NCBI RefSeq assembly: GCF_001270745.1
Contig: NZ_LFXL01000051.1
Span: 1-45,871, forward strand
Source: Jiangella muralis
Lineage (GTDB): Bacteria > Actinomycetota > Actinomycetes > Jiangellales > Jiangellaceae
Direction of reading: 5' to 3'
Length of the DNA stretch: 45,871 nucleotides
Shown here: one piece after another, positions 1 through 45,871 of the stretch
How positions within the stretch are numbered: the stretch's first letter is position 1
Layout: each line of letters begins with the position of its first letter
Notes under the pieces: generated by a model
The model's database searches: none
What the model was told of the DNA's origin: nothing
The model's input: the letters and a program-made list of their open reading frames with translations, nothing else
Made by a program: the position numbers and the translations under genes

Positions 1-536
1 AGGCCGGCATCTCCGCGCTCGGGCAGACCTACTACCCGCCATCGCTGGCCGCCGCGCTCGACCACACCTGGCGCAAAGACCCTGTGCTGTATCCGGAACG
101 CCGGCTGCAGCGCCTGATCGGCGAGTTCAGCGCCCGCAACCTCGAGGGCCGCCCCTACACGCGGGCACAGAACGTCCGCGCCACCTTCGTCGCGGCATAC
201 GACCGCGCGCTCACCGACGTCGACGTCCTCCTCATGCCGACCTGCCTGACCACGGCACCGGCCTATCGCGAACGGCCGGACTTCCCGGCACTCCTGACGT
301 GGGCCGAAGGCAACGACGACCGCGCCATGGGCCTGCCCGGCCTGCGCAACACCCTCCCGTTCAACTACACCGGCCACCCAGCCATCACCATCCCCTGCGG
401 ACGCTCCGACAGCCTCCCGGTCGGCATGCAACTGGTCGGCCGCCACCTGAACGAGGCCACCCTCCTGCGCGCCGGCTACACGTACCAGCACTCCGTGCCA
501 TTCGACGAGCTGATCGCGGTCGAGGCGACCAGGTGA
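1..536 (+). CDS. Amidase (amidase-signature family), C-terminal part only
   Basis: The reading frame is open from the left edge (first full codon at position 3) to the TGA at 534-536, so only the last 177 or so residues are present. The segment NYTGHPAITIPCG followed by LPVGMQLVGRHLNEATLL is the conserved C-terminal core of amidase-signature hydrolases (GatA-like fold), which hydrolyse amide bonds with a Ser-cisSer-Lys triad. The triad itself lies upstream of the window and cannot be checked. The surface is typical of stand-alone amidases; nothing suggests a GatCAB subunit because no gatB or gatC follows. The substrate cannot be told. Downstream DNA is degenerate, so this is probably the end of its transcription unit. 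Confidence 0.85.
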   Translation, partial: AGISALGQTYYPPSLAAALDHTWRKDPVLYPERRLQRLIGEFSARNLEGRPYTRAQNVRATFVAAYDRALTDVDVLLMPTCLTTAPAYRERPDFPALLTWAEGNDDRAMGLPGLRNTLPFNYTGHPAITIPCGRSDSLPVGMQLVGRHLNEATLLRAGYTYQHSVPFDELIAVEATR

Positions 537-539
537 GGG

Positions 540-780
540 GCCGCCCAGTCGATGAGTGTCCAGCCAAAGCTCTCGATCAGCCCGTCCTTGTCTCGATCCG
601 TGAGCGCGCCATCCAGGATCGAATGCATGACACCGAATGGATCCTGAACGATCCCGGTGTCGCCCGAGTATCTGTAGTGCTCCGGAAGACCGATCCATCA
701 GAAGCCGAAGTCCGCGATGTGGAACTCTGCCCGGTTATCAGGGCGATCCGCGCCCGACCCCGCCCCAAGGGGATGGCCCG
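540..780 (-). pseudogene. Decayed reverse-strand protein fragment, family uncertain
   Basis: Read on the reverse strand from about 780 downwards, one frame gives a plausible protein tail with residues DNRAEFHIADFGF, then an in-frame TGA (710-712), then in the same frame GLPEHYRYSGDTG, DPFGVMHSILDGAL and DRDKDGLIESFGWTLIDW. The last part runs on into the antisense of the amidase gene. There is no start codon or ribosome site of quality. The composition looks like secreted carbohydrate-active proteins, and DRDKDGLIE resembles a calcium-loop motif, but I cannot assign a family. It could be a chance open frame in high-GC DNA. Confidence 0.3.
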
Positions 781-1123
781 AGTAGGGCGTTGCGCGCCCA
801 CATCCAGCGGACTAGATTGCAGAATACGCAGAAGATACGCGCGTTTCATTAAGTGAGATTGTGGCAACCCGCAGGGGTAGCTGGCAGGGCGGCTCGTTGT
901 CGTCGATCTTTACTCGATCGTTTCGACGTCGGCGAGGGGGCGTCACCCAGTCCGCTCCGAGCTGTGGTTTCCCCTCCGCCTCGGCGATGGCTCGAGATGG
1001 ACGGAGGGCCAGCAAGGCACGGCCGGCCGTTGAAGGCGCCAGCAAGCCCTTCGTGTGCGGACATGGAGGCTGGCCAGTCGGCGTTGACCTCGGCGATCGC
1101 GGTGCCGGCGGTGTTCGCGACGA

Positions 1124-1258
1124 ACCGACGATGAGTGCTTGCAGGGCAATGTTGTTGACCGCGCAGGAGCCACGGCTGGCCTTGTGGATGAGCGCGACGG
1201 CGTCGTTGGAGACGAGAGCGGCCCTGCGCCCGAGCCAGTGCAGGTGGCGCCGGTAGCC
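1124..1258 (-). pseudogene. Remnant of a TniB/ExeA-type transposition ATPase, C-terminal end
   Basis: On the reverse strand this stretch encodes about 45 residues including HLHWLGRR, LVSNDAVALIHKASRG and AVNNIALQALIVG. This is the C-terminal lid region of the AAA ATPases (TniB/ExeA-like) that accompany DDE transposases in actinobacterial insertion sequences. Nothing of the Walker A/B part survives upstream, and no transposase gene is adjacent. Just after it the similarity seems to continue in another frame (VANTAGTAIAEVNAD, about 1080-1122), which would imply a frameshift. The fragment marks an old insertion. The identification rests on motif recall, not on a database search. Confidence 0.55.
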
Positions 1259-1286
1259 GCAGTTCGAAGTCGAGGGAAGGACGCAG

Positions 1287-3551
1287 ATGGACCGGATCGT
1301 CAAGGCGCCAGCGGAGCAACGACGCGACTTCCGAACCGAACAACTCGAGGCAGACCTCGTCATCGTCGGTGGTGGCACGTCGGGAACATGCTGTGCCGTC
1401 ACTGCTGCGCGGGCGGGCGCGCGGGTAGTACTGATCCAAGATCGTCCGGTGCTCGGCGGGAACGCGTCGAGTGAGGTACGGCTATGGATCATGGGCGCAA
1501 CGGGTCACATGGTGGTGAATAATCGGTGGGCCCGAGAGGGCGGCGTGCTCGACGAGTTCCTCGTGGAGAACACGTTCCGCAACCGTGAAGGCAACCCGGT
1601 ACTCGTCGACACGGTGCTCCTGGACATCGTGGCCCGAGAGCCGAACATCACCCTGCTGTTGGACACGGCGGCGATCGATGTGGAGAAAACGGGCGAGCGG
1701 ATCTCGTCTGTCCGCGCCTTCTGCTCCATGAACCAGACCATGTATGACGTGCGCGCACCATTGTTCTGCGACTCCTCTGGCGACGGCGCGCTGGGCTTTC
1801 TGGCCGGCGCGGCACATCGCATCGGTGCCGAGGCGTCGGACGAGTTCGGCGAAGGATTCGCGCCCACCGAAGAGTTCGGAACACTACTGGGGCATTCGAT
1901 CTACTTCTACAGCAAGGACGTCGGGCACCCGGTCACGTTCCGCGCACCCAGCTACGCGCTGGACATCGCGAGTCTTCCCAACACCATGTGGAAGAGCTTC
2001 GCGGCGAGGGACCACGGCTGCCGGTTGTGGTGGATCGAGTACGGCGGCCGCTTGGACACCATCCACGACACAGAGAAGATCAAGTGGGAGCTCTGGCGGA
2101 TCGTCTACGGGCTGTGGGACCACGTGAAGAACTCCGGCGAGTTCCCTGACGCCGACAATCTCACCCTCGAGTGGGTCGGCCTGATCCCCGGCAGGCGCGA
2201 GAGTCGCCGCTTCGAAGGCCAGTACATGCTCCGCCAACAGGACATCGTCGATCAGGTGCAACATCATGACGCCGTGGCGTTCGGTGGCTGGTCCATCGAC
2301 CTCCACCCGGCCGACGGCATCTTCACCGAGCACGAGACGTCCAAGCACATCTGGTCGCGAGGTCCGTACCAGATTCCCTATCGCTGTTTGGTCAGCGCTA
2401 CGGTGCCGAACCTGTTCTTGGCCGGGCGGGTGATCAGCGCCTCGCACGTGGCCTTCGGTTCCACCAGGGTGATCGGCACCGGCGCGCACATGGGGCAGGC
2501 CGTGGGGATGGCTGCGGCGCAGTGCGCGCGGGATGGCCTTGCGCCGGCCGACTTGCTCGCCCCCGATCGTATGAGAGTCCTCCAGCGCGAGCTGCTGCGT
2601 ACAGGCCAGCACATTCCTGGGGTGGCCCTCGATGACCCCGACGATTTGGCCCGGTCGGCGGACATATCGGCCTCCAGTGAGTACATCGTGGCCGAGTTGC
2701 CCGATGATGGGCCGACCGTGCGCCTGGATCGGTCCCGGGCCCAGATGTTGCCGCTTCCTGCCGGGCAACTGCCCCAGGTCTCCTTCACAGTCGATGTCGC
2801 TGCAGCCACCACACTGCGTGTCGAGGCCCGCGCCGGCCACCGCCCGGACGGATACACGCCGGCAGTGCTCCTGGGTGCCCAGGAGGTCGAACTCGATGCC
2901 GGCGCCGGCCAGCGCGTCAAGCTCGACATCGACGGGGTGGTCGACCAGCCGCGCTACGTGTTCTTCTGTCTGATGGCCAACAAGGATGTCTCCGTTCGGA
3001 CCAGCGAACGCCGAGTCACCGGCCTGCTGTCCGTGGTCCACACATTCAACCAGGACGCCGACGACAAGCTCGGCCGTCCACGGATCGAGTTCTGGGCTCC
3101 GGAACGGCGACCTGCGGGGCACAATCTCGCCGTAGCCATCGATCCCCCGCTGAGTCCGTATACGCCGGCCAACATCACGAACGGCTACGCCCGACCCACC
3201 ACGCATCCCAACGCCTGGGTGGCCGACCCCGAGGACCCAGCGCCCACTCTCCTCCTGCGCTGGCCAGATGAGCAACGCATCCAAACACTGACGCTGTCGT
3301 TCGACACAGACTTCGACCATTGCATGGAGACGGTGCTCCGGGGCCACCCCGAAGACGCGATGCCGTTCTGCGTCAAGCACTACCGAGTCCGGGACGGAGA
3401 GAACGTCGTCGCCGAGGTGACCGACAACCACCAGACTCGCAACGTTCACACGTTCGACCCACCCCTGCACGCCACCGAGCTGTCACTGGAGGTCGTGGCC
3501 ACACACGGTGACGTGCCCGCCGCGATCTTCGAGGCGCGGTGCTACGAGTGA
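1287..3551 (+). CDS. FAD-dependent oxidoreductase with C-terminal beta-sandwich
   Basis: A 754-residue protein of the FAD_oxidored (PF12831) type, a family often found with sugar catabolism genes but with few known reactions. The N-terminal dinucleotide-binding motif is VIVGGGTSG (Gly28, Gly30, Gly33), followed by LGGNAS near 57-62 and CDSSGDG near 160. The second FAD segment, LFLAGRVISASHVAFGSTRVIGTG, falls near residues 375-400. Residues about 480-754 look like a beta-sandwich appendage, with NAWVADPEDPAPTLLLRW resembling a discoidin-like edge. No signal peptide is seen, so it is probably cytoplasmic. The ATG at 1287 is preceded by GGGAAGGA at suitable spacing. It stands alone between degraded DNA on both sides. 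A family member also heads the sugar operon (27906-29531). Confidence 0.8.
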   Translation: MDRIVKAPAEQRRDFRTEQLEADLVIVGGGTSGTCCAVTAARAGARVVLIQDRPVLGGNASSEVRLWIMGATGHMVVNNRWAREGGVLDEFLVENTFRNREGNPVLVDTVLLDIVAREPNITLLLDTAAIDVEKTGERISSVRAFCSMNQTMYDVRAPLFCDSSGDGALGFLAGAAHRIGAEASDEFGEGFAPTEEFGTLLGHSIYFYSKDVGHPVTFRAPSYALDIASLPNTMWKSFAARDHGCRLWWIEYGGRLDTIHDTEKIKWELWRIVYGLWDHVKNSGEFPDADNLTLEWVGLIPGRRESRRFEGQYMLRQQDIVDQVQHHDAVAFGGWSIDLHPADGIFTEHETSKHIWSRGPYQIPYRCLVSATVPNLFLAGRVISASHVAFGSTRVIGTGAHMGQAVGMAAAQCARDGLAPADLLAPDRMRVLQRELLRTGQHIPGVALDDPDDLARSADISASSEYIVAELPDDGPTVRLDRSRAQMLPLPAGQLPQVSFTVDVAAATTLRVEARAGHRPDGYTPAVLLGAQEVELDAGAGQRVKLDIDGVVDQPRYVFFCLMANKDVSVRTSERRVTGLLSVVHTFNQDADDKLGRPRIEFWAPERRPAGHNLAVAIDPPLSPYTPANITNGYARPTTHPNAWVADPEDPAPTLLLRWPDEQRIQTLTLSFDTDFDHCMETVLRGHPEDAMPFCVKHYRVRDGENVVAEVTDNHQTRNVHTFDPPLHATELSLEVVATHGDVPAAIFEARCYE

Positions 3552-3932
3552 ACAGTGCCGCCGCGCCGGACACCAGTGATCTCCGGCATGCGCGGGAGCG
3601 CGACAGTCCCGGACCCTTGCGCAAGCGAACCGTCCTCAAGTCCCAGCGTCGATCTCTGGCCTGCTACCACGCGGCTTGAGTTGATCAGCCAGTGGAGCGA
3701 CCTCTGGCGTGGCGGATGTGGCTGGTGGGTCTGCTGCTATTCCAGGTCATGGCGACGGCGCGGCCCGACATTGCGCGGTCGGGAGTGCTGGTCGACGCGG
3801 TTCGGAGTGACGCGATAGACGAGCCCGTTACGGCGTGCGGGAGTTCGGCTACGCCGGGTCCGAGGAGAACCGCTCGGCCACCTGTGGGTGGGATCCGTCC
3901 CCTTGAACTCAACGGCATTGTCGCGGTGCGAT

Positions 3933-3947
3933 ATAGGCAGCGCCTAT
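3933..3947. repeat. Inverted repeat, 6-bp arms
   Basis: ATAGGC and GCCTAT are exact complements separated by AGC, about 110 bp before the start of the orphan gene at 4059. It could be an operator half-site pair or a weak hairpin. It is short enough to arise by chance. Confidence 0.3.
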
Positions 3948-4030
3948 CGGGAGACTGGCGGCGGAACTGGCCCCTGGGGCTTATGCAGACGTGGTTTGAA
4001 GGCTCGAGAAATCGGCGCGTCGTAAAGGGT

Positions 4031-4044
4031 GGAGCAATTGCTCC
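4031..4044. promoter_or_regulatory. Perfect 14-bp palindrome in the leader of the orphan gene
   Basis: GGAGCAATTGCTCC is fully self-complementary and ends two bases before the ribosome-binding site GAGGAGGG (4046-4053). It could be a repressor operator, or form an RNA hairpin just upstream of the ribosome site. No regulator gene is adjacent. Confidence 0.5.
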
Positions 4045-4058
4045 AGAGGAGGGAGTAC

Positions 4059-5588
4059 ATGAGCGTGATAACTGCCCTTCCGTTGAAGCGCGTGACTGAG
4101 ATTCGCGTTGACAGGTCGAATGAGGACTGCCTCACATTCGAGCCAGTCGAGAAGATGGTCCGCGGCAGCGCGAAGCATCTGTTGATCGAAATTAGTGCTG
4201 CACATACGCACACAGAGCCGCAGTGTTGTGAAGTCATTTTGAACGGCGACCGCGGCGCGGCGTATAATGTACGGGAATTTAGCGGGTCCGGCTCGAATGT
4301 CGCCACCCACGCGGGATTGAGCCGGAGGTTTGCCGACGGCGTTGATATTCCTCCGCAGAACCGGAGTAGATATGGTGGCGGCTACCTGTTCTTTCCGAAT
4401 GCATTCGGCGAGGATAATCTGAAGATCTTTCAGGCCATGGGTTCCTCTTTCGAGGAAAGATTGCAGCGCCATGTTGGCCTGCACGACAGTACGAGCATCA
4501 TCAGTTCGATTTCATTGAGGCCCCGACAGGCTGGCTCCAGCCCCAATTTTTGGTCAGTGGGCAGCATTATGACTCTGTACGCGGTGGATGAGGATTTCCT
4601 GATAACCAGAAAGACATTGGCTGGCTCACGAGACCCTTCCTTCAGAGAGCTTCCGAGCGAAACCAATCATCTTGCGTTCGTCATGCACGCACGAGCATTA
4701 GATGGACGGGAAGGTGACCAAGGCGCGCGGATCTATCAGGCCGTGAATGGGTCGGGAACGCATAATGACTTCCCGATGCAGCGTTTCGGCGGTGAGAACA
4801 ACAAGATCAACAAGGTGTTGGATGGTCGGTTCGAGGAGCCCCGGGTTGGATGGTCGCCGAATGACTTCGCTCCGGCGAATTCGTTTGGTAGCCTTGTGGC
4901 ATTTTATCCGGAGTTTCAGCGTTCGAGTTTCTGTCAATGCTGGATCAGCCAGCATGCGGCATGGGAGGAGACCTTCTTTCCCGTCAGCCAGGAAAATGGT
5001 GCGTGGATTCATCGGCAGGAGGTAATGGAGTTTCAGTTCTATTCCCAATTTCGGGGGGGCTATGCCAGTGGCTCGTATATAGACGCTTACCGATTGCCGG
5101 TCTCGCATTCATCGCGCCGCATCGCCGGTGCCAGTGGTGAGTCGAGCGTAACTCTCGAGGTGCCTGAACATGCGTCGTGCATGAGGGCGTTCGTCGTTGC
5201 GCGCACGAACGCGAACGTTGAGATAGATGGGCTGCTTATCGGGTTCAACGGAAATTTGGAGGGCAGCAACTACGTTCGCCGACGAATGTCAGCGGCGAAG
5301 AGCTCCCATGAAACCCATGTTGCCGCAGAGAGCGATTTTGGCGTATTGCCGGGTAGCAATGCGCCGCCTGAGGTGTTCGGATGCAACGTCATCGCATTTC
5401 CGCACCACGCGGCAGTTGATCGGGAAAAGCACGTACTTTCCGTCGGGGGAACATCCACCGGAATGTTGGCACTTTTTGGTGGCCGGTGGAATTGCACAGA
5501 GGCAGTAACCTCGGTAACCTTTACGCCAAAAATTGGCACCAAATTTGCGGAAGGATCGACGTTTGAGCTTTCCTTTGCTGGGACTTGA
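4059..5588 (+). CDS. Orphan protein built of three tandem beta-rich repeats
   Basis: A 509-residue protein from the ATG at 4059, chosen over an upstream GTG (4029) because GAGGAGGG at 4046-4053 gives ideal spacing. Three divergent copies of one 140-150 residue domain cover about residues 38-176, 203-346 and 361-508. Each has an NG(D/S/N) turn (LNGDRGAAYN, VNGSGTHNDF, FNGNLEGSNY), a central FG motif (FGEDNLKIF, FGSLVAFYP, FGCNVIAFP), and an end strand with a G-S pair (SVGSIMTLY, ASGSYIDAY, AEGSTFELSF). The layout resembles repeated beta-sandwich modules of phage tail or receptor-binding proteins; that is by-eye inference. There is no signal peptide or membrane segment. Codons are clearly less GC-rich than all neighbours, which points to horizontal transfer, perhaps from a phage. 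Function unknown. Confidence 0.75.
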   Translation: MSVITALPLKRVTEIRVDRSNEDCLTFEPVEKMVRGSAKHLLIEISAAHTHTEPQCCEVILNGDRGAAYNVREFSGSGSNVATHAGLSRRFADGVDIPPQNRSRYGGGYLFFPNAFGEDNLKIFQAMGSSFEERLQRHVGLHDSTSIISSISLRPRQAGSSPNFWSVGSIMTLYAVDEDFLITRKTLAGSRDPSFRELPSETNHLAFVMHARALDGREGDQGARIYQAVNGSGTHNDFPMQRFGGENNKINKVLDGRFEEPRVGWSPNDFAPANSFGSLVAFYPEFQRSSFCQCWISQHAAWEETFFPVSQENGAWIHRQEVMEFQFYSQFRGGYASGSYIDAYRLPVSHSSRRIAGASGESSVTLEVPEHASCMRAFVVARTNANVEIDGLLIGFNGNLEGSNYVRRRMSAAKSSHETHVAAESDFGVLPGSNAPPEVFGCNVIAFPHHAAVDREKHVLSVGGTSTGMLALFGGRWNCTEAVTSVTFTPKIGTKFAEGSTFELSFAGT

Positions 5589-5810
5589 GTTTCACCGTTA
5601 TACAGCGGTGGCGGCGCAGTCCGGGCGAAGTCACGATATTTGCGGAGGCCGGGTCGTACTGCGTCAAACGCCGGCTATTTGGGCGGCGATGAAGGGTGCG
5701 ACCACCGCCCTCATCGCCATGCCCGACTTCGCCCACGGCGGATTATTCCCAGTTGGCCGTACTAAGCGACTAACAACTAATTCCTGGAGGCCGAGAAGAG
5801 TCCTCGTGCT
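5589..5810. other. Intergenic stretch with lower GC, no gene recognised
   Basis: This continues the lower-GC composition of the orphan gene and probably marks the right side of the acquired segment. GC content rises again where the reverse-strand pseudogene begins. Confidence 0.4.
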
Positions 5811-6089
5811 TCACGAGTTCAGCAGGAGGGATTGACGGCCGGTTGGTATCTCTGCGTGATGTCGGTGGACGGCGGCGATGTTGTCCCAGCCGGTCAGGCG
5901 CAGGAGCCTGACGGTGTTCATCCCAACGTCTTTCGACCACTCGACTGTCAATGGCAGGGCCGGGTCGCCCTGATCGGCAACCCAGACGTTCGCTGCGAGG
6001 TCTCCCCGACCACGACGCCCGCCGTAGTCATCGGCCCGCACGGTGACCTCCTTCAGGGTTCCGGTGAAGGCGAAGGCGCCCCAGTTCAC
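5811..6089 (-). pseudogene. Fragment resembling the C-terminal beta-sandwich of the FAD oxidoreductase
   Basis: An open reverse-strand frame of 92 residues lacks a good ribosome-binding site. Its centre, LAANVWVADQGDPALPLTVEW followed by VGMNTVRLLRLTGWDN, parallels HPNAWVADPEDPAPTLLLRW followed by IQTLTLSFDTD in the protein encoded at 1287-3551. In both, an N-x-W-V-A-D patch leads into a D-P-A-x-x-L strand. It is therefore probably the tail of a deleted homologue or of another protein carrying the same discoidin-like domain. The C-terminal IPTGRQSLLLNS may be out of frame with the ancestral sequence. A very short intact gene is an unlikely alternative. Confidence 0.45.
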
Positions 6090-6165
6090 TCATAGCGCGT
6101 GATGCCAGGCCGTCCACCCTGTGGTGACGTGAACGGCAAAAGGCAATCCCACCGTGGGGGACATG

Positions 6166-6630
6166 ATGACCAGCGAGCCGAGAGCCAAGCGCACCGTCCA
6201 TCCGCGGCCATGGATGGCCGCTGCGGTCGTGATCGCGTTGGGGGTCCTGGCGGGGTGCGACTCCTCCGGGGACTCCTCGAGCACCGCCTCGCCCACACCC
6301 GGGCAGGCGAGTTCCGCCCTCGAACAGCTGGCCGCCGCGGCCTGCTCCGCCCTCGGCGACCTCGAGGGTGACCTGCAGACGGTCTCGGAGCAGGGTCTCG
6401 AACAAGGCGACGAGATCGCCCGCTCCCTCGAATCGGTGGCGTCGGCGCTCGAGACGGCTGCCACCGGACTCGAGGCGGCGAACGCGGATGCGGCGGCAGC
6501 GGCGAGGTCGCTGGCCTCGGACGTCGAGGCGCTGGCATCGAGTGCGGGAGAGGATGCGCAGTCGCGGGCCACCGACGCTGCCGGCAAGGTCGATGATCTC
6601 TCCTCCGAGCTGAGCTGCTCCGGATCGTGA
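6166..6630 (+). CDS. Predicted lipoprotein with Ala/Glu-rich helical body
   Basis: A 154-residue protein from the ATG at 6166, placed five bases after GGGGG (6156-6160); two earlier starts (GTG 6154, ATG 6163) are too close to or upstream of that site. A basic N-terminus (EPRAKRTVHPRP) is followed by a hydrophobic stretch and the lipobox VLAGC, so the mature protein should be lipid-anchored at Cys on the outer face of the membrane. After a Ser/Thr linker the rest is Ala-, Glu-, Leu- and Ser-rich and probably forms long amphipathic helices or a coiled coil. Two further Cys (in the early helix and near the C-terminus, SELSCSGS) could form a disulfide. I recognise no family. Confidence 0.65.
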   Translation: MTSEPRAKRTVHPRPWMAAAVVIALGVLAGCDSSGDSSSTASPTPGQASSALEQLAAAACSALGDLEGDLQTVSEQGLEQGDEIARSLESVASALETAATGLEAANADAAAAARSLASDVEALASSAGEDAQSRATDAAGKVDDLSSELSCSGS

Positions 6631-6665
6631 AGCCGGGAACTCGGCGGGCATGGTGACACTGAGGG

Positions 6666-7004
6666 ATGAGTCAGGTGGACTACACCGAACGGCTGCGCCG
6701 CCTAGCGATCAACGACACCCGCTTCGTCGAACACCGCGTCGAGTCTTCAGAGCTCGATCCGAAGACGCTGGCGCTGGTCCGTCTGGCGGCGCTGGTCGCG
6801 GTCGGCGGGGCGGTCCCGTCCTACGGAGCGCAGGCCGATGCCGCGGTGAGCGCCGGCGCCACCGCCGCCGAGATCGTCGACGTGTTGATCGGCGTCATTC
6901 CCGTGGTCGGGCTGCCCAGCGTGGTCGCGGCCGCCCCCAACCTCGCGCTCGGGCTCGGCTACGACACCGACGACGCCCTTGAGGAGCGGACGGATGAGGC
7001 GTGA
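6666..7004 (+). CDS. Carboxymuconolactone-decarboxylase-like small protein, Cys-less
   Basis: A 112-residue all-helical protein starting at ATG 6666 behind a weak GAGGG. The core LDPKTLALVRLAALVAVGG and EIVDVLIGVIPVVGLPSVVAA matches the CMD/AhpD fold (PF02627), in which a helical hairpin carries CxxC in peroxidase-type members. No Cys is present here, so AhpD-type thiol chemistry is excluded. Such small actinobacterial members have no established function. A paralogue is encoded at 10417-10764, on the other side of the LuxR regulator gene. The 3' end runs into the non-coding repeat region. Confidence 0.7.
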   Translation: MSQVDYTERLRRLAINDTRFVEHRVESSELDPKTLALVRLAALVAVGGAVPSYGAQADAAVSAGATAAEIVDVLIGVIPVVGLPSVVAAAPNLALGLGYDTDDALEERTDEA

Positions 7005-7560
7005 CCCCACCTAGATGAGTGAGTCCGATCTTCAGTGGTCGTACGCGGGGTGAGGTGCCCGCCAGGCCGGTCGGCCGGTCCTCGAGGCGGTCGGGCCGGT
7101 CAAAGTCGGTTGTGCCGGGCTTCGCGTTGGCCTGACGTCGCCGCGTGCGCCGTGGTCCGCACGTTGGCCGTCCCCCTGCTGCCCATTCTCTCAGCCGCGG
7201 CGCCGCGCCTCAAGCGGACCCATGGGCGCTTCGCGCGCTGGGTGACCGCTTGACCCGCGGCCCCGCGGCCAAGAACGGGCACCTATCAGGGGGACGGGGG
7301 AAGACTGGGCACACCTCGCCGCCGGCTGCCGTGGCCCCGGGTCCGCCACGGCAACACCCACCGCCGAGTTGGTCATGGTGAAATCGGGGTTCCCGGTCGC
7401 TGGGAACCCCGATGTGCCCATGATCAACCGGGTGGGGCGGCCACTTCACGCGGATCGGGTGCACCTCACTCGCGTCAGCACCGCACAACCGCCGCCGACG
7501 ACGTCCATCCGGCGCTACGGCGGGTGACGTGCTCCCCACGCGAGTGACGTCGACGGCCTG

Positions 7561-7628
7561 AGCCGTCTTCGATAGCCAGAATCGTCCGAAAGGCCCCTCG
7601 AACACGGCTCCCGCCATCGAAGACGGCT
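7561..7628. repeat. Perfect 13-bp inverted repeat inside the dispersed repeat
   Basis: AGCCGTCTTCGAT at 7561-7573 and ATCGAAGACGGCT at 7616-7628 are exact complements around a 42-bp loop. The same pair is kept in copy 2 (43475-43486 and 43529-43540, one mismatch), so the stem is conserved while flanking bases vary. It could form a cruciform or an RNA stem. Confidence 0.75.
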
Positions 7629-7840
7629 CCGGGAATCGAGGACGACCAACGGTGCACCGGCAGGAACGGCCAACGGACATCGGCCAACGGCGCACGGTGC
7701 ACCGGGCGGGCTCTGCCCGCACTTCCCCCGTCCCCCTGATAACTGCCCGCACTTGGCCGCAGCAGGGGGACGGCCCACTGCGGCCATGACGGCCAACCGC
7801 CGCACGACGGCGAACCGCTACACGATCCCCAACGCCACCG

Positions 7841-7922
7841 TGTGAGATCGCTGCACCGGGTGGGGCGGATCACTGTCGCCCTGACGACAGCAACGCCACC
7901 CAGCAAACACAGCGATCCCACA
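7841..7922. repeat. Hairpin unit near the end of the dispersed repeat
   Basis: Outer arms TGTGAGATCGCTG (7841-7853) and CAGCGATCCCACA (7910-7922) pair at 12 of 13 positions. An inner CTGTCG...CGACAG pair closes a six-base loop. Related units occur in copy 2 at about 43793-43873 and 43928-44016. Confidence 0.6.
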
Positions 7923-8034
7923 CCGTTGCGCCGGGCCGGCGACCGAACGCGGCTGCACCTGCGCAGCGGAACCAGCCACGCGACGCCCACTCAAAACTCG
8001 GTTCGAGTGTCGGAGTTTCGGAGACCAAGCGAAG

Positions 8035-10278
8035 CTAGCCGCCGAGGAGCCCGGCCGCCGTCGCTCGCTGGACCGCGCCGTTGCGCGACGAGACGCCCAG
8101 CTTCCGGTAGATCGAGGCGACCTCCGAGCCGACAGTGTTGCGGGAGACGAACAGCCGCTCCCCGATCTCGCGAATGGTGAGGTGCGTCTGCAGGTAAGGG
8201 AGCAACCGAAGCTCCGCCGGGGTGAGCGGCGACGCCCCTGCGACGCTCAACTGGGCGCTCGAGGTGAGGGTCCGGCGGAACTCCGTGACCTCGTCGACCA
8301 GAGCGCCGAGAGCCGGACGGCGGCGCAGGACGTCGTCGATCTCGCGCAGCAGGTGACGAGCGGTGGTGTGGTCGCCGATGGTCGCGTGCACCTTGGCGAG
8401 GTGCAGTCGTGCACGCACCGCGAGGAAGGGCAGCACGAACGTGCAGGACGGGCGGGCCCGCATCGCCCGGGTGAGCTGCCGGCCGGCTTCGGCCAGGTCG
8501 CCGCGGTGGACGGCTAGGCGCGCGGCGGCGGCGAAGGCGAGCACGCTCGCGGCGTAGTCGTGCATGCGATGCGTCTCGATGGTGCCGAGCGCGTGTTCCA
8601 CGCGTTCGGCCGCCTCATCCCATCGGCCACGTTCCATCGCCTCCAGAGCGAGCTCGGCCTCGCCGTCGACGATCGTGTCGGTGTTGCCGAGTGACGCTCC
8701 GACGGCGGACGCCTCCGAGAACAGCGGAAGCGCCTGGTCGGTGTCTCCAGTGAGGAGGTGCGCCTCGGCGGACAGGAGGAGAGCGGTGTCGCGCCACTGG
8801 CTCCACGGCGGCTCCTGGGTGACGGCGCAGTCGGCGTCGATCGTCATCTGCTGCGGGCCGGCGGGACACATGACGGCGCGCAGCATGGCGCGCGCCGAGT
8901 CGAACGACGCCGTGCCGTCCACGGGCACGAGGTCGAACCGGGCAGCGTCGACGATCGCCGCCCAGCGTTGTGCCTCGGCGGTCCGCCCGGTCAATGCCGC
9001 GATCCACCCCGCCAGCACGGCGAGCGGTGGATAGCTCTCGACGGCGGCGTCCCCGAGCGCGGCCAGCCAGCGTTGAACGGTGGAGATCTGGCCGGCGCTG
9101 TAAGTGGGCTGCACCAGCTGCGTCACCAGCCGGACGCATCGGTCCCGCTCGGGTGTGTTCAGGAGGTGCTCGAGGGCGAGCGCCGGAGAACCGTGTGCTT
9201 CGTACCAGTCGGCGGCGCGCAGGTGCAGCTTCGTGATGATCTCGGGCTCGACGCGGCGCAGCTCACCGGCCAGGAACTCCTGGAACAGCGCGTGGTAGCG
9301 GTACCACTCCCGCCGCCGATCGAGCGGGATCAGGAACGAGTTCGAGGCCTCGAGATCGCGCAGTTGCCGCTGCCCGCCTGTTTCGTCGAGGACGGCATCG
9401 CAAAGCGGCGCGTGGAGTTGATCGAGCACGGCCGTGCGGCGGAGGAACCGCTGCGTGCGCTCGGGCAGCCGGCTGAGCGACTCGCGATAGAGATAGTCGG
9501 CCACGTAGGGGTCCGCACCGGAGACCTTCGCACCCTGGCTGCGGCTGTCGCGCGCGATGAGCGCGGCGAGGTAGACGCCGGCCGGCCAGCCTTCGGTCCG
9601 CGCTGTCACCGCGGTCGCCGTCTCGCGCGTGACATCGACGCGGGCCTGCGCGAAGATCTGCCGGGCTCCGTCCGCGTCGAGAGCCAGGTCGCCCGACTGG
9701 AACTCCACGGCGTCGTCCGACGCGCGCAGTCGCGGCAGGTGAGGCTGTTCGAAACGGCTGGTCGCGACCAGTTGGGAGCCGCCGGGAATCCCCGAGATCA
9801 CCACCTCCAGCACGTCGTGACAGGCCGGCGACCGGAGCAGGTGCAGGTCGTCCAACAGCAGCACGAACGGCGCCGGGCTCGCCGCCAGCACCGACGCGAG
9901 ATGCGGCGCCGCACGCCCCAGCGCGGACACGCCCAGACCGCTGACATCGGCGATCAGGCCGGCATCGTCCGGCGAGATACCGGCGTACGCCGAGGCGAGC
10001 AGCGTGAGGAGGGCGGCGGGGTCATCGTCGAAGCGGTCCAGGGAGATCCAGGCGACCCGGCGGTCCTCGGCCAGCGCCCACTGAGCCAGCAGCGTCGACT
10101 TGCCGTAGCCCGCGGACGCGGTGATGCCGACGACGCGTCGGCCGCTCGTGCGAGCCGCGTCGATGAGAGGCGAGCGACTCACCGAACCCGGCCGAGGCCG
10201 CGGCGCCGACAACTTGGCGTCGATCAGCAGCCGATCCAGCTCAACGACGATCGGACCCACCCCCCTTGGGGATCCCAC
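8035..10278 (-). CDS. Large ATP-binding LuxR-family regulator (MalT/LAL type)
   Basis: A 747-residue protein. Walker A is ASAGYGKST (about residues 54-62) and Walker B is FVLLLDDLHLL (about 138-148), typical of STAND-class signal ATPases. The middle third (about 330-660) is helical and TPR-like, the usual sensor region of MalT. The C-terminus holds a LuxR helix-turn-helix, LTPAELRLLPYL followed by LTIREIGERLFVSRNTVGSEV and YRKLGVSSR. It is expected to bind ATP, oligomerise on an inducer and activate transcription; the inducer is unknown. The GTG at 10278 is the upper limit of the start; a second in-frame GTG at 10260 is immediately preceded by AAGGGGG. It is divergent from the CMD-like gene at 10417. 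Its stop codon touches the end of repeat copy 1. Confidence 0.85.
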   Translation of the reverse strand: MGSPRGVGPIVVELDRLLIDAKLSAPRPRPGSVSRSPLIDAARTSGRRVVGITASAGYGKSTLLAQWALAEDRRVAWISLDRFDDDPAALLTLLASAYAGISPDDAGLIADVSGLGVSALGRAAPHLASVLAASPAPFVLLLDDLHLLRSPACHDVLEVVISGIPGGSQLVATSRFEQPHLPRLRASDDAVEFQSGDLALDADGARQIFAQARVDVTRETATAVTARTEGWPAGVYLAALIARDSRSQGAKVSGADPYVADYLYRESLSRLPERTQRFLRRTAVLDQLHAPLCDAVLDETGGQRQLRDLEASNSFLIPLDRRREWYRYHALFQEFLAGELRRVEPEIITKLHLRAADWYEAHGSPALALEHLLNTPERDRCVRLVTQLVQPTYSAGQISTVQRWLAALGDAAVESYPPLAVLAGWIAALTGRTAEAQRWAAIVDAARFDLVPVDGTASFDSARAMLRAVMCPAGPQQMTIDADCAVTQEPPWSQWRDTALLLSAEAHLLTGDTDQALPLFSEASAVGASLGNTDTIVDGEAELALEAMERGRWDEAAERVEHALGTIETHRMHDYAASVLAFAAAARLAVHRGDLAEAGRQLTRAMRARPSCTFVLPFLAVRARLHLAKVHATIGDHTTARHLLREIDDVLRRRPALGALVDEVTEFRRTLTSSAQLSVAGASPLTPAELRLLPYLQTHLTIREIGERLFVSRNTVGSEVASIYRKLGVSSRNGAVQRATAAGLLGG

Positions 10279-10416
10279 CCGCCGTCCAACCTACGCCCGA
10301 TCGAGCGTGCGGATGCATTCGCCTTTCACTCAGTTTGGATGATGCGACGGCAGCGCCGTTCGCGGTGGAATCGGAGGTGAACGGCCCGATGACAAGCTGC
10401 GACCAAGGGGGACATC

Positions 10417-10764
10417 GTGTCCGAAGCCACCGAAGAGACACCGGTCCTCGACCTGATCGAACGGATGACCGTGGACTCGGTCGCCACCGCGAACCTCGAC
10501 CCGGTCGATCTCATGCTCGTGCGCATCGCCGCCCTCGTCGCGGTCGACGCTCCGTCGATCTCGTACCTGATGAACCTGGGCGCGGCCAGCGAGATGGGCA
10601 TCGACTCGGAGCAGATCCGAGGCGTCCTCGCCGCGATCGCACCGATCGTCGGCACGGCGCGGATCGCGTCCGCGACGGGCCGGATCGTCGACGCACTCGA
10701 CGTCGCCATCGAGGTCGCGGAGTTCGAGGAGGAGGCCGACGAAGGGACCGGGGCCGCGGAATAG
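10417..10764 (+). CDS. Carboxymuconolactone-decarboxylase-like small protein, Cys-less paralogue
   Basis: A 115-residue protein from GTG 10417, preceded by AAGGGGGA (10405-10412) at good spacing. The core LDPVDLMLVRIAALVAVDA then IRGVLAAIAPIVGTARIASA aligns without gaps in the main helices to the protein at 6666-7004 (LDPKTLALVRLAALVAVGG then VDVLIGVIPVVGLPSVVAA). Both lack Cys and end in an acidic tail. Its position, divergent from the LuxR-type regulator gene and 30 bp before a potassium-channel gene, suggests it may belong to the regulator's targets. Function unknown. Confidence 0.7.
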   Translation: MSEATEETPVLDLIERMTVDSVATANLDPVDLMLVRIAALVAVDAPSISYLMNLGAASEMGIDSEQIRGVLAAIAPIVGTARIASATGRIVDALDVAIEVAEFEEEADEGTGAAE

Positions 10765-10794
10765 CCGTCCCGCGCCGATCCACGACGGGCCGCC

Positions 10795-11346
10795 ATGATC
10801 ACCGCCGTATCGCCCGCCTTCACCGGGGCACAGCGCCGGCGGCGGCTCGCCCTGGCGCTGTTCCGGGCCTCGGCCGTCACTGCCGTCCTCGTCGCCCTGT
10901 ACTACCTGCTGCCGCTGGACCGGCTGAGCGACGTCCCTCTTGGCGTGTCACTCACGGTCGGGCTGGCCGCGCTGACCGTCGTCGCCGCCTACCAGGTCAG
11001 AGCGGTCGTCAGGTCCCCGCTCCCGGCGATCCGGGCGGTGGAGGCGGTCGCGGCCACCGCGCCGTTGTTCCTGCTCCTCTTCGCGGCGGTGTATTTCCAG
11101 CTGGCCGCGGCCGACGCCGGCAGCTTCGACGTGGACTCGCTCAGCCGGACCGATGCGCTGTATTTCACGGTCACCGTCTTCGCCACGGTCGGCTTCGGCG
11201 ACATCACCGCGACGAGCCAGGCGGCGCGCGTCCTGGTCACCGTCCAGATGGTCCTCGACCTGATCGTGCTGGGTCTGGGCATCCGCGTCTTCATCGGCGC
11301 CGTCGAACTGGGCCGGCGGAAGAACGACCCGGCGGACGCGTCCTAG
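10795..11346 (+). CDS. Potassium-channel-like membrane protein (ion-channel family, PF07885)
   Basis: A 183-residue protein with four hydrophobic segments at about 22-40, 48-66, 83-103 and 145-167. A pore helix and selectivity filter, ALYFTVTVFATVGFGD, sit between the last two, with the TVGFGD signature at residues 131-136. This is the K+ channel filter, so the protein should form a tetrameric potassium pore with two extra N-terminal helices. No RCK or cyclic-nucleotide domain is attached. The ATG at 10795 has only a weak upstream purine stretch, and the gene starts 30 bp after the CMD-like gene, so the two are probably co-transcribed. Its TAG overlaps the stop codon of the convergent YihY-family gene by two bases. 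Confidence 0.85.
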   Translation: MITAVSPAFTGAQRRRRLALALFRASAVTAVLVALYYLLPLDRLSDVPLGVSLTVGLAALTVVAAYQVRAVVRSPLPAIRAVEAVAATAPLFLLLFAAVYFQLAAADAGSFDVDSLSRTDALYFTVTVFATVGFGDITATSQAARVLVTVQMVLDLIVLGLGIRVFIGAVELGRRKNDPADAS

Positions 11347-12209
11347 CCGCGGACCCGCTGTCCCAGCTCACCCTCGTCCGTCGCGATCACCTGGCCGGCC
11401 AGGGCCGTCCCGAGGAAGCAGAGGGCCAGGGCGTAGAGGAACGCGATGTACGTGAACGCTACGCCGATGCTGCCGTAGCGGTCGGCGCTGTCCTGGAGGG
11501 CATCGGCGAGCAGCGGCCGGCTGATCGGCCGCGACGCCACCATGACCAGGCCGAAGAGGAACGCTCCCGGGACGAGCAGGCGAACCGGGACCCGTCCCGA
11601 GAGGAGCAGCCACGGCACCGACGCAGCCACCGCAGCGGTCAGCACGAACGGGACGACGTACCCGGCGACGATCTCCGGCGTCCAGTCACCGGTGACCCGC
11701 GACAGCCACCTGACCACGAGCGCGCCGGCGACCAGCAGGAGCACCGAACCGAGCGCTCGCCACAGGTAACGCAGGCCCGTCCTGGGCCGCGGCAACTCCC
11801 AGATCGCGGCGAACGCCCGCGTCAGGGCCCGCGACAGACTGGTCGCCGACACCAGGACGAGGAAGGCTCCGAGCACCCCGAATGCGCTGGCATCGGTGCT
11901 GTTCAGAGCCTCCTGAAGCACACCCCGGGTCTCCTCGGGCAGGCCGATCGTGTCGGCGATCCCATCGCTGTAGCGGCTGCCCAGGAGCACCGCCGTCATG
12001 ATCAAGACCGGGAAGACGGAGATGAAGATCTCGGCCGCCACGGTCATGGACCGGTCGAGCATCTCCAACCGCCCGAACCGGCCCGCGAACCGCAGCAGCG
12101 GCCGGCCCAGCGGGGAACCCACCAACCAGGCCGTTGCGGGCCGCAGCCGCCGTGGCGCTCTCGCCACGAGCTGGTCGACGTCGACGGTCTGCCGTTCGAT
12201 GTCAGTCAC
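11343..12209 (-). CDS. YihY/BrkB-family inner-membrane protein
   Basis: A 288-residue multi-pass membrane protein. The N-terminal part LEMLDRSMTVAAEIFISVFPVLIM is the first conserved membrane block of the YihY/virulence factor BrkB family (PF03631), and SATSLSRALTRAFAAIWELPRPRTG is the characteristic central motif. About six transmembrane helices are visible. The family was once called ribonuclease BN by mistake; its real activity is undetermined. The start is GTG 12209, with AGGAGG five bases upstream. It is the last gene of a reverse-strand unit with the AI-2E-family and DUF7144-like genes (45 bp and 3 bp gaps). Confidence 0.85.
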   Translation of the reverse strand: MTDIERQTVDVDQLVARAPRRLRPATAWLVGSPLGRPLLRFAGRFGRLEMLDRSMTVAAEIFISVFPVLIMTAVLLGSRYSDGIADTIGLPEETRGVLQEALNSTDASAFGVLGAFLVLVSATSLSRALTRAFAAIWELPRPRTGLRYLWRALGSVLLLVAGALVVRWLSRVTGDWTPEIVAGYVVPFVLTAAVAASVPWLLLSGRVPVRLLVPGAFLFGLVMVASRPISRPLLADALQDSADRYGSIGVAFTYIAFLYALALCFLGTALAGQVIATDEGELGQRVRG

Positions 12210-12254
12210 GGCCGCCTCCTCGAGAACCGGTTCAGGCCTGCGTCGTCCGGCCGG

Positions 12255-13394
12255 TCACTCGAGCAGGCGTTGCAGCGCCGGCTGGGCCCGGTCGGCGACC
12301 TGGTCGACGACTCCTCGCGAGCGAAGCCGAGCGAGGGCGTTGCCGGCGATCACGAACAGCGGCACGGCCAGGATGAGCCCGACGATGCCGCCGAGCAGTC
12401 CGCCCAACGCGGTGACGACGAGGACGACGAGCGGGTGGATGTCGAGGGTGCGGCCCATCACCTTGGGCTCCACGAAGTTCTCCAGTGCGAGGTTGGCGGC
12501 GAGCACCACGACCAGCATGACCGCGGCCACGCCGAGTCCGCCGTCGCCCAGGGCGACGATCACGGCCAGCCCGCCACCGAGGAACGCGCCGATGTACGGG
12601 ATGTAGCCGCCGATGAAGTTGACCAGCATGATCGTGAGCACCAGCGGCAGCCCGAGCACGAGGCTGGCGAGGCCGATGACCACCGCCACGATCGCCGACA
12701 TCACGCTGCGGCCCCGGCCGTAGTCGCGCAGGATCCGGCACGCGTCGCCCACGAAGGCGTCGACGTCGCCGCGCACCGCGGGATCGAACTGGTCGACCAC
12801 CGATCGCCGGAGCCGGGTACCGTCCTTGAGCAGGTAGTACATGATCAGCGCGCCGAGGATCAGCCCGCTGGCCAGGCCGATCAGCGTGTGCAGACCCGAG
12901 ACCAGGTTGGTGAGGAAACCGTCGGAGATCGCCGGGGCCATCCCCTCGGTGGCCGCGCGGGCCTCCTCCAGCGCGGACCGATCGACGTCCAGCTCATCGA
13001 CCGCGTGGTCCACCGCCGCGTCGACGGACTCGCCGATCTGGTCCGCCTGCTCCGTCACCCCCTGCACGGTCGCGGTGATGACGAGGGCCATCAGCGCCAG
13101 CAGCCCGAGGACGACCAGCCCGGCGGCGGCGGTCGCCTTGATCCGGTGCCGGCGCAGCATCCCCACCAACGGCCGGAAGACCACGGCCAGCACCGCGGCG
13201 AACGTCAGCGGGAGCACGATCTCGCTGGTCGCACCCAACGCCATCGCCACGATGACAGCCGCCACCACGAACCCCACGAAGCTCCACGACCACACGCCCA
13301 CCCGCGGCACCCACCGCAAGAACGCCGGATCGGCGGTCGGGTCGTGCGGAGCATGCGCGTCGGGCTCGTCAGCCACGTTCGGTCGCCCGGACAT
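12255..13394 (-). CDS. AI-2E/PerM-family membrane transporter
   Basis: A 379-residue protein of PF01594. There are two N-terminal membrane helices (about 38-75), a third near 85-110, an amphipathic extracytoplasmic helical segment (about 113-160), then a C-terminal block of five helices. Family signatures visible are IMYYLLKDG, NFIGGYIPYIGAFLGG and ENFVEPKVMGRTLDIHPLVVLV. Members include AI-2 exporters and Na+/H+ antiporters, so the substrate cannot be assigned. The start ATG 13394 is three bases after the stop codon of the upstream DUF7144-like gene. Confidence 0.88.
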   Translation of the reverse strand: MSGRPNVADEPDAHAPHDPTADPAFLRWVPRVGVWSWSFVGFVVAAVIVAMALGATSEIVLPLTFAAVLAVVFRPLVGMLRRHRIKATAAAGLVVLGLLALMALVITATVQGVTEQADQIGESVDAAVDHAVDELDVDRSALEEARAATEGMAPAISDGFLTNLVSGLHTLIGLASGLILGALIMYYLLKDGTRLRRSVVDQFDPAVRGDVDAFVGDACRILRDYGRGRSVMSAIVAVVIGLASLVLGLPLVLTIMLVNFIGGYIPYIGAFLGGGLAVIVALGDGGLGVAAVMLVVVLAANLALENFVEPKVMGRTLDIHPLVVLVVTALGGLLGGIVGLILAVPLFVIAGNALARLRSRGVVDQVADRAQPALQRLLE

Positions 13395-13397
13395 GTG

Positions 13398-13832
13398 TCA
13401 TCGAGCGACGTCGCGCCCGTGGGCGACCAGTGCCCAGATCACGAAGACGTCGAGTGCGATGATCGCCAGGGACCAGAACGGGTAGTAGGGAACGAACGCG
13501 AAGTTCGCCAGGGCGCTGAGCACGGCCAGGATGACACCGATCACCCGGCCCCACGTCTTGCCGGCCAGCACCGCGAAGCCGGCGAACAACACCAGCAGTC
13601 CCAGCAGCAGGTGGATCCAGCCCCAGGTGGTGGCGTCGAACTCGAGCACATAGTTACGGGTGGACACGTAGAACTCGTCCTCGAGGAGGGCGGCCAGACC
13701 GGCGAGTGCCTGGAACCCGCCGGCCATGATCATCAGAACGCCGGCGAACGCCGTCAGGCCGACGGCCCACCGGTTGCGCGGTTCCTTCTCCTGACCCGTG
13801 GTCGCGTAGTCGGGTGTCGTCTGCTCGGTCAT
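13398..13832 (-). CDS. Small four-helix membrane protein, DUF7144-like
   Basis: A 144-residue protein from ATG 13832, chosen because AAGGAGG lies about eight bases upstream; a longer frame exists but its start lacks this. Four transmembrane helices at about 25-46, 72-90, 93-112 and 120-138 are linked by the motifs TTWGWIHLLLG and VPYYPFWSL, typical of an actinobacterial family of unknown function (DUF7144). It is the first gene of the unit that continues into the AI-2E-family and YihY-family genes. Confidence 0.75.
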   Translation of the reverse strand: MTEQTTPDYATTGQEKEPRNRWAVGLTAFAGVLMIMAGGFQALAGLAALLEDEFYVSTRNYVLEFDATTWGWIHLLLGLLVLFAGFAVLAGKTWGRVIGVILAVLSALANFAFVPYYPFWSLAIIALDVFVIWALVAHGRDVAR

Positions 13833-13941
13833 GGCCGAACCCTCCTTCTGAGCCAGGCCCCACGAGCACACGCCCGTGAACGGCCGAGTTCGATCCAACC
13901 GCCGAACACGGTGCAGCGAATCACCCGCATCGCGTGAAAGC

Positions 13942-15195
13942 TCAGCGCTCAGCGCGGCCGAGGCCGCGCACGGCCGGGATCGCGAGCAGCAGTGCGCAGG
14001 TGACGAGCGCCATGGCGGAGGACACGAACAGCAACGGCACCGTGCCCACGACGACCGCGAGCGGCCCCGCCACCGCTTGACCGATCGGTTTCATCACCAG
14101 CGAGCCGGCCGCGTCGTACGCGTGGACGCGGCCGAGCACGTCCTGCGGGACGTGCGTCTGGACGCTGGTGTGGAACATGACGGCCCAGAACGCCATGCCC
14201 GCGCCGGTCACCGCGTAGCACCCCGCGACGAGAGGCCCGGAAAGGCCGAGCGCGACACTCAACGGCATGAGCGTCCACAGGATCATGGAGAGGGCGCCGG
14301 CCCGGAGCGGATACCGCGGGCGGAGCCTGATCGCGACCAGCCCGCCCAGCACGCTACCCGCCCCGAGCGCCGACATGACCAGGCCGAACGTCGCCGATCC
14401 GTGCTCGGTGACGAGCGTGCTGTAGCCGAGGGTCATGGCCGGGCCGGCGCCGGCCAGCTGCCAGGCCATGTAGACGACGATGACGCTCCACAGCCAGGTC
14501 CGGGCCCGGAACTCCCGCCACCCTTCGACGAGGTCGGCCCGGAACGACGACGGCACGTCGCCGCGCCCGGCCGGGCGCATCGGGACCGAGCGGATCCGGA
14601 GCAGGCAGGCGCCGCTGACCGCGTAGGTCAACGCGTCGAGGGCGACCACCGCCGCGGGCGAGGCCACCACCAGCAGCAGGCCGGCCAGCGACGGACCGAT
14701 CACGGCGGTCACGGACTCGGAGATGCGCAGGGTGGCGTTCGCCTTCTGCACGTCACGAGCGATGAGCGGGGTGACGCTGGCGACTCCCGGCTGGAAGATC
14801 GCGGTGCCCGCGCCGACCAGGGCCAGCAGCACCAGGATCTGCCACAATTCCGGCGTGCCCAGCGCGAACAGCAGCGCGAGCACCGCCTGGAAGCACAGCC
14901 GCGCCGCGTCCGAGATGACCATCAACCGCCGCGCGCCGAAACGATCGGACAGCACCCCGCCAAAGATGAGCAGCGCGGCGAACGGCGCGATCAGCGCGGC
15001 CAGCGCATAGCCCACGCCGGTCGGCCCGTGCCCCGCCCGGATCACGGCGGCCGTGATCGCGACGGGCAGCATCACGTCGCCCAGCAGGGACGTGGTGCGG
15101 GCGACGAAGAACCGCCGGAAGTCTGCCGTCCACAGCGGCGAATCCGGCGAGTCGTCCTCGACGTGCCGGTCACGCGCCATGTCCGAGCCAGCCAC
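13942..15195 (-). CDS. Major facilitator superfamily exporter
   Basis: A 417-residue twelve-helix transporter. The motif between helices 2 and 3, GGVLSDRFGARRLMVISD, is the MFS motif A, and the overall pattern resembles the enterobactin-exporter/macrolide-efflux branch (PF05977). The substrate is unknown. The start is GTG 15195 or ATG 15180 (MARDRH...); neither has a strong ribosome site. It reads in the same direction as the sugar operon that ends at 15324, but the 128-bp gap and unrelated product suggest a separate unit. Confidence 0.82.
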   Translation of the reverse strand: MAGSDMARDRHVEDDSPDSPLWTADFRRFFVARTTSLLGDVMLPVAITAAVIRAGHGPTGVGYALAALIAPFAALLIFGGVLSDRFGARRLMVISDAARLCFQAVLALLFALGTPELWQILVLLALVGAGTAIFQPGVASVTPLIARDVQKANATLRISESVTAVIGPSLAGLLLVVASPAAVVALDALTYAVSGACLLRIRSVPMRPAGRGDVPSSFRADLVEGWREFRARTWLWSVIVVYMAWQLAGAGPAMTLGYSTLVTEHGSATFGLVMSALGAGSVLGGLVAIRLRPRYPLRAGALSMILWTLMPLSVALGLSGPLVAGCYAVTGAGMAFWAVMFHTSVQTHVPQDVLGRVHAYDAAGSLVMKPIGQAVAGPLAVVVGTVPLLFVSSAMALVTCALLLAIPAVRGLGRAER

Positions 15196-15323
15196 CGTTC
15201 ACCGTCCCACCGATGCCGTCGATCACCATCAGGGCGATACTCTCGCCTGCCGTCTATTCCTCGGAGTAGCCAACAGTCCGATCGATGACCGCAGTGTGCG
15301 GGTACCGCATGACCCGTCGAGGT

Positions 15324-16391
15324 CTACGGGCGGAACCTGAGGCCGAGACCGGGTCCGGCGCCGGCGGTGAGGCGGCCACCGGTCATCGTGACGCCGCTGG
15401 GGATCGCCAGGCAGCCGAGCGCGGCGAAGGACGCGTCTTCGACGTCCTCCACGAGGACCGGCTCGGGCAGGCTCAGCGCGAGCTGTCCGGACAGCTCGGG
15501 CAGCAGGTGCGGCGCCAACGTGACCCCGTAGCTCCGGGCGAGCGCGGCGATGCGCAGGAACGGCGTCACTCCCCCGACGCGGACGACGTTGGGCTGCACG
15601 ATGTCGCAGGCGCCGGCGTCGAGGAGGTCGCGGAACCGGTGGACGGTGTGCACGTTCTCGCCCAGCGCGATCGGGACGTCGACGGACCCGCGCAGCTGCG
15701 CGTACGCCCAGGTCGCGTCCGCCAGCAGCGGCTCCTCCACCCAGGACAGGTCGAACCGCGCGAGGGCGCCGATCGCCCGGCGCGCGGTGGCGAGGTCCCA
15801 GCGCTGGTTCGCGTCGATCATCAGCCGGCGGCCGGGCCCGATGACGTCGCGGACGGCGGCCACCCGCTCGACGTCATCGGCGAGGTCCGGCTTGCCGACC
15901 TTGATCTTGACGGCGTGGTGCCCGGCCTCGACCCACCGCCGCGCCTGCTCGACCAGCTCGTCCAGGGAGTAGTGCAGGTTGACGCCGCTGCCGTAGACCT
16001 CGACGGAGTCGCGGCGCCGGCCGAGCAGGTCGGCCAGTCCGGCGCCGTGGCGGCGGCAGCGCAGGTCCCACAGCGCGAGGTCGACGCCGGCCATGGCGAT
16101 GGTGGTGACGCCGCCGCTGCCGGCCTCGTGCAGGTGCCGCCACAGCGGGTCCCAGACGACCTCGGGATCGGCGGGCCGGCCGACGACGAACCGCGTGCAC
16201 TCGTCGTCGAGCAGGGCCCGCACGGCGCCGGCGCCGATGGTCGGGGTCCAGGAGAACCCGGTGCCGGTCGCGCCGTCCTCGGTGGCGATGTCGACGACGA
16301 TGACGTGGACGTGTGGCACGTCCGGGCCCCACGGCCGTGGCAGCGGGATGCGGAGCAGCCGCGTCGAGACCGCCGCGACGACGTCACCCAT
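15324..16391 (-). CDS. Enolase-superfamily enzyme (mandelate racemase/muconate lactonizing type)
   Basis: A 355-residue protein with the two-domain enolase-superfamily layout. Active-site residues seen are KIK (Lys162, Lys164), metal ligands Asp193 (MIDAN), Glu219 (WVEEP) and Glu245 (GEN), and His295 (LAPHL). In mandelate-racemase-subgroup enzymes the His pairs with an Asp; the matching position in QPNVVRVGG appears to be Asn268. That may alter or remove the His-Asp dyad. Last gene of the 15324-29531 operon, overlapping the 5-dehydro-4-deoxyglucarate dehydratase gene by 8 bp. The context makes a sugar-acid dehydratase or an aldarolactone cycloisomerase the most likely role, supplying that dehydratase. 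Cytoplasmic. Confidence 0.85.
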   Translation of the reverse strand: MGDVVAAVSTRLLRIPLPRPWGPDVPHVHVIVVDIATEDGATGTGFSWTPTIGAGAVRALLDDECTRFVVGRPADPEVVWDPLWRHLHEAGSGGVTTIAMAGVDLALWDLRCRRHGAGLADLLGRRRDSVEVYGSGVNLHYSLDELVEQARRWVEAGHHAVKIKVGKPDLADDVERVAAVRDVIGPGRRLMIDANQRWDLATARRAIGALARFDLSWVEEPLLADATWAYAQLRGSVDVPIALGENVHTVHRFRDLLDAGACDIVQPNVVRVGGVTPFLRIAALARSYGVTLAPHLLPELSGQLALSLPEPVLVEDVEDASFAALGCLAIPSGVTMTGGRLTAGAGPGLGLRFRP

Positions 16392-17283
16392 GCGCGTCGG
16401 CCACCTCGATCAGCCGTCGCAGCCGCTCGACGTGCGCCGGGGACGGGTCGACCAGTGGCGGGCGCACGCCACCGACCTCGAGCCCGCGCAGCCGGACGCC
16501 GGCCTTGACCAGCGAGACGGCGTATCCCGGCACCTGGTCACGCAGCTCCACCAGCGGCTGGAAGAACTCCGCGAGCAGCCGGGTGCGGCCGGCCTCGTCG
16601 CCGGTGGCCAGCGCCCGATGGAACGTCCTGGACAGCTCCGGCGCGAAGCAGAACACCGCCGACGAGTAGAGCGGCACCCCGATCGCCCGGTAGGCGGCCT
16701 GGGTCTGCTCCGCGGTGGGCATCCCGTTGAAGAACAGGAAGTCCTCCCCCACCTCGGCCCGGACCGCGAGCACGATCCGCTGCATCAGGTCCAGGTCCCC
16801 CAGCCCGTCCTTGAACCCCACGACGCTGGGCAGCCGCGCGAGCCGGACCACGGCCGACGGGGTGAACCGCGCCCCGCCGCGCTGATAGAGGACCAGGGGC
16901 AGGCCGGTGGCCGCCGCCACCGCCTCGACGTAGCCGACCAGGCCGTCGGCCGGCCCGCTCACCAGGTACGGCGGCAGCACCAGCAGCCCGTCGGCGCCGG
17001 CCCGCTCCGCGCGCCGGGCGCACCCCACCGCGTGCGGCAACGCACCGCCGGCGCCGCCGAACACCGGCACCGCGCCCGCGACGGCTCGGACCGCGGTCGT
17101 CACGACCAGCTCGTATTCGTCGCTGTCCAGGGCGTGGAACTCGCCGGTCCCGCACGCGGCGAACACCGCGCCCGGGCCGTGCGCCAGCCCGGCCTGCACG
17201 TGCGCGGCCAGCAGGTGCGCGTCGACGGCACCGGCCGGGTCGAACGGCGTCACCGGGAAGAACAACACGCCGTCGAGGGTCAT
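16384..17283 (-). CDS. kdgD: 5-dehydro-4-deoxyglucarate dehydratase
   Basis: A 299-residue DHDPS-superfamily barrel. VLFFPVTPF at the N-terminus, AACGTGEFHAL (about 43-53), Tyr133 in VLYQR, the Schiff-base Lys158 in VVGFKDGLGDLDLMQ and FFNGMPTAEQ (about 185-194) are the signature of KdgD rather than of DapA or NanA. The enzyme decarboxylates and dehydrates 5-dehydro-4-deoxy-D-glucarate to 2-oxoglutarate semialdehyde in the oxidative uronate/aldarate pathway. It overlaps its upstream neighbour by ATGA (17280-17283) and its downstream neighbour by 8 bp, so translation is coupled. No gene for the next step, 2-oxoglutarate semialdehyde dehydrogenase, is in the window. Confidence 0.88.
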   Translation of the reverse strand: MTLDGVLFFPVTPFDPAGAVDAHLLAAHVQAGLAHGPGAVFAACGTGEFHALDSDEYELVVTTAVRAVAGAVPVFGGAGGALPHAVGCARRAERAGADGLLVLPPYLVSGPADGLVGYVEAVAAATGLPLVLYQRGGARFTPSAVVRLARLPSVVGFKDGLGDLDLMQRIVLAVRAEVGEDFLFFNGMPTAEQTQAAYRAIGVPLYSSAVFCFAPELSRTFHRALATGDEAGRTRLLAEFFQPLVELRDQVPGYAVSLVKAGVRLRGLEVGGVRPPLVDPSPAHVERLRRLIEVADAHG

Positions 17284-18161
17284 CGCAGCTCCGTCCGCCA
17301 GGTCCGTCGGGGTTTCCAGCCCAGCAGCCGTTCGGCCCGGGCCGGGCTGAACGCCGGCGCGTCATCCACCAGCGTGGGCGCCGCGGCGGCCGTCCCCGGG
17401 TGGAACCGCGGCAGCAGCTCCGCCAGCGGCTCCCGCGCCAACGCGTCCGCCGCGCCGGCGAAGAACGTCTCGCCGTTGGGGATCTCGTGCGCCCCGTGCA
17501 GCAGCAGGCCGATGAGGTCCGCGGCGTCCCGGGCGTCGACGTAGTTGAACAGCGACCCCGCGGCCAGCGACGGGTCGTCCAGCCGCTCGCGGACGGTGTG
17601 CCCCTGCTGGGTCGGCGCGCCGGCCCACTCGTCCGCGCCGATCACGTAGCACGGCCGGACGGCGCTCAGCCGCATCCGGTCGCCGGCCTGGGCGGTGAAC
17701 ATGCGCACGACCTGCTCGGCGACCAGCTTCGACAGGCCGTACGCGTGCCACGGCCGCACCGGGTGGGCCTCGTCGATCGGCAGGTACGACGGGACCCAGC
17801 CGGCCGGGGCGCCGTAGCCGACCACCGTCGGGCTGCTCGCGACGACCACGGTTCCGGCGCCGGCCTCCAGGGCGGACCGGCACACGTTGAAGGCCAGCGC
17901 CGTGTTCGTGCGCAGGATCTCCGCCTCCGGCCGGCTGAACGGCACCGCGATGGCGGCCAGCTGCACGACGGCGTCGGGCCGCACCCGCGACAGCGCCCAG
18001 TTCGCCTCGTCGGCGACGGTGAGGTCGGCGGCGAACCACTGCTCCCGGTGCCGGGCGGGCGGGCGCCGGTCGACGCTCACCACCTCGTGGCCCGATCCCA
18101 GCAGCCCGTCGACCACAGCCGTACCCAGCCGCCCGGACCCGCCGGTCACCAGGACCTTCAT
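17280..18161 (-). CDS. NAD-dependent epimerase/dehydratase, possibly uronate dehydrogenase
   Basis: A 293-residue extended short-chain dehydrogenase. The cofactor motif is VTGGSGRLG (Gly7, Gly10, Gly13), followed by Asp31 for NAD preference, the active-site Ser109/Ser110 region (VASSPTVVGYG) and the catalytic Tyr141-x-x-x-Lys145 (YGLSK). The fold is shared by sugar epimerases and by uronate dehydrogenase, which oxidises galacturonate or glucuronate to the aldarolactone. Next to kdgD and an enolase-superfamily gene the second reading is attractive, but no residue seen here proves it. Start ATG 18161 overlaps the preceding gene by 4 bp. Confidence 0.78.
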   Translation of the reverse strand: MKVLVTGGSGRLGTAVVDGLLGSGHEVVSVDRRPPARHREQWFAADLTVADEANWALSRVRPDAVVQLAAIAVPFSRPEAEILRTNTALAFNVCRSALEAGAGTVVVASSPTVVGYGAPAGWVPSYLPIDEAHPVRPWHAYGLSKLVAEQVVRMFTAQAGDRMRLSAVRPCYVIGADEWAGAPTQQGHTVRERLDDPSLAAGSLFNYVDARDAADLIGLLLHGAHEIPNGETFFAGAADALAREPLAELLPRFHPGTAAAAPTLVDDAPAFSPARAERLLGWKPRRTWRTELR

Positions 18162-19477
18162 CGCGGGCCCAGCGGGAGGCCGAGGCTCGCCACCCGGACC
18201 GGGAGTCCGGTCGCCAGGGATTCGTTGGCGGCCAGCCCGACGGCGATGCTGCGGAATCCGTCGGTGAGACTCGCGGGCCGGCGCAGCGGGTCGTCGCCCG
18301 GGCCCCGGAACAGGTCGTCGAGGAGCAGCACGTCGCCGCCCCCGTGCCCGTGCGGCCCGGCTGCGCTCGGAGGCACCGGCACCTCGACCGCCCGCTCCCA
18401 GTGCCGCTGCAGCACGATCCGGTCGCCCTCGCGCCGGACGGAGTCGGCGCCCGGCGCCGCGGCCTGGTGTGCCGTCTCGACGACCTCGATCTCGAGCCGG
18501 CCGGCGGTGCCGTTGACGGCGACCCGATAGCCCTCCCACGGCGCGTGCGCGTGCAGGGAGTAGGTCATGCTGGCGCCGCGCTCGTAGCCGACCAGGACGC
18601 TGAGGTTGTCCTCGATGCTGATGCCCTCGCCGAACACGTCCTGGTCGCGGACGTAGCCGTCGTCGCCCTCGGCCTCCAGGTACAGCCGCCGCAACGTGTC
18701 GTCGGCGCCCAGGTCGAGCGCGAACGGGTCGTCCGCCCGGCCGGGGTCGTCGCGGCTGCGCGGCGGCCGCGGGCCGAGACCCCGCTCCTCGGCCCGCCGG
18801 GCGCCGTAGAACCGCAGCCCGCCGAGGGCGAACACCGTCGCCGGCACGTCGTCGAGCCACCAGTTGGCCAGGTCGAAGTGGTGGGTGGCCTTGTGCACCA
18901 GCAGTCCGCCGGACTTGTCCTTCTCGCGATGCCACCGCCGGAAGTAGTCCGCTCCGTGCGCGGTGTCGAGCAGCCATTCGAAGTGCACCGACGTGACGTC
19001 GCCGACGGCGCCGGAGGCGATCAGCCGCCGCACCTCCGTGTTCCGCGGCGAGTAGCGGTAGTTGAACGTCAGCACGGCCCGGGCGGCGCTGTCCTGCGCC
19101 GCGCGCGCGATGGCCCGGGCGTTGCCGACGCTGGTGGTGAGCGGCTTCTCGACGATGACGTCGCAGCCGTGTTCCAGCGCGGCGACCACATAGCGGTGAT
19201 GGGTCCAGTCCGGCGAGGTGACGATGACGCCGTCCGGGCGCACCTCGGCCAGCAGGGCGGCGAAGTCGTCGGAACCGTACCGGCGCGGGGCCGGCGCGCC
19301 GCCGTGCACCGAGCGGTAGCGGTCGTCGTAGTACGACATCCGGACCGAGTTGACGTCGCACCAGGCGACCGGGGTGCCCACGTCGGCGTGCGTGGTCAGC
19401 AGCGCGTCCACGTACAGCTGTGCTCGGTTCCCGGTGCCGACGACGGCGTAGCGCCGGCGGCCGACTGTCGTGTTCAC
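18158..19477 (-). CDS. Gfo/Idh/MocA-family NAD(P)-dependent oxidoreductase
   Basis: A 439-residue protein with an N-terminal Rossmann domain (VVGTGNRAQ, residues 12-20), the family signature EKP (Glu110-Lys111-Pro112) and a second-domain segment GGLLVHKATHHFDLANWW (about 190-207) holding the usual catalytic Lys/His region. It is longer than the typical 330-390 residues; an acidic-rich insertion lies about 225-275. The family oxidises or epimerises sugars and inositols, or acts in glycosidase-like redox steps. Start GTG 19477 overlaps the upstream hydrolase stop codon as GTGA. Likely converts an imported or released sugar in this operon. Confidence 0.85.
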   Translation of the reverse strand: MNTTVGRRRYAVVGTGNRAQLYVDALLTTHADVGTPVAWCDVNSVRMSYYDDRYRSVHGGAPAPRRYGSDDFAALLAEVRPDGVIVTSPDWTHHRYVVAALEHGCDVIVEKPLTTSVGNARAIARAAQDSAARAVLTFNYRYSPRNTEVRRLIASGAVGDVTSVHFEWLLDTAHGADYFRRWHREKDKSGGLLVHKATHHFDLANWWLDDVPATVFALGGLRFYGARRAEERGLGPRPPRSRDDPGRADDPFALDLGADDTLRRLYLEAEGDDGYVRDQDVFGEGISIEDNLSVLVGYERGASMTYSLHAHAPWEGYRVAVNGTAGRLEIEVVETAHQAAAPGADSVRREGDRIVLQRHWERAVEVPVPPSAAGPHGHGGGDVLLLDDLFRGPGDDPLRRPASLTDGFRSIAVGLAANESLATGLPVRVASLGLPLGPR

Positions 19478-21441
19478 TGCTGCTCCAGCTGCCAGAGGTG
19501 GGTGTACCGGCCGCGCAGGGCCGCCGCGAGCTGCTCCGGCGGGCAGTGCCGGGCCAGGCCGGGGACGAGGCACTGGTTGTCGCGCTCGGGTCCGTAGAAA
19601 CGGGTGTTCACGATCCGCACCGGATCCAGCGGCGGGGTCAGGCAGACGACCTCGGCGATGCCGGGATCCAGGGCGCCGGCCAGGACCGCGAGGAACGCGC
19701 CCTGCCCGGCGCCGACCAGCCGGACCGGTCCCTTCGCCCCGGACCAGCCCCGGACGAACTCGGCGGCGCGCAGGACGTCGTACGTGCGAGCCGCGCCGAG
19801 GCTGTCGGACAGGCAGACGAGGTCGGCGACGATCTTGTACATCGTGCCGTAGTTCTGCTCCAGGCCGAACTCGTTGAACCGGTGCACCGCGAGGGCGCCG
19901 GTGCCGCGGACGTCCAGGACGACGACCCGGCGGCCGGCGGCCGTGGCCCGGGCGCAGGCGTCGAGGTGGGCGGAGAGATCCTCGGTGCCGCGGTCGAGCA
20001 CGAGCAGGTCCGTCCCCGCCGTCACCGGGCCGGCCGGGTCCAGGACGATCGCGGCGTTGACGATGTCGCGCTCGGACCACCAGAACGCCTTGCGCGCCCC
20101 GGACTCGGGGTCGGTCCACCAGCGCGGGTAGAACTCCGGCCCCGGATCGCGGCCGGACCGGACCTGGTCGTGCAGCCAGGGCACGCCACCTGCCTCGGCG
20201 GCGCGGGCCAGTTCCCCGGCCAGTCGTTCCCGGTTGAGCTCGAAGACCTGGCGCGCGGACGGGTGGTCGGTGGAGATCTGGCCGGTCCGGGTGCACTGAA
20301 GTTCGGCGCTCGTGTGCAGGGCCGGCTCCTCGAGCGCCCGCTCGCCCGGCACCCACGACGTCGCGCCCAGCTGCCGGGCGAAGAACTCGACGGCCTCCCC
20401 CGCGAGCTCCGGGCCGAGGCCGTGTTCCCCGTCCGCGCGCACGTGCGTCAGCGAGCCGCCGGTCAGGTCGAAGATCCGCTGGGCCCGCCGCACCGTGCGG
20501 ATCGCGCCCTCGACGCAGAAGAAGTCGGAGTTCGCCGACAGCACCAGCGTCGGCCGCGGCGCCATGGCGATGAGGAGGTCCTCGTGGTCGATGCCCGCGA
20601 GGGCGCCGCCCGGGATGATCTGCTCCGGGTCCTGCGCCTGGCCGGAGCGCTGGTACTCCTCGCGGCCGGTGATGAAGCAACTGGGCGCCGCGGCGGCGAT
20701 GCGCGGCTCGACCAGCATGAGCCAGGTGGTCTGGGTTCCACCGCCGCTGTTGCCGGCCACGCCGACCCGGTCCGGGTCGACCTCGGGGCGTGCGGCCAGG
20801 TAGTCCAGTGCACGCCGCGCGTCGGTGACGAAGTACCGCGCGATGGTGTCGCCCGCCCACCAGCACTGGACACCGGCGTGGACGTGCTCGGGCACGTTGG
20901 CCGCGATCAGCTCCTTCCCGTCCGCGTCGAGGTAGCTCTTGCGCTCGCCCTGCCCGATCGAGTCGAACGTGAGCACCACCAGGCCGGCCCGGGCCAGCCG
21001 GGCGCACATGGCCTGGTAGCGGGGAGCGGCCTTGCCGACGCCGGCGTGGCCGCACAGGAACAGCACCGCACCGGCGGGCCGCTCGGGTGTCGCGCCGTCC
21101 GGCCGGTACAGGTTCGCCGGCAGCAGGACGCCGCCGCCGGTGTCCAGGATCAGCTTCTCGATCGTGTACCCGTCCGCCGCGAGCGTGCCGGCCGGCCGGG
21201 CCGTGGGGACCGGCCGGTCGTCCGGCAGGTCCCCGCCCAGGGCGTCGAGGGCGAGCTTGCGCAGCTCCTCCTGCCGCCGGCGCACGTCGTCGGGGGTCCG
21301 CAGCAGGTCGTTGGCGCGCCGGCCGGCCGCGAGCCACTCGCTGGTCCGCCGGTGGACGTTCTGCTGCACCTGCAGCGACGGGTCGTACATCCCGTCGAGG
21401 AAGTCGCGGAACCCCGGCGCCGTGCCGGCGGCGTCAGCCAT
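19474..21441 (-). CDS. Two-domain alpha/beta-hydrolase, probable carbohydrate esterase
   Basis: A 655-residue protein without a signal peptide. The first domain (about 85-350) has the nucleophile elbow GNSGGG (Ser232), a likely acid Asp306 (NSDFF) and His340 (DGEHG), an arrangement close to acetyl-xylan-esterase/prolyl-oligopeptidase relatives. A second hydrolase-like domain (about 450-640) has VGAGQGAF where the nucleophile elbow should be; the Ser is replaced by Gly, so this half is probably inactive. Its place among sugar-acid genes suggests removal of acetyl or methyl esters from an imported oligosaccharide. The ATG at 21441 overlaps the upstream beta-helix gene by 8 bp. Confidence 0.78.
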   Translation of the reverse strand: MADAAGTAPGFRDFLDGMYDPSLQVQQNVHRRTSEWLAAGRRANDLLRTPDDVRRRQEELRKLALDALGGDLPDDRPVPTARPAGTLAADGYTIEKLILDTGGGVLLPANLYRPDGATPERPAGAVLFLCGHAGVGKAAPRYQAMCARLARAGLVVLTFDSIGQGERKSYLDADGKELIAANVPEHVHAGVQCWWAGDTIARYFVTDARRALDYLAARPEVDPDRVGVAGNSGGGTQTTWLMLVEPRIAAAAPSCFITGREEYQRSGQAQDPEQIIPGGALAGIDHEDLLIAMAPRPTLVLSANSDFFCVEGAIRTVRRAQRIFDLTGGSLTHVRADGEHGLGPELAGEAVEFFARQLGATSWVPGERALEEPALHTSAELQCTRTGQISTDHPSARQVFELNRERLAGELARAAEAGGVPWLHDQVRSGRDPGPEFYPRWWTDPESGARKAFWWSERDIVNAAIVLDPAGPVTAGTDLLVLDRGTEDLSAHLDACARATAAGRRVVVLDVRGTGALAVHRFNEFGLEQNYGTMYKIVADLVCLSDSLGAARTYDVLRAAEFVRGWSGAKGPVRLVGAGQGAFLAVLAGALDPGIAEVVCLTPPLDPVRIVNTRFYGPERDNQCLVPGLARHCPPEQLAAALRGRYTHLWQLEQQ

Positions 21442-22966
21442 AGGTGCCCTCGGCGATGGTGCCGACCGGGCCGCTGGCGCTGCCCCAGTGGACCCGCGGG
21501 CCGGTCACCGTCGTCTGCGTGCCGTCGACGTCGTTCTCGACCAGGATGTCGTTGAGGTGGATGTACCAGTTCCGCGCCGACGTCCCCATCGACTCGGTGA
21601 ACGTGCAGGCGACCAGCCGGGCGCCCCACGGGTGGCACTGGATGCCGCCGTCGGCCAGTGCCGCGTAGCGGTGGTCGATCGTGCAGCGGACGAAGTGCTT
21701 CTGGACGGTGATGTCGTTGGTCCAGATGCTGCGCAGCTCGCGGGCCACGAACGTGCAGTCGGCGTACCGGACGTTCTGGCCGGTGTTGCCCGCGTCGGTC
21801 ACGAGATACGTGCCGCGGTACACCTGCCCGTTCGTCCAGGGCCGGTCCTCGAAGTGGCAGTCGGCGTAGACGGTGGCCAGCGCGGCGTCGGCGGACCCGT
21901 AGCCGACGTTGGCGGTGCCGTTGAAGGTCGACCACTTGAACACCAGGCCGGGCTTGGTCGTGTAGGCGCTGTACGTCGTGGTGCCCCAGAACGTGCAGCC
22001 CTCGAACCGCGTGTAGCCGGAGTCGCCGTGCGTGACGTCCAGCCCGCTGCCGGCGTTGTTCACGAACTCGCAGCCGGTGAAGAGGCCGTCGCGGCAGACG
22101 CTGCCCTCCGCCTCGATGTCCACCCCGGCCGACGGCGCCGACTGCACGGCCGCCCGCCCGGTGTGGTTGAACTGGCTGTCGGTGCAGGTGAGGCCGCGCC
22201 CACCGGTCCACGACAGGCCCTGCCGGCCGTTGTACTCCGAGCGCAGCCGGGTGATCGTGTGCGGGGTGGCCGGGTCGGCGGCGGTGTGCCCCGGCTGGCC
22301 GACGGTGACGCCGTCGAGGCCGTGGTGGTGCGCGTGGACGTCGGTGATCCGCACGTTCGTGCAGCCCAGCAGCCGGATGCCGGTGGCCTTGAGCTGCCGG
22401 CCGGTGTCGCCGAACTCGCCGCCCAGCACGAGCTGGTCGTTGTTGCCATCGAGCTCGAGGTTCTCGATGGTGAGGTCGCTGCCGTCGAGCACCTCGATCA
22501 TCCGGCCGGCCTCGACGCCGTAGGAGGCGGTGGTGAACGGCAGCGACGGCGGGTCGTACCGCGCGCCCGTCGTCGGGTGGAACGAGCCGAAGCGCAGCCC
22601 GGCCGCGAGCCGCAGGACGGCGCCCGCGGCGCCCTTGACGTGCAGGAACTGCACGCCGGTGAGTGCGAAGATCGGTTCCATGACGTAGTACGGGGTGACG
22701 CCGCTGGTGTGCGTCTGCCGCCCGACGACGTACACGCCGGCCGGGATCGTGAGAGTGCCGCCGCCGGCCGCCTGGATGGCGGCCGCGGCCTGCTGGAAGG
22801 CGGTGGTGTCGTTCGTGCTGCCGTTGCCTGCGGCGCCGAAGTCGGCCCTGATGTCGAACGTCGGGTAGGCGGCCGTGGCGGCGGCCCGGGGCAGCTGGGT
22901 CGCGACGGCTGCCGCGGCGGCACCGGCGAGGACGGTGCGGCGGCGGAGCCGGTGGGGGTCGGCCAT
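21434..22966 (-). CDS. Tat-exported right-handed beta-helix protein, pectate-lyase/GH28-like fold
   Basis: A 510-residue protein from ATG 22966 with AGGAGG upstream. The N-terminus RLRRRTVLAGAAAAAVATQL is a twin-arginine signal. Then comes FDIRADFGAAGNGSTNDTTAFQ followed by GGGTLTIPAGVYVVG, the N-terminal cap of the pectate-lyase-3/GH28-like superfamily, and many short parallel strands with Asn/Asp turns (NLELDGNND, NVRITDVHAHHHG). The fold is shared by pectate lyases, polygalacturonases and epimerases, so the reaction is not fixed. Exported, it would act on extracellular polysaccharide and feed the ABC importer encoded beside it. Confidence 0.82.
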   Translation of the reverse strand: MADPHRLRRRTVLAGAAAAAVATQLPRAAATAAYPTFDIRADFGAAGNGSTNDTTAFQQAAAAIQAAGGGTLTIPAGVYVVGRQTHTSGVTPYYVMEPIFALTGVQFLHVKGAAGAVLRLAAGLRFGSFHPTTGARYDPPSLPFTTASYGVEAGRMIEVLDGSDLTIENLELDGNNDQLVLGGEFGDTGRQLKATGIRLLGCTNVRITDVHAHHHGLDGVTVGQPGHTAADPATPHTITRLRSEYNGRQGLSWTGGRGLTCTDSQFNHTGRAAVQSAPSAGVDIEAEGSVCRDGLFTGCEFVNNAGSGLDVTHGDSGYTRFEGCTFWGTTTYSAYTTKPGLVFKWSTFNGTANVGYGSADAALATVYADCHFEDRPWTNGQVYRGTYLVTDAGNTGQNVRYADCTFVARELRSIWTNDITVQKHFVRCTIDHRYAALADGGIQCHPWGARLVACTFTESMGTSARNWYIHLNDILVENDVDGTQTTVTGPRVHWGSASGPVGTIAEGTYG

Positions 22967-22998
22967 GATTCCTCCTTGCGGGCTGGACGGGGGGGGGA

Positions 22999-23907
22999 CT
23001 ACTTCAGGGCGCCGGTGACCATGCCGCCCTGGATCTGCCGCTGGAAGCTGAGGTAGACGACGAGCACGGGGATGATCGAGATGGTGAGGCCGGCGAACAG
23101 CGCGCTCCAGTTGCCGGCGTAGCCCTGGCTGACCGCGAGGTTGGCCAGCCCCTGCGCCAGGACGTAGTTCTCCGGGCTGGACTGCAGGATGAGCGGCAGC
23201 AGGTACTGGTTCCACTGGCCGAGCACCACGAAGATGCCGACGCTCACCAGGCCCGGGCGGGCCAGCGGCAGCATGATCCGCAGGTACGTGCCCCAGTGCC
23301 CGCAGCCGTCGATGAACGCGGCCTCCGACAGCGACGTCGGCAGGGTCCGGAAGTAGGCGGTGAGGAAGAAGACGGCGAACGGCAGGTTGTACGCCGCGTA
23401 GACGACGGCCAGCCCGGGCAGCGAGTCGGCCAGCCGCAGGCTCTGGGCGATGAAGAACAGCGGCACGATCGCGAGGAACGTCGGGAACGTCATGCCGACG
23501 ACGAACAGGAAGTACACCAGCCGGTTGCCGCGGAACGCGTAGCGGGCGACGACGTAGGACACCGTGGCGCCCATGGCCAGCGTGAGCGCCGTCCCCAGCG
23601 TCACCACGATCACCGTGTTGACGAAGTAGCGGCCGATCTCCGCGTTCGTCCACGCGTCGGCGAAGTTGCCCCACCGCAGCGCGCCCGGCAGGCTCCACGG
23701 GCTGCTGAGCAGCTCGTCGTTGGTCTTGAACGCCGACATCACGCACCACGCGAGCGGGATGACCACCAGCGCCGCCCAGGTGAGCAGGAAGCCGTGGGTG
23801 AAGACGTTGAGGACGCTGCCGGTGACGGTGCGGCCGTCGCCCGGGCCGGGCGGGGCCGGCCGGGCCGCGGGAGCGGCGGGTGCGCGCGGCGTCGTATCGA
23901 GGCTCAT
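22999..23907 (-). CDS. Sugar ABC transporter permease, MalG type
   Basis: A 302-residue membrane protein with six helices after a Pro/Ala-rich cytoplasmic N-terminus. The EAA loop EAAFIDGCGHWGTYLRIMLPL is the ATPase contact site of the CUT1 carbohydrate-uptake permeases. ATG 23907 has AGGAGG upstream; a longer open frame lacks a ribosome site and covers the neighbouring gene. It pairs with the permease encoded just upstream (8-bp gap). No ATPase gene is in the operon, so a shared MsiK-type ATPase elsewhere is expected. Confidence 0.9.
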   Translation of the reverse strand: MSLDTTPRAPAAPAARPAPPGPGDGRTVTGSVLNVFTHGFLLTWAALVVIPLAWCVMSAFKTNDELLSSPWSLPGALRWGNFADAWTNAEIGRYFVNTVIVVTLGTALTLAMGATVSYVVARYAFRGNRLVYFLFVVGMTFPTFLAIVPLFFIAQSLRLADSLPGLAVVYAAYNLPFAVFFLTAYFRTLPTSLSEAAFIDGCGHWGTYLRIMLPLARPGLVSVGIFVVLGQWNQYLLPLILQSSPENYVLAQGLANLAVSQGYAGNWSALFAGLTISIIPVLVVYLSFQRQIQGGMVTGALK

Positions 23908-23915
23908 CGATCCTC

Positions 23916-24833
23916 CTAGAACTCGACGCGTTCGCGCCGGGTCAGCCGCAGTGCCGCCGCGGCGAAGGCCAGGGTGAGCAGCAGCAGGGCGACGCCGATG
24001 GCGGTGGCGTAGCCGAACTCGCTGTTCTGGAAGGCGGTGATGTACAGGTAGTTGCCCAGCACCTGGGTCGAGTTGTCCGGCCCGCCCGACCCGCCGGCCG
24101 CCGACATCACGTTGACGATCGCGAACATGTCCAGCGCGTGGATGCCGAGGTAGATGCCGGCGACCTGGACGGTGTCCCAGATCAGCGGCAGCGTCATGCG
24201 CCAGAACGTCTGCCACCGTGTCGTGCCGTCGAGCCGGGCGGCCTCGAAGATGTCGGCCGGGATCGAGCTCATCGCGCTGGTGAACAGGATCACGTAGAAG
24301 CCGACGGACAGCCAGATGATGACCGCGAGCATCGCCGGGTAGGCGGTGTCCTTGCTGCCCAGCCAGTTCACCGGCTCGATGCCGACGAGGCCGAGCGCGC
24401 CGTTGAGCAGGCCGCTGCCGGTGGGGTCGTACACCGTCGAGAACAGCACGCCGACGACGGCGATCGAGAGCAGGTGCGGGAAGAAGTAGACGATGCGGTA
24501 GACCGCGGCGCCCCGCACGCCGCGGCCGCCACCGCGGGCCCGGTACCGGCCGACGTGGATCATCGTCGCGAAGAACAGCCCCAGGGCCAGCGTCACCGCG
24601 GGGATCACCAGCACGGCGATGACGTTGTGCCAGACCGAGATCCAGAACACGTCGTCCCGCACGAGCCGCGCATAGTTGTCCAGCCCGATGAACGTCCGCT
24701 CCGGCGACAGCCCGTTCCAGTCGGTCAGGGAGATGTAGAACGACTGCGCGTAGGGCGAGATGACGAGGACGCCGTAGAGGAGGATCGGGACCGCGAGGGC
24801 GGTGACGACGAACCTGAGACTGCCGGCACGCAT
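23916..24833 (-). CDS. Sugar ABC transporter permease, MalF type
   Basis: A 305-residue CUT1 permease with six transmembrane helices. The EAA loop is EAARLDGTTRWQTFWRMTLPL. The extracytoplasmic part after the first helix (WNGLSPERTFIGLDNYARLV) is typical of MalF-like partners. It starts at ATG 24833, four bases after the stop of the binding-protein gene, and forms the heterodimeric channel with the permease encoded at 22999-23907. Confidence 0.9.
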   Translation of the reverse strand: MRAGSLRFVVTALAVPILLYGVLVISPYAQSFYISLTDWNGLSPERTFIGLDNYARLVRDDVFWISVWHNVIAVLVIPAVTLALGLFFATMIHVGRYRARGGGRGVRGAAVYRIVYFFPHLLSIAVVGVLFSTVYDPTGSGLLNGALGLVGIEPVNWLGSKDTAYPAMLAVIIWLSVGFYVILFTSAMSSIPADIFEAARLDGTTRWQTFWRMTLPLIWDTVQVAGIYLGIHALDMFAIVNVMSAAGGSGGPDNSTQVLGNYLYITAFQNSEFGYATAIGVALLLLTLAFAAAALRLTRRERVEF

Positions 24834-24837
24834 GACG

Positions 24838-26265
24838 TCACTGGTCCCCGTACTTCTCGATGGAGTCGTCGTTGCGGACGGTGTCGGCGGCCGCCTGGCA
24901 GCGCCGGCTCCACTCGTCGGGGTCGATCTCGCCGGTCATCAGCGCGCTGGTGGCGTTGGCGGCCTCGGTCTGCAGCGGCGAGTACCAGGTGCCGTAGCGC
25001 CAGAAGAAGGTGTCGTCGCCGGACTCGGTCAGCGCGTCGCGCACCGACGTGAGGCCGGTGCCGGCGGACTGCGGGTCGTACTCGGCCAGGCTGGTCAGCG
25101 TCTGGGTCTGCCGGGTGAAGTTCTGCGACGACGTCGGCGACAGCATGATGCGCAGCAGCTCCATGCCGCCGTACGGGTTCTCCGCCTGCGCCGGGACGAT
25201 GAACGGCTCGTTGCCCATGCCCCGGATGGCCGCCTGCGGCAGCGCGTCGTCGTCGGTCAGCGACGGCGGCGACGCGATGACCATGTCGAAGCCCTCGGGC
25301 ATGACGTCGCCGAGCTCGCTCTCCAGCCACGACCCGCAGGGGATGAACGCGGCCTCGCCGTTCGCCCAGTAGGTCTGCGCCTGAATGTGGGTGAGGCCGG
25401 ACGTGCCCTGCATGATGAAGTCGCGCTCGACCAGCTGGTGCATCGCCCGGGCCGACTCGAGCATCGGCTCGCTGGTCCAGCTGTCCGGCTCGAGGTTGTC
25501 CAGCGCGTCGATGACCTCCCGGCCGCCGGCCTTGATCGCCATCATGACCAGCGGCGTCAGGATGTAGCCGGGGTTCTTGCCCTGGTAGGTCCAGGGCGCC
25601 ATTCCGGTGGCGTCCTTGATCTCCTGGCACAGGTCGAGCATCTCGGCCCAGGTCGACGGGTAGCTCCAGCCGTGCTCGTCGAACAGCGAGCTGCTGTAGT
25701 ACAGCCCGTGCACCGTGAAGGTGTAGTTGAGCGCGTACGGCACCCCGCCGAACGTGCCCTGCTCGACGATGCCCGGCAGCAGCGTGTCGCGCACGGTCTT
25801 GCCGTCGCCGCCCTCGGCGGGCGCGTCGAGCAGCGGCGTCAGGTCGGCCAGCTGGCCGTTCTCGACCAGCGGCGCGAGCATCAGCGCGCCGGCGCCGGCG
25901 TTGCAGACGATGTCCGGCACGTCGCCGGAGACGAACCGTGGCTGCAGCAGCTTGGCCAGTTCCTGGCCGCCGGTGTGCGTGATCTCCGACTGCGGGAACC
26001 GCTGCTGGTAGACGGCTTCGGCGTCGATGGCGTACTGGTCGCCGTAGCCGCCCTTGAAGATGATGGCTTCCAGCGACAGATCGGCGGGGACGCCCAGCGG
26101 GTTGTCCGGGTCGCCGGTGGCCTGCGGGCTGGCGGACGCTCCGTCGCCGCGGGTGGACGACGACGTCGCGCAGGCGGACAGGAACCCGGTGCCGGCGAGG
26201 GCGCCGAGTCCGGCGCCGAGGCCCAGCAGGGTGCGCCGGCTCAGGGCGCGGGTCGGGTGGGTCAT
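24838..26265 (-). CDS. Extracellular sugar-binding lipoprotein of an ABC importer
   Basis: A 475-residue family-1 solute-binding protein. The N-terminus SRRTLLGLGAGLG has a twin-arginine motif (Arg10-Arg11) and ends in the lipobox FLSAC (Cys32), so export by Tat and lipid anchoring are both likely. The mature part shows the usual two-lobe pattern with FPQSEITHTGG, GDVPDIVCNAG and PYALNYTFTVHGLYY. The ligand is not readable from sequence. GAGGAG precedes ATG 26265. The flanking genes point to an oligosaccharide released by the exported beta-helix enzymes. Confidence 0.88.
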   Translation of the reverse strand: MTHPTRALSRRTLLGLGAGLGALAGTGFLSACATSSSTRGDGASASPQATGDPDNPLGVPADLSLEAIIFKGGYGDQYAIDAEAVYQQRFPQSEITHTGGQELAKLLQPRFVSGDVPDIVCNAGAGALMLAPLVENGQLADLTPLLDAPAEGGDGKTVRDTLLPGIVEQGTFGGVPYALNYTFTVHGLYYSSSLFDEHGWSYPSTWAEMLDLCQEIKDATGMAPWTYQGKNPGYILTPLVMMAIKAGGREVIDALDNLEPDSWTSEPMLESARAMHQLVERDFIMQGTSGLTHIQAQTYWANGEAAFIPCGSWLESELGDVMPEGFDMVIASPPSLTDDDALPQAAIRGMGNEPFIVPAQAENPYGGMELLRIMLSPTSSQNFTRQTQTLTSLAEYDPQSAGTGLTSVRDALTESGDDTFFWRYGTWYSPLQTEAANATSALMTGEIDPDEWSRRCQAAADTVRNDDSIEKYGDQ

Positions 26266-26287
26266 GATCTCTCCTCGGGAGGTCGGG

Positions 26288-27874
26288 TCAGCCGGCGACG
26301 CGCAGCGTGACGGCGTCGCGGCCGGCGATGGTCGTACCGGGCAGCGGCCGCAGCGTCAGCGTCAGGTCGCGCGGCGTGGTGGCGGCGGTGTCGCGGGCAC
26401 GGACCGCGATGGTGACCTCGCGCTGTCCCGGCGCGATGACGGCGACGCCGGGGAGGCCGTCGTAGTCGACCCGGCTCCGGGCGGCGCCGGACAGGTCATA
26501 GTGCAGCGCCAGCGGCGCGGCCAGGTCGTCGCCGACCCGCCGGACGGTGACGGTGGCGGTCTCGCCGCCCCGCACCCAGCGCCGGTCGCTGGTGAGGACG
26601 ACGGTGGCGGCGCCGTCCGTGGGCCGCAGTTCGAGGTCGACGTCACGAGTGGCGCCGGCGGTCTCGACGACGGGCTGCTGGGGCCGGGCCGCCCAGACGG
26701 TGCCCTGGACGTTGGCGAGGACGGGGTCGCCGGCGCCCTCCATGCCGGCCAGGAACGGGCCGTCGAGGTCGGCCAGGACGAGGCAGTCGGTGAACCCGAT
26801 GTTGCCGTACTCCGGCAGCACGGTCACCATGCCGGACCACACCTTCACGAACGGGTCGGTGCGGGCCGGGTCGCGCCGCGCGGTGAACGCGACCCGTTCG
26901 AACGTCGTCCGCAGGCCGTCGTAGCCGCGCGGGCCGTACACGTTGACGGTGCCGGGCGAGTCGCCGGCGTCGAACACGCAGTCGCGGAAGATCACCGATC
27001 CGCTCGCCGGGCCCTTGGTGCCGGGCTGCACGTGCACGACGGCGTCGCCGGTCGGGCCCATGTAGCACCGCTCGACCAGCACCGACGCCGGGGTGCTGGT
27101 GGCCTGGTAGCGCATCAGGTTGATCTCGAAGCTGTACGTCCGGTTGCCGGCGAACACGCAGTCGCGGATGACGACGTCCTTGATCAGCTGCACCGCGGTG
27201 TCGGGCTCGAGGTCGATGCCGGCCTCCGGCAGCGTGCCCTCGGTGTTGATGAACGCGCTGCCCTCGATCAGCAGGCCGTCGGCGTAGATGACGCTGATGG
27301 CGTTGCGCTTGTTGTCGTCGCAGACGACGTTGCGAATGGTGACGTCGACCGAGCCGGCGCCGGTGATGATGCCGTCGCCGGGCGCGCCGCGCAGCACCAG
27401 GCCCTCGACGGTGACGTTCTCGCTGGTGCCCATGCGCACGATGGCGCGCCACTCGCCGGTGTACTCGGGCTTGTTCATGACGCAGGTGGCGCCGTAGCCG
27501 ATCAGCTTGACGTTGCGCCGGCCGTGGATGCGCCAGATGCCGTCGCGGCGGTCCGGGAACGCGGCCGCCTTGCCGCGGACGGTGACACCGTCCTCGAGGA
27601 TGACGGTGAGGTCGTCGCGGTTGATCCACAGCGGGCCGGTGATCCAGTCCTGGCCCACGTTGTCGATGACGACGACGTCGGCGTCGCTGGCCAGCGCCGC
27701 GGTGAGCGCGGCGGTGGAGTCCTCCGGGTCGAAGCCGAAGTCCGAGGCCCTGACGACGCCGGCCGCGGGGCCGGCGCCGGCGGCCGCGACGCTGAGCTTC
27801 GTCGCGCCGTGGAACAGCGGGAGCGCGGCGGCCATGCTGAGCAGGGTGCGCCGGGTGACGCTGGTCGGGGGCAT
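26288..27874 (-). CDS. Tat-exported beta-helix protein with C-terminal Calx-beta-like domain
   Basis: A 528-residue protein from ATG 27874 (GGAGG upstream). TRRTLLSMAAALPL is a twin-arginine signal. Residues about 45-400 are a right-handed parallel beta-helix with repeated short strands and Asn/Asp turns (NVTVEGLVLRGAPGDG, DVTIRNVVCDDNKRN, VVIRDCVFAGNRTY). Residues about 420-528 (GGETATVTVRRVG, SRVDYDGLPGVAVIAPG, TLTLRPLPGTTIAG) resemble a Calx-beta-type calcium-binding sandwich, suggesting surface or polysaccharide contact. Catalytic residues cannot be placed. It lies between the FAD oxidoreductase and the solute-binding-protein genes. Confidence 0.78.
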   Translation of the reverse strand: MPPTSVTRRTLLSMAAALPLFHGATKLSVAAAGAGPAAGVVRASDFGFDPEDSTAALTAALASDADVVVIDNVGQDWITGPLWINRDDLTVILEDGVTVRGKAAAFPDRRDGIWRIHGRRNVKLIGYGATCVMNKPEYTGEWRAIVRMGTSENVTVEGLVLRGAPGDGIITGAGSVDVTIRNVVCDDNKRNAISVIYADGLLIEGSAFINTEGTLPEAGIDLEPDTAVQLIKDVVIRDCVFAGNRTYSFEINLMRYQATSTPASVLVERCYMGPTGDAVVHVQPGTKGPASGSVIFRDCVFDAGDSPGTVNVYGPRGYDGLRTTFERVAFTARRDPARTDPFVKVWSGMVTVLPEYGNIGFTDCLVLADLDGPFLAGMEGAGDPVLANVQGTVWAARPQQPVVETAGATRDVDLELRPTDGAATVVLTSDRRWVRGGETATVTVRRVGDDLAAPLALHYDLSGAARSRVDYDGLPGVAVIAPGQREVTIAVRARDTAATTPRDLTLTLRPLPGTTIAGRDAVTLRVAG

Positions 27875-27905
27875 GGTCCCTCCAAGGGGGGAAGGGGTGC
27901 GGGGG

Positions 27906-29531
27906 TCAGACCGTGCGGGTGCGGATGCGGTCGGGCCAGGCCAGTTCGGCGCCGAGCACGCCACTGAGCAGGCGTTGGAACTCCGCCAGCGCGTCGGGCT
28001 TGGCGCGGACCGCGCGCGGCGGGAGACCGGTGCCGAGGGCGTACGCGGCCAGCGCGCCGGCCGCCTCGCCGATGGTCCACTCGACCGGGTGCAGCCGGTA
28101 TCCGCCGTTGGTGATGTGCGTGGTGGCGATGTTCTTCGCGGCAGCGATCAGGTTGTCCATGCGGACGGGGAGCAGCGCGCCGAGCGGCACCTGGAACGGG
28201 TGGCAGGCGATGTCGACGTACGTGCGCGGGGTCCCGGAGCCGGAACTGGGGTGCAGGTCGATGCGGTAGCAGCCGATGCCGACGGAGTCGGGGAAGACCT
28301 CCGAGCCCACCGGCAGTCCGGCGGCCCGGCGTGCCTCGACGCCGACGTGTTCCTCGACGACGGTCAGCTCGCCGGCGATGCGCCGCGACTCGCGGACGTA
28401 AGGACGCAGCGCCAGCCCGGCATCGTCGGCGGTGCCGTCGCGCAGCAGGTCGCCGCGCGGGCGCAGGCCGGGGTAGCCGGTGCCGCCGTCGTGCCGGGGC
28501 GCCTCGGTCTGCATCCAGTAGAGCAGCGACCGGCTCAGTTCCCGGGCGGCCTCGAGATGGCGCTGCCGCTCGGCCGGCTCGACCCCGACGAGCGGGCCGG
28601 GGACGTAGTCGTTCTGCGGCCAGTTGACGAGGGTGACGTCGCTGGCAAGGAAGCCCGGTGTGAACGTGCGGGCGCTGAGGATGCGCCGGAACGTCCAGCG
28701 GTCGATGCCGTGCCCGCCGGTGGGCGTCGCGGCGTCGGTGAACAGCGGATGGGTGCGGACGGCCAGTGAGTCCGGCCGCACATCGGTCCAGGACAGCAGC
28801 GGTCCCGGCCAGTAGCCGGGGGCGAAGTCGCGCCAGAAGCCGTAGCCGGCCGGGCGGTCGATGGTCCAGTCCTCGCCCTCGCGGAAGTCCATGGCGAAGC
28901 ACCAGGTGAACGACTGCTGGTCCAGTGGTTGCGCGGCGCCGTCGAGCGCGTGCAACTCCCCCGTCTGGTCGCGGCTCTCCGCGCCCACCACCGACTCGGT
29001 GCCGGACTGCTCGACGACGTCGCCCAGTTCGGTGGCGTCCAGGACATAGGGCGCCCGGACGGTGACGTGGTCGCCGTCGCGCTCGAACCGCACCGCGGTG
29101 ACGGTGTCGCCGTCGACCTCGACGGAGTGCGGCCGGGTGCCGGTCAGCACGGTGAGCCGGCGGTTCGCCCGGTACGGCGCCAGCATCGCGTGGATGGCGG
29201 TCAGCGCGACCTTGGGCTCGTGGCACAGCGGGCTGACGCGGCCGTCGCCGGGGTTGAGGGCGGCGGACGCCCGCGCGGACTCGGTGAGCGGGTAGTGCCG
29301 CCGGTACAGCTCGCGGATCTCGGTGCGCAGCCGGCGGTAGCTCGCTGCCGCGCCGAACGTCTCGACCCAGGCGTTCTCGTCGGGTGGGACCGCCTGCGAG
29401 GTGAGCTGGCCGCCCAGCCACGGCGACTCCTCGGTGAGCACGACGGTGCGGCCCAGGCGAAGCGCCGCGAGCGCCGCCGCGACGCCACCCAGCCCGCCGC
29501 CGACAACGAGCACCTCGGTCTCGTGGTCCAC
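27906..29531 (-). CDS. FAD-dependent oxidoreductase, first gene of the uronate-type operon
   Basis: A 541-residue PF12831-type protein without signal peptide. The FAD site is [18 protein letters not shown] at the N-terminus, then [12 protein letters not shown], and a C-terminal FAD segment [31 protein letters not shown]. It is related in layout to the protein at 1287-3551 but lacks the long beta-sandwich appendage. It starts at GTG 29531, preceded by GGGAGG. As the promoter-proximal gene of the eleven-gene operon it probably oxidises a sugar or sugar acid, but no reaction can be assigned. Divergent from the LacI-type regulator, with the iteron array between. Confidence 0.82.
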
Positions 29532-29555
29532 CGTGCCTCCCGCCTCGTCAGAAGG

Positions 29556-29594
29556 TGATTAAGCGCTCTGATTAAGCGCTATGATTAAACGCGT
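29556..29594. promoter_or_regulatory. Three 13-bp iterons, candidate operator array for the LacI-type regulator
   Basis: TGATTAAGCGCT begins at 29556 and 29569, and TGATTAAACGCG at 29582, an exact 13-bp spacing. Each unit contains a central CG flanked by TTAA, as LacI-family half-sites often do, and the last reads as a near-palindrome TAAACGCGTTA. The array lies between the start of the operon at 29531 and the regulator gene. The third unit overlaps a possible -35 for the regulator (29582-29587), with TAGACT at 29605-29610 as -10, 17 bp away. Confidence 0.75.
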
Positions 29595-29675
29595 TAGCCG
29601 ATGGTAGACTCGGCTCGTTCCGTCGTCAATGGGTGGGTTCCGGCGAGCTTCGCCGGCACAGGGAGGCAGATACTC

Positions 29676-30770
29676 GTGGCTCAGCGCCGCCGGCCGGACA
29701 AACGACGCGTCACGCAGAGCGATGTCGCTCGCGTCGCGAACGTGTCCACGGCCATCGTCTCCACGGTCATCAACGGCAAGACCGACTCCATCCGGGTCAG
29801 TGAGACGACCCGCGAGCGGGTCTGGCAGGCCGTCCGCGACCTGCACTACACCCCGAACATCGCCGCGCAGAGCCTGGCCGGCGGCCGCAACCGCATCATC
29901 GGCGCGTTCACCTACCAGCGGCTGTTCCCGTGGGAGAGCCGCGACTTCTACTACGAGTTCCTGCTGGGCATCGAGGAGGAGGCCGAGGCCGTCGCGCATC
30001 ACCTCCTGCTGTTCACCGGCGCCAAGAACGAGTCCGGCGAGCGCTCGATCTTCAACCGCGACACCAACCTGCTGCGGCTAGCCGACGGCGCCATCCTGGT
30101 CGGTGGCCGGGTCGACAGCGGCGAGCTCGCGAAGCTGGCCGCCGACGGCTACCCGTTCGTCATGATCGGCCGGCACGACGAGGTCGGCCCGCAGGCGTCC
30201 TGGGTCGCGGCCGACTACACGGCCGGAGCCGACGCCGTCGTCGAGGAGCTGTACGGACGTGGGCACCGGCGGCTGCTGTACGTCGTCGGCTCGCGCACGC
30301 AGGAGACGCTGATCGAGCGGCGCTCCGGGTTCGCCGCCGCCTGTGCCCGGCACCGGCTGGGCCCGAAGCGGGCCACCATGGTGGCCTTCGGCGCGCCGAA
30401 CCCCGAGCTGCCGCGCGTCGCGGTGGCCGCCGACGAGCCCGCCGTCCTCGCCGCGGCCCGCGAGGCCGGCGCTACCGCCGTCATCGCCGAGTCCTCGTAC
30501 GTCGCGCACCGGCTCTTCGAGACGGCGCGGGCCCAGGGTGTCGACGTGCCCGGCGAGCTGAGCATTGTCGGGCTGGGCGACCACGGCGACCGCGCGAACG
30601 TGCTCTCCCCCGACCCCGCGCTGTCGCTGCTGCGCACGCCCAGCCGCGAGATCGGCGCGGCCGCCGTCCGCATGCTGCTGCGGCTGCTCGACGCGCCCGA
30701 CGCCGGCCCGGAGCAGGAGTTCGTCCCCTGCGAGCTGACCGGCGGCCGGACCGTCGGCGCGCCGGGGTGA
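29676..30770 (+). CDS. LacI-family transcriptional regulator
   Basis: A 364-residue protein. The N-terminal helix-turn-helix is VTQSDVARVANVSTAIVSTVINGKTDSIRVS with the hinge helix at about 50-60 (NIAAQSLAGG), followed by a periplasmic-binding-protein-like sugar-sensing domain (IIGAFTYQRLFPWE, DRANVLSPDPALSLLRTP). GTG 29676 is preferred because GGGAGG (29661-29666) lies nine bases upstream; an upstream start would add 25 residues without a ribosome site. It probably represses itself and the divergent operon through the 29556-29594 iterons until a sugar ligand binds. Four bases separate it from the GH3 gene, so the two are co-transcribed. Confidence 0.88.
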   Translation: MAQRRRPDKRRVTQSDVARVANVSTAIVSTVINGKTDSIRVSETTRERVWQAVRDLHYTPNIAAQSLAGGRNRIIGAFTYQRLFPWESRDFYYEFLLGIEEEAEAVAHHLLLFTGAKNESGERSIFNRDTNLLRLADGAILVGGRVDSGELAKLAADGYPFVMIGRHDEVGPQASWVAADYTAGADAVVEELYGRGHRRLLYVVGSRTQETLIERRSGFAAACARHRLGPKRATMVAFGAPNPELPRVAVAADEPAVLAAAREAGATAVIAESSYVAHRLFETARAQGVDVPGELSIVGLGDHGDRANVLSPDPALSLLRTPSREIGAAAVRMLLRLLDAPDAGPEQEFVPCELTGGRTVGAPG

Positions 30771-30774
30771 CCCG

Positions 30775-33192
30775 ATGGACGCGCTGCTGGGGAAGCTGAC
30801 GCTCGAGCAGAAGGTGCGGCTGCTCACCGGGACCGACTCGTGGCACCTGCCGGCCGAACCCGCCATCGGGCTGCGCTCGGTGGTCCTCACCGACGGTCCC
30901 GCCGGGGTCCGCGCCGCCCACCGCGGCGGCGCCGTCACCGCCCTGAACCTGCCGTCCGGAACGGCACTCGGCGCGTCGTGGGACATCGACCTCGCCCGCC
31001 GGTTCGGCGCGGCACTCGCGGCCGAGACCCGCAGGGTGGGTGCCGACGTGCTGCTCGGACCCACCGTCAACTTGCACCGCAGCCCGCTCGGCGGCCGGCA
31101 CTTCGAGGCGTTGTCCGAGGACCCGCTGCTGACGTCGCGGCTGGCGGCGGCGCTGGTGCGCGGCGTCCAGGACGGCGGCGTGGGCGCCTGCCCGAAGCAC
31201 TACGTGGCCAACGACTCCGAGACCGAGCGGTTCACCGCCGACGTCCGGGTGTCCGAGCGGGCGCTGCGTGAGCTGTACCTCGCGGCGTTCGAGGACACCG
31301 TCGTCGAGGAGCGGCCGTGGATGGTGATGGCCGCGTACAACTCGGTGAACGGCACGACGATGACGGAGCATCCGCTGCTGGCCGACCCGCTGTGCGGCGA
31401 GTGGGGCTTCGACGGCGTGGTCGTCTCGGACTGGGGCGCGGCGCGCACGACCGTCGCAGCGGGGCGGGCCCGGCTGGACCTCGTCATGCCGGGGCCGTCC
31501 GGTCCCTGGGGCGCGGCGCTGGTCGATGCGGTGCGGGCCGGGTCGGTGCCGGAGGAGGCGGTCGACGAGAAGGTGCTGCGGCTGCTCCGGCTCGCGGCCC
31601 GGGTGGGCGCGCTGGACGGCTTCGGCGAGACCGCCGTCGTGCCGTCGCCGGTCGACGGGCCCGGCCTGGCCCGTGAGGTGGCGGCCGCGGGGATGGTGCT
31701 GGTGCGCAACGCCGGCGGCGAGCTGCCCTGGAACCCGGCCCGGCTGCGGTCGGTGGCGGTCATCGGGCAGAGCGCCGTGCTGGCGCGGACGCAGGGCGGC
31801 GGCAGCGCGTACGTCGAGCCCGAACACGTCGTGTCACCGCTCGACGGGCTGCGAGCCGCGCTGCCGGGCGTCGACGTGCGGTGGTCGCTCGGGACCCAGG
31901 TGCAGCGGGGCCTCGTCCCGCTCCCCCCGTCGGGGCTCACCGATCCGGCGACGGGAGCTCCGGGGGTGCGGCTGGTGATCCGGGCCGCCGACGGGACCGT
32001 CCTGCGCTCGGAGCGACACCGCTCGGCCGACCTCACCCGCATCGGCTCGAAGCGGCTGGCCGGCGCGGCCTCGATCGAACTGGCCACGATCTACCGGCCG
32101 GACGACGGCGGCCCGGTCCGGCTGGGCGTCGCGGCGGCCGGGCGGCTCCGGCTGAGCGTCGACACCGTCGAGGTGATCGACACCGTGCTGGCCCACGACG
32201 GCACGGCGTTCGCCGGCGGCCTGGTGTCGCCGCCGGTGGTCAGCACACCGGTCGTGCTGGACGCCGGCCGGCCGGTCCACGTCGTCGTCCACCTGGACCT
32301 GCCCCCGCTGCCGGGCCACGACCACACCGCCGCGACGCTCACGGTCGGGATCGACCTCGCCACGGCGTCGCCGGAGGACGAACTGGCGGCAGCGGTGGCG
32401 GCGGCCCGCGCTGCCGACGCCGTCCTCGTCGTCGTCGGGACCACCCCGGACATGGAGAGCGAGAGCTTCGACCGGTCCACGCTGGCGCTGCCCGGCCGCC
32501 AGGACGAGCTGGTGCGTGCCGTCGCCGCGGCCAACCCGCACACCGTCGTCGCCGTCAACGCGGGGGCGCCGGTGCTGCTGCCGTGGCGCAGCGAGGTGGC
32601 CGCGGTGCTGCTGACCTGGTTCGGCGGGCAGGAGCTCGGTCACGCCCTGGCCGACGTGCTCCTCGGCGCGCGCGAGCCGGGCGGACGGCTCCCGACCACC
32701 TGGCCGGCGGCCGAGGCCGACGTGCCGGTCCTGTCCACGACGCCGGCCGGCGGCGTGCTCGGCTACGACGAAGGCATCCACGTCGGCCATCGGGCCTGGC
32801 TGCGGGCCGGTGTGCAGCCGGCGTACCCGTTCGGGTTCGGCCTCGGCTACACGACGTGGTCGTTCGACGGCCTCCGCGTGGCGGCCGCGACCGGCGGGGC
32901 CGTCGACGTGGTCGTCGACGTGCGGAACACCGGCGACCGGCCCGGCAAGCACGTCGTCCAGGTCTACCTGTCCAGGCCGGAGACCGCCGTCGACCGCCCG
33001 GCGCGCTGGCTGGCCGGATTCGCCGTCGTCCGGGCCGACGCCGGTGCCACGACGACGGCCCGCATCGAGATCGGGGCACGGGCGTTCGCGCACTGGGACG
33101 GCGGCTGGCGGACCGAGCCGGGCACCTACACCCTGCACGTCGGTTCGAACGTGGCGGACCTCCCCCTGCGTGCCGACGTGACCCGGCCATGA
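30775..33192 (+). CDS. Glycoside hydrolase family 3, beta-glucosidase-like
   Basis: An 805-residue four-part GH3 enzyme without signal peptide, so it should act inside the cell on imported oligosaccharides. The barrel holds KHYVAND (141-147) and the nucleophile Asp219 in VVVSDWG. An insertion at about 385-500 (LVIRAADGTVLRSE, LGVAAAGRLRLSVDTVEV) looks like a PA14 domain. The second catalytic domain follows (VVVGTTPDMESESFDRSTLALPG, with Glu as likely acid/base), and a C-terminal FnIII-like domain ends the protein. GH3 enzymes of this layout remove terminal beta-linked sugars; the exact specificity (glucose, xylose, other) is not readable. ATG 30775, downstream of the LacI-type gene. Confidence 0.88.
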   Translation: MDALLGKLTLEQKVRLLTGTDSWHLPAEPAIGLRSVVLTDGPAGVRAAHRGGAVTALNLPSGTALGASWDIDLARRFGAALAAETRRVGADVLLGPTVNLHRSPLGGRHFEALSEDPLLTSRLAAALVRGVQDGGVGACPKHYVANDSETERFTADVRVSERALRELYLAAFEDTVVEERPWMVMAAYNSVNGTTMTEHPLLADPLCGEWGFDGVVVSDWGAARTTVAAGRARLDLVMPGPSGPWGAALVDAVRAGSVPEEAVDEKVLRLLRLAARVGALDGFGETAVVPSPVDGPGLAREVAAAGMVLVRNAGGELPWNPARLRSVAVIGQSAVLARTQGGGSAYVEPEHVVSPLDGLRAALPGVDVRWSLGTQVQRGLVPLPPSGLTDPATGAPGVRLVIRAADGTVLRSERHRSADLTRIGSKRLAGAASIELATIYRPDDGGPVRLGVAAAGRLRLSVDTVEVIDTVLAHDGTAFAGGLVSPPVVSTPVVLDAGRPVHVVVHLDLPPLPGHDHTAATLTVGIDLATASPEDELAAAVAAARAADAVLVVVGTTPDMESESFDRSTLALPGRQDELVRAVAAANPHTVVAVNAGAPVLLPWRSEVAAVLLTWFGGQELGHALADVLLGAREPGGRLPTTWPAAEADVPVLSTTPAGGVLGYDEGIHVGHRAWLRAGVQPAYPFGFGLGYTTWSFDGLRVAAATGGAVDVVVDVRNTGDRPGKHVVQVYLSRPETAVDRPARWLAGFAVVRADAGATTTARIEIGARAFAHWDGGWRTEPGTYTLHVGSNVADLPLRADVTRP

Positions 33193-33208
33193 CCCGGCGG
33201 CCGGCCAT

Positions 33209-33256
33209 GATCATCCACCTTTTGCGCTGTCAGAGCACCCCAAAAGCTGGATGATC
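33209..33256. terminator. Long hairpin between convergent genes, probable bidirectional terminator
   Basis: GATCATCCACCTTTTG (33209-33224) pairs with CAAAAGCTGGATGATC (33241-33256) at 15 of 16 positions around a 16-base loop. It lies in the 75-bp gap between the end of the GH3 gene and the end of the DUF5107 gene on the other strand. No long T-run follows, as is common in actinomycetes. Confidence 0.75.
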
Positions 33257-33267
33257 CGGGTGGAGGG

Positions 33268-35130
33268 TCACGCGATGCGGAAGTCGTAGGCGGGCGGGAC
33301 GGGGCGGCCGGGGAAGAGCTCGGTCCACAGGTCGGACAGCGCCGTCTCGCCCTCCAGCAGGTCGGGCAGGACGAGATCCTCGCCGAGCGCCCGACGCGCG
33401 GCATCGACGTCGCCGGTGGCGGCCAGCGCGCGGGCCAGGAGCAGCCGCAGCCGGACCGCCCGCGGGCCGGACGGCTCGCGGCCGGTCAACAACTCGACGA
33501 CCGCCTCCGGCCGGCCGGACCGCAGCAGCGCGGCGGCGGCCTCCTCGGCCAGCCGGTCGTCGCCGGTCCGCTCCAGCGCCTGCCGGTAGAGCGCGTCGTC
33601 CGAGGTGAGCAGCGCGAGGCCGCGCAGCGCCCACGCCGTGACCTCGTGCTCCAGCGAGCGCCGGTAGTGCCGCTCGGCGTCGTCGAGCGCGCCGCGGGCG
33701 TGCGCCATGACGGCGAGGTGCAGCTCGCTCAGCCAGGTCGGCGGCGATCCGGCCAGACGCCGCTCCCAGTCCGCGCCCCGCACGTAGGACGACGGCGGTC
33801 GCGGCGCCTCGGCCGGCCGCCCGGCGAGCAGGTCGCACCATGGGCGCTGCTCGCCGGTCAGGGTGTCGTCGGCGAACGGCGTCGAAGTCTCGTCGACCCA
33901 CGGCAGCCCGCCGGCCAGCCGGCGCCGTCGCTCCAGGGCACCCCAGCCGCTGCCGTCGGCGATCCGGGCGGACGGCGGCAGCTGCGCCCGGTCCCGGAGC
34001 CGGCCGATCCGCTCCGCCGCCGGCCAGAGCACGTCCACCCGCTCCCCCGCATGCCCGACCGCCCCCGTCCACGACGGGTCGTGCGCGGCGGCCGGGTCGA
34101 GCCGGGCGTTGCCGTACGCCTCGACCCACGACCACTCGGTGCGCGGCGGCATCGGCAGGTGCTCGTACTGCGTCGGCGCAAGGCCGCCCTGGATCTCGAA
34201 GTACCGGCCGCCGAGCGGGCTCAGCCATTCCTGCCACCGCTCGCCGCCGGGCGACGTCCCCCAGCAGAACAGCTTCCGGCCCCGCAGCGGCGCGTCCGAC
34301 AGCAGCGCCAGCCCGTCGCCGTCCGCGTCCGCGCTGACGATCCAGTGCCGGTCCGCGTCCGGCTCGGTCTCGAAGAAGTAGTCGACGGCGCGCGGCGCGG
34401 CGGCCGGCCAGGTCAGCCGCTCGCCCGGCGCGTCCACCGGCACCTGGTTCAGCGCGCCGGTGTAGTCGCTGGTCAGCGCGGTCGTCGCCGGGCACAGCAC
34501 GCGGGTGTCCGGCGTCTGCGGCACCGCCGCGTTCGTCCACCAGTACATCGGCACGGTGTCGTCGCCGGGGTTGACGACGCGCACGTGCGCCAGCAGCACC
34601 GGCGAGTCGGCCGGCAGCCACAGGTCGATCTGGAACACCACCTCGCGCAGCCGCTCGAACTCCCACAGTCGCAGCGACGTCTCGCCGTCCTCGCCGACCA
34701 CCGTCGCGGCGTGCAGCGGGCTGCAGGTCAGCGGCGAGTGCCCGCGGGTGCCGAGGTTGTACTCGATGCCGCCGGCGAACCAGGCGTTGCGCAGCGCGAG
34801 GTTGCCCAGCTGCACGGCGCCGTTCCGGTGGACGAGGTCGACGTCGCGCCCGCGGTCGCGCAGGCTCCAGATCCGCCCGCCCAGCTCGGGCAGCACGACG
34901 GCGGTCAGGTGCCGGTTCTCCAGCACCACCGCCCGGAACGGCGTGGGCCGCAGCGCCCGGCCGTAGCCGTCCTGGTCGAGGTACGGGAAGAGGTTCGGCA
35001 CCCGGCCGTAGCCGAAGCGGTCGTCCGTGGCGTACGGCGCGGCGCGGCCGCCGACCCCGGGCAGCGTCGACGGCGACCCCAGGCCGGCGGCGGGCAGCTC
35101 GATCGTCTCGACCCGCACCTCCGTCGTCAC
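33268..35130 (-). CDS. DUF5107 protein with C-terminal TPR-like helices
   Basis: A 620-residue protein. The N-terminal two thirds (for example PNLFPYLDQDGYGR, VVLPELGGRIWSLRDR and MYWWTNAAVPQTPDTRVLCP) match DUF5107, a beta-sandwich domain found in sugar-utilisation loci of actinobacteria and Bacteroidetes. Residues about 480-600 are helical repeats with a TPR look (AHARGALDDAERHYRRSLEHE). No signal peptide. The fold resembles carbohydrate-binding mutarotase-like sandwiches, but no activity is known. Its GTG start at 35130 overlaps the DUF4838 gene stop (GTGA). Last gene of the 33268-40842 operon. Confidence 0.8.
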   Translation of the reverse strand: MTTEVRVETIELPAAGLGSPSTLPGVGGRAAPYATDDRFGYGRVPNLFPYLDQDGYGRALRPTPFRAVVLENRHLTAVVLPELGGRIWSLRDRGRDVDLVHRNGAVQLGNLALRNAWFAGGIEYNLGTRGHSPLTCSPLHAATVVGEDGETSLRLWEFERLREVVFQIDLWLPADSPVLLAHVRVVNPGDDTVPMYWWTNAAVPQTPDTRVLCPATTALTSDYTGALNQVPVDAPGERLTWPAAAPRAVDYFFETEPDADRHWIVSADADGDGLALLSDAPLRGRKLFCWGTSPGGERWQEWLSPLGGRYFEIQGGLAPTQYEHLPMPPRTEWSWVEAYGNARLDPAAAHDPSWTGAVGHAGERVDVLWPAAERIGRLRDRAQLPPSARIADGSGWGALERRRRLAGGLPWVDETSTPFADDTLTGEQRPWCDLLAGRPAEAPRPPSSYVRGADWERRLAGSPPTWLSELHLAVMAHARGALDDAERHYRRSLEHEVTAWALRGLALLTSDDALYRQALERTGDDRLAEEAAAALLRSGRPEAVVELLTGREPSGPRAVRLRLLLARALAATGDVDAARRALGEDLVLPDLLEGETALSDLWTELFPGRPVPPAYDFRIA

Positions 35131-36140
35131 GGCCGCCGCCAGTCCAGCAGCGCGGCGCCGTAGGCGCGGACCGGCTCGGTGCTCGGGTGCGCGGCGAAGT
35201 AGGCGCCGTTCATGTACGCGGCGAACGCGGTGACGTGCCGGATGCCGCGGCTCCCGTACGTGTCGAGGTCGTCACGCAGGACGCCGTCGGCCCACGGCAG
35301 CTCGACCGCCGGCAGCGTCCAGTCGCTGAACAGCGACACGTCCAGCCAGTACTCCAGCACCTGCGCCGTCTCGGCGCCGAAGCAGGCGAGGTTGGCGTCG
35401 AGGTGGTCCAGATAGTCGCCGTGCGCGATGCGGCGGTCGTCGCGCCGGGCGGCCCGGCGGGAGTCGCGCCCGGGGACGTCCCGGTCCCAGCCGGGGCCGT
35501 GCGCGTCGCGCCGCGACAGCGGGACCTCCCACGTCCGGAAGAACGGCGCGAACTCCAGGAACACGCCGGGCTCGGGCCGCACCCGCTCCGGCGCCGGCAT
35601 CGTCGACTGGTACGCCAGGTGCGACACCTGAGCGTCCGGGCGGACCTCGCGCATCGCGCGGACGATGCGGTTCTCGACCAGGAGCGCCTGGTCGGTGTGG
35701 CTCAGCCCGGCGCACTCGCGGCAGTGGCAGCGCAGCCCGCCGTCGTCGGGCCAGAAGTAGTAGCGGCCGGTGGTCGTGCCGGGGTCGTCCAACTCCCCCA
35801 CGGCGTTCGCGGCGATGACGTCGAGCCCGGCGGCCGAACTCGCGCAGCAGTTGCTGTCGGGGCTCCGCTCGCCGTCCTCGGTCAGCCGGAACATCGCCGG
35901 GTCCTTGTCGAACAGCTCCCGCGGCAGCAGCCGGGACAGCGCGTGCTGCTGCCGCTCGATCGCCAGCCCGGCCTGCCGGCACTCGTCGAGGAACGCGGCG
36001 CCGCGCTCGGACGTCAGCGCGTCGGTGTGGACGCTGAGCGTCGTCAGCCCGGCCGCGGCGGCCAGCGCCACCCAGTCGTAGGTGGTGATGTCGTCCCAGG
36101 TCAGCACGGCACCTCGGGTGATGAACCATGGCGTCGTCAC
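35127..36140 (-). CDS. DUF4838-like protein, probable sugar-active TIM barrel
   Basis: A 337-residue protein with the conserved block YYFWPDDGG then CHCRECAGLSHTDQALLVENRI and HLAYQSTM then VFLEFAPFFRTWEVPL, typical of DUF4838, a family near GH20/GH67-like barrels. The three closely spaced Cys in the first block may bind a metal. No signal peptide is present. An activity on an imported glycan fits the operon, which also carries ManNAc-type enzymes, but the reaction is unknown. GTG 36140 overlaps the ROK kinase stop codon, and its own stop overlaps the DUF5107 start. Confidence 0.75.
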   Translation of the reverse strand: MTTPWFITRGAVLTWDDITTYDWVALAAAAGLTTLSVHTDALTSERGAAFLDECRQAGLAIERQQHALSRLLPRELFDKDPAMFRLTEDGERSPDSNCCASSAAGLDVIAANAVGELDDPGTTTGRYYFWPDDGGLRCHCRECAGLSHTDQALLVENRIVRAMREVRPDAQVSHLAYQSTMPAPERVRPEPGVFLEFAPFFRTWEVPLSRRDAHGPGWDRDVPGRDSRRAARRDDRRIAHGDYLDHLDANLACFGAETAQVLEYWLDVSLFSDWTLPAVELPWADGVLRDDLDTYGSRGIRHVTAFAAYMNGAYFAAHPSTEPVRAYGAALLDWRRP

Positions 36141-37042
36141 GGGTGAGTGTCCTTCCGGTCGGTGACCAGTGCGGCGATGCCGGTGAGCACGGTGTCGTCA
36201 CCGCGTGTGGCCCGGCCGATCGCGACCCGCTGCCCGCGGGCGGCGACCTCGGTCTCGAAGTGCTGGACGGCGAGGTCGGCGAAGCCGGGGACGGCCGCCA
36301 CGACGCCGCCGCCCAGCACCACCTCGTCGAGGTCGAGGGTGCCGGCCACCCCGGCCAGCACCGTGCCGAGCGCCCGGGCTCCGCTCTCGACGACGGCGGC
36401 CGCGACCGGGTCGCCGTTGGCCCGCCGCTCGACGATCGCGTGCAGCCGGACCCGTTCGGTGCCGGCCGCCGCGGCGTAGGACTGCTCGATGCCGGACCCG
36501 GACGCGGTCGCCTCCAGATGGTCCGGCCGCCCGCAGCCGCAGCGCGCGCCGTCCACCCCCGGCCAGGGCAGATGCGCCAGCTCGCCGGCGCCGTAGCGCG
36601 GCCCGCGGTACAGCGCGCCGTCCAGGACGAGCCCGGCGCCGATGCCGGTCCCGGCCATCACCGCGACGACGCTGGAACGTCCCGGCCCGTCGCGGAGCAG
36701 GCCCGCGGCGAAGGCGTTGCAGTCGTTGTCGACGACGACCGGGCACCGGAACCGGGCTGCCAGGGTCGCGCCGACCTCGGCGCCGGCCCAGTCGCGGATC
36801 GTGGCGCCGGAACGCAGCACCGTGCCGGACCGCGCGTCGACGATGCCCGCGCAGGCCACGCCGATCCCGGCCACCGCCGCGCCGCCGGTCAGCTCGGTGA
36901 TCGCCGCGGCGACGGCGTCGAGCACCGCGCGGCCGCCGTCAGCCGGGGTCGCGCGCCGCAGCCGGCGCACGATCGCGCCGTCCCGCACGACCGCCGCGTG
37001 GATCTTCGTCGCGCCGAGGTCGACCGCCACGACGCCCGTCAT
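36137..37042 (-). CDS. ROK-family sugar kinase, probable N-acetylmannosamine kinase
   Basis: A 301-residue protein with the ATP-binding DLGATK (Asp8 to Lys13), the catalytic Asp107 region (VVDNDCNA) and GTGIGAGLVLDG. The ROK zinc site is altered: GELAH (His157) and C-G-C (168-170) are present, but the third Cys of the usual CxCGxxGC is His175 (CGCGRPDHLE), which could still bind zinc. There is no N-terminal helix-turn-helix, so it is a kinase rather than a repressor. The 4-bp overlap with nanE suggests phosphorylation of N-acetylmannosamine at C6, the substrate of NanE. Another sugar is possible. Confidence 0.8.
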   Translation of the reverse strand: MTGVVAVDLGATKIHAAVVRDGAIVRRLRRATPADGGRAVLDAVAAAITELTGGAAVAGIGVACAGIVDARSGTVLRSGATIRDWAGAEVGATLAARFRCPVVVDNDCNAFAAGLLRDGPGRSSVVAVMAGTGIGAGLVLDGALYRGPRYGAGELAHLPWPGVDGARCGCGRPDHLEATASGSGIEQSYAAAAGTERVRLHAIVERRANGDPVAAAVVESGARALGTVLAGVAGTLDLDEVVLGGGVVAAVPGFADLAVQHFETEVAARGQRVAIGRATRGDDTVLTGIAALVTDRKDTHP

Positions 37043-37734
37043 GCCGGCTCCTCGACCGGCCGGCGCGACGGGCACGCGCCGACGAACTGCCTGGTCAGCG
37101 CGACGGGATTGGTGATCGCGGTGCCCACGACGACGGCCAGCGCGCCGGCCTCGAACGCCTCGCGCACCTGGCTGGGCCGGCTGAGGTGACCCTCGACGAT
37201 CACCGTCATCCCGGCCGCGCACAACGTCGCCGCGAGGTCGATGCCGGGACCGTCGTGGACGGCGGTGTCGGGCGTGTGCCCCCACAGCGTCGTGCCCACG
37301 ACGTCCACCCCGGCGGCCCAGGCGCGCTCCGCCTCGGCCACCGTCGAGATGTCGGCCATGATCGTCACCGCGCCCAGGGACCGGATCTCCTGGACGAGGT
37401 CGGTGAGCCGGGCCGACTCGGGCTGGTACTGCAGCGACGCGTCGAACGCGACGACGGACGCCCCGGCCGCGACGATCTCCGCCGAGTCGTCCCGCGACGG
37501 CGTGATCTGCGGCCGCCCCTCACCGGTCACCTTCTTGATCCCGATGATCGGCAGCGCGGTCGCCGCCCGGGCCGCGCGGATGTTGTCGCCGCCGTCGATG
37601 CGCAACCCGACCGCGCCGCCCACCTCCGCCGACGCGGCCAGGGCGGCGATGTGCACCGGGTGGTCCATCGGCTCGCCGGGATTCGCCTGGCAGGAGACCA
37701 CCAGGCCGCCGCGGATGGCGTCGAGCACGTGCAT
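37039..37734 (-). CDS. nanE: N-acetylmannosamine-6-phosphate 2-epimerase
   Basis: A 231-residue TIM barrel of the NanE family. Signatures are GGLVVSCQA (9-17), GLRIDGGDNI (43-52), the lysine motif PIIGIKK (62-68), VAFDAS, and VIVEGHLSRP with a conserved Glu. It converts ManNAc-6-phosphate to GlcNAc-6-phosphate. ATG 37734 lies eight bases after the permease stop, with GAGGACGG upstream. The gene is coupled to the ROK kinase by an ATGA overlap. Neither nanA (sialate lyase) nor nagA/nagB is in the window, so the source of ManNAc and the next steps are elsewhere or different. Confidence 0.88.
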   Translation of the reverse strand: MHVLDAIRGGLVVSCQANPGEPMDHPVHIAALAASAEVGGAVGLRIDGGDNIRAARAATALPIIGIKKVTGEGRPQITPSRDDSAEIVAAGASVVAFDASLQYQPESARLTDLVQEIRSLGAVTIMADISTVAEAERAWAAGVDVVGTTLWGHTPDTAVHDGPGIDLAATLCAAGMTVIVEGHLSRPSQVREAFEAGALAVVVGTAITNPVALTRQFVGACPSRRPVEEPA

Positions 37735-37742
37735 GTCCGTCC

Positions 37743-38630
37743 TCACTTCAGCGACCCCGCGATGGCGCCGCTGATGAACAACCGCTGGGTGAACACGTAG
37801 AGCAGGATGAGCGGCGCCGCCACGATCAGGGTGGCCGCGGCCAGCAGTTCCCACTGGTTGTTGCCGTACTCGCCGTAGAACGTGAACAGCCCCAGCGAGA
37901 TGGTGCGCAGCTCCGGCGACGCGAGGTAGATCGTGGCGCCGATGATGTCGTTCCAGACGCCGATCACCTGCAGGATGAACACCGCGCCGAGCACCGGCTT
38001 GCACAACGGGAACACGAACGTCCACACGAACCGGAAGTACCCGCAGCCGTCCATCGCCGCGGCCTCGTCCAGCTCGCGCGGCAGCGACCGCAGGTACCCC
38101 ATGACGAGCAGCGGCCCGACGCCGAGGCCGGCCGTCATCAGCAGCATGTAGCCCAGCCGGGTGTCGTACAGGCCCAGCTTCAGGACCAGCTGGAACTGCG
38201 CGACGATCGCGTTCGGCAGGAACAGCGAGAGCACGAACAGCACCCGCAGCGGCCGCGACCAGCGCACGTAGTTGCGCGCCACCGGGAACGCGATGAGCAC
38301 CGACAGCACCGTGCCGACCGCGGCGCACACCACCGCGTAGAGGACGCTGTTCGCGACCAGCGCGCCGAAGTTCCCCTGCGTCCAGGCGTCGACGAAGTTG
38401 CCGAGCGCCAGGCCGTCCGTCAGGCCGACCGGGTCGGCGCTGAACTCCCCCGGCCGTTTCAACGCGGTGTTCAGCAGGAACAGCAGCGGCAGCAGGTACA
38501 GCGCGACCACCGCGAACGCGAGCAGGTAGTTGACCAGCCGCCACGGCGTCCGCTGACGCCGTCGCCGCTCGCCCGGCGGTCCGGGTGTGAGCCGGCCGGC
38601 CGTGCGAGCCTGATCGTGGAGGACGGTCAT
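37743..38630 (-). CDS. Sugar ABC transporter permease, MalG type
   Basis: A 295-residue CUT1 permease with six helices and the EAA loop EAAAMDGCGYFRFVWTFVFPL. The N-terminus is basic (ERRRRQR) and cytoplasmic. ATG 38630 overlaps the stop codon of the partner permease (38627-38630, ATGA). Works with the binding protein encoded at 39514-40842; the ATPase must come from elsewhere. Confidence 0.9.
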   Translation of the reverse strand: MTVLHDQARTAGRLTPGPPGERRRRQRTPWRLVNYLLAFAVVALYLLPLLFLLNTALKRPGEFSADPVGLTDGLALGNFVDAWTQGNFGALVANSVLYAVVCAAVGTVLSVLIAFPVARNYVRWSRPLRVLFVLSLFLPNAIVAQFQLVLKLGLYDTRLGYMLLMTAGLGVGPLLVMGYLRSLPRELDEAAAMDGCGYFRFVWTFVFPLCKPVLGAVFILQVIGVWNDIIGATIYLASPELRTISLGLFTFYGEYGNNQWELLAAATLIVAAPLILLYVFTQRLFISGAIAGSLK

Positions 38631-39517
38631 AGCTGGGTCTCCCGCCTGCGCAGGTAGCTGAGCAGCACCAGCGCGATCACGGCGACCAGGACGAACTGGA
38701 TCATCGAGACCGCGGCGGCGTAGCCCTGTTCGGACGTGCCGAAGCCGATCGAGAACACCTTCAGCGCCAGCACCGACGTCGTCGGCCGGTCGCCGGTGAG
38801 GACGTAGATGATCTGGTAGGTCTGCAGCGACCCGACGATCGAGATCACCATGTTCGCGGTGATCGCCGGCGCCACCATCGGGATGGTCACGTGCCGCAGC
38901 TTGTGCCACGCATTGGCGCCGTCGACCCGGGCCGCCTCGTACAGGTCGGACGGGATCGCCATCAGGCCGGCGTGGTAGATCATCATCGTCGTCCCGATGG
39001 CGGCCCAGATCTGCACGAAGATGATCAGCGTGAAGGCCAGCTTCGGGTCGCCGAGGAAGGACGAGCTGGACCCGAAGGACGACCACAGGCTGGCCGCCGG
39101 GCCGCCCGTCGGGTTGAACACCAGCGACCAGATCAGGCCGACGATCGTCACGCCCAGCACCACCGGCATGAACACGATCGACCGGTACAGCGCGGCGCCG
39201 CGCAACCGCCCGCTGAGCAGGACGGCGAGCAGCAGCGCCAGCACGTTGAGGATGATCGTGACGGACAGCGCGAAGATCAGCGTCCGGTTGACGACGTCGA
39301 GGTTGGCCGCCACCGAGCCGGCGGAGAAGAACCGGCGGTAGTTGTCCAGCCCGACCCAGGTCCACGGCACGTTGGGCATGCCGGAGATGTCGGTGAACGA
39401 CATCCCCACCACGGCGACCGCGGGGATGAGCGCGAACGTGAGGAAGAGCAGCAGCCCGGGCGCGATGCCCAGCCAGGGGCCGACGCGTCCCACCCTCGAC
39501 GTGGCGAACGGGTTCAC
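38627..39517 (-). CDS. Sugar ABC transporter permease, MalF type
   Basis: A 296-residue CUT1 permease with the EAA loop EAARVDGANAWHKLRHVTIPM and six transmembrane helices. The start is GTG 39517, which overlaps the stop of the solute-binding-protein gene as GTGA; a longer open frame upstream is a shadow of that gene. It forms the channel with the permease encoded at 37743-38630. Confidence 0.9.
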   Translation of the reverse strand: MNPFATSRVGRVGPWLGIAPGLLLFLTFALIPAVAVVGMSFTDISGMPNVPWTWVGLDNYRRFFSAGSVAANLDVVNRTLIFALSVTIILNVLALLLAVLLSGRLRGAALYRSIVFMPVVLGVTIVGLIWSLVFNPTGGPAASLWSSFGSSSSFLGDPKLAFTLIIFVQIWAAIGTTMMIYHAGLMAIPSDLYEAARVDGANAWHKLRHVTIPMVAPAITANMVISIVGSLQTYQIIYVLTGDRPTTSVLALKVFSIGFGTSEQGYAAAVSMIQFVLVAVIALVLLSYLRRRETQL

Positions 39518-40842
39518 GGCAGCGAGTCCAGACCCACCTGCCAGTCCGCCTGCATCTTCTCCGCCAGGGCGGGCATGTCGGACTCGGTGCCGATGGGCGC
39601 GACGTTGTCGAACGCGAACGGGCTCACGGCGAGCGGTCCGGCGTACTGGTTGCCGTGGAAGACCTGGTCCCAGGACGGCGTGAAGCCGCCGTCGGGCAGG
39701 TACTGCTGGACCTCCTGCAGCACCGGTCCCAGTTCGACGTCGGGCTGCGCCGGGCCGAACCCGGCCTCGACCACGAAGTCCTCGTACACCTCCGGGTCGG
39801 AGTACAGCGCCAGCCACTCGCGGGCGAGGTCCTGCTGCTCCGAGCTGGACGGGATGGACAGGCTGAACTCCAGCTTGCCGGCGATGTACTGGTTGTCCTC
39901 GGCGTCGTCGCCGCCGGGCAGCGGGAAGTAGCCGAACTCCAGGTCCGGCGCGGCCTCCTGGATCGCCGGGATGCTCCACGAGCCGTCCGGCAGCATCGCC
40001 GCCTCGCCGGCCGCGAACCGCGCGGGCACCGTCGCGTAGTCGATGCCCTCCCAGTGCTCGAGCGTGTGGTCGAAGATGGTCTGCAGCCGCTCCATGACGG
40101 TGACCGCCTCGGCGTCGGTCAGCGCGGCGTCGCCTTCCCAGAGGCCGCGGTCCAGTTCCTCGGTGTCGTCGAACTGCGACTGCACCAGCCCGTACATCGG
40201 GATGCCGGCCGGCCACGCGTCCTTGCCGCCCATGATCAGCGCGGGCACGCCGGCGCCTTCGAGCACCTCGATGACGGTCAGGAAGTCGGCCCAGGTGCGC
40301 GGCACCTCGAGGCCGTGCTCGGCGAAGACGGCCTTGTTGTAGAAGACGCCGGTGACCAGGCTGGTGCCGGTGGGCACGGCGTACGACTTGTCCTCGTACT
40401 CGTAGGCCTCCATGATCTCCGGCGAGAAGTTGCCGAGGAACTCCTCGTCGCTCAGGTCGACCCAGTTGCCGGCCTGCAGGCCCTTGACCCAGTCGCTCTC
40501 CTGCTGGCCCTCGACCCAGTCGGGCAGCAGCCGCGTCCCGCCCGACGTCGACCCCTCGGTGATGTCGACGTCCTCGGCCATCAGCCGGGTGTTGCGGACG
40601 GTGAAGAAGTCGACGCCCGCGGCGGTCGTGAACTCCACCCGGACGCCCGGGTTCTGCTCCTCGAACAGCGCGTTGATCTTCTCGAAGGCGCTGTCGGTGG
40701 GCGGGTTCGCGTGCACGAAGATGCGCAGCACGGTCTCGCCGGAGTCGCCGCCGGACGACTCGTCGGCTCCGCAGGCGCCGGCCGTCAGCGCGGTCGCCGC
40801 AGCGATGGCGCCCCAGACAGCGACCACACGTGGACTTCTCAT
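39514..40842 (-). CDS. Extracellular sugar-binding lipoprotein of the second ABC importer
   Basis: A 442-residue family-1 solute-binding protein. The signal is MRSPRVVAVWGAIAAATALTAGAC, whose last residues act as a somewhat unusual lipobox (AGAC). The mature part begins with an acidic linker, then TVLRIFVHANPPTDSAFEKI, and has typical lobes (FYNKAVFAEHGLEVP, MLPDGSW). ATG 40842 follows GGAGGGG. First gene of a seven-gene operon, driven by the minus-strand promoter at 40887-40915. The NanE and ROK neighbours suggest an amino-sugar-containing ligand. Confidence 0.88.
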   Translation of the reverse strand: MRSPRVVAVWGAIAAATALTAGACGADESSGGDSGETVLRIFVHANPPTDSAFEKINALFEEQNPGVRVEFTTAAGVDFFTVRNTRLMAEDVDITEGSTSGGTRLLPDWVEGQQESDWVKGLQAGNWVDLSDEEFLGNFSPEIMEAYEYEDKSYAVPTGTSLVTGVFYNKAVFAEHGLEVPRTWADFLTVIEVLEGAGVPALIMGGKDAWPAGIPMYGLVQSQFDDTEELDRGLWEGDAALTDAEAVTVMERLQTIFDHTLEHWEGIDYATVPARFAAGEAAMLPDGSWSIPAIQEAAPDLEFGYFPLPGGDDAEDNQYIAGKLEFSLSIPSSSEQQDLAREWLALYSDPEVYEDFVVEAGFGPAQPDVELGPVLQEVQQYLPDGGFTPSWDQVFHGNQYAGPLAVSPFAFDNVAPIGTESDMPALAEKMQADWQVGLDSLP

Positions 40843-40886
40843 GGTGCCCCTCCGATTCAGTGAATGGCTGACGGTTGCGTGGAGAG

Positions 40887-40966
40887 GTATAGCCCAATTA
40901 AGCGAGCGTCGTCAACACTTCATCTGGGCATTGACGCGAGATCGACTCGTGACTAGCTTTGGGCTA
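40887..40966. promoter_or_regulatory. Divergent promoters with mirrored TTGGGCTA operator pair
   Basis: On the minus strand TTGACG (40910-40915) and CTATAC (40887-40892) are 17 bp apart, pointing into the ABC operon. On the plus strand TTGACG (40931-40936) and TAGCTT (40954-40959) are also 17 bp apart, pointing into the GntR gene. TAGCCCAA (40890-40897) and TTGGGCTA (40959-40966) are exact complements, and each overlaps one of the -10 elements. This suits a regulator that shuts both promoters; the GntR-type protein encoded at 40989 is the obvious candidate. Confidence 0.75.
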
Positions 40967-40988
40967 AACCACTTCTGGGGAGCTGGGC

Positions 40989-41705
40989 ATGAGCGACGCA
41001 CGCAACACCGACCACAAGTCGGGCCGGGTCCGCTCCCACATCGAGCGGCTGATCGACGACGGGCTACAGCCCCACGACAAGCTGCCCACCGAACGGCAGT
41101 TCGCCGACGAGCTGGGGGTCAGCCGGATGACCGTCCGGCACGCCCTCAACGCACTCGAAGAGGAACGCCGCGTCTACCGCGTGCACGGCTCCGGCACGTT
41201 CGTCGCCGAGCCCACCATCGACAAGACGATCCGGCTCACCTCGTTCACCGAGGACATGATCGAGCGCGGCATGAAGCCCAGCACCCGCGTCGTCGACGTC
41301 GGCACGGAGTTCGCCGGCGCCGCCGTCGGCAGCAAACTGAGCCTGAGCCCCGCGGCCGAGATCGCCCGCATCCGGCGCGTGCGACTGGCCGACGGTGCAC
41401 CGGTCTGCCTCGAGACCGTCCACCTGGACGCCAGCCGCGTGCACGGACTGCTCGACCGCGAGCTGACCGGGTCGCTGTACGACCTGCTGGCCAGCCGCTA
41501 CGGCACGGTCGTCAGCCGGGCCGAGCAGCGCATCGGCGCCACCGTCCTCGAACCCGCCGACGCCGAACTGCTCGACGTCGCGGCCTTCTCCGCGGCCCTC
41601 GTCGTCGAGCGGCGCACCATCGACCAGCACCAGCGGCCGGTCGAGTTCACCCGGTCGCTGTACCGCGCCGACCGGTACTCCTTCCTGATCGACATCGAAC
41701 GCTGA
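40989..41705 (+). CDS. GntR-family regulator with UTRA sensor domain (HutC/NagR type)
   Basis: A 238-residue protein. The N-terminal winged helix is RVRSHIERLIDDGL, KLPTERQFADELGVSRMTVRHALNAL, GSGTFVAEP. The C-terminal UTRA domain (about 85-238) includes SFTEDMIERGMKPSTRVV and ERRTIDQHQRPVEFTRSLYRADRYSF. UTRA regulators bind phosphorylated sugars such as GlcNAc-6-P, which fits the NanE/ROK operon divergent from it. TGGGGAG at 40976-40982 serves ATG 40989. It is expected to bind the TTGGGCTA pair at 40890-40966. The beta-helix gene follows 40 bp downstream. Confidence 0.9.
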   Translation: MSDARNTDHKSGRVRSHIERLIDDGLQPHDKLPTERQFADELGVSRMTVRHALNALEEERRVYRVHGSGTFVAEPTIDKTIRLTSFTEDMIERGMKPSTRVVDVGTEFAGAAVGSKLSLSPAAEIARIRRVRLADGAPVCLETVHLDASRVHGLLDRELTGSLYDLLASRYGTVVSRAEQRIGATVLEPADAELLDVAAFSAALVVERRTIDQHQRPVEFTRSLYRADRYSFLIDIER

Positions 41706-41745
41706 CTGCCCATCACCCGTCTGATCGTTTCGCAGGAGGACACCC

Positions 41746-43227
41746 ATGCCCGTTTCCCCCGTCAGCCGCCGCAACCTGCTGCGTAGCGCCACCGTCGGAA
41801 CCGGCGCGCTCGCCGCCGGCGCCGTCATGACCGAACCGGCCGACGCCGCCGCCCGGCGCCGCGTGTTCGCCGCCTCGTGGGAGGACGTCAAGTCGCACGG
41901 CGCCACCGGCGACGGCGTCACCGACGACCTCGCCGCCATCACCGCCGCCATCGCCAGCGTCGACGCCGGTGGCGGCGGCGTCGTGTTCTTCCCGCCGGGC
42001 GTGTACCGCATCAGCGGCCCGCTGCAGGTCGGCGACGGCAGCGACAGCGCCGTGTCGACCAAGCACCACCGGATCACCCTGCAGGGCAGCGGCCGGGGCG
42101 GCTCGCCGTCGCTGAACTTCGTCCAGAACACCGGCGCCACCGAGATCGTCTACGACGGCCCCGTCAGCACGTCCGCCGCCGCCCTCAGCCTGGAGGGCCC
42201 GCTGCACAGCCTGGCCGTCGCCGACCTCGTCGTGAACGCCAACGCGAAGGCCGGCTACGCCGTACGCGTCAACCACGTCACCGACTCGATCTTCACCAAC
42301 GTCATGGCCCGCGCGGCCACCGTCGCCGGCTGGATCCTCACCTCGCGCAACGGCTTCCCGCCCGGCTGCGTGTACGGGTGCGGCAACAACACGCTGCTGC
42401 AGTGCTGGGCGTACGACCCCGAGCCGAACGCGCACGGCCTGATCATGACGTCCGGGGTGACGGAGTCGATCACCCTCACCGGCAACCCCGACGCCGCCAA
42501 CAACGACGTCATCGGCGGCGTCTTCTTCTACGGCGGCGGCGCCGGCACGGCCGGGTTCTACGTCCACGGCGCCGACAACAACACCGTCTACGGCGCGCAG
42601 GCCATCCCGAGCGGCGGGCGCACCGGCGGCAACTCCGTCTACTTCCGCCCGTGGTCCGGCGACCCGCGGTTCCCGCTCGAGAACGTCTTCCACAACATCG
42701 GCATGAGCCAGCCGGTCGGCGGCACGTCCGGCACCTTCGGGAACATCTTCGCCACGTTCCAGGAGGGCGACGGCGCGCCGGTGCCGATCATGCCCAGCAT
42801 CACGGCGCTGTCCCACCGCGGCGTCCAGGCGGCGTACGGCAAACGGGTCTACCGCAGCCGCGACATCCGCACCGCCGCGCTGCCGGCCGCCGCCTCCGTC
42901 ACCGCGACCTCCTTCACCACGGTCGCCGGCCTCTCCATCGCCCTCACCGGCGCCGTCGCCGGCTCGTCCAAGGTGCGCGTCACCTTCAGCGGCGTCGTCG
43001 AGAAGTCCGGCTCCGGCTCCGGTGAGCTCGCCCTGGCCCTCGACGGCGCCGTCGCCGCCCACACCGTCCAGCAGGCAGCCGCCGGCACCGGCCGCCACAA
43101 CGCCGGCGTCACCGCCGTGTTCGACGCCGCCACCGCCGCGCCCACCCTCGCCGTCCGCGCCCGCTCCACCGACGGCGCCGCCTTCACCGTCCACTCCGGC
43201 TCGATCGTGGTGGAAGAGCTGTACTAG
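41746..43227 (+). CDS. Tat-exported right-handed beta-helix protein (third copy in the window)
   Basis: A 493-residue protein from ATG 41746, six bases after AGGAGG (41734-41739). The N-terminus VSRRNLLRSATVGTGALAAG is a twin-arginine signal (Arg8-Arg9). Then comes WEDVKSHGATGDGVTDDLAA followed by GGGGVVFFPPGVYRISGPL, the N-terminal cap of GH28/pectate-lyase-3-like beta-helices, with parallel-strand repeats up to about 390. The C-terminal 110 residues (VTATSFTTVAGLSIAL, GSSKVRVTFSGVVEK) form a separate beta domain, possibly trimerising or carbohydrate-binding. Follows the GntR gene in the same direction, so it may be co-regulated and release ligand for the importer. Reaction unknown. Confidence 0.82.
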   Translation: MPVSPVSRRNLLRSATVGTGALAAGAVMTEPADAAARRRVFAASWEDVKSHGATGDGVTDDLAAITAAIASVDAGGGGVVFFPPGVYRISGPLQVGDGSDSAVSTKHHRITLQGSGRGGSPSLNFVQNTGATEIVYDGPVSTSAAALSLEGPLHSLAVADLVVNANAKAGYAVRVNHVTDSIFTNVMARAATVAGWILTSRNGFPPGCVYGCGNNTLLQCWAYDPEPNAHGLIMTSGVTESITLTGNPDAANNDVIGGVFFYGGGAGTAGFYVHGADNNTVYGAQAIPSGGRTGGNSVYFRPWSGDPRFPLENVFHNIGMSQPVGGTSGTFGNIFATFQEGDGAPVPIMPSITALSHRGVQAAYGKRVYRSRDIRTAALPAAASVTATSFTTVAGLSIALTGAVAGSSKVRVTFSGVVEKSGSGSGELALALDGAVAAHTVQQAAAGTGRHNAGVTAVFDAATAAPTLAVRARSTDGAAFTVHSGSIVVEELY

Positions 43228-43275
43228 CTGAGTGATCTTGGCTACCCGGCCTGTGTGGCCGGCCGGCCCGTGCGC

Positions 43276-44140
43276 CTGGGTCTGCCGCGTTCGCCGTGGT
43301 CCGCCACGTTGGCCGTCCCCCTGCTGCCCATTCTCTCAGCCGCGTGACCGCGCCTCAAGTCCGCCCAAGGGGTCGCTTCGCGACGACGGGGCGTACTTGA
43401 CCCGCGGTCCCGCGGCCAAGAACGGGCACCTATCAGGGGGACGGGGGCAGTCTGGGCACACCTCGATGCCCGGAGCCGTCTTCGATGGCCAGAAACGTCC
43501 GAAAGGCCCCTCGAACACGACCCCCGCCATCGAAGACGGTCGCAGGAGTCGAGGACACCAAACGGTGCACCGGGCGGGCTCTGCCCGCACTTCCCCCGTC
43601 CCCCTGATAGATGCCCGTTCTTAGACCGCGCGCGTGCGGGTCAAGTCCAAGCCCCCAAGCCCAGCGAACGCCGACCACAGCGGCGCGGACTTGAGGCGCA
43701 CGGGCGCGGCTAAGAAAATGGGCAGCAGGGGGACGGCCCACTGCCGCAAAACGGCGAACTGCGCGTCCCCCTTGCACGATCCCCACCTCACCGTGTGGAT
43801 CCGCTGCGCCGTGTGGGGCGGATCACTGTTCCTCTGGCAACAGCTACGCCACCCAGCAAGCACAGTGACCCCACCCAGTGGCGCACCGGGGGCGGGCGCA
43901 CAGTCGCCGCGCCCAACGATGCGGGGATCGATGTGAGATCGCTGCGGAAACGACGCGGCAACACTGTCGTCGACGCGACAGCGTTCCCACATCGATCACT
44001 CAGCAATCCCACACCGTTGCGCCGGGCCGGAGAGGCGCCACCGGGCTACGGCGATCTCACCCAGTGGGGCGCCGAACGTCGCGACGCCCCGTTCAAGACC
44101 CGGTTCGAGTGCCGGAGTCTCGGAGACCAAGCGAAGCCCC
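43276..44140. repeat. Dispersed structured repeat, copy 2
   Basis: Same order of landmarks as 7130-8034 and in the same orientation. The left part, 43311-43738, is an inverted-repeat element (separate entry). Then follow a hairpin at about 43793-43873, a further related unit at 43928-44016 (inner stem CTGTCG 43964-43969 with CGACAG 43976-43981), and the shared end GAGACCAAGCGAAG at about 44124-44137. No coding sequence is recognised from 43228 to 44148. The copy ends a few bases before the stop codon of a reverse-strand gene, just as copy 1 does. Confidence 0.85.
43311..43738. repeat. 428-bp element with 54-bp terminal inverted repeats and nested stems
   Basis: Left arm 43311-43364 and right arm 43685-43738 pair at about 47 of 54 positions. 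Inside them, 43418-43447 pairs with 43593-43622 at 29 of 30 positions, and 43475-43486 pairs with 43529-43540 at 11 of 12. Three concentric stems therefore share one axis. In copy 1 the inner two stems remain but the outer right arm is reduced to 17 bp. There is no reading frame inside; a non-autonomous mobile element or a structured transcript are both possible. Confidence 0.8.
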
Positions 44141-44148
44141 GGTCGGCG

Positions 44149-44403
44149 TCAGCGCCTCGGTAGCTGGCACAGCGCCCGGTGCAGGCGGATGTCCTGCTGG
44201 ATCTGGCGTGGCACCGGCCAGTGCCGGCGTTCCAGCTCGTCGGCGTAGGCCTCCAGGGCGCGCAGGCTGTCCTCACGCGCGGCGGCCTGCGCGCCCGGCT
44301 CGTTCACCTTCTGCGCGGCCTGCCTGCGCTGTGCGGCCTTGGTGGCGAGGACGCGCGCGAACAAGGAGCCCAGCGGCGGCGGAAGGGCGTCGAGCGCGTT
44401 CAC
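44149..44403 (-). CDS. Small basic helical protein of unknown function
   Basis: An 84-residue protein starting at GTG 44403, overlapping the stop of the upstream gene as GTGA (44400-44403). It is rich in Ala, Arg and Glu, and predicted mostly helical (SLFARVLATKAAQRRQAAQKV, ALEAYADELERRHWPVP). The C-terminal motif PRQIQQDIRLHRALCQLPRR has no family I recognise. Translational coupling and compact size argue that it is real and acts with the product of the gene before it. Confidence 0.5.
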   Translation of the reverse strand: MNALDALPPPLGSLFARVLATKAAQRRQAAQKVNEPGAQAAAREDSLRALEAYADELERRHWPVPRQIQQDIRLHRALCQLPRR

Positions 44404-44750
44404 GGCGGTCCGCTCGCCGACGCGATGACCGCCAGGATCTGCCCGCCGTCGAACGTCCGCCCGACGATGAGCCGCAGCACGGCGTGCCGGATCTCGACCG
44501 TCTCGACGAACCGCGCGTGGCCGCCGGGCATGGGCTCGAAGTGTCCCGCCTCGGACAGCACGATGATGACCGGATCGTCAGGGGCCAACTGTTCCGCACG
44601 CTGCGCCGCGTCCAGCAGCGCCATGCCCGCCAGCGCCGTGTCCGGCGAGTCCAGGGCGTCCGCGGAGAACGAGAACGCGCCGGCCCAGCGCCGGAGGAAG
44701 AGGGCCAGCGCCAGCGCCCGCGCGTCGGGCCTGCGCGTCAGCACCGAAGG
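44400..44750 (-). CDS. Unknown protein coupled to the small gene at 44149 (start uncertain)
   Basis: The coding-like part is about 116 residues: ARALALALFLRRWAGAFSFSADALD, then ALLDAAQRAEQLAPDDPVIIVLSEAGHFEP, GGHARFVETVEIRHAVLRLIVGRTFDGGQILAVI. The pattern of alternating strands and helices looks like a small alpha/beta domain. The frame stays open upstream to 44978, but that part is low-complexity Arg/Pro-rich and not protein-like; GTG codons near 44750 are possible starts without a clear ribosome site. It may also be a truncated gene. I recognise no family. Confidence 0.45.
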   Translation of the reverse strand, partial: PSVLTRRPDARALALALFLRRWAGAFSFSADALDSPDTALAGMALLDAAQRAEQLAPDDPVIIVLSEAGHFEPMPGGHARFVETVEIRHAVLRLIVGRTFDGGQILAVIASASGPP

Positions 44751-45038
44751 CACGGGCCGGACCGACCGGTTCCGGCCGACGTGCGTCGCCGGCGGCTCAC
44801 GAGAGCACCGGGGACGCCCGGCAGGCGTCCCGCGCCGCTGGATCATCGGGCAGTTGCGGACTGAGGAACTGGCGCATGAGCGCGGCCTGTCTCCGGCCTC
44901 TTCGGCCGACATTCGTAGAGCCGACGCAGCTGGGGACCGACCTGCCCGCATGTCAACGCCTGAACCTTCACCGTACACCCATCGACGACGCCGGCGGCTG
45001 CCTGACCTGACCAGATACCCCTTCCGGCGGGGTCCGCG
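44751..45038. other. Intergenic stretch with two small hairpins
   Basis: GGGACGC (44811-44817) with GCGTCCC (44825-44831) forms a 7-bp stem. ACCCC (45017-45021) with GGGGT (45029-45033), nested inside CCTGAC (45006-45011) and GTCAGG (45038-45043), reaches into the TetR gene stop codon and could end its transcription. Nothing else is recognised. Confidence 0.45.
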
Positions 45039-45758
45039 TCAGGACGAGTCCGCGCGCGCCGTGATGCCGTCGAGAAGCCGGCGCAGCCCCCAGAGGTACT
45101 GCTCGGTCGAGACGTACTCCGCCATGGTGGTGGCCGCCGCGGCAGCTCTCGGGTATCGGTCGGCGGGCGCCAGGGCGAACGCGCGTTTCCTGGCGGCGAT
45201 CCGTTCGGCCTCCGGCGGCGCCGGGCCGGAGTCGTGGACGTCCGCGAGCTGCAGGGCGATCGACCCGAAGGCGTAGACGATGAGCAGGTAGGACGCGCGG
45301 GCGGCGTCGACCGGGTCGAGGCCGGCGTCGGCGAGGAGTTCGAGGAGCCGTTCGTTCAGGCTCAGCGCATGCGGCCCGTTCATCGGACCGCCGATCATCA
45401 GGGGCACGGCCCCCGGGTGTTCGCAGAGTCGTTGCCTGAGTTGCAGGGCGAGGGCTTCCAGCCGTAGCCGCCAGGGCTGGGCGCGGTCGGCGAAGACGTC
45501 GTGGTTCACCTCGCCGAGCAGCCGCTCGATCAGCGCTCGGACCACGGCGGCCTTGTCGGGGAAATAGGTGTAGACGGCGTTCGGGGCGACCCCGACCGCG
45601 GCGGCGATCCCACGGATGGAGGCCGCCTTGGGTCCGCCCTCGTCCAGCAGCGCCATCGCCGCGTCGAGGATCTCGTCCTCGCTCAGCGTCCGCCGGCGCC
45701 CACGCCCGGATCGTGTCGCCGCCGTCTCTGCACCCGAAGCCCGCACCGGCCCCTCCAT
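45039..45758 (-). CDS. TetR-family transcriptional repressor
   Basis: A 239-residue protein with the N-terminal helix-turn-helix LSEDEILDAAMALLDEGG, SIRGIAAAVGVAPNAVYTYFPDKAAVVRAL. The C-terminal ligand domain resembles TetR_C-type members (LRLEALALQLRQRLCEHPGAVPLM, SYLLIVYAFGSIALQLAD). Start ATG 45758. It is divergent from the gene at 45810 and almost certainly binds the palindrome 45768-45782 between them, so it should control that gene and itself. The inducing ligand is unknown; a small hydrophobic compound is usual for the family. Confidence 0.9.
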   Translation of the reverse strand: MEGPVRASGAETAATRSGRGRRRTLSEDEILDAAMALLDEGGPKAASIRGIAAAVGVAPNAVYTYFPDKAAVVRALIERLLGEVNHDVFADRAQPWRLRLEALALQLRQRLCEHPGAVPLMIGGPMNGPHALSLNERLLELLADAGLDPVDAARASYLLIVYAFGSIALQLADVHDSGPAPPEAERIAARKRAFALAPADRYPRAAAAATTMAEYVSTEQYLWGLRRLLDGITARADSS

Positions 45759-45788
45759 TGACTTTTTCTGTACGTCGTACAGTATATG
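45758..45788 (+). promoter_or_regulatory. Promoter with perfect TetR-type operator in its spacer
   Basis: CTGTACGTCGTACAG (45768-45782) is a perfect inverted repeat with 7-bp arms around one base. It fills the spacer between TTGACT (45758-45763, -35) and TATATG (45783-45788, -10) of a plus-strand promoter, with 18-19 bp between the boxes. A repressor bound here would block RNA polymerase directly. The -35 also overlaps the start codon of the TetR gene. Confidence 0.85.
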
Positions 45789-45809
45789 TATCGACGTCAG
45801 GAGTTCATC

Positions 45810-45871
45810 ATGACCACAGACGGCACCACGACCAGGAGCCGGGCGGTCGTGCAGGACGCCTATGGCTCGGC
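45810..45871 (+). CDS. Start of a zinc-type alcohol dehydrogenase/quinone oxidoreductase gene (partial)
   Basis: Only 20 codons lie in the window: MTTDGTTTRSRAVVQDAYGS. The end, A-V-V-Q-D-x-Y-G-S, matches the opening strand of the medium-chain dehydrogenase/reductase family, where (A/K)-A-(I/V)-V-Q-x-x-Y-G is common. AGGAG at 45799-45803 precedes ATG 45810 at good spacing. Control by the divergent TetR protein through 45768-45782 is likely. Confidence 0.55.
   Translation, partial: MTTDGTTTRSRAVVQDAYGS

Follow-up and report, generated by a model that had tools for sequence, protein, structure and literature searches.

The window, i.e. the whole stretch of 45,871 nucleotides of Jiangella muralis (contig NZ_LFXL01000051.1) that was analysed, contains two copies of a long non-coding repeat (Table 1). 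The initial annotation had placed the starts of the copies at positions 7130 and 43276; the repeat itself is confirmed, but its real ends lie further out. As had been proposed, a reverse-strand gene terminates at or close to the end of each copy; its stop codon is at 8035-8037 for copy 1 and is a TGA at 44149-44151 for copy 2. The reverse-strand frame beside copy 2 comprises 87 residues, shows no Pfam match and is absent from the calls of our codon-usage gene script. Copy 2 exhibits a CTAG on its left side and none on its right. Overall, 521 of 888 aligned bases are identical between the two copies, and the shared order of landmarks described initially is recovered as blocks of 75-96% identity that follow one another in the same order, with indels between them. 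The stems reported at the outset are also correct: 29 of 30 positions match between 43418-43447 and 43593-43622, compared with a best 30-bp inverted match of 22 in copy 2 after shuffling (60 base shuffles), and 13 of 13 match between 7561-7573 and 7616-7628.

Table 1. Position of the two copies of the composite repeat in the window and of their parts.
Feature	Position	Strand	Basis or remark
CTAG, left end of copy 1	7011..7014	.	read directly; pattern of ends
Composite repeat, copy 1 (from end S to end E of the shell)	7015..8034	+	BLAST and end reading
H1 hairpin unit, left, intact, copy 1	7168..7297	+	covariance model match
Guest palindrome H2, copy 1	7565..7624	+	exact-pattern search
Right H1 unit of copy 1, largely deleted	7722..7774	-	limits by eye; single right-hand motif left
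CTAG, right end of copy 1	8035..8038	.	includes the stop of the LuxR-type gene 8035-10260, on the reverse strand
CTAG, left end of copy 2	43224..43227	.	includes the stop of the pectate-lyase-like gene 41746-43227
Composite repeat, copy 2 (from end S to end E of the shell)	43228..44136	+	BLAST and end reading
H1 hairpin unit, left, copy 2	43313..43444	+	limits from family consensus
Guest palindrome H2, copy 2	43478..43537	+	exact-pattern search
H1 hairpin unit, right, inverted, copy 2	43596..43736	-	covariance model match
Shell hairpin arm T	43837..43880	+	match in 40/54 host loci
Shell hairpin K	43926..43999	+	match in 22/54 host loci
Shell end E, approximate inner limit	44076..44136	+	match in 28/54 host loci

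The two-copy repeat stands, but the view that each copy is one element does not: each is a nest of three repeat families. A full copy, of about 0.9 kb, consists of a CTAG-bounded shell, within which two inverted H1 units of about 130 nt enclose a variable core. The shell starts with CTAG followed by MTGAGTGAGTCC and ends with ACCAAGCGAAG followed by CTAG, with variants, and has two hairpins of its own, K and T. The consensus of shell end S was read by eye, and a 48-base query from this end matched just 4 of 54 host loci (52 fetched loci and the two window copies). The layout of the H1 unit is CCGTCCCCCTG..GCCGCG..CTCAAG..CTTGACCCG..GGCAGCTATCAGGGGGACGG. In the host, the core between the H1 units often contains the palindrome H2, of which an exact pattern, which diverged copies would escape, finds 29 copies in the host, one in genome G009 and none in the other ten Jiangella genomes. 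Of the 29 host copies, 27 have H1 motifs or, for L060, a degraded H1 next to them: 26 of these belong to the 54 loci and one to L368. The remaining two (L367 and L369) are found without H1 motifs. In the G009 locus L088, the shell lacks H1, is flanked by CTAG on both sides and contains a different guest hairpin. As the shell occurs bare in L088 and H2 occurs without H1 in L367 and L369, shell, H1 and guests are separate families. A further palindrome, with arms near GTTGATCATGGAGAA, is present at 7369-7430 of the window and in L276, L287 and L088; it is found within H1 cores, beside H1 units and inside the bare shell, in several species.

The repeat is not single-copy in the host genome, where BLAST with either copy matches many places. 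At least 58 host loci carry parts of it, namely the 54 loci mentioned above together with L368, L370, L371 and L372, all four of which contain H1 motifs. Host matches to copy 2 are just 70-96% identical, so no recent jump is apparent. BLAST matches were obtained in 10 of the 11 other Jiangella genomes and in none of 28 genomes outside the genus. G006 gave no BLAST match and one weak match to the covariance model, and G003 gave four BLAST matches and two weak model matches. An exact H1 pattern was found in 65 stretches of a collection of 84,980 species, from which the host species was possibly left out, and all 65 are labelled as Jiangella. Five fetched stretches (L068-L072) hit a contig end near the repeat; in three of them (L068, L069 and L071), which all reach the contig end, an identical run of 23 bases precedes shell end E. 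The repeats probably break the assembly. In G009, genes for IS3-like and IS256-like transposases, labelled from their protein sequences, lie beside or between H1 units (L086 and L090), as if insertion sequences targeted these repeats. REPs are known targets of insertion sequences, and these copies are taken as hitch-hikers, not mobilisers.

The stems, initially described as better kept than the loops, are preserved by compensatory changes. Covariation was tested on 60 diverse H1 units (3,087 cells) with 500 shuffles and with slid structures as a control. In total, 91.3% of the cells are paired, and 191 cells are changed on both sides, compared with a mean of 84 in the shuffles and 66 in the best slid structure. 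Two of the five covariation measures do not clearly exceed the shuffles: 18 pairs have a two-sided change against 14.3, a number attained in 17 of the 500 shuffles, and there are 45 further pair types against 48.1. The signal comes in part from two alternative types of tip that differ as blocks. Asymmetric bulges are conserved in H1, and the bulge TATC of the 3' arm is nearly invariant.

The element lies directly behind genes. According to the gene calls of our own codon-usage script, which are approximate, 48 of 105 gaps with the element are convergent, compared with 45 of 454 other gaps of the same loci, and divergent gaps are avoided (7/105 against 89/454); the bias towards the stop-codon side and convergent gaps has a Fisher p of about 1e-15. 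The first H1 unit lies about 290-400 bases from a start; in the sense orientation, its median distance from a stop codon is 81 bases. In the host, TAG accounts for 35 of 69 stops next to the element and for 35 of 206 others (p about 1e-7); a terminal CTAG is seen in 31 of the 69. The relatives show no TAG bias beside the element (13/78 against 48/237). The orthologue in G002 of the gene to the left of copy 2 ends in the same CTAG, with the element absent; a CTAG stop without the element was observed in relatives at two sites (G002; G008 and G011), at which one flank is comparable.

The post-stop position, the convergent bias and the strong hairpins would also suit RNA elements under selection, acting as two-way terminators or as 3' end protectors of convergent transcripts. 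The unit nearest to the stop codon is sense in 119 cases and antisense in 27, which agrees with this reading and is also what the dimer layout would give; single H1 units in co-directional gaps, 12 sense and 7 antisense relative to the upstream stop, speak rather against it and are not decisive. Copy 2 has 1 terminator-like site against 0.4 in shuffles, and G-U pairs on the sense strand are no commoner than A-C pairs (133 against 167), both of which weaken the terminator reading. The latter comparison argues against selection on the sense transcript alone, and the wobble test singles out neither strand. In addition, orthologous genes manage without the element, and no Rfam family is found in the window at gathering score; at loose thresholds, L321 gives no match and copy 2 a single one at chance level. 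A function as RNA is therefore rather unlikely.

The loops of the mini-hairpins point to DNA. Of 48 mini-hairpins in 16 distant hairpins (from plasmids in eight cases, from other genera in five and from G003 and G006 in three), 38 have the form C-TNC-G, with all four bases occurring at N, and none has C-GNA-G on the same strand; for the plasmids this test is partly circular, because their matches were found by similarity to one such hairpin. The 132 Jiangella units exhibit C-TNC-G in 87 of 208 mini-hairpins, with TTC in 84 of the 87, and no C-GNA-G. The corresponding counts of C-TNC-G and C-GNA-G are 56 and 14 of 2,017 in coding sequence, and 2 and 5 of 132 in other gaps. On the opposite strand, the C-TNC-G loops become C-GNA-G loops, which are unusually stable in DNA. 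With DNA parameters, the GNA strand folds better in 119 of 132 Jiangella units and in 15 of 16 distant hairpins; the same preference is observed, more weakly, with RNA parameters (102/132 and 13/16). PMC4513846 describes Streptomyces telomeres as DNA hairpins packed together, in which GCA loops on one strand are closed by sheared G-A pairs. H1 likewise consists of packed hairpins with GNA loops on one strand only, which suggests folded single-stranded DNA. The likeness is one of description and, in contrast to telomeres, the Jiangella repeats are internal in the chromosome and present in dozens of copies. The evidence thus leans towards DNA over RNA.

Orthologous sites are filled in some genomes and empty in others. 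H1 is present at the orthologous gene ends of L051 in 4 of 11 genomes, of L062 in 6 of 12 (one of them with a remnant) and of L057 in 1 of 10. The four genomes with H1 at the L051 gene end all differ in content, and the rest have palindromes of other kinds or hardly anything there. The single genome with H1 at the L057 gene end also has a different neighbouring gene, and a copy in G002 lies about 1 kb beyond this gene end. The one sharp case is that of G008, in which about 1 kb, comprising a single H1 unit and other repeats, separates genes that are about 9-36 bp apart in eight other genomes; no clean target-site duplication is found at this H1 insertion. Many other fetched sites are common to several species, a sharing that is partly forced, as the loci were fetched for having the repeat. 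Some sites, among them those of L051, L022, L026 and L058, are common to species in which their content differs. The copies are homogenised within each species. For 110 of 132 H1 units, the nearest neighbour is in the same genome, compared with a mean of 28 and a maximum of 47 in permutations, and the choice of the relatives' loci by similarity to a host copy works against this result. The left and right units of one locus are on average 0.737 alike, and units of different loci of one genome 0.79. Homogenisation could reflect gene conversion rather than transposition.

Sites shared with differing content and strong homogenisation within genomes would be expected of old, immobile structure sites of the chromosome (e.g. 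for a nucleoid protein or gyrase) that gene conversion keeps alike. Such sites are difficult to reconcile with the partial occupancy of the L051, L062 and L057 gene ends, with an insertion of about 1 kb in one species alone, with the patchy spread, and with the presence of related hairpins on plasmids, and we regard this explanation as improbable. It is very improbable that the shell is what remains of a DDE transposon targeting CTAG, into which H1 and H2 were inserted: CTAG does flank both shell ends in copy 1, L052, L053, L056 and L088, but the two ends are, by eye, not inverted copies of each other, and the fetched loci of other species have H1 pairs without recognisable shell modules (of 60 loci, L088 alone gave matches to E, K and T).

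The relatives of H1 extend outside Jiangella. A covariance model, R1, the E-values of which are rough, matched 20 of 296 genomes of the class, comprising 12 of Jiangella, five of one sister genus and three others. The matches outside the genus read as the same hairpin, for which an example from the sister genus is CCGTTCCCCTCGTCGC..GGCC..GTCAAGGG..CCCTTGACCCGC..GGCC..GGCAGCTATGAGGGGAACGG. BLAST with one of these hairpins (L324) matched 21 records of plasmids from Streptomyces, Kocuria, Prauserella and Pseudonocardia, in each case over no more than 80% of the query; nine of the 21 were inspected. As these plasmids were found with L324, a match to the model outside the genus, the link from Jiangella to plasmids goes via intermediates. 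The plasmid and phage collections gave no match to the window copy, the phage collection none to the L324 hairpin and the plasmid collection none to the L321 hairpin. A broader and poorly paired model, R2, matched at least 16 of 396 genomes, the host included, with few candidates scored per genome; its structure holds just 15 pairs, since the outer arms aligned poorly. Genome G155 has eight full-length R2 matches, and six of the seven inspected show a separate hairpin with the same GTCAAGGG..CCCTTGAC tip. These six (L354, L358, L360, L362, L364 and L366) represent a different, very long hairpin family with at least six repeats and this tip. On a small Pseudonocardia plasmid, a related hairpin (L329, 2001-2049) lies close upstream of a rep gene.

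Several known systems resemble the Jiangella repeat in part. Distant relatives of the hairpin lie directly upstream of ssb on a Prauserella marina plasmid (L333) and of ardC on a Kocuria indica plasmid (L334), two genes typical of the leading region of conjugative plasmids. This recalls the Frpo-like single-strand promoters or origins of plasmids, which are folded single-strand DNA, but the Jiangella copies are chromosomal and lie behind genes rather than in front of them. The attC sites of integrons, located behind stop codons, are hairpins of large size with imperfect stems; their folded strand has extrahelical bases, and their ends carry the boxes RYYYAAC and GTTRRRY. H1 units share the size, the imperfect pairing, the extrahelical bases and the location; nevertheless, attC was rejected, as these boxes are absent from the ends of the H1 units (by eye in the alignment), and the Jiangella elements lack cassette genes.

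The closest likeness is to REPs and BIMEs, described in PMC2817692 and PMC1525189 as species-specific families of extragenic palindromes that are present in many copies, have oppositely oriented units separated by mosaic segments, lie in convergent gaps and show compensatory changes. The Jiangella repeat likewise consists of many extragenic copies of an imperfect palindrome, with H1 units in opposite orientation and mosaic segments between them; it lies in convergent gaps, forms species-specific families and shows compensatory changes. REPs are given as about 20-37 letters long in PMC2817692. In contrast, the H1 unit, with its branched tips, measures about 130 nt, outside a range of about 20-40 nt, and is nested with two other palindromic families. 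Furthermore, a search for the Y1 transposase (PF01797) at E 0.001 was positive in 5 of 14 control genomes and in none of 12 Jiangella genomes, so mobilisation by a RAYT was rejected. The repeat thus forms a mosaic family like REPs and BIMEs, in which the unit is unusually large and for which no RAYT was found. Our literature search retrieved no paper on repeats in Jiangella, which does not prove their absence from print, and a letter search with part of the hairpin tip retrieved only papers on other subjects.

Based on these observations, the repeats are probably composite, BIME-like repetitive extragenic palindromes, which are non-autonomous and mobilised from elsewhere. The earlier reading, in which either selection acts on the structure of DNA or RNA or the repeat is a mobile element that is non-autonomous and has no protein of its own, is supported by the many copies, the compensatory changes and the turnover of sites. 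It did not extend to the nesting of three families, the spread across the genus, the position immediately after stop codons or the relatives in other actinobacteria. The core of the composite is the pair of inverted H1 units, which would multiply within each Jiangella species and lies directly behind genes, where both coding sequence and promoter would be left unharmed. In the host, the pair sits within a second palindromic element, bounded by CTAG and located at CTAG stop codons, which often also houses a third, species-specific palindrome. The loops on one strand make a folded single-strand DNA intermediate the most likely route: copying may proceed by transposition of folded single-stranded DNA, of the strand with the GNA tip loops, by an enzyme presumably encoded elsewhere, and recombination among copies may later shuffle the cores. 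More tentatively, H1 could be the form, amplified in Jiangella, of an undescribed class of actinobacterial elements that have a cloverleaf tip of GNA-looped mini-hairpins, fold as single-stranded DNA, reside on chromosomes and plasmids, and are copied by an enzyme other than Y1/RAYT.

REP-like repeats are best known alongside a RAYT transposase, whereas the Jiangella family, large and structured, has undergone multiplication and turnover in a genus of soil bacteria for which no RAYT was found. That three palindromic families are nested in a single slot behind genes illustrates how structured DNA gathers in convergent gaps. Relatives of the hairpin occur in other actinomycetes and on plasmids, in two cases by genes linked to single-strand DNA. 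Either a second kind of hairpin mobiliser or a common function in single-strand DNA may be at work, and this is now directly testable.
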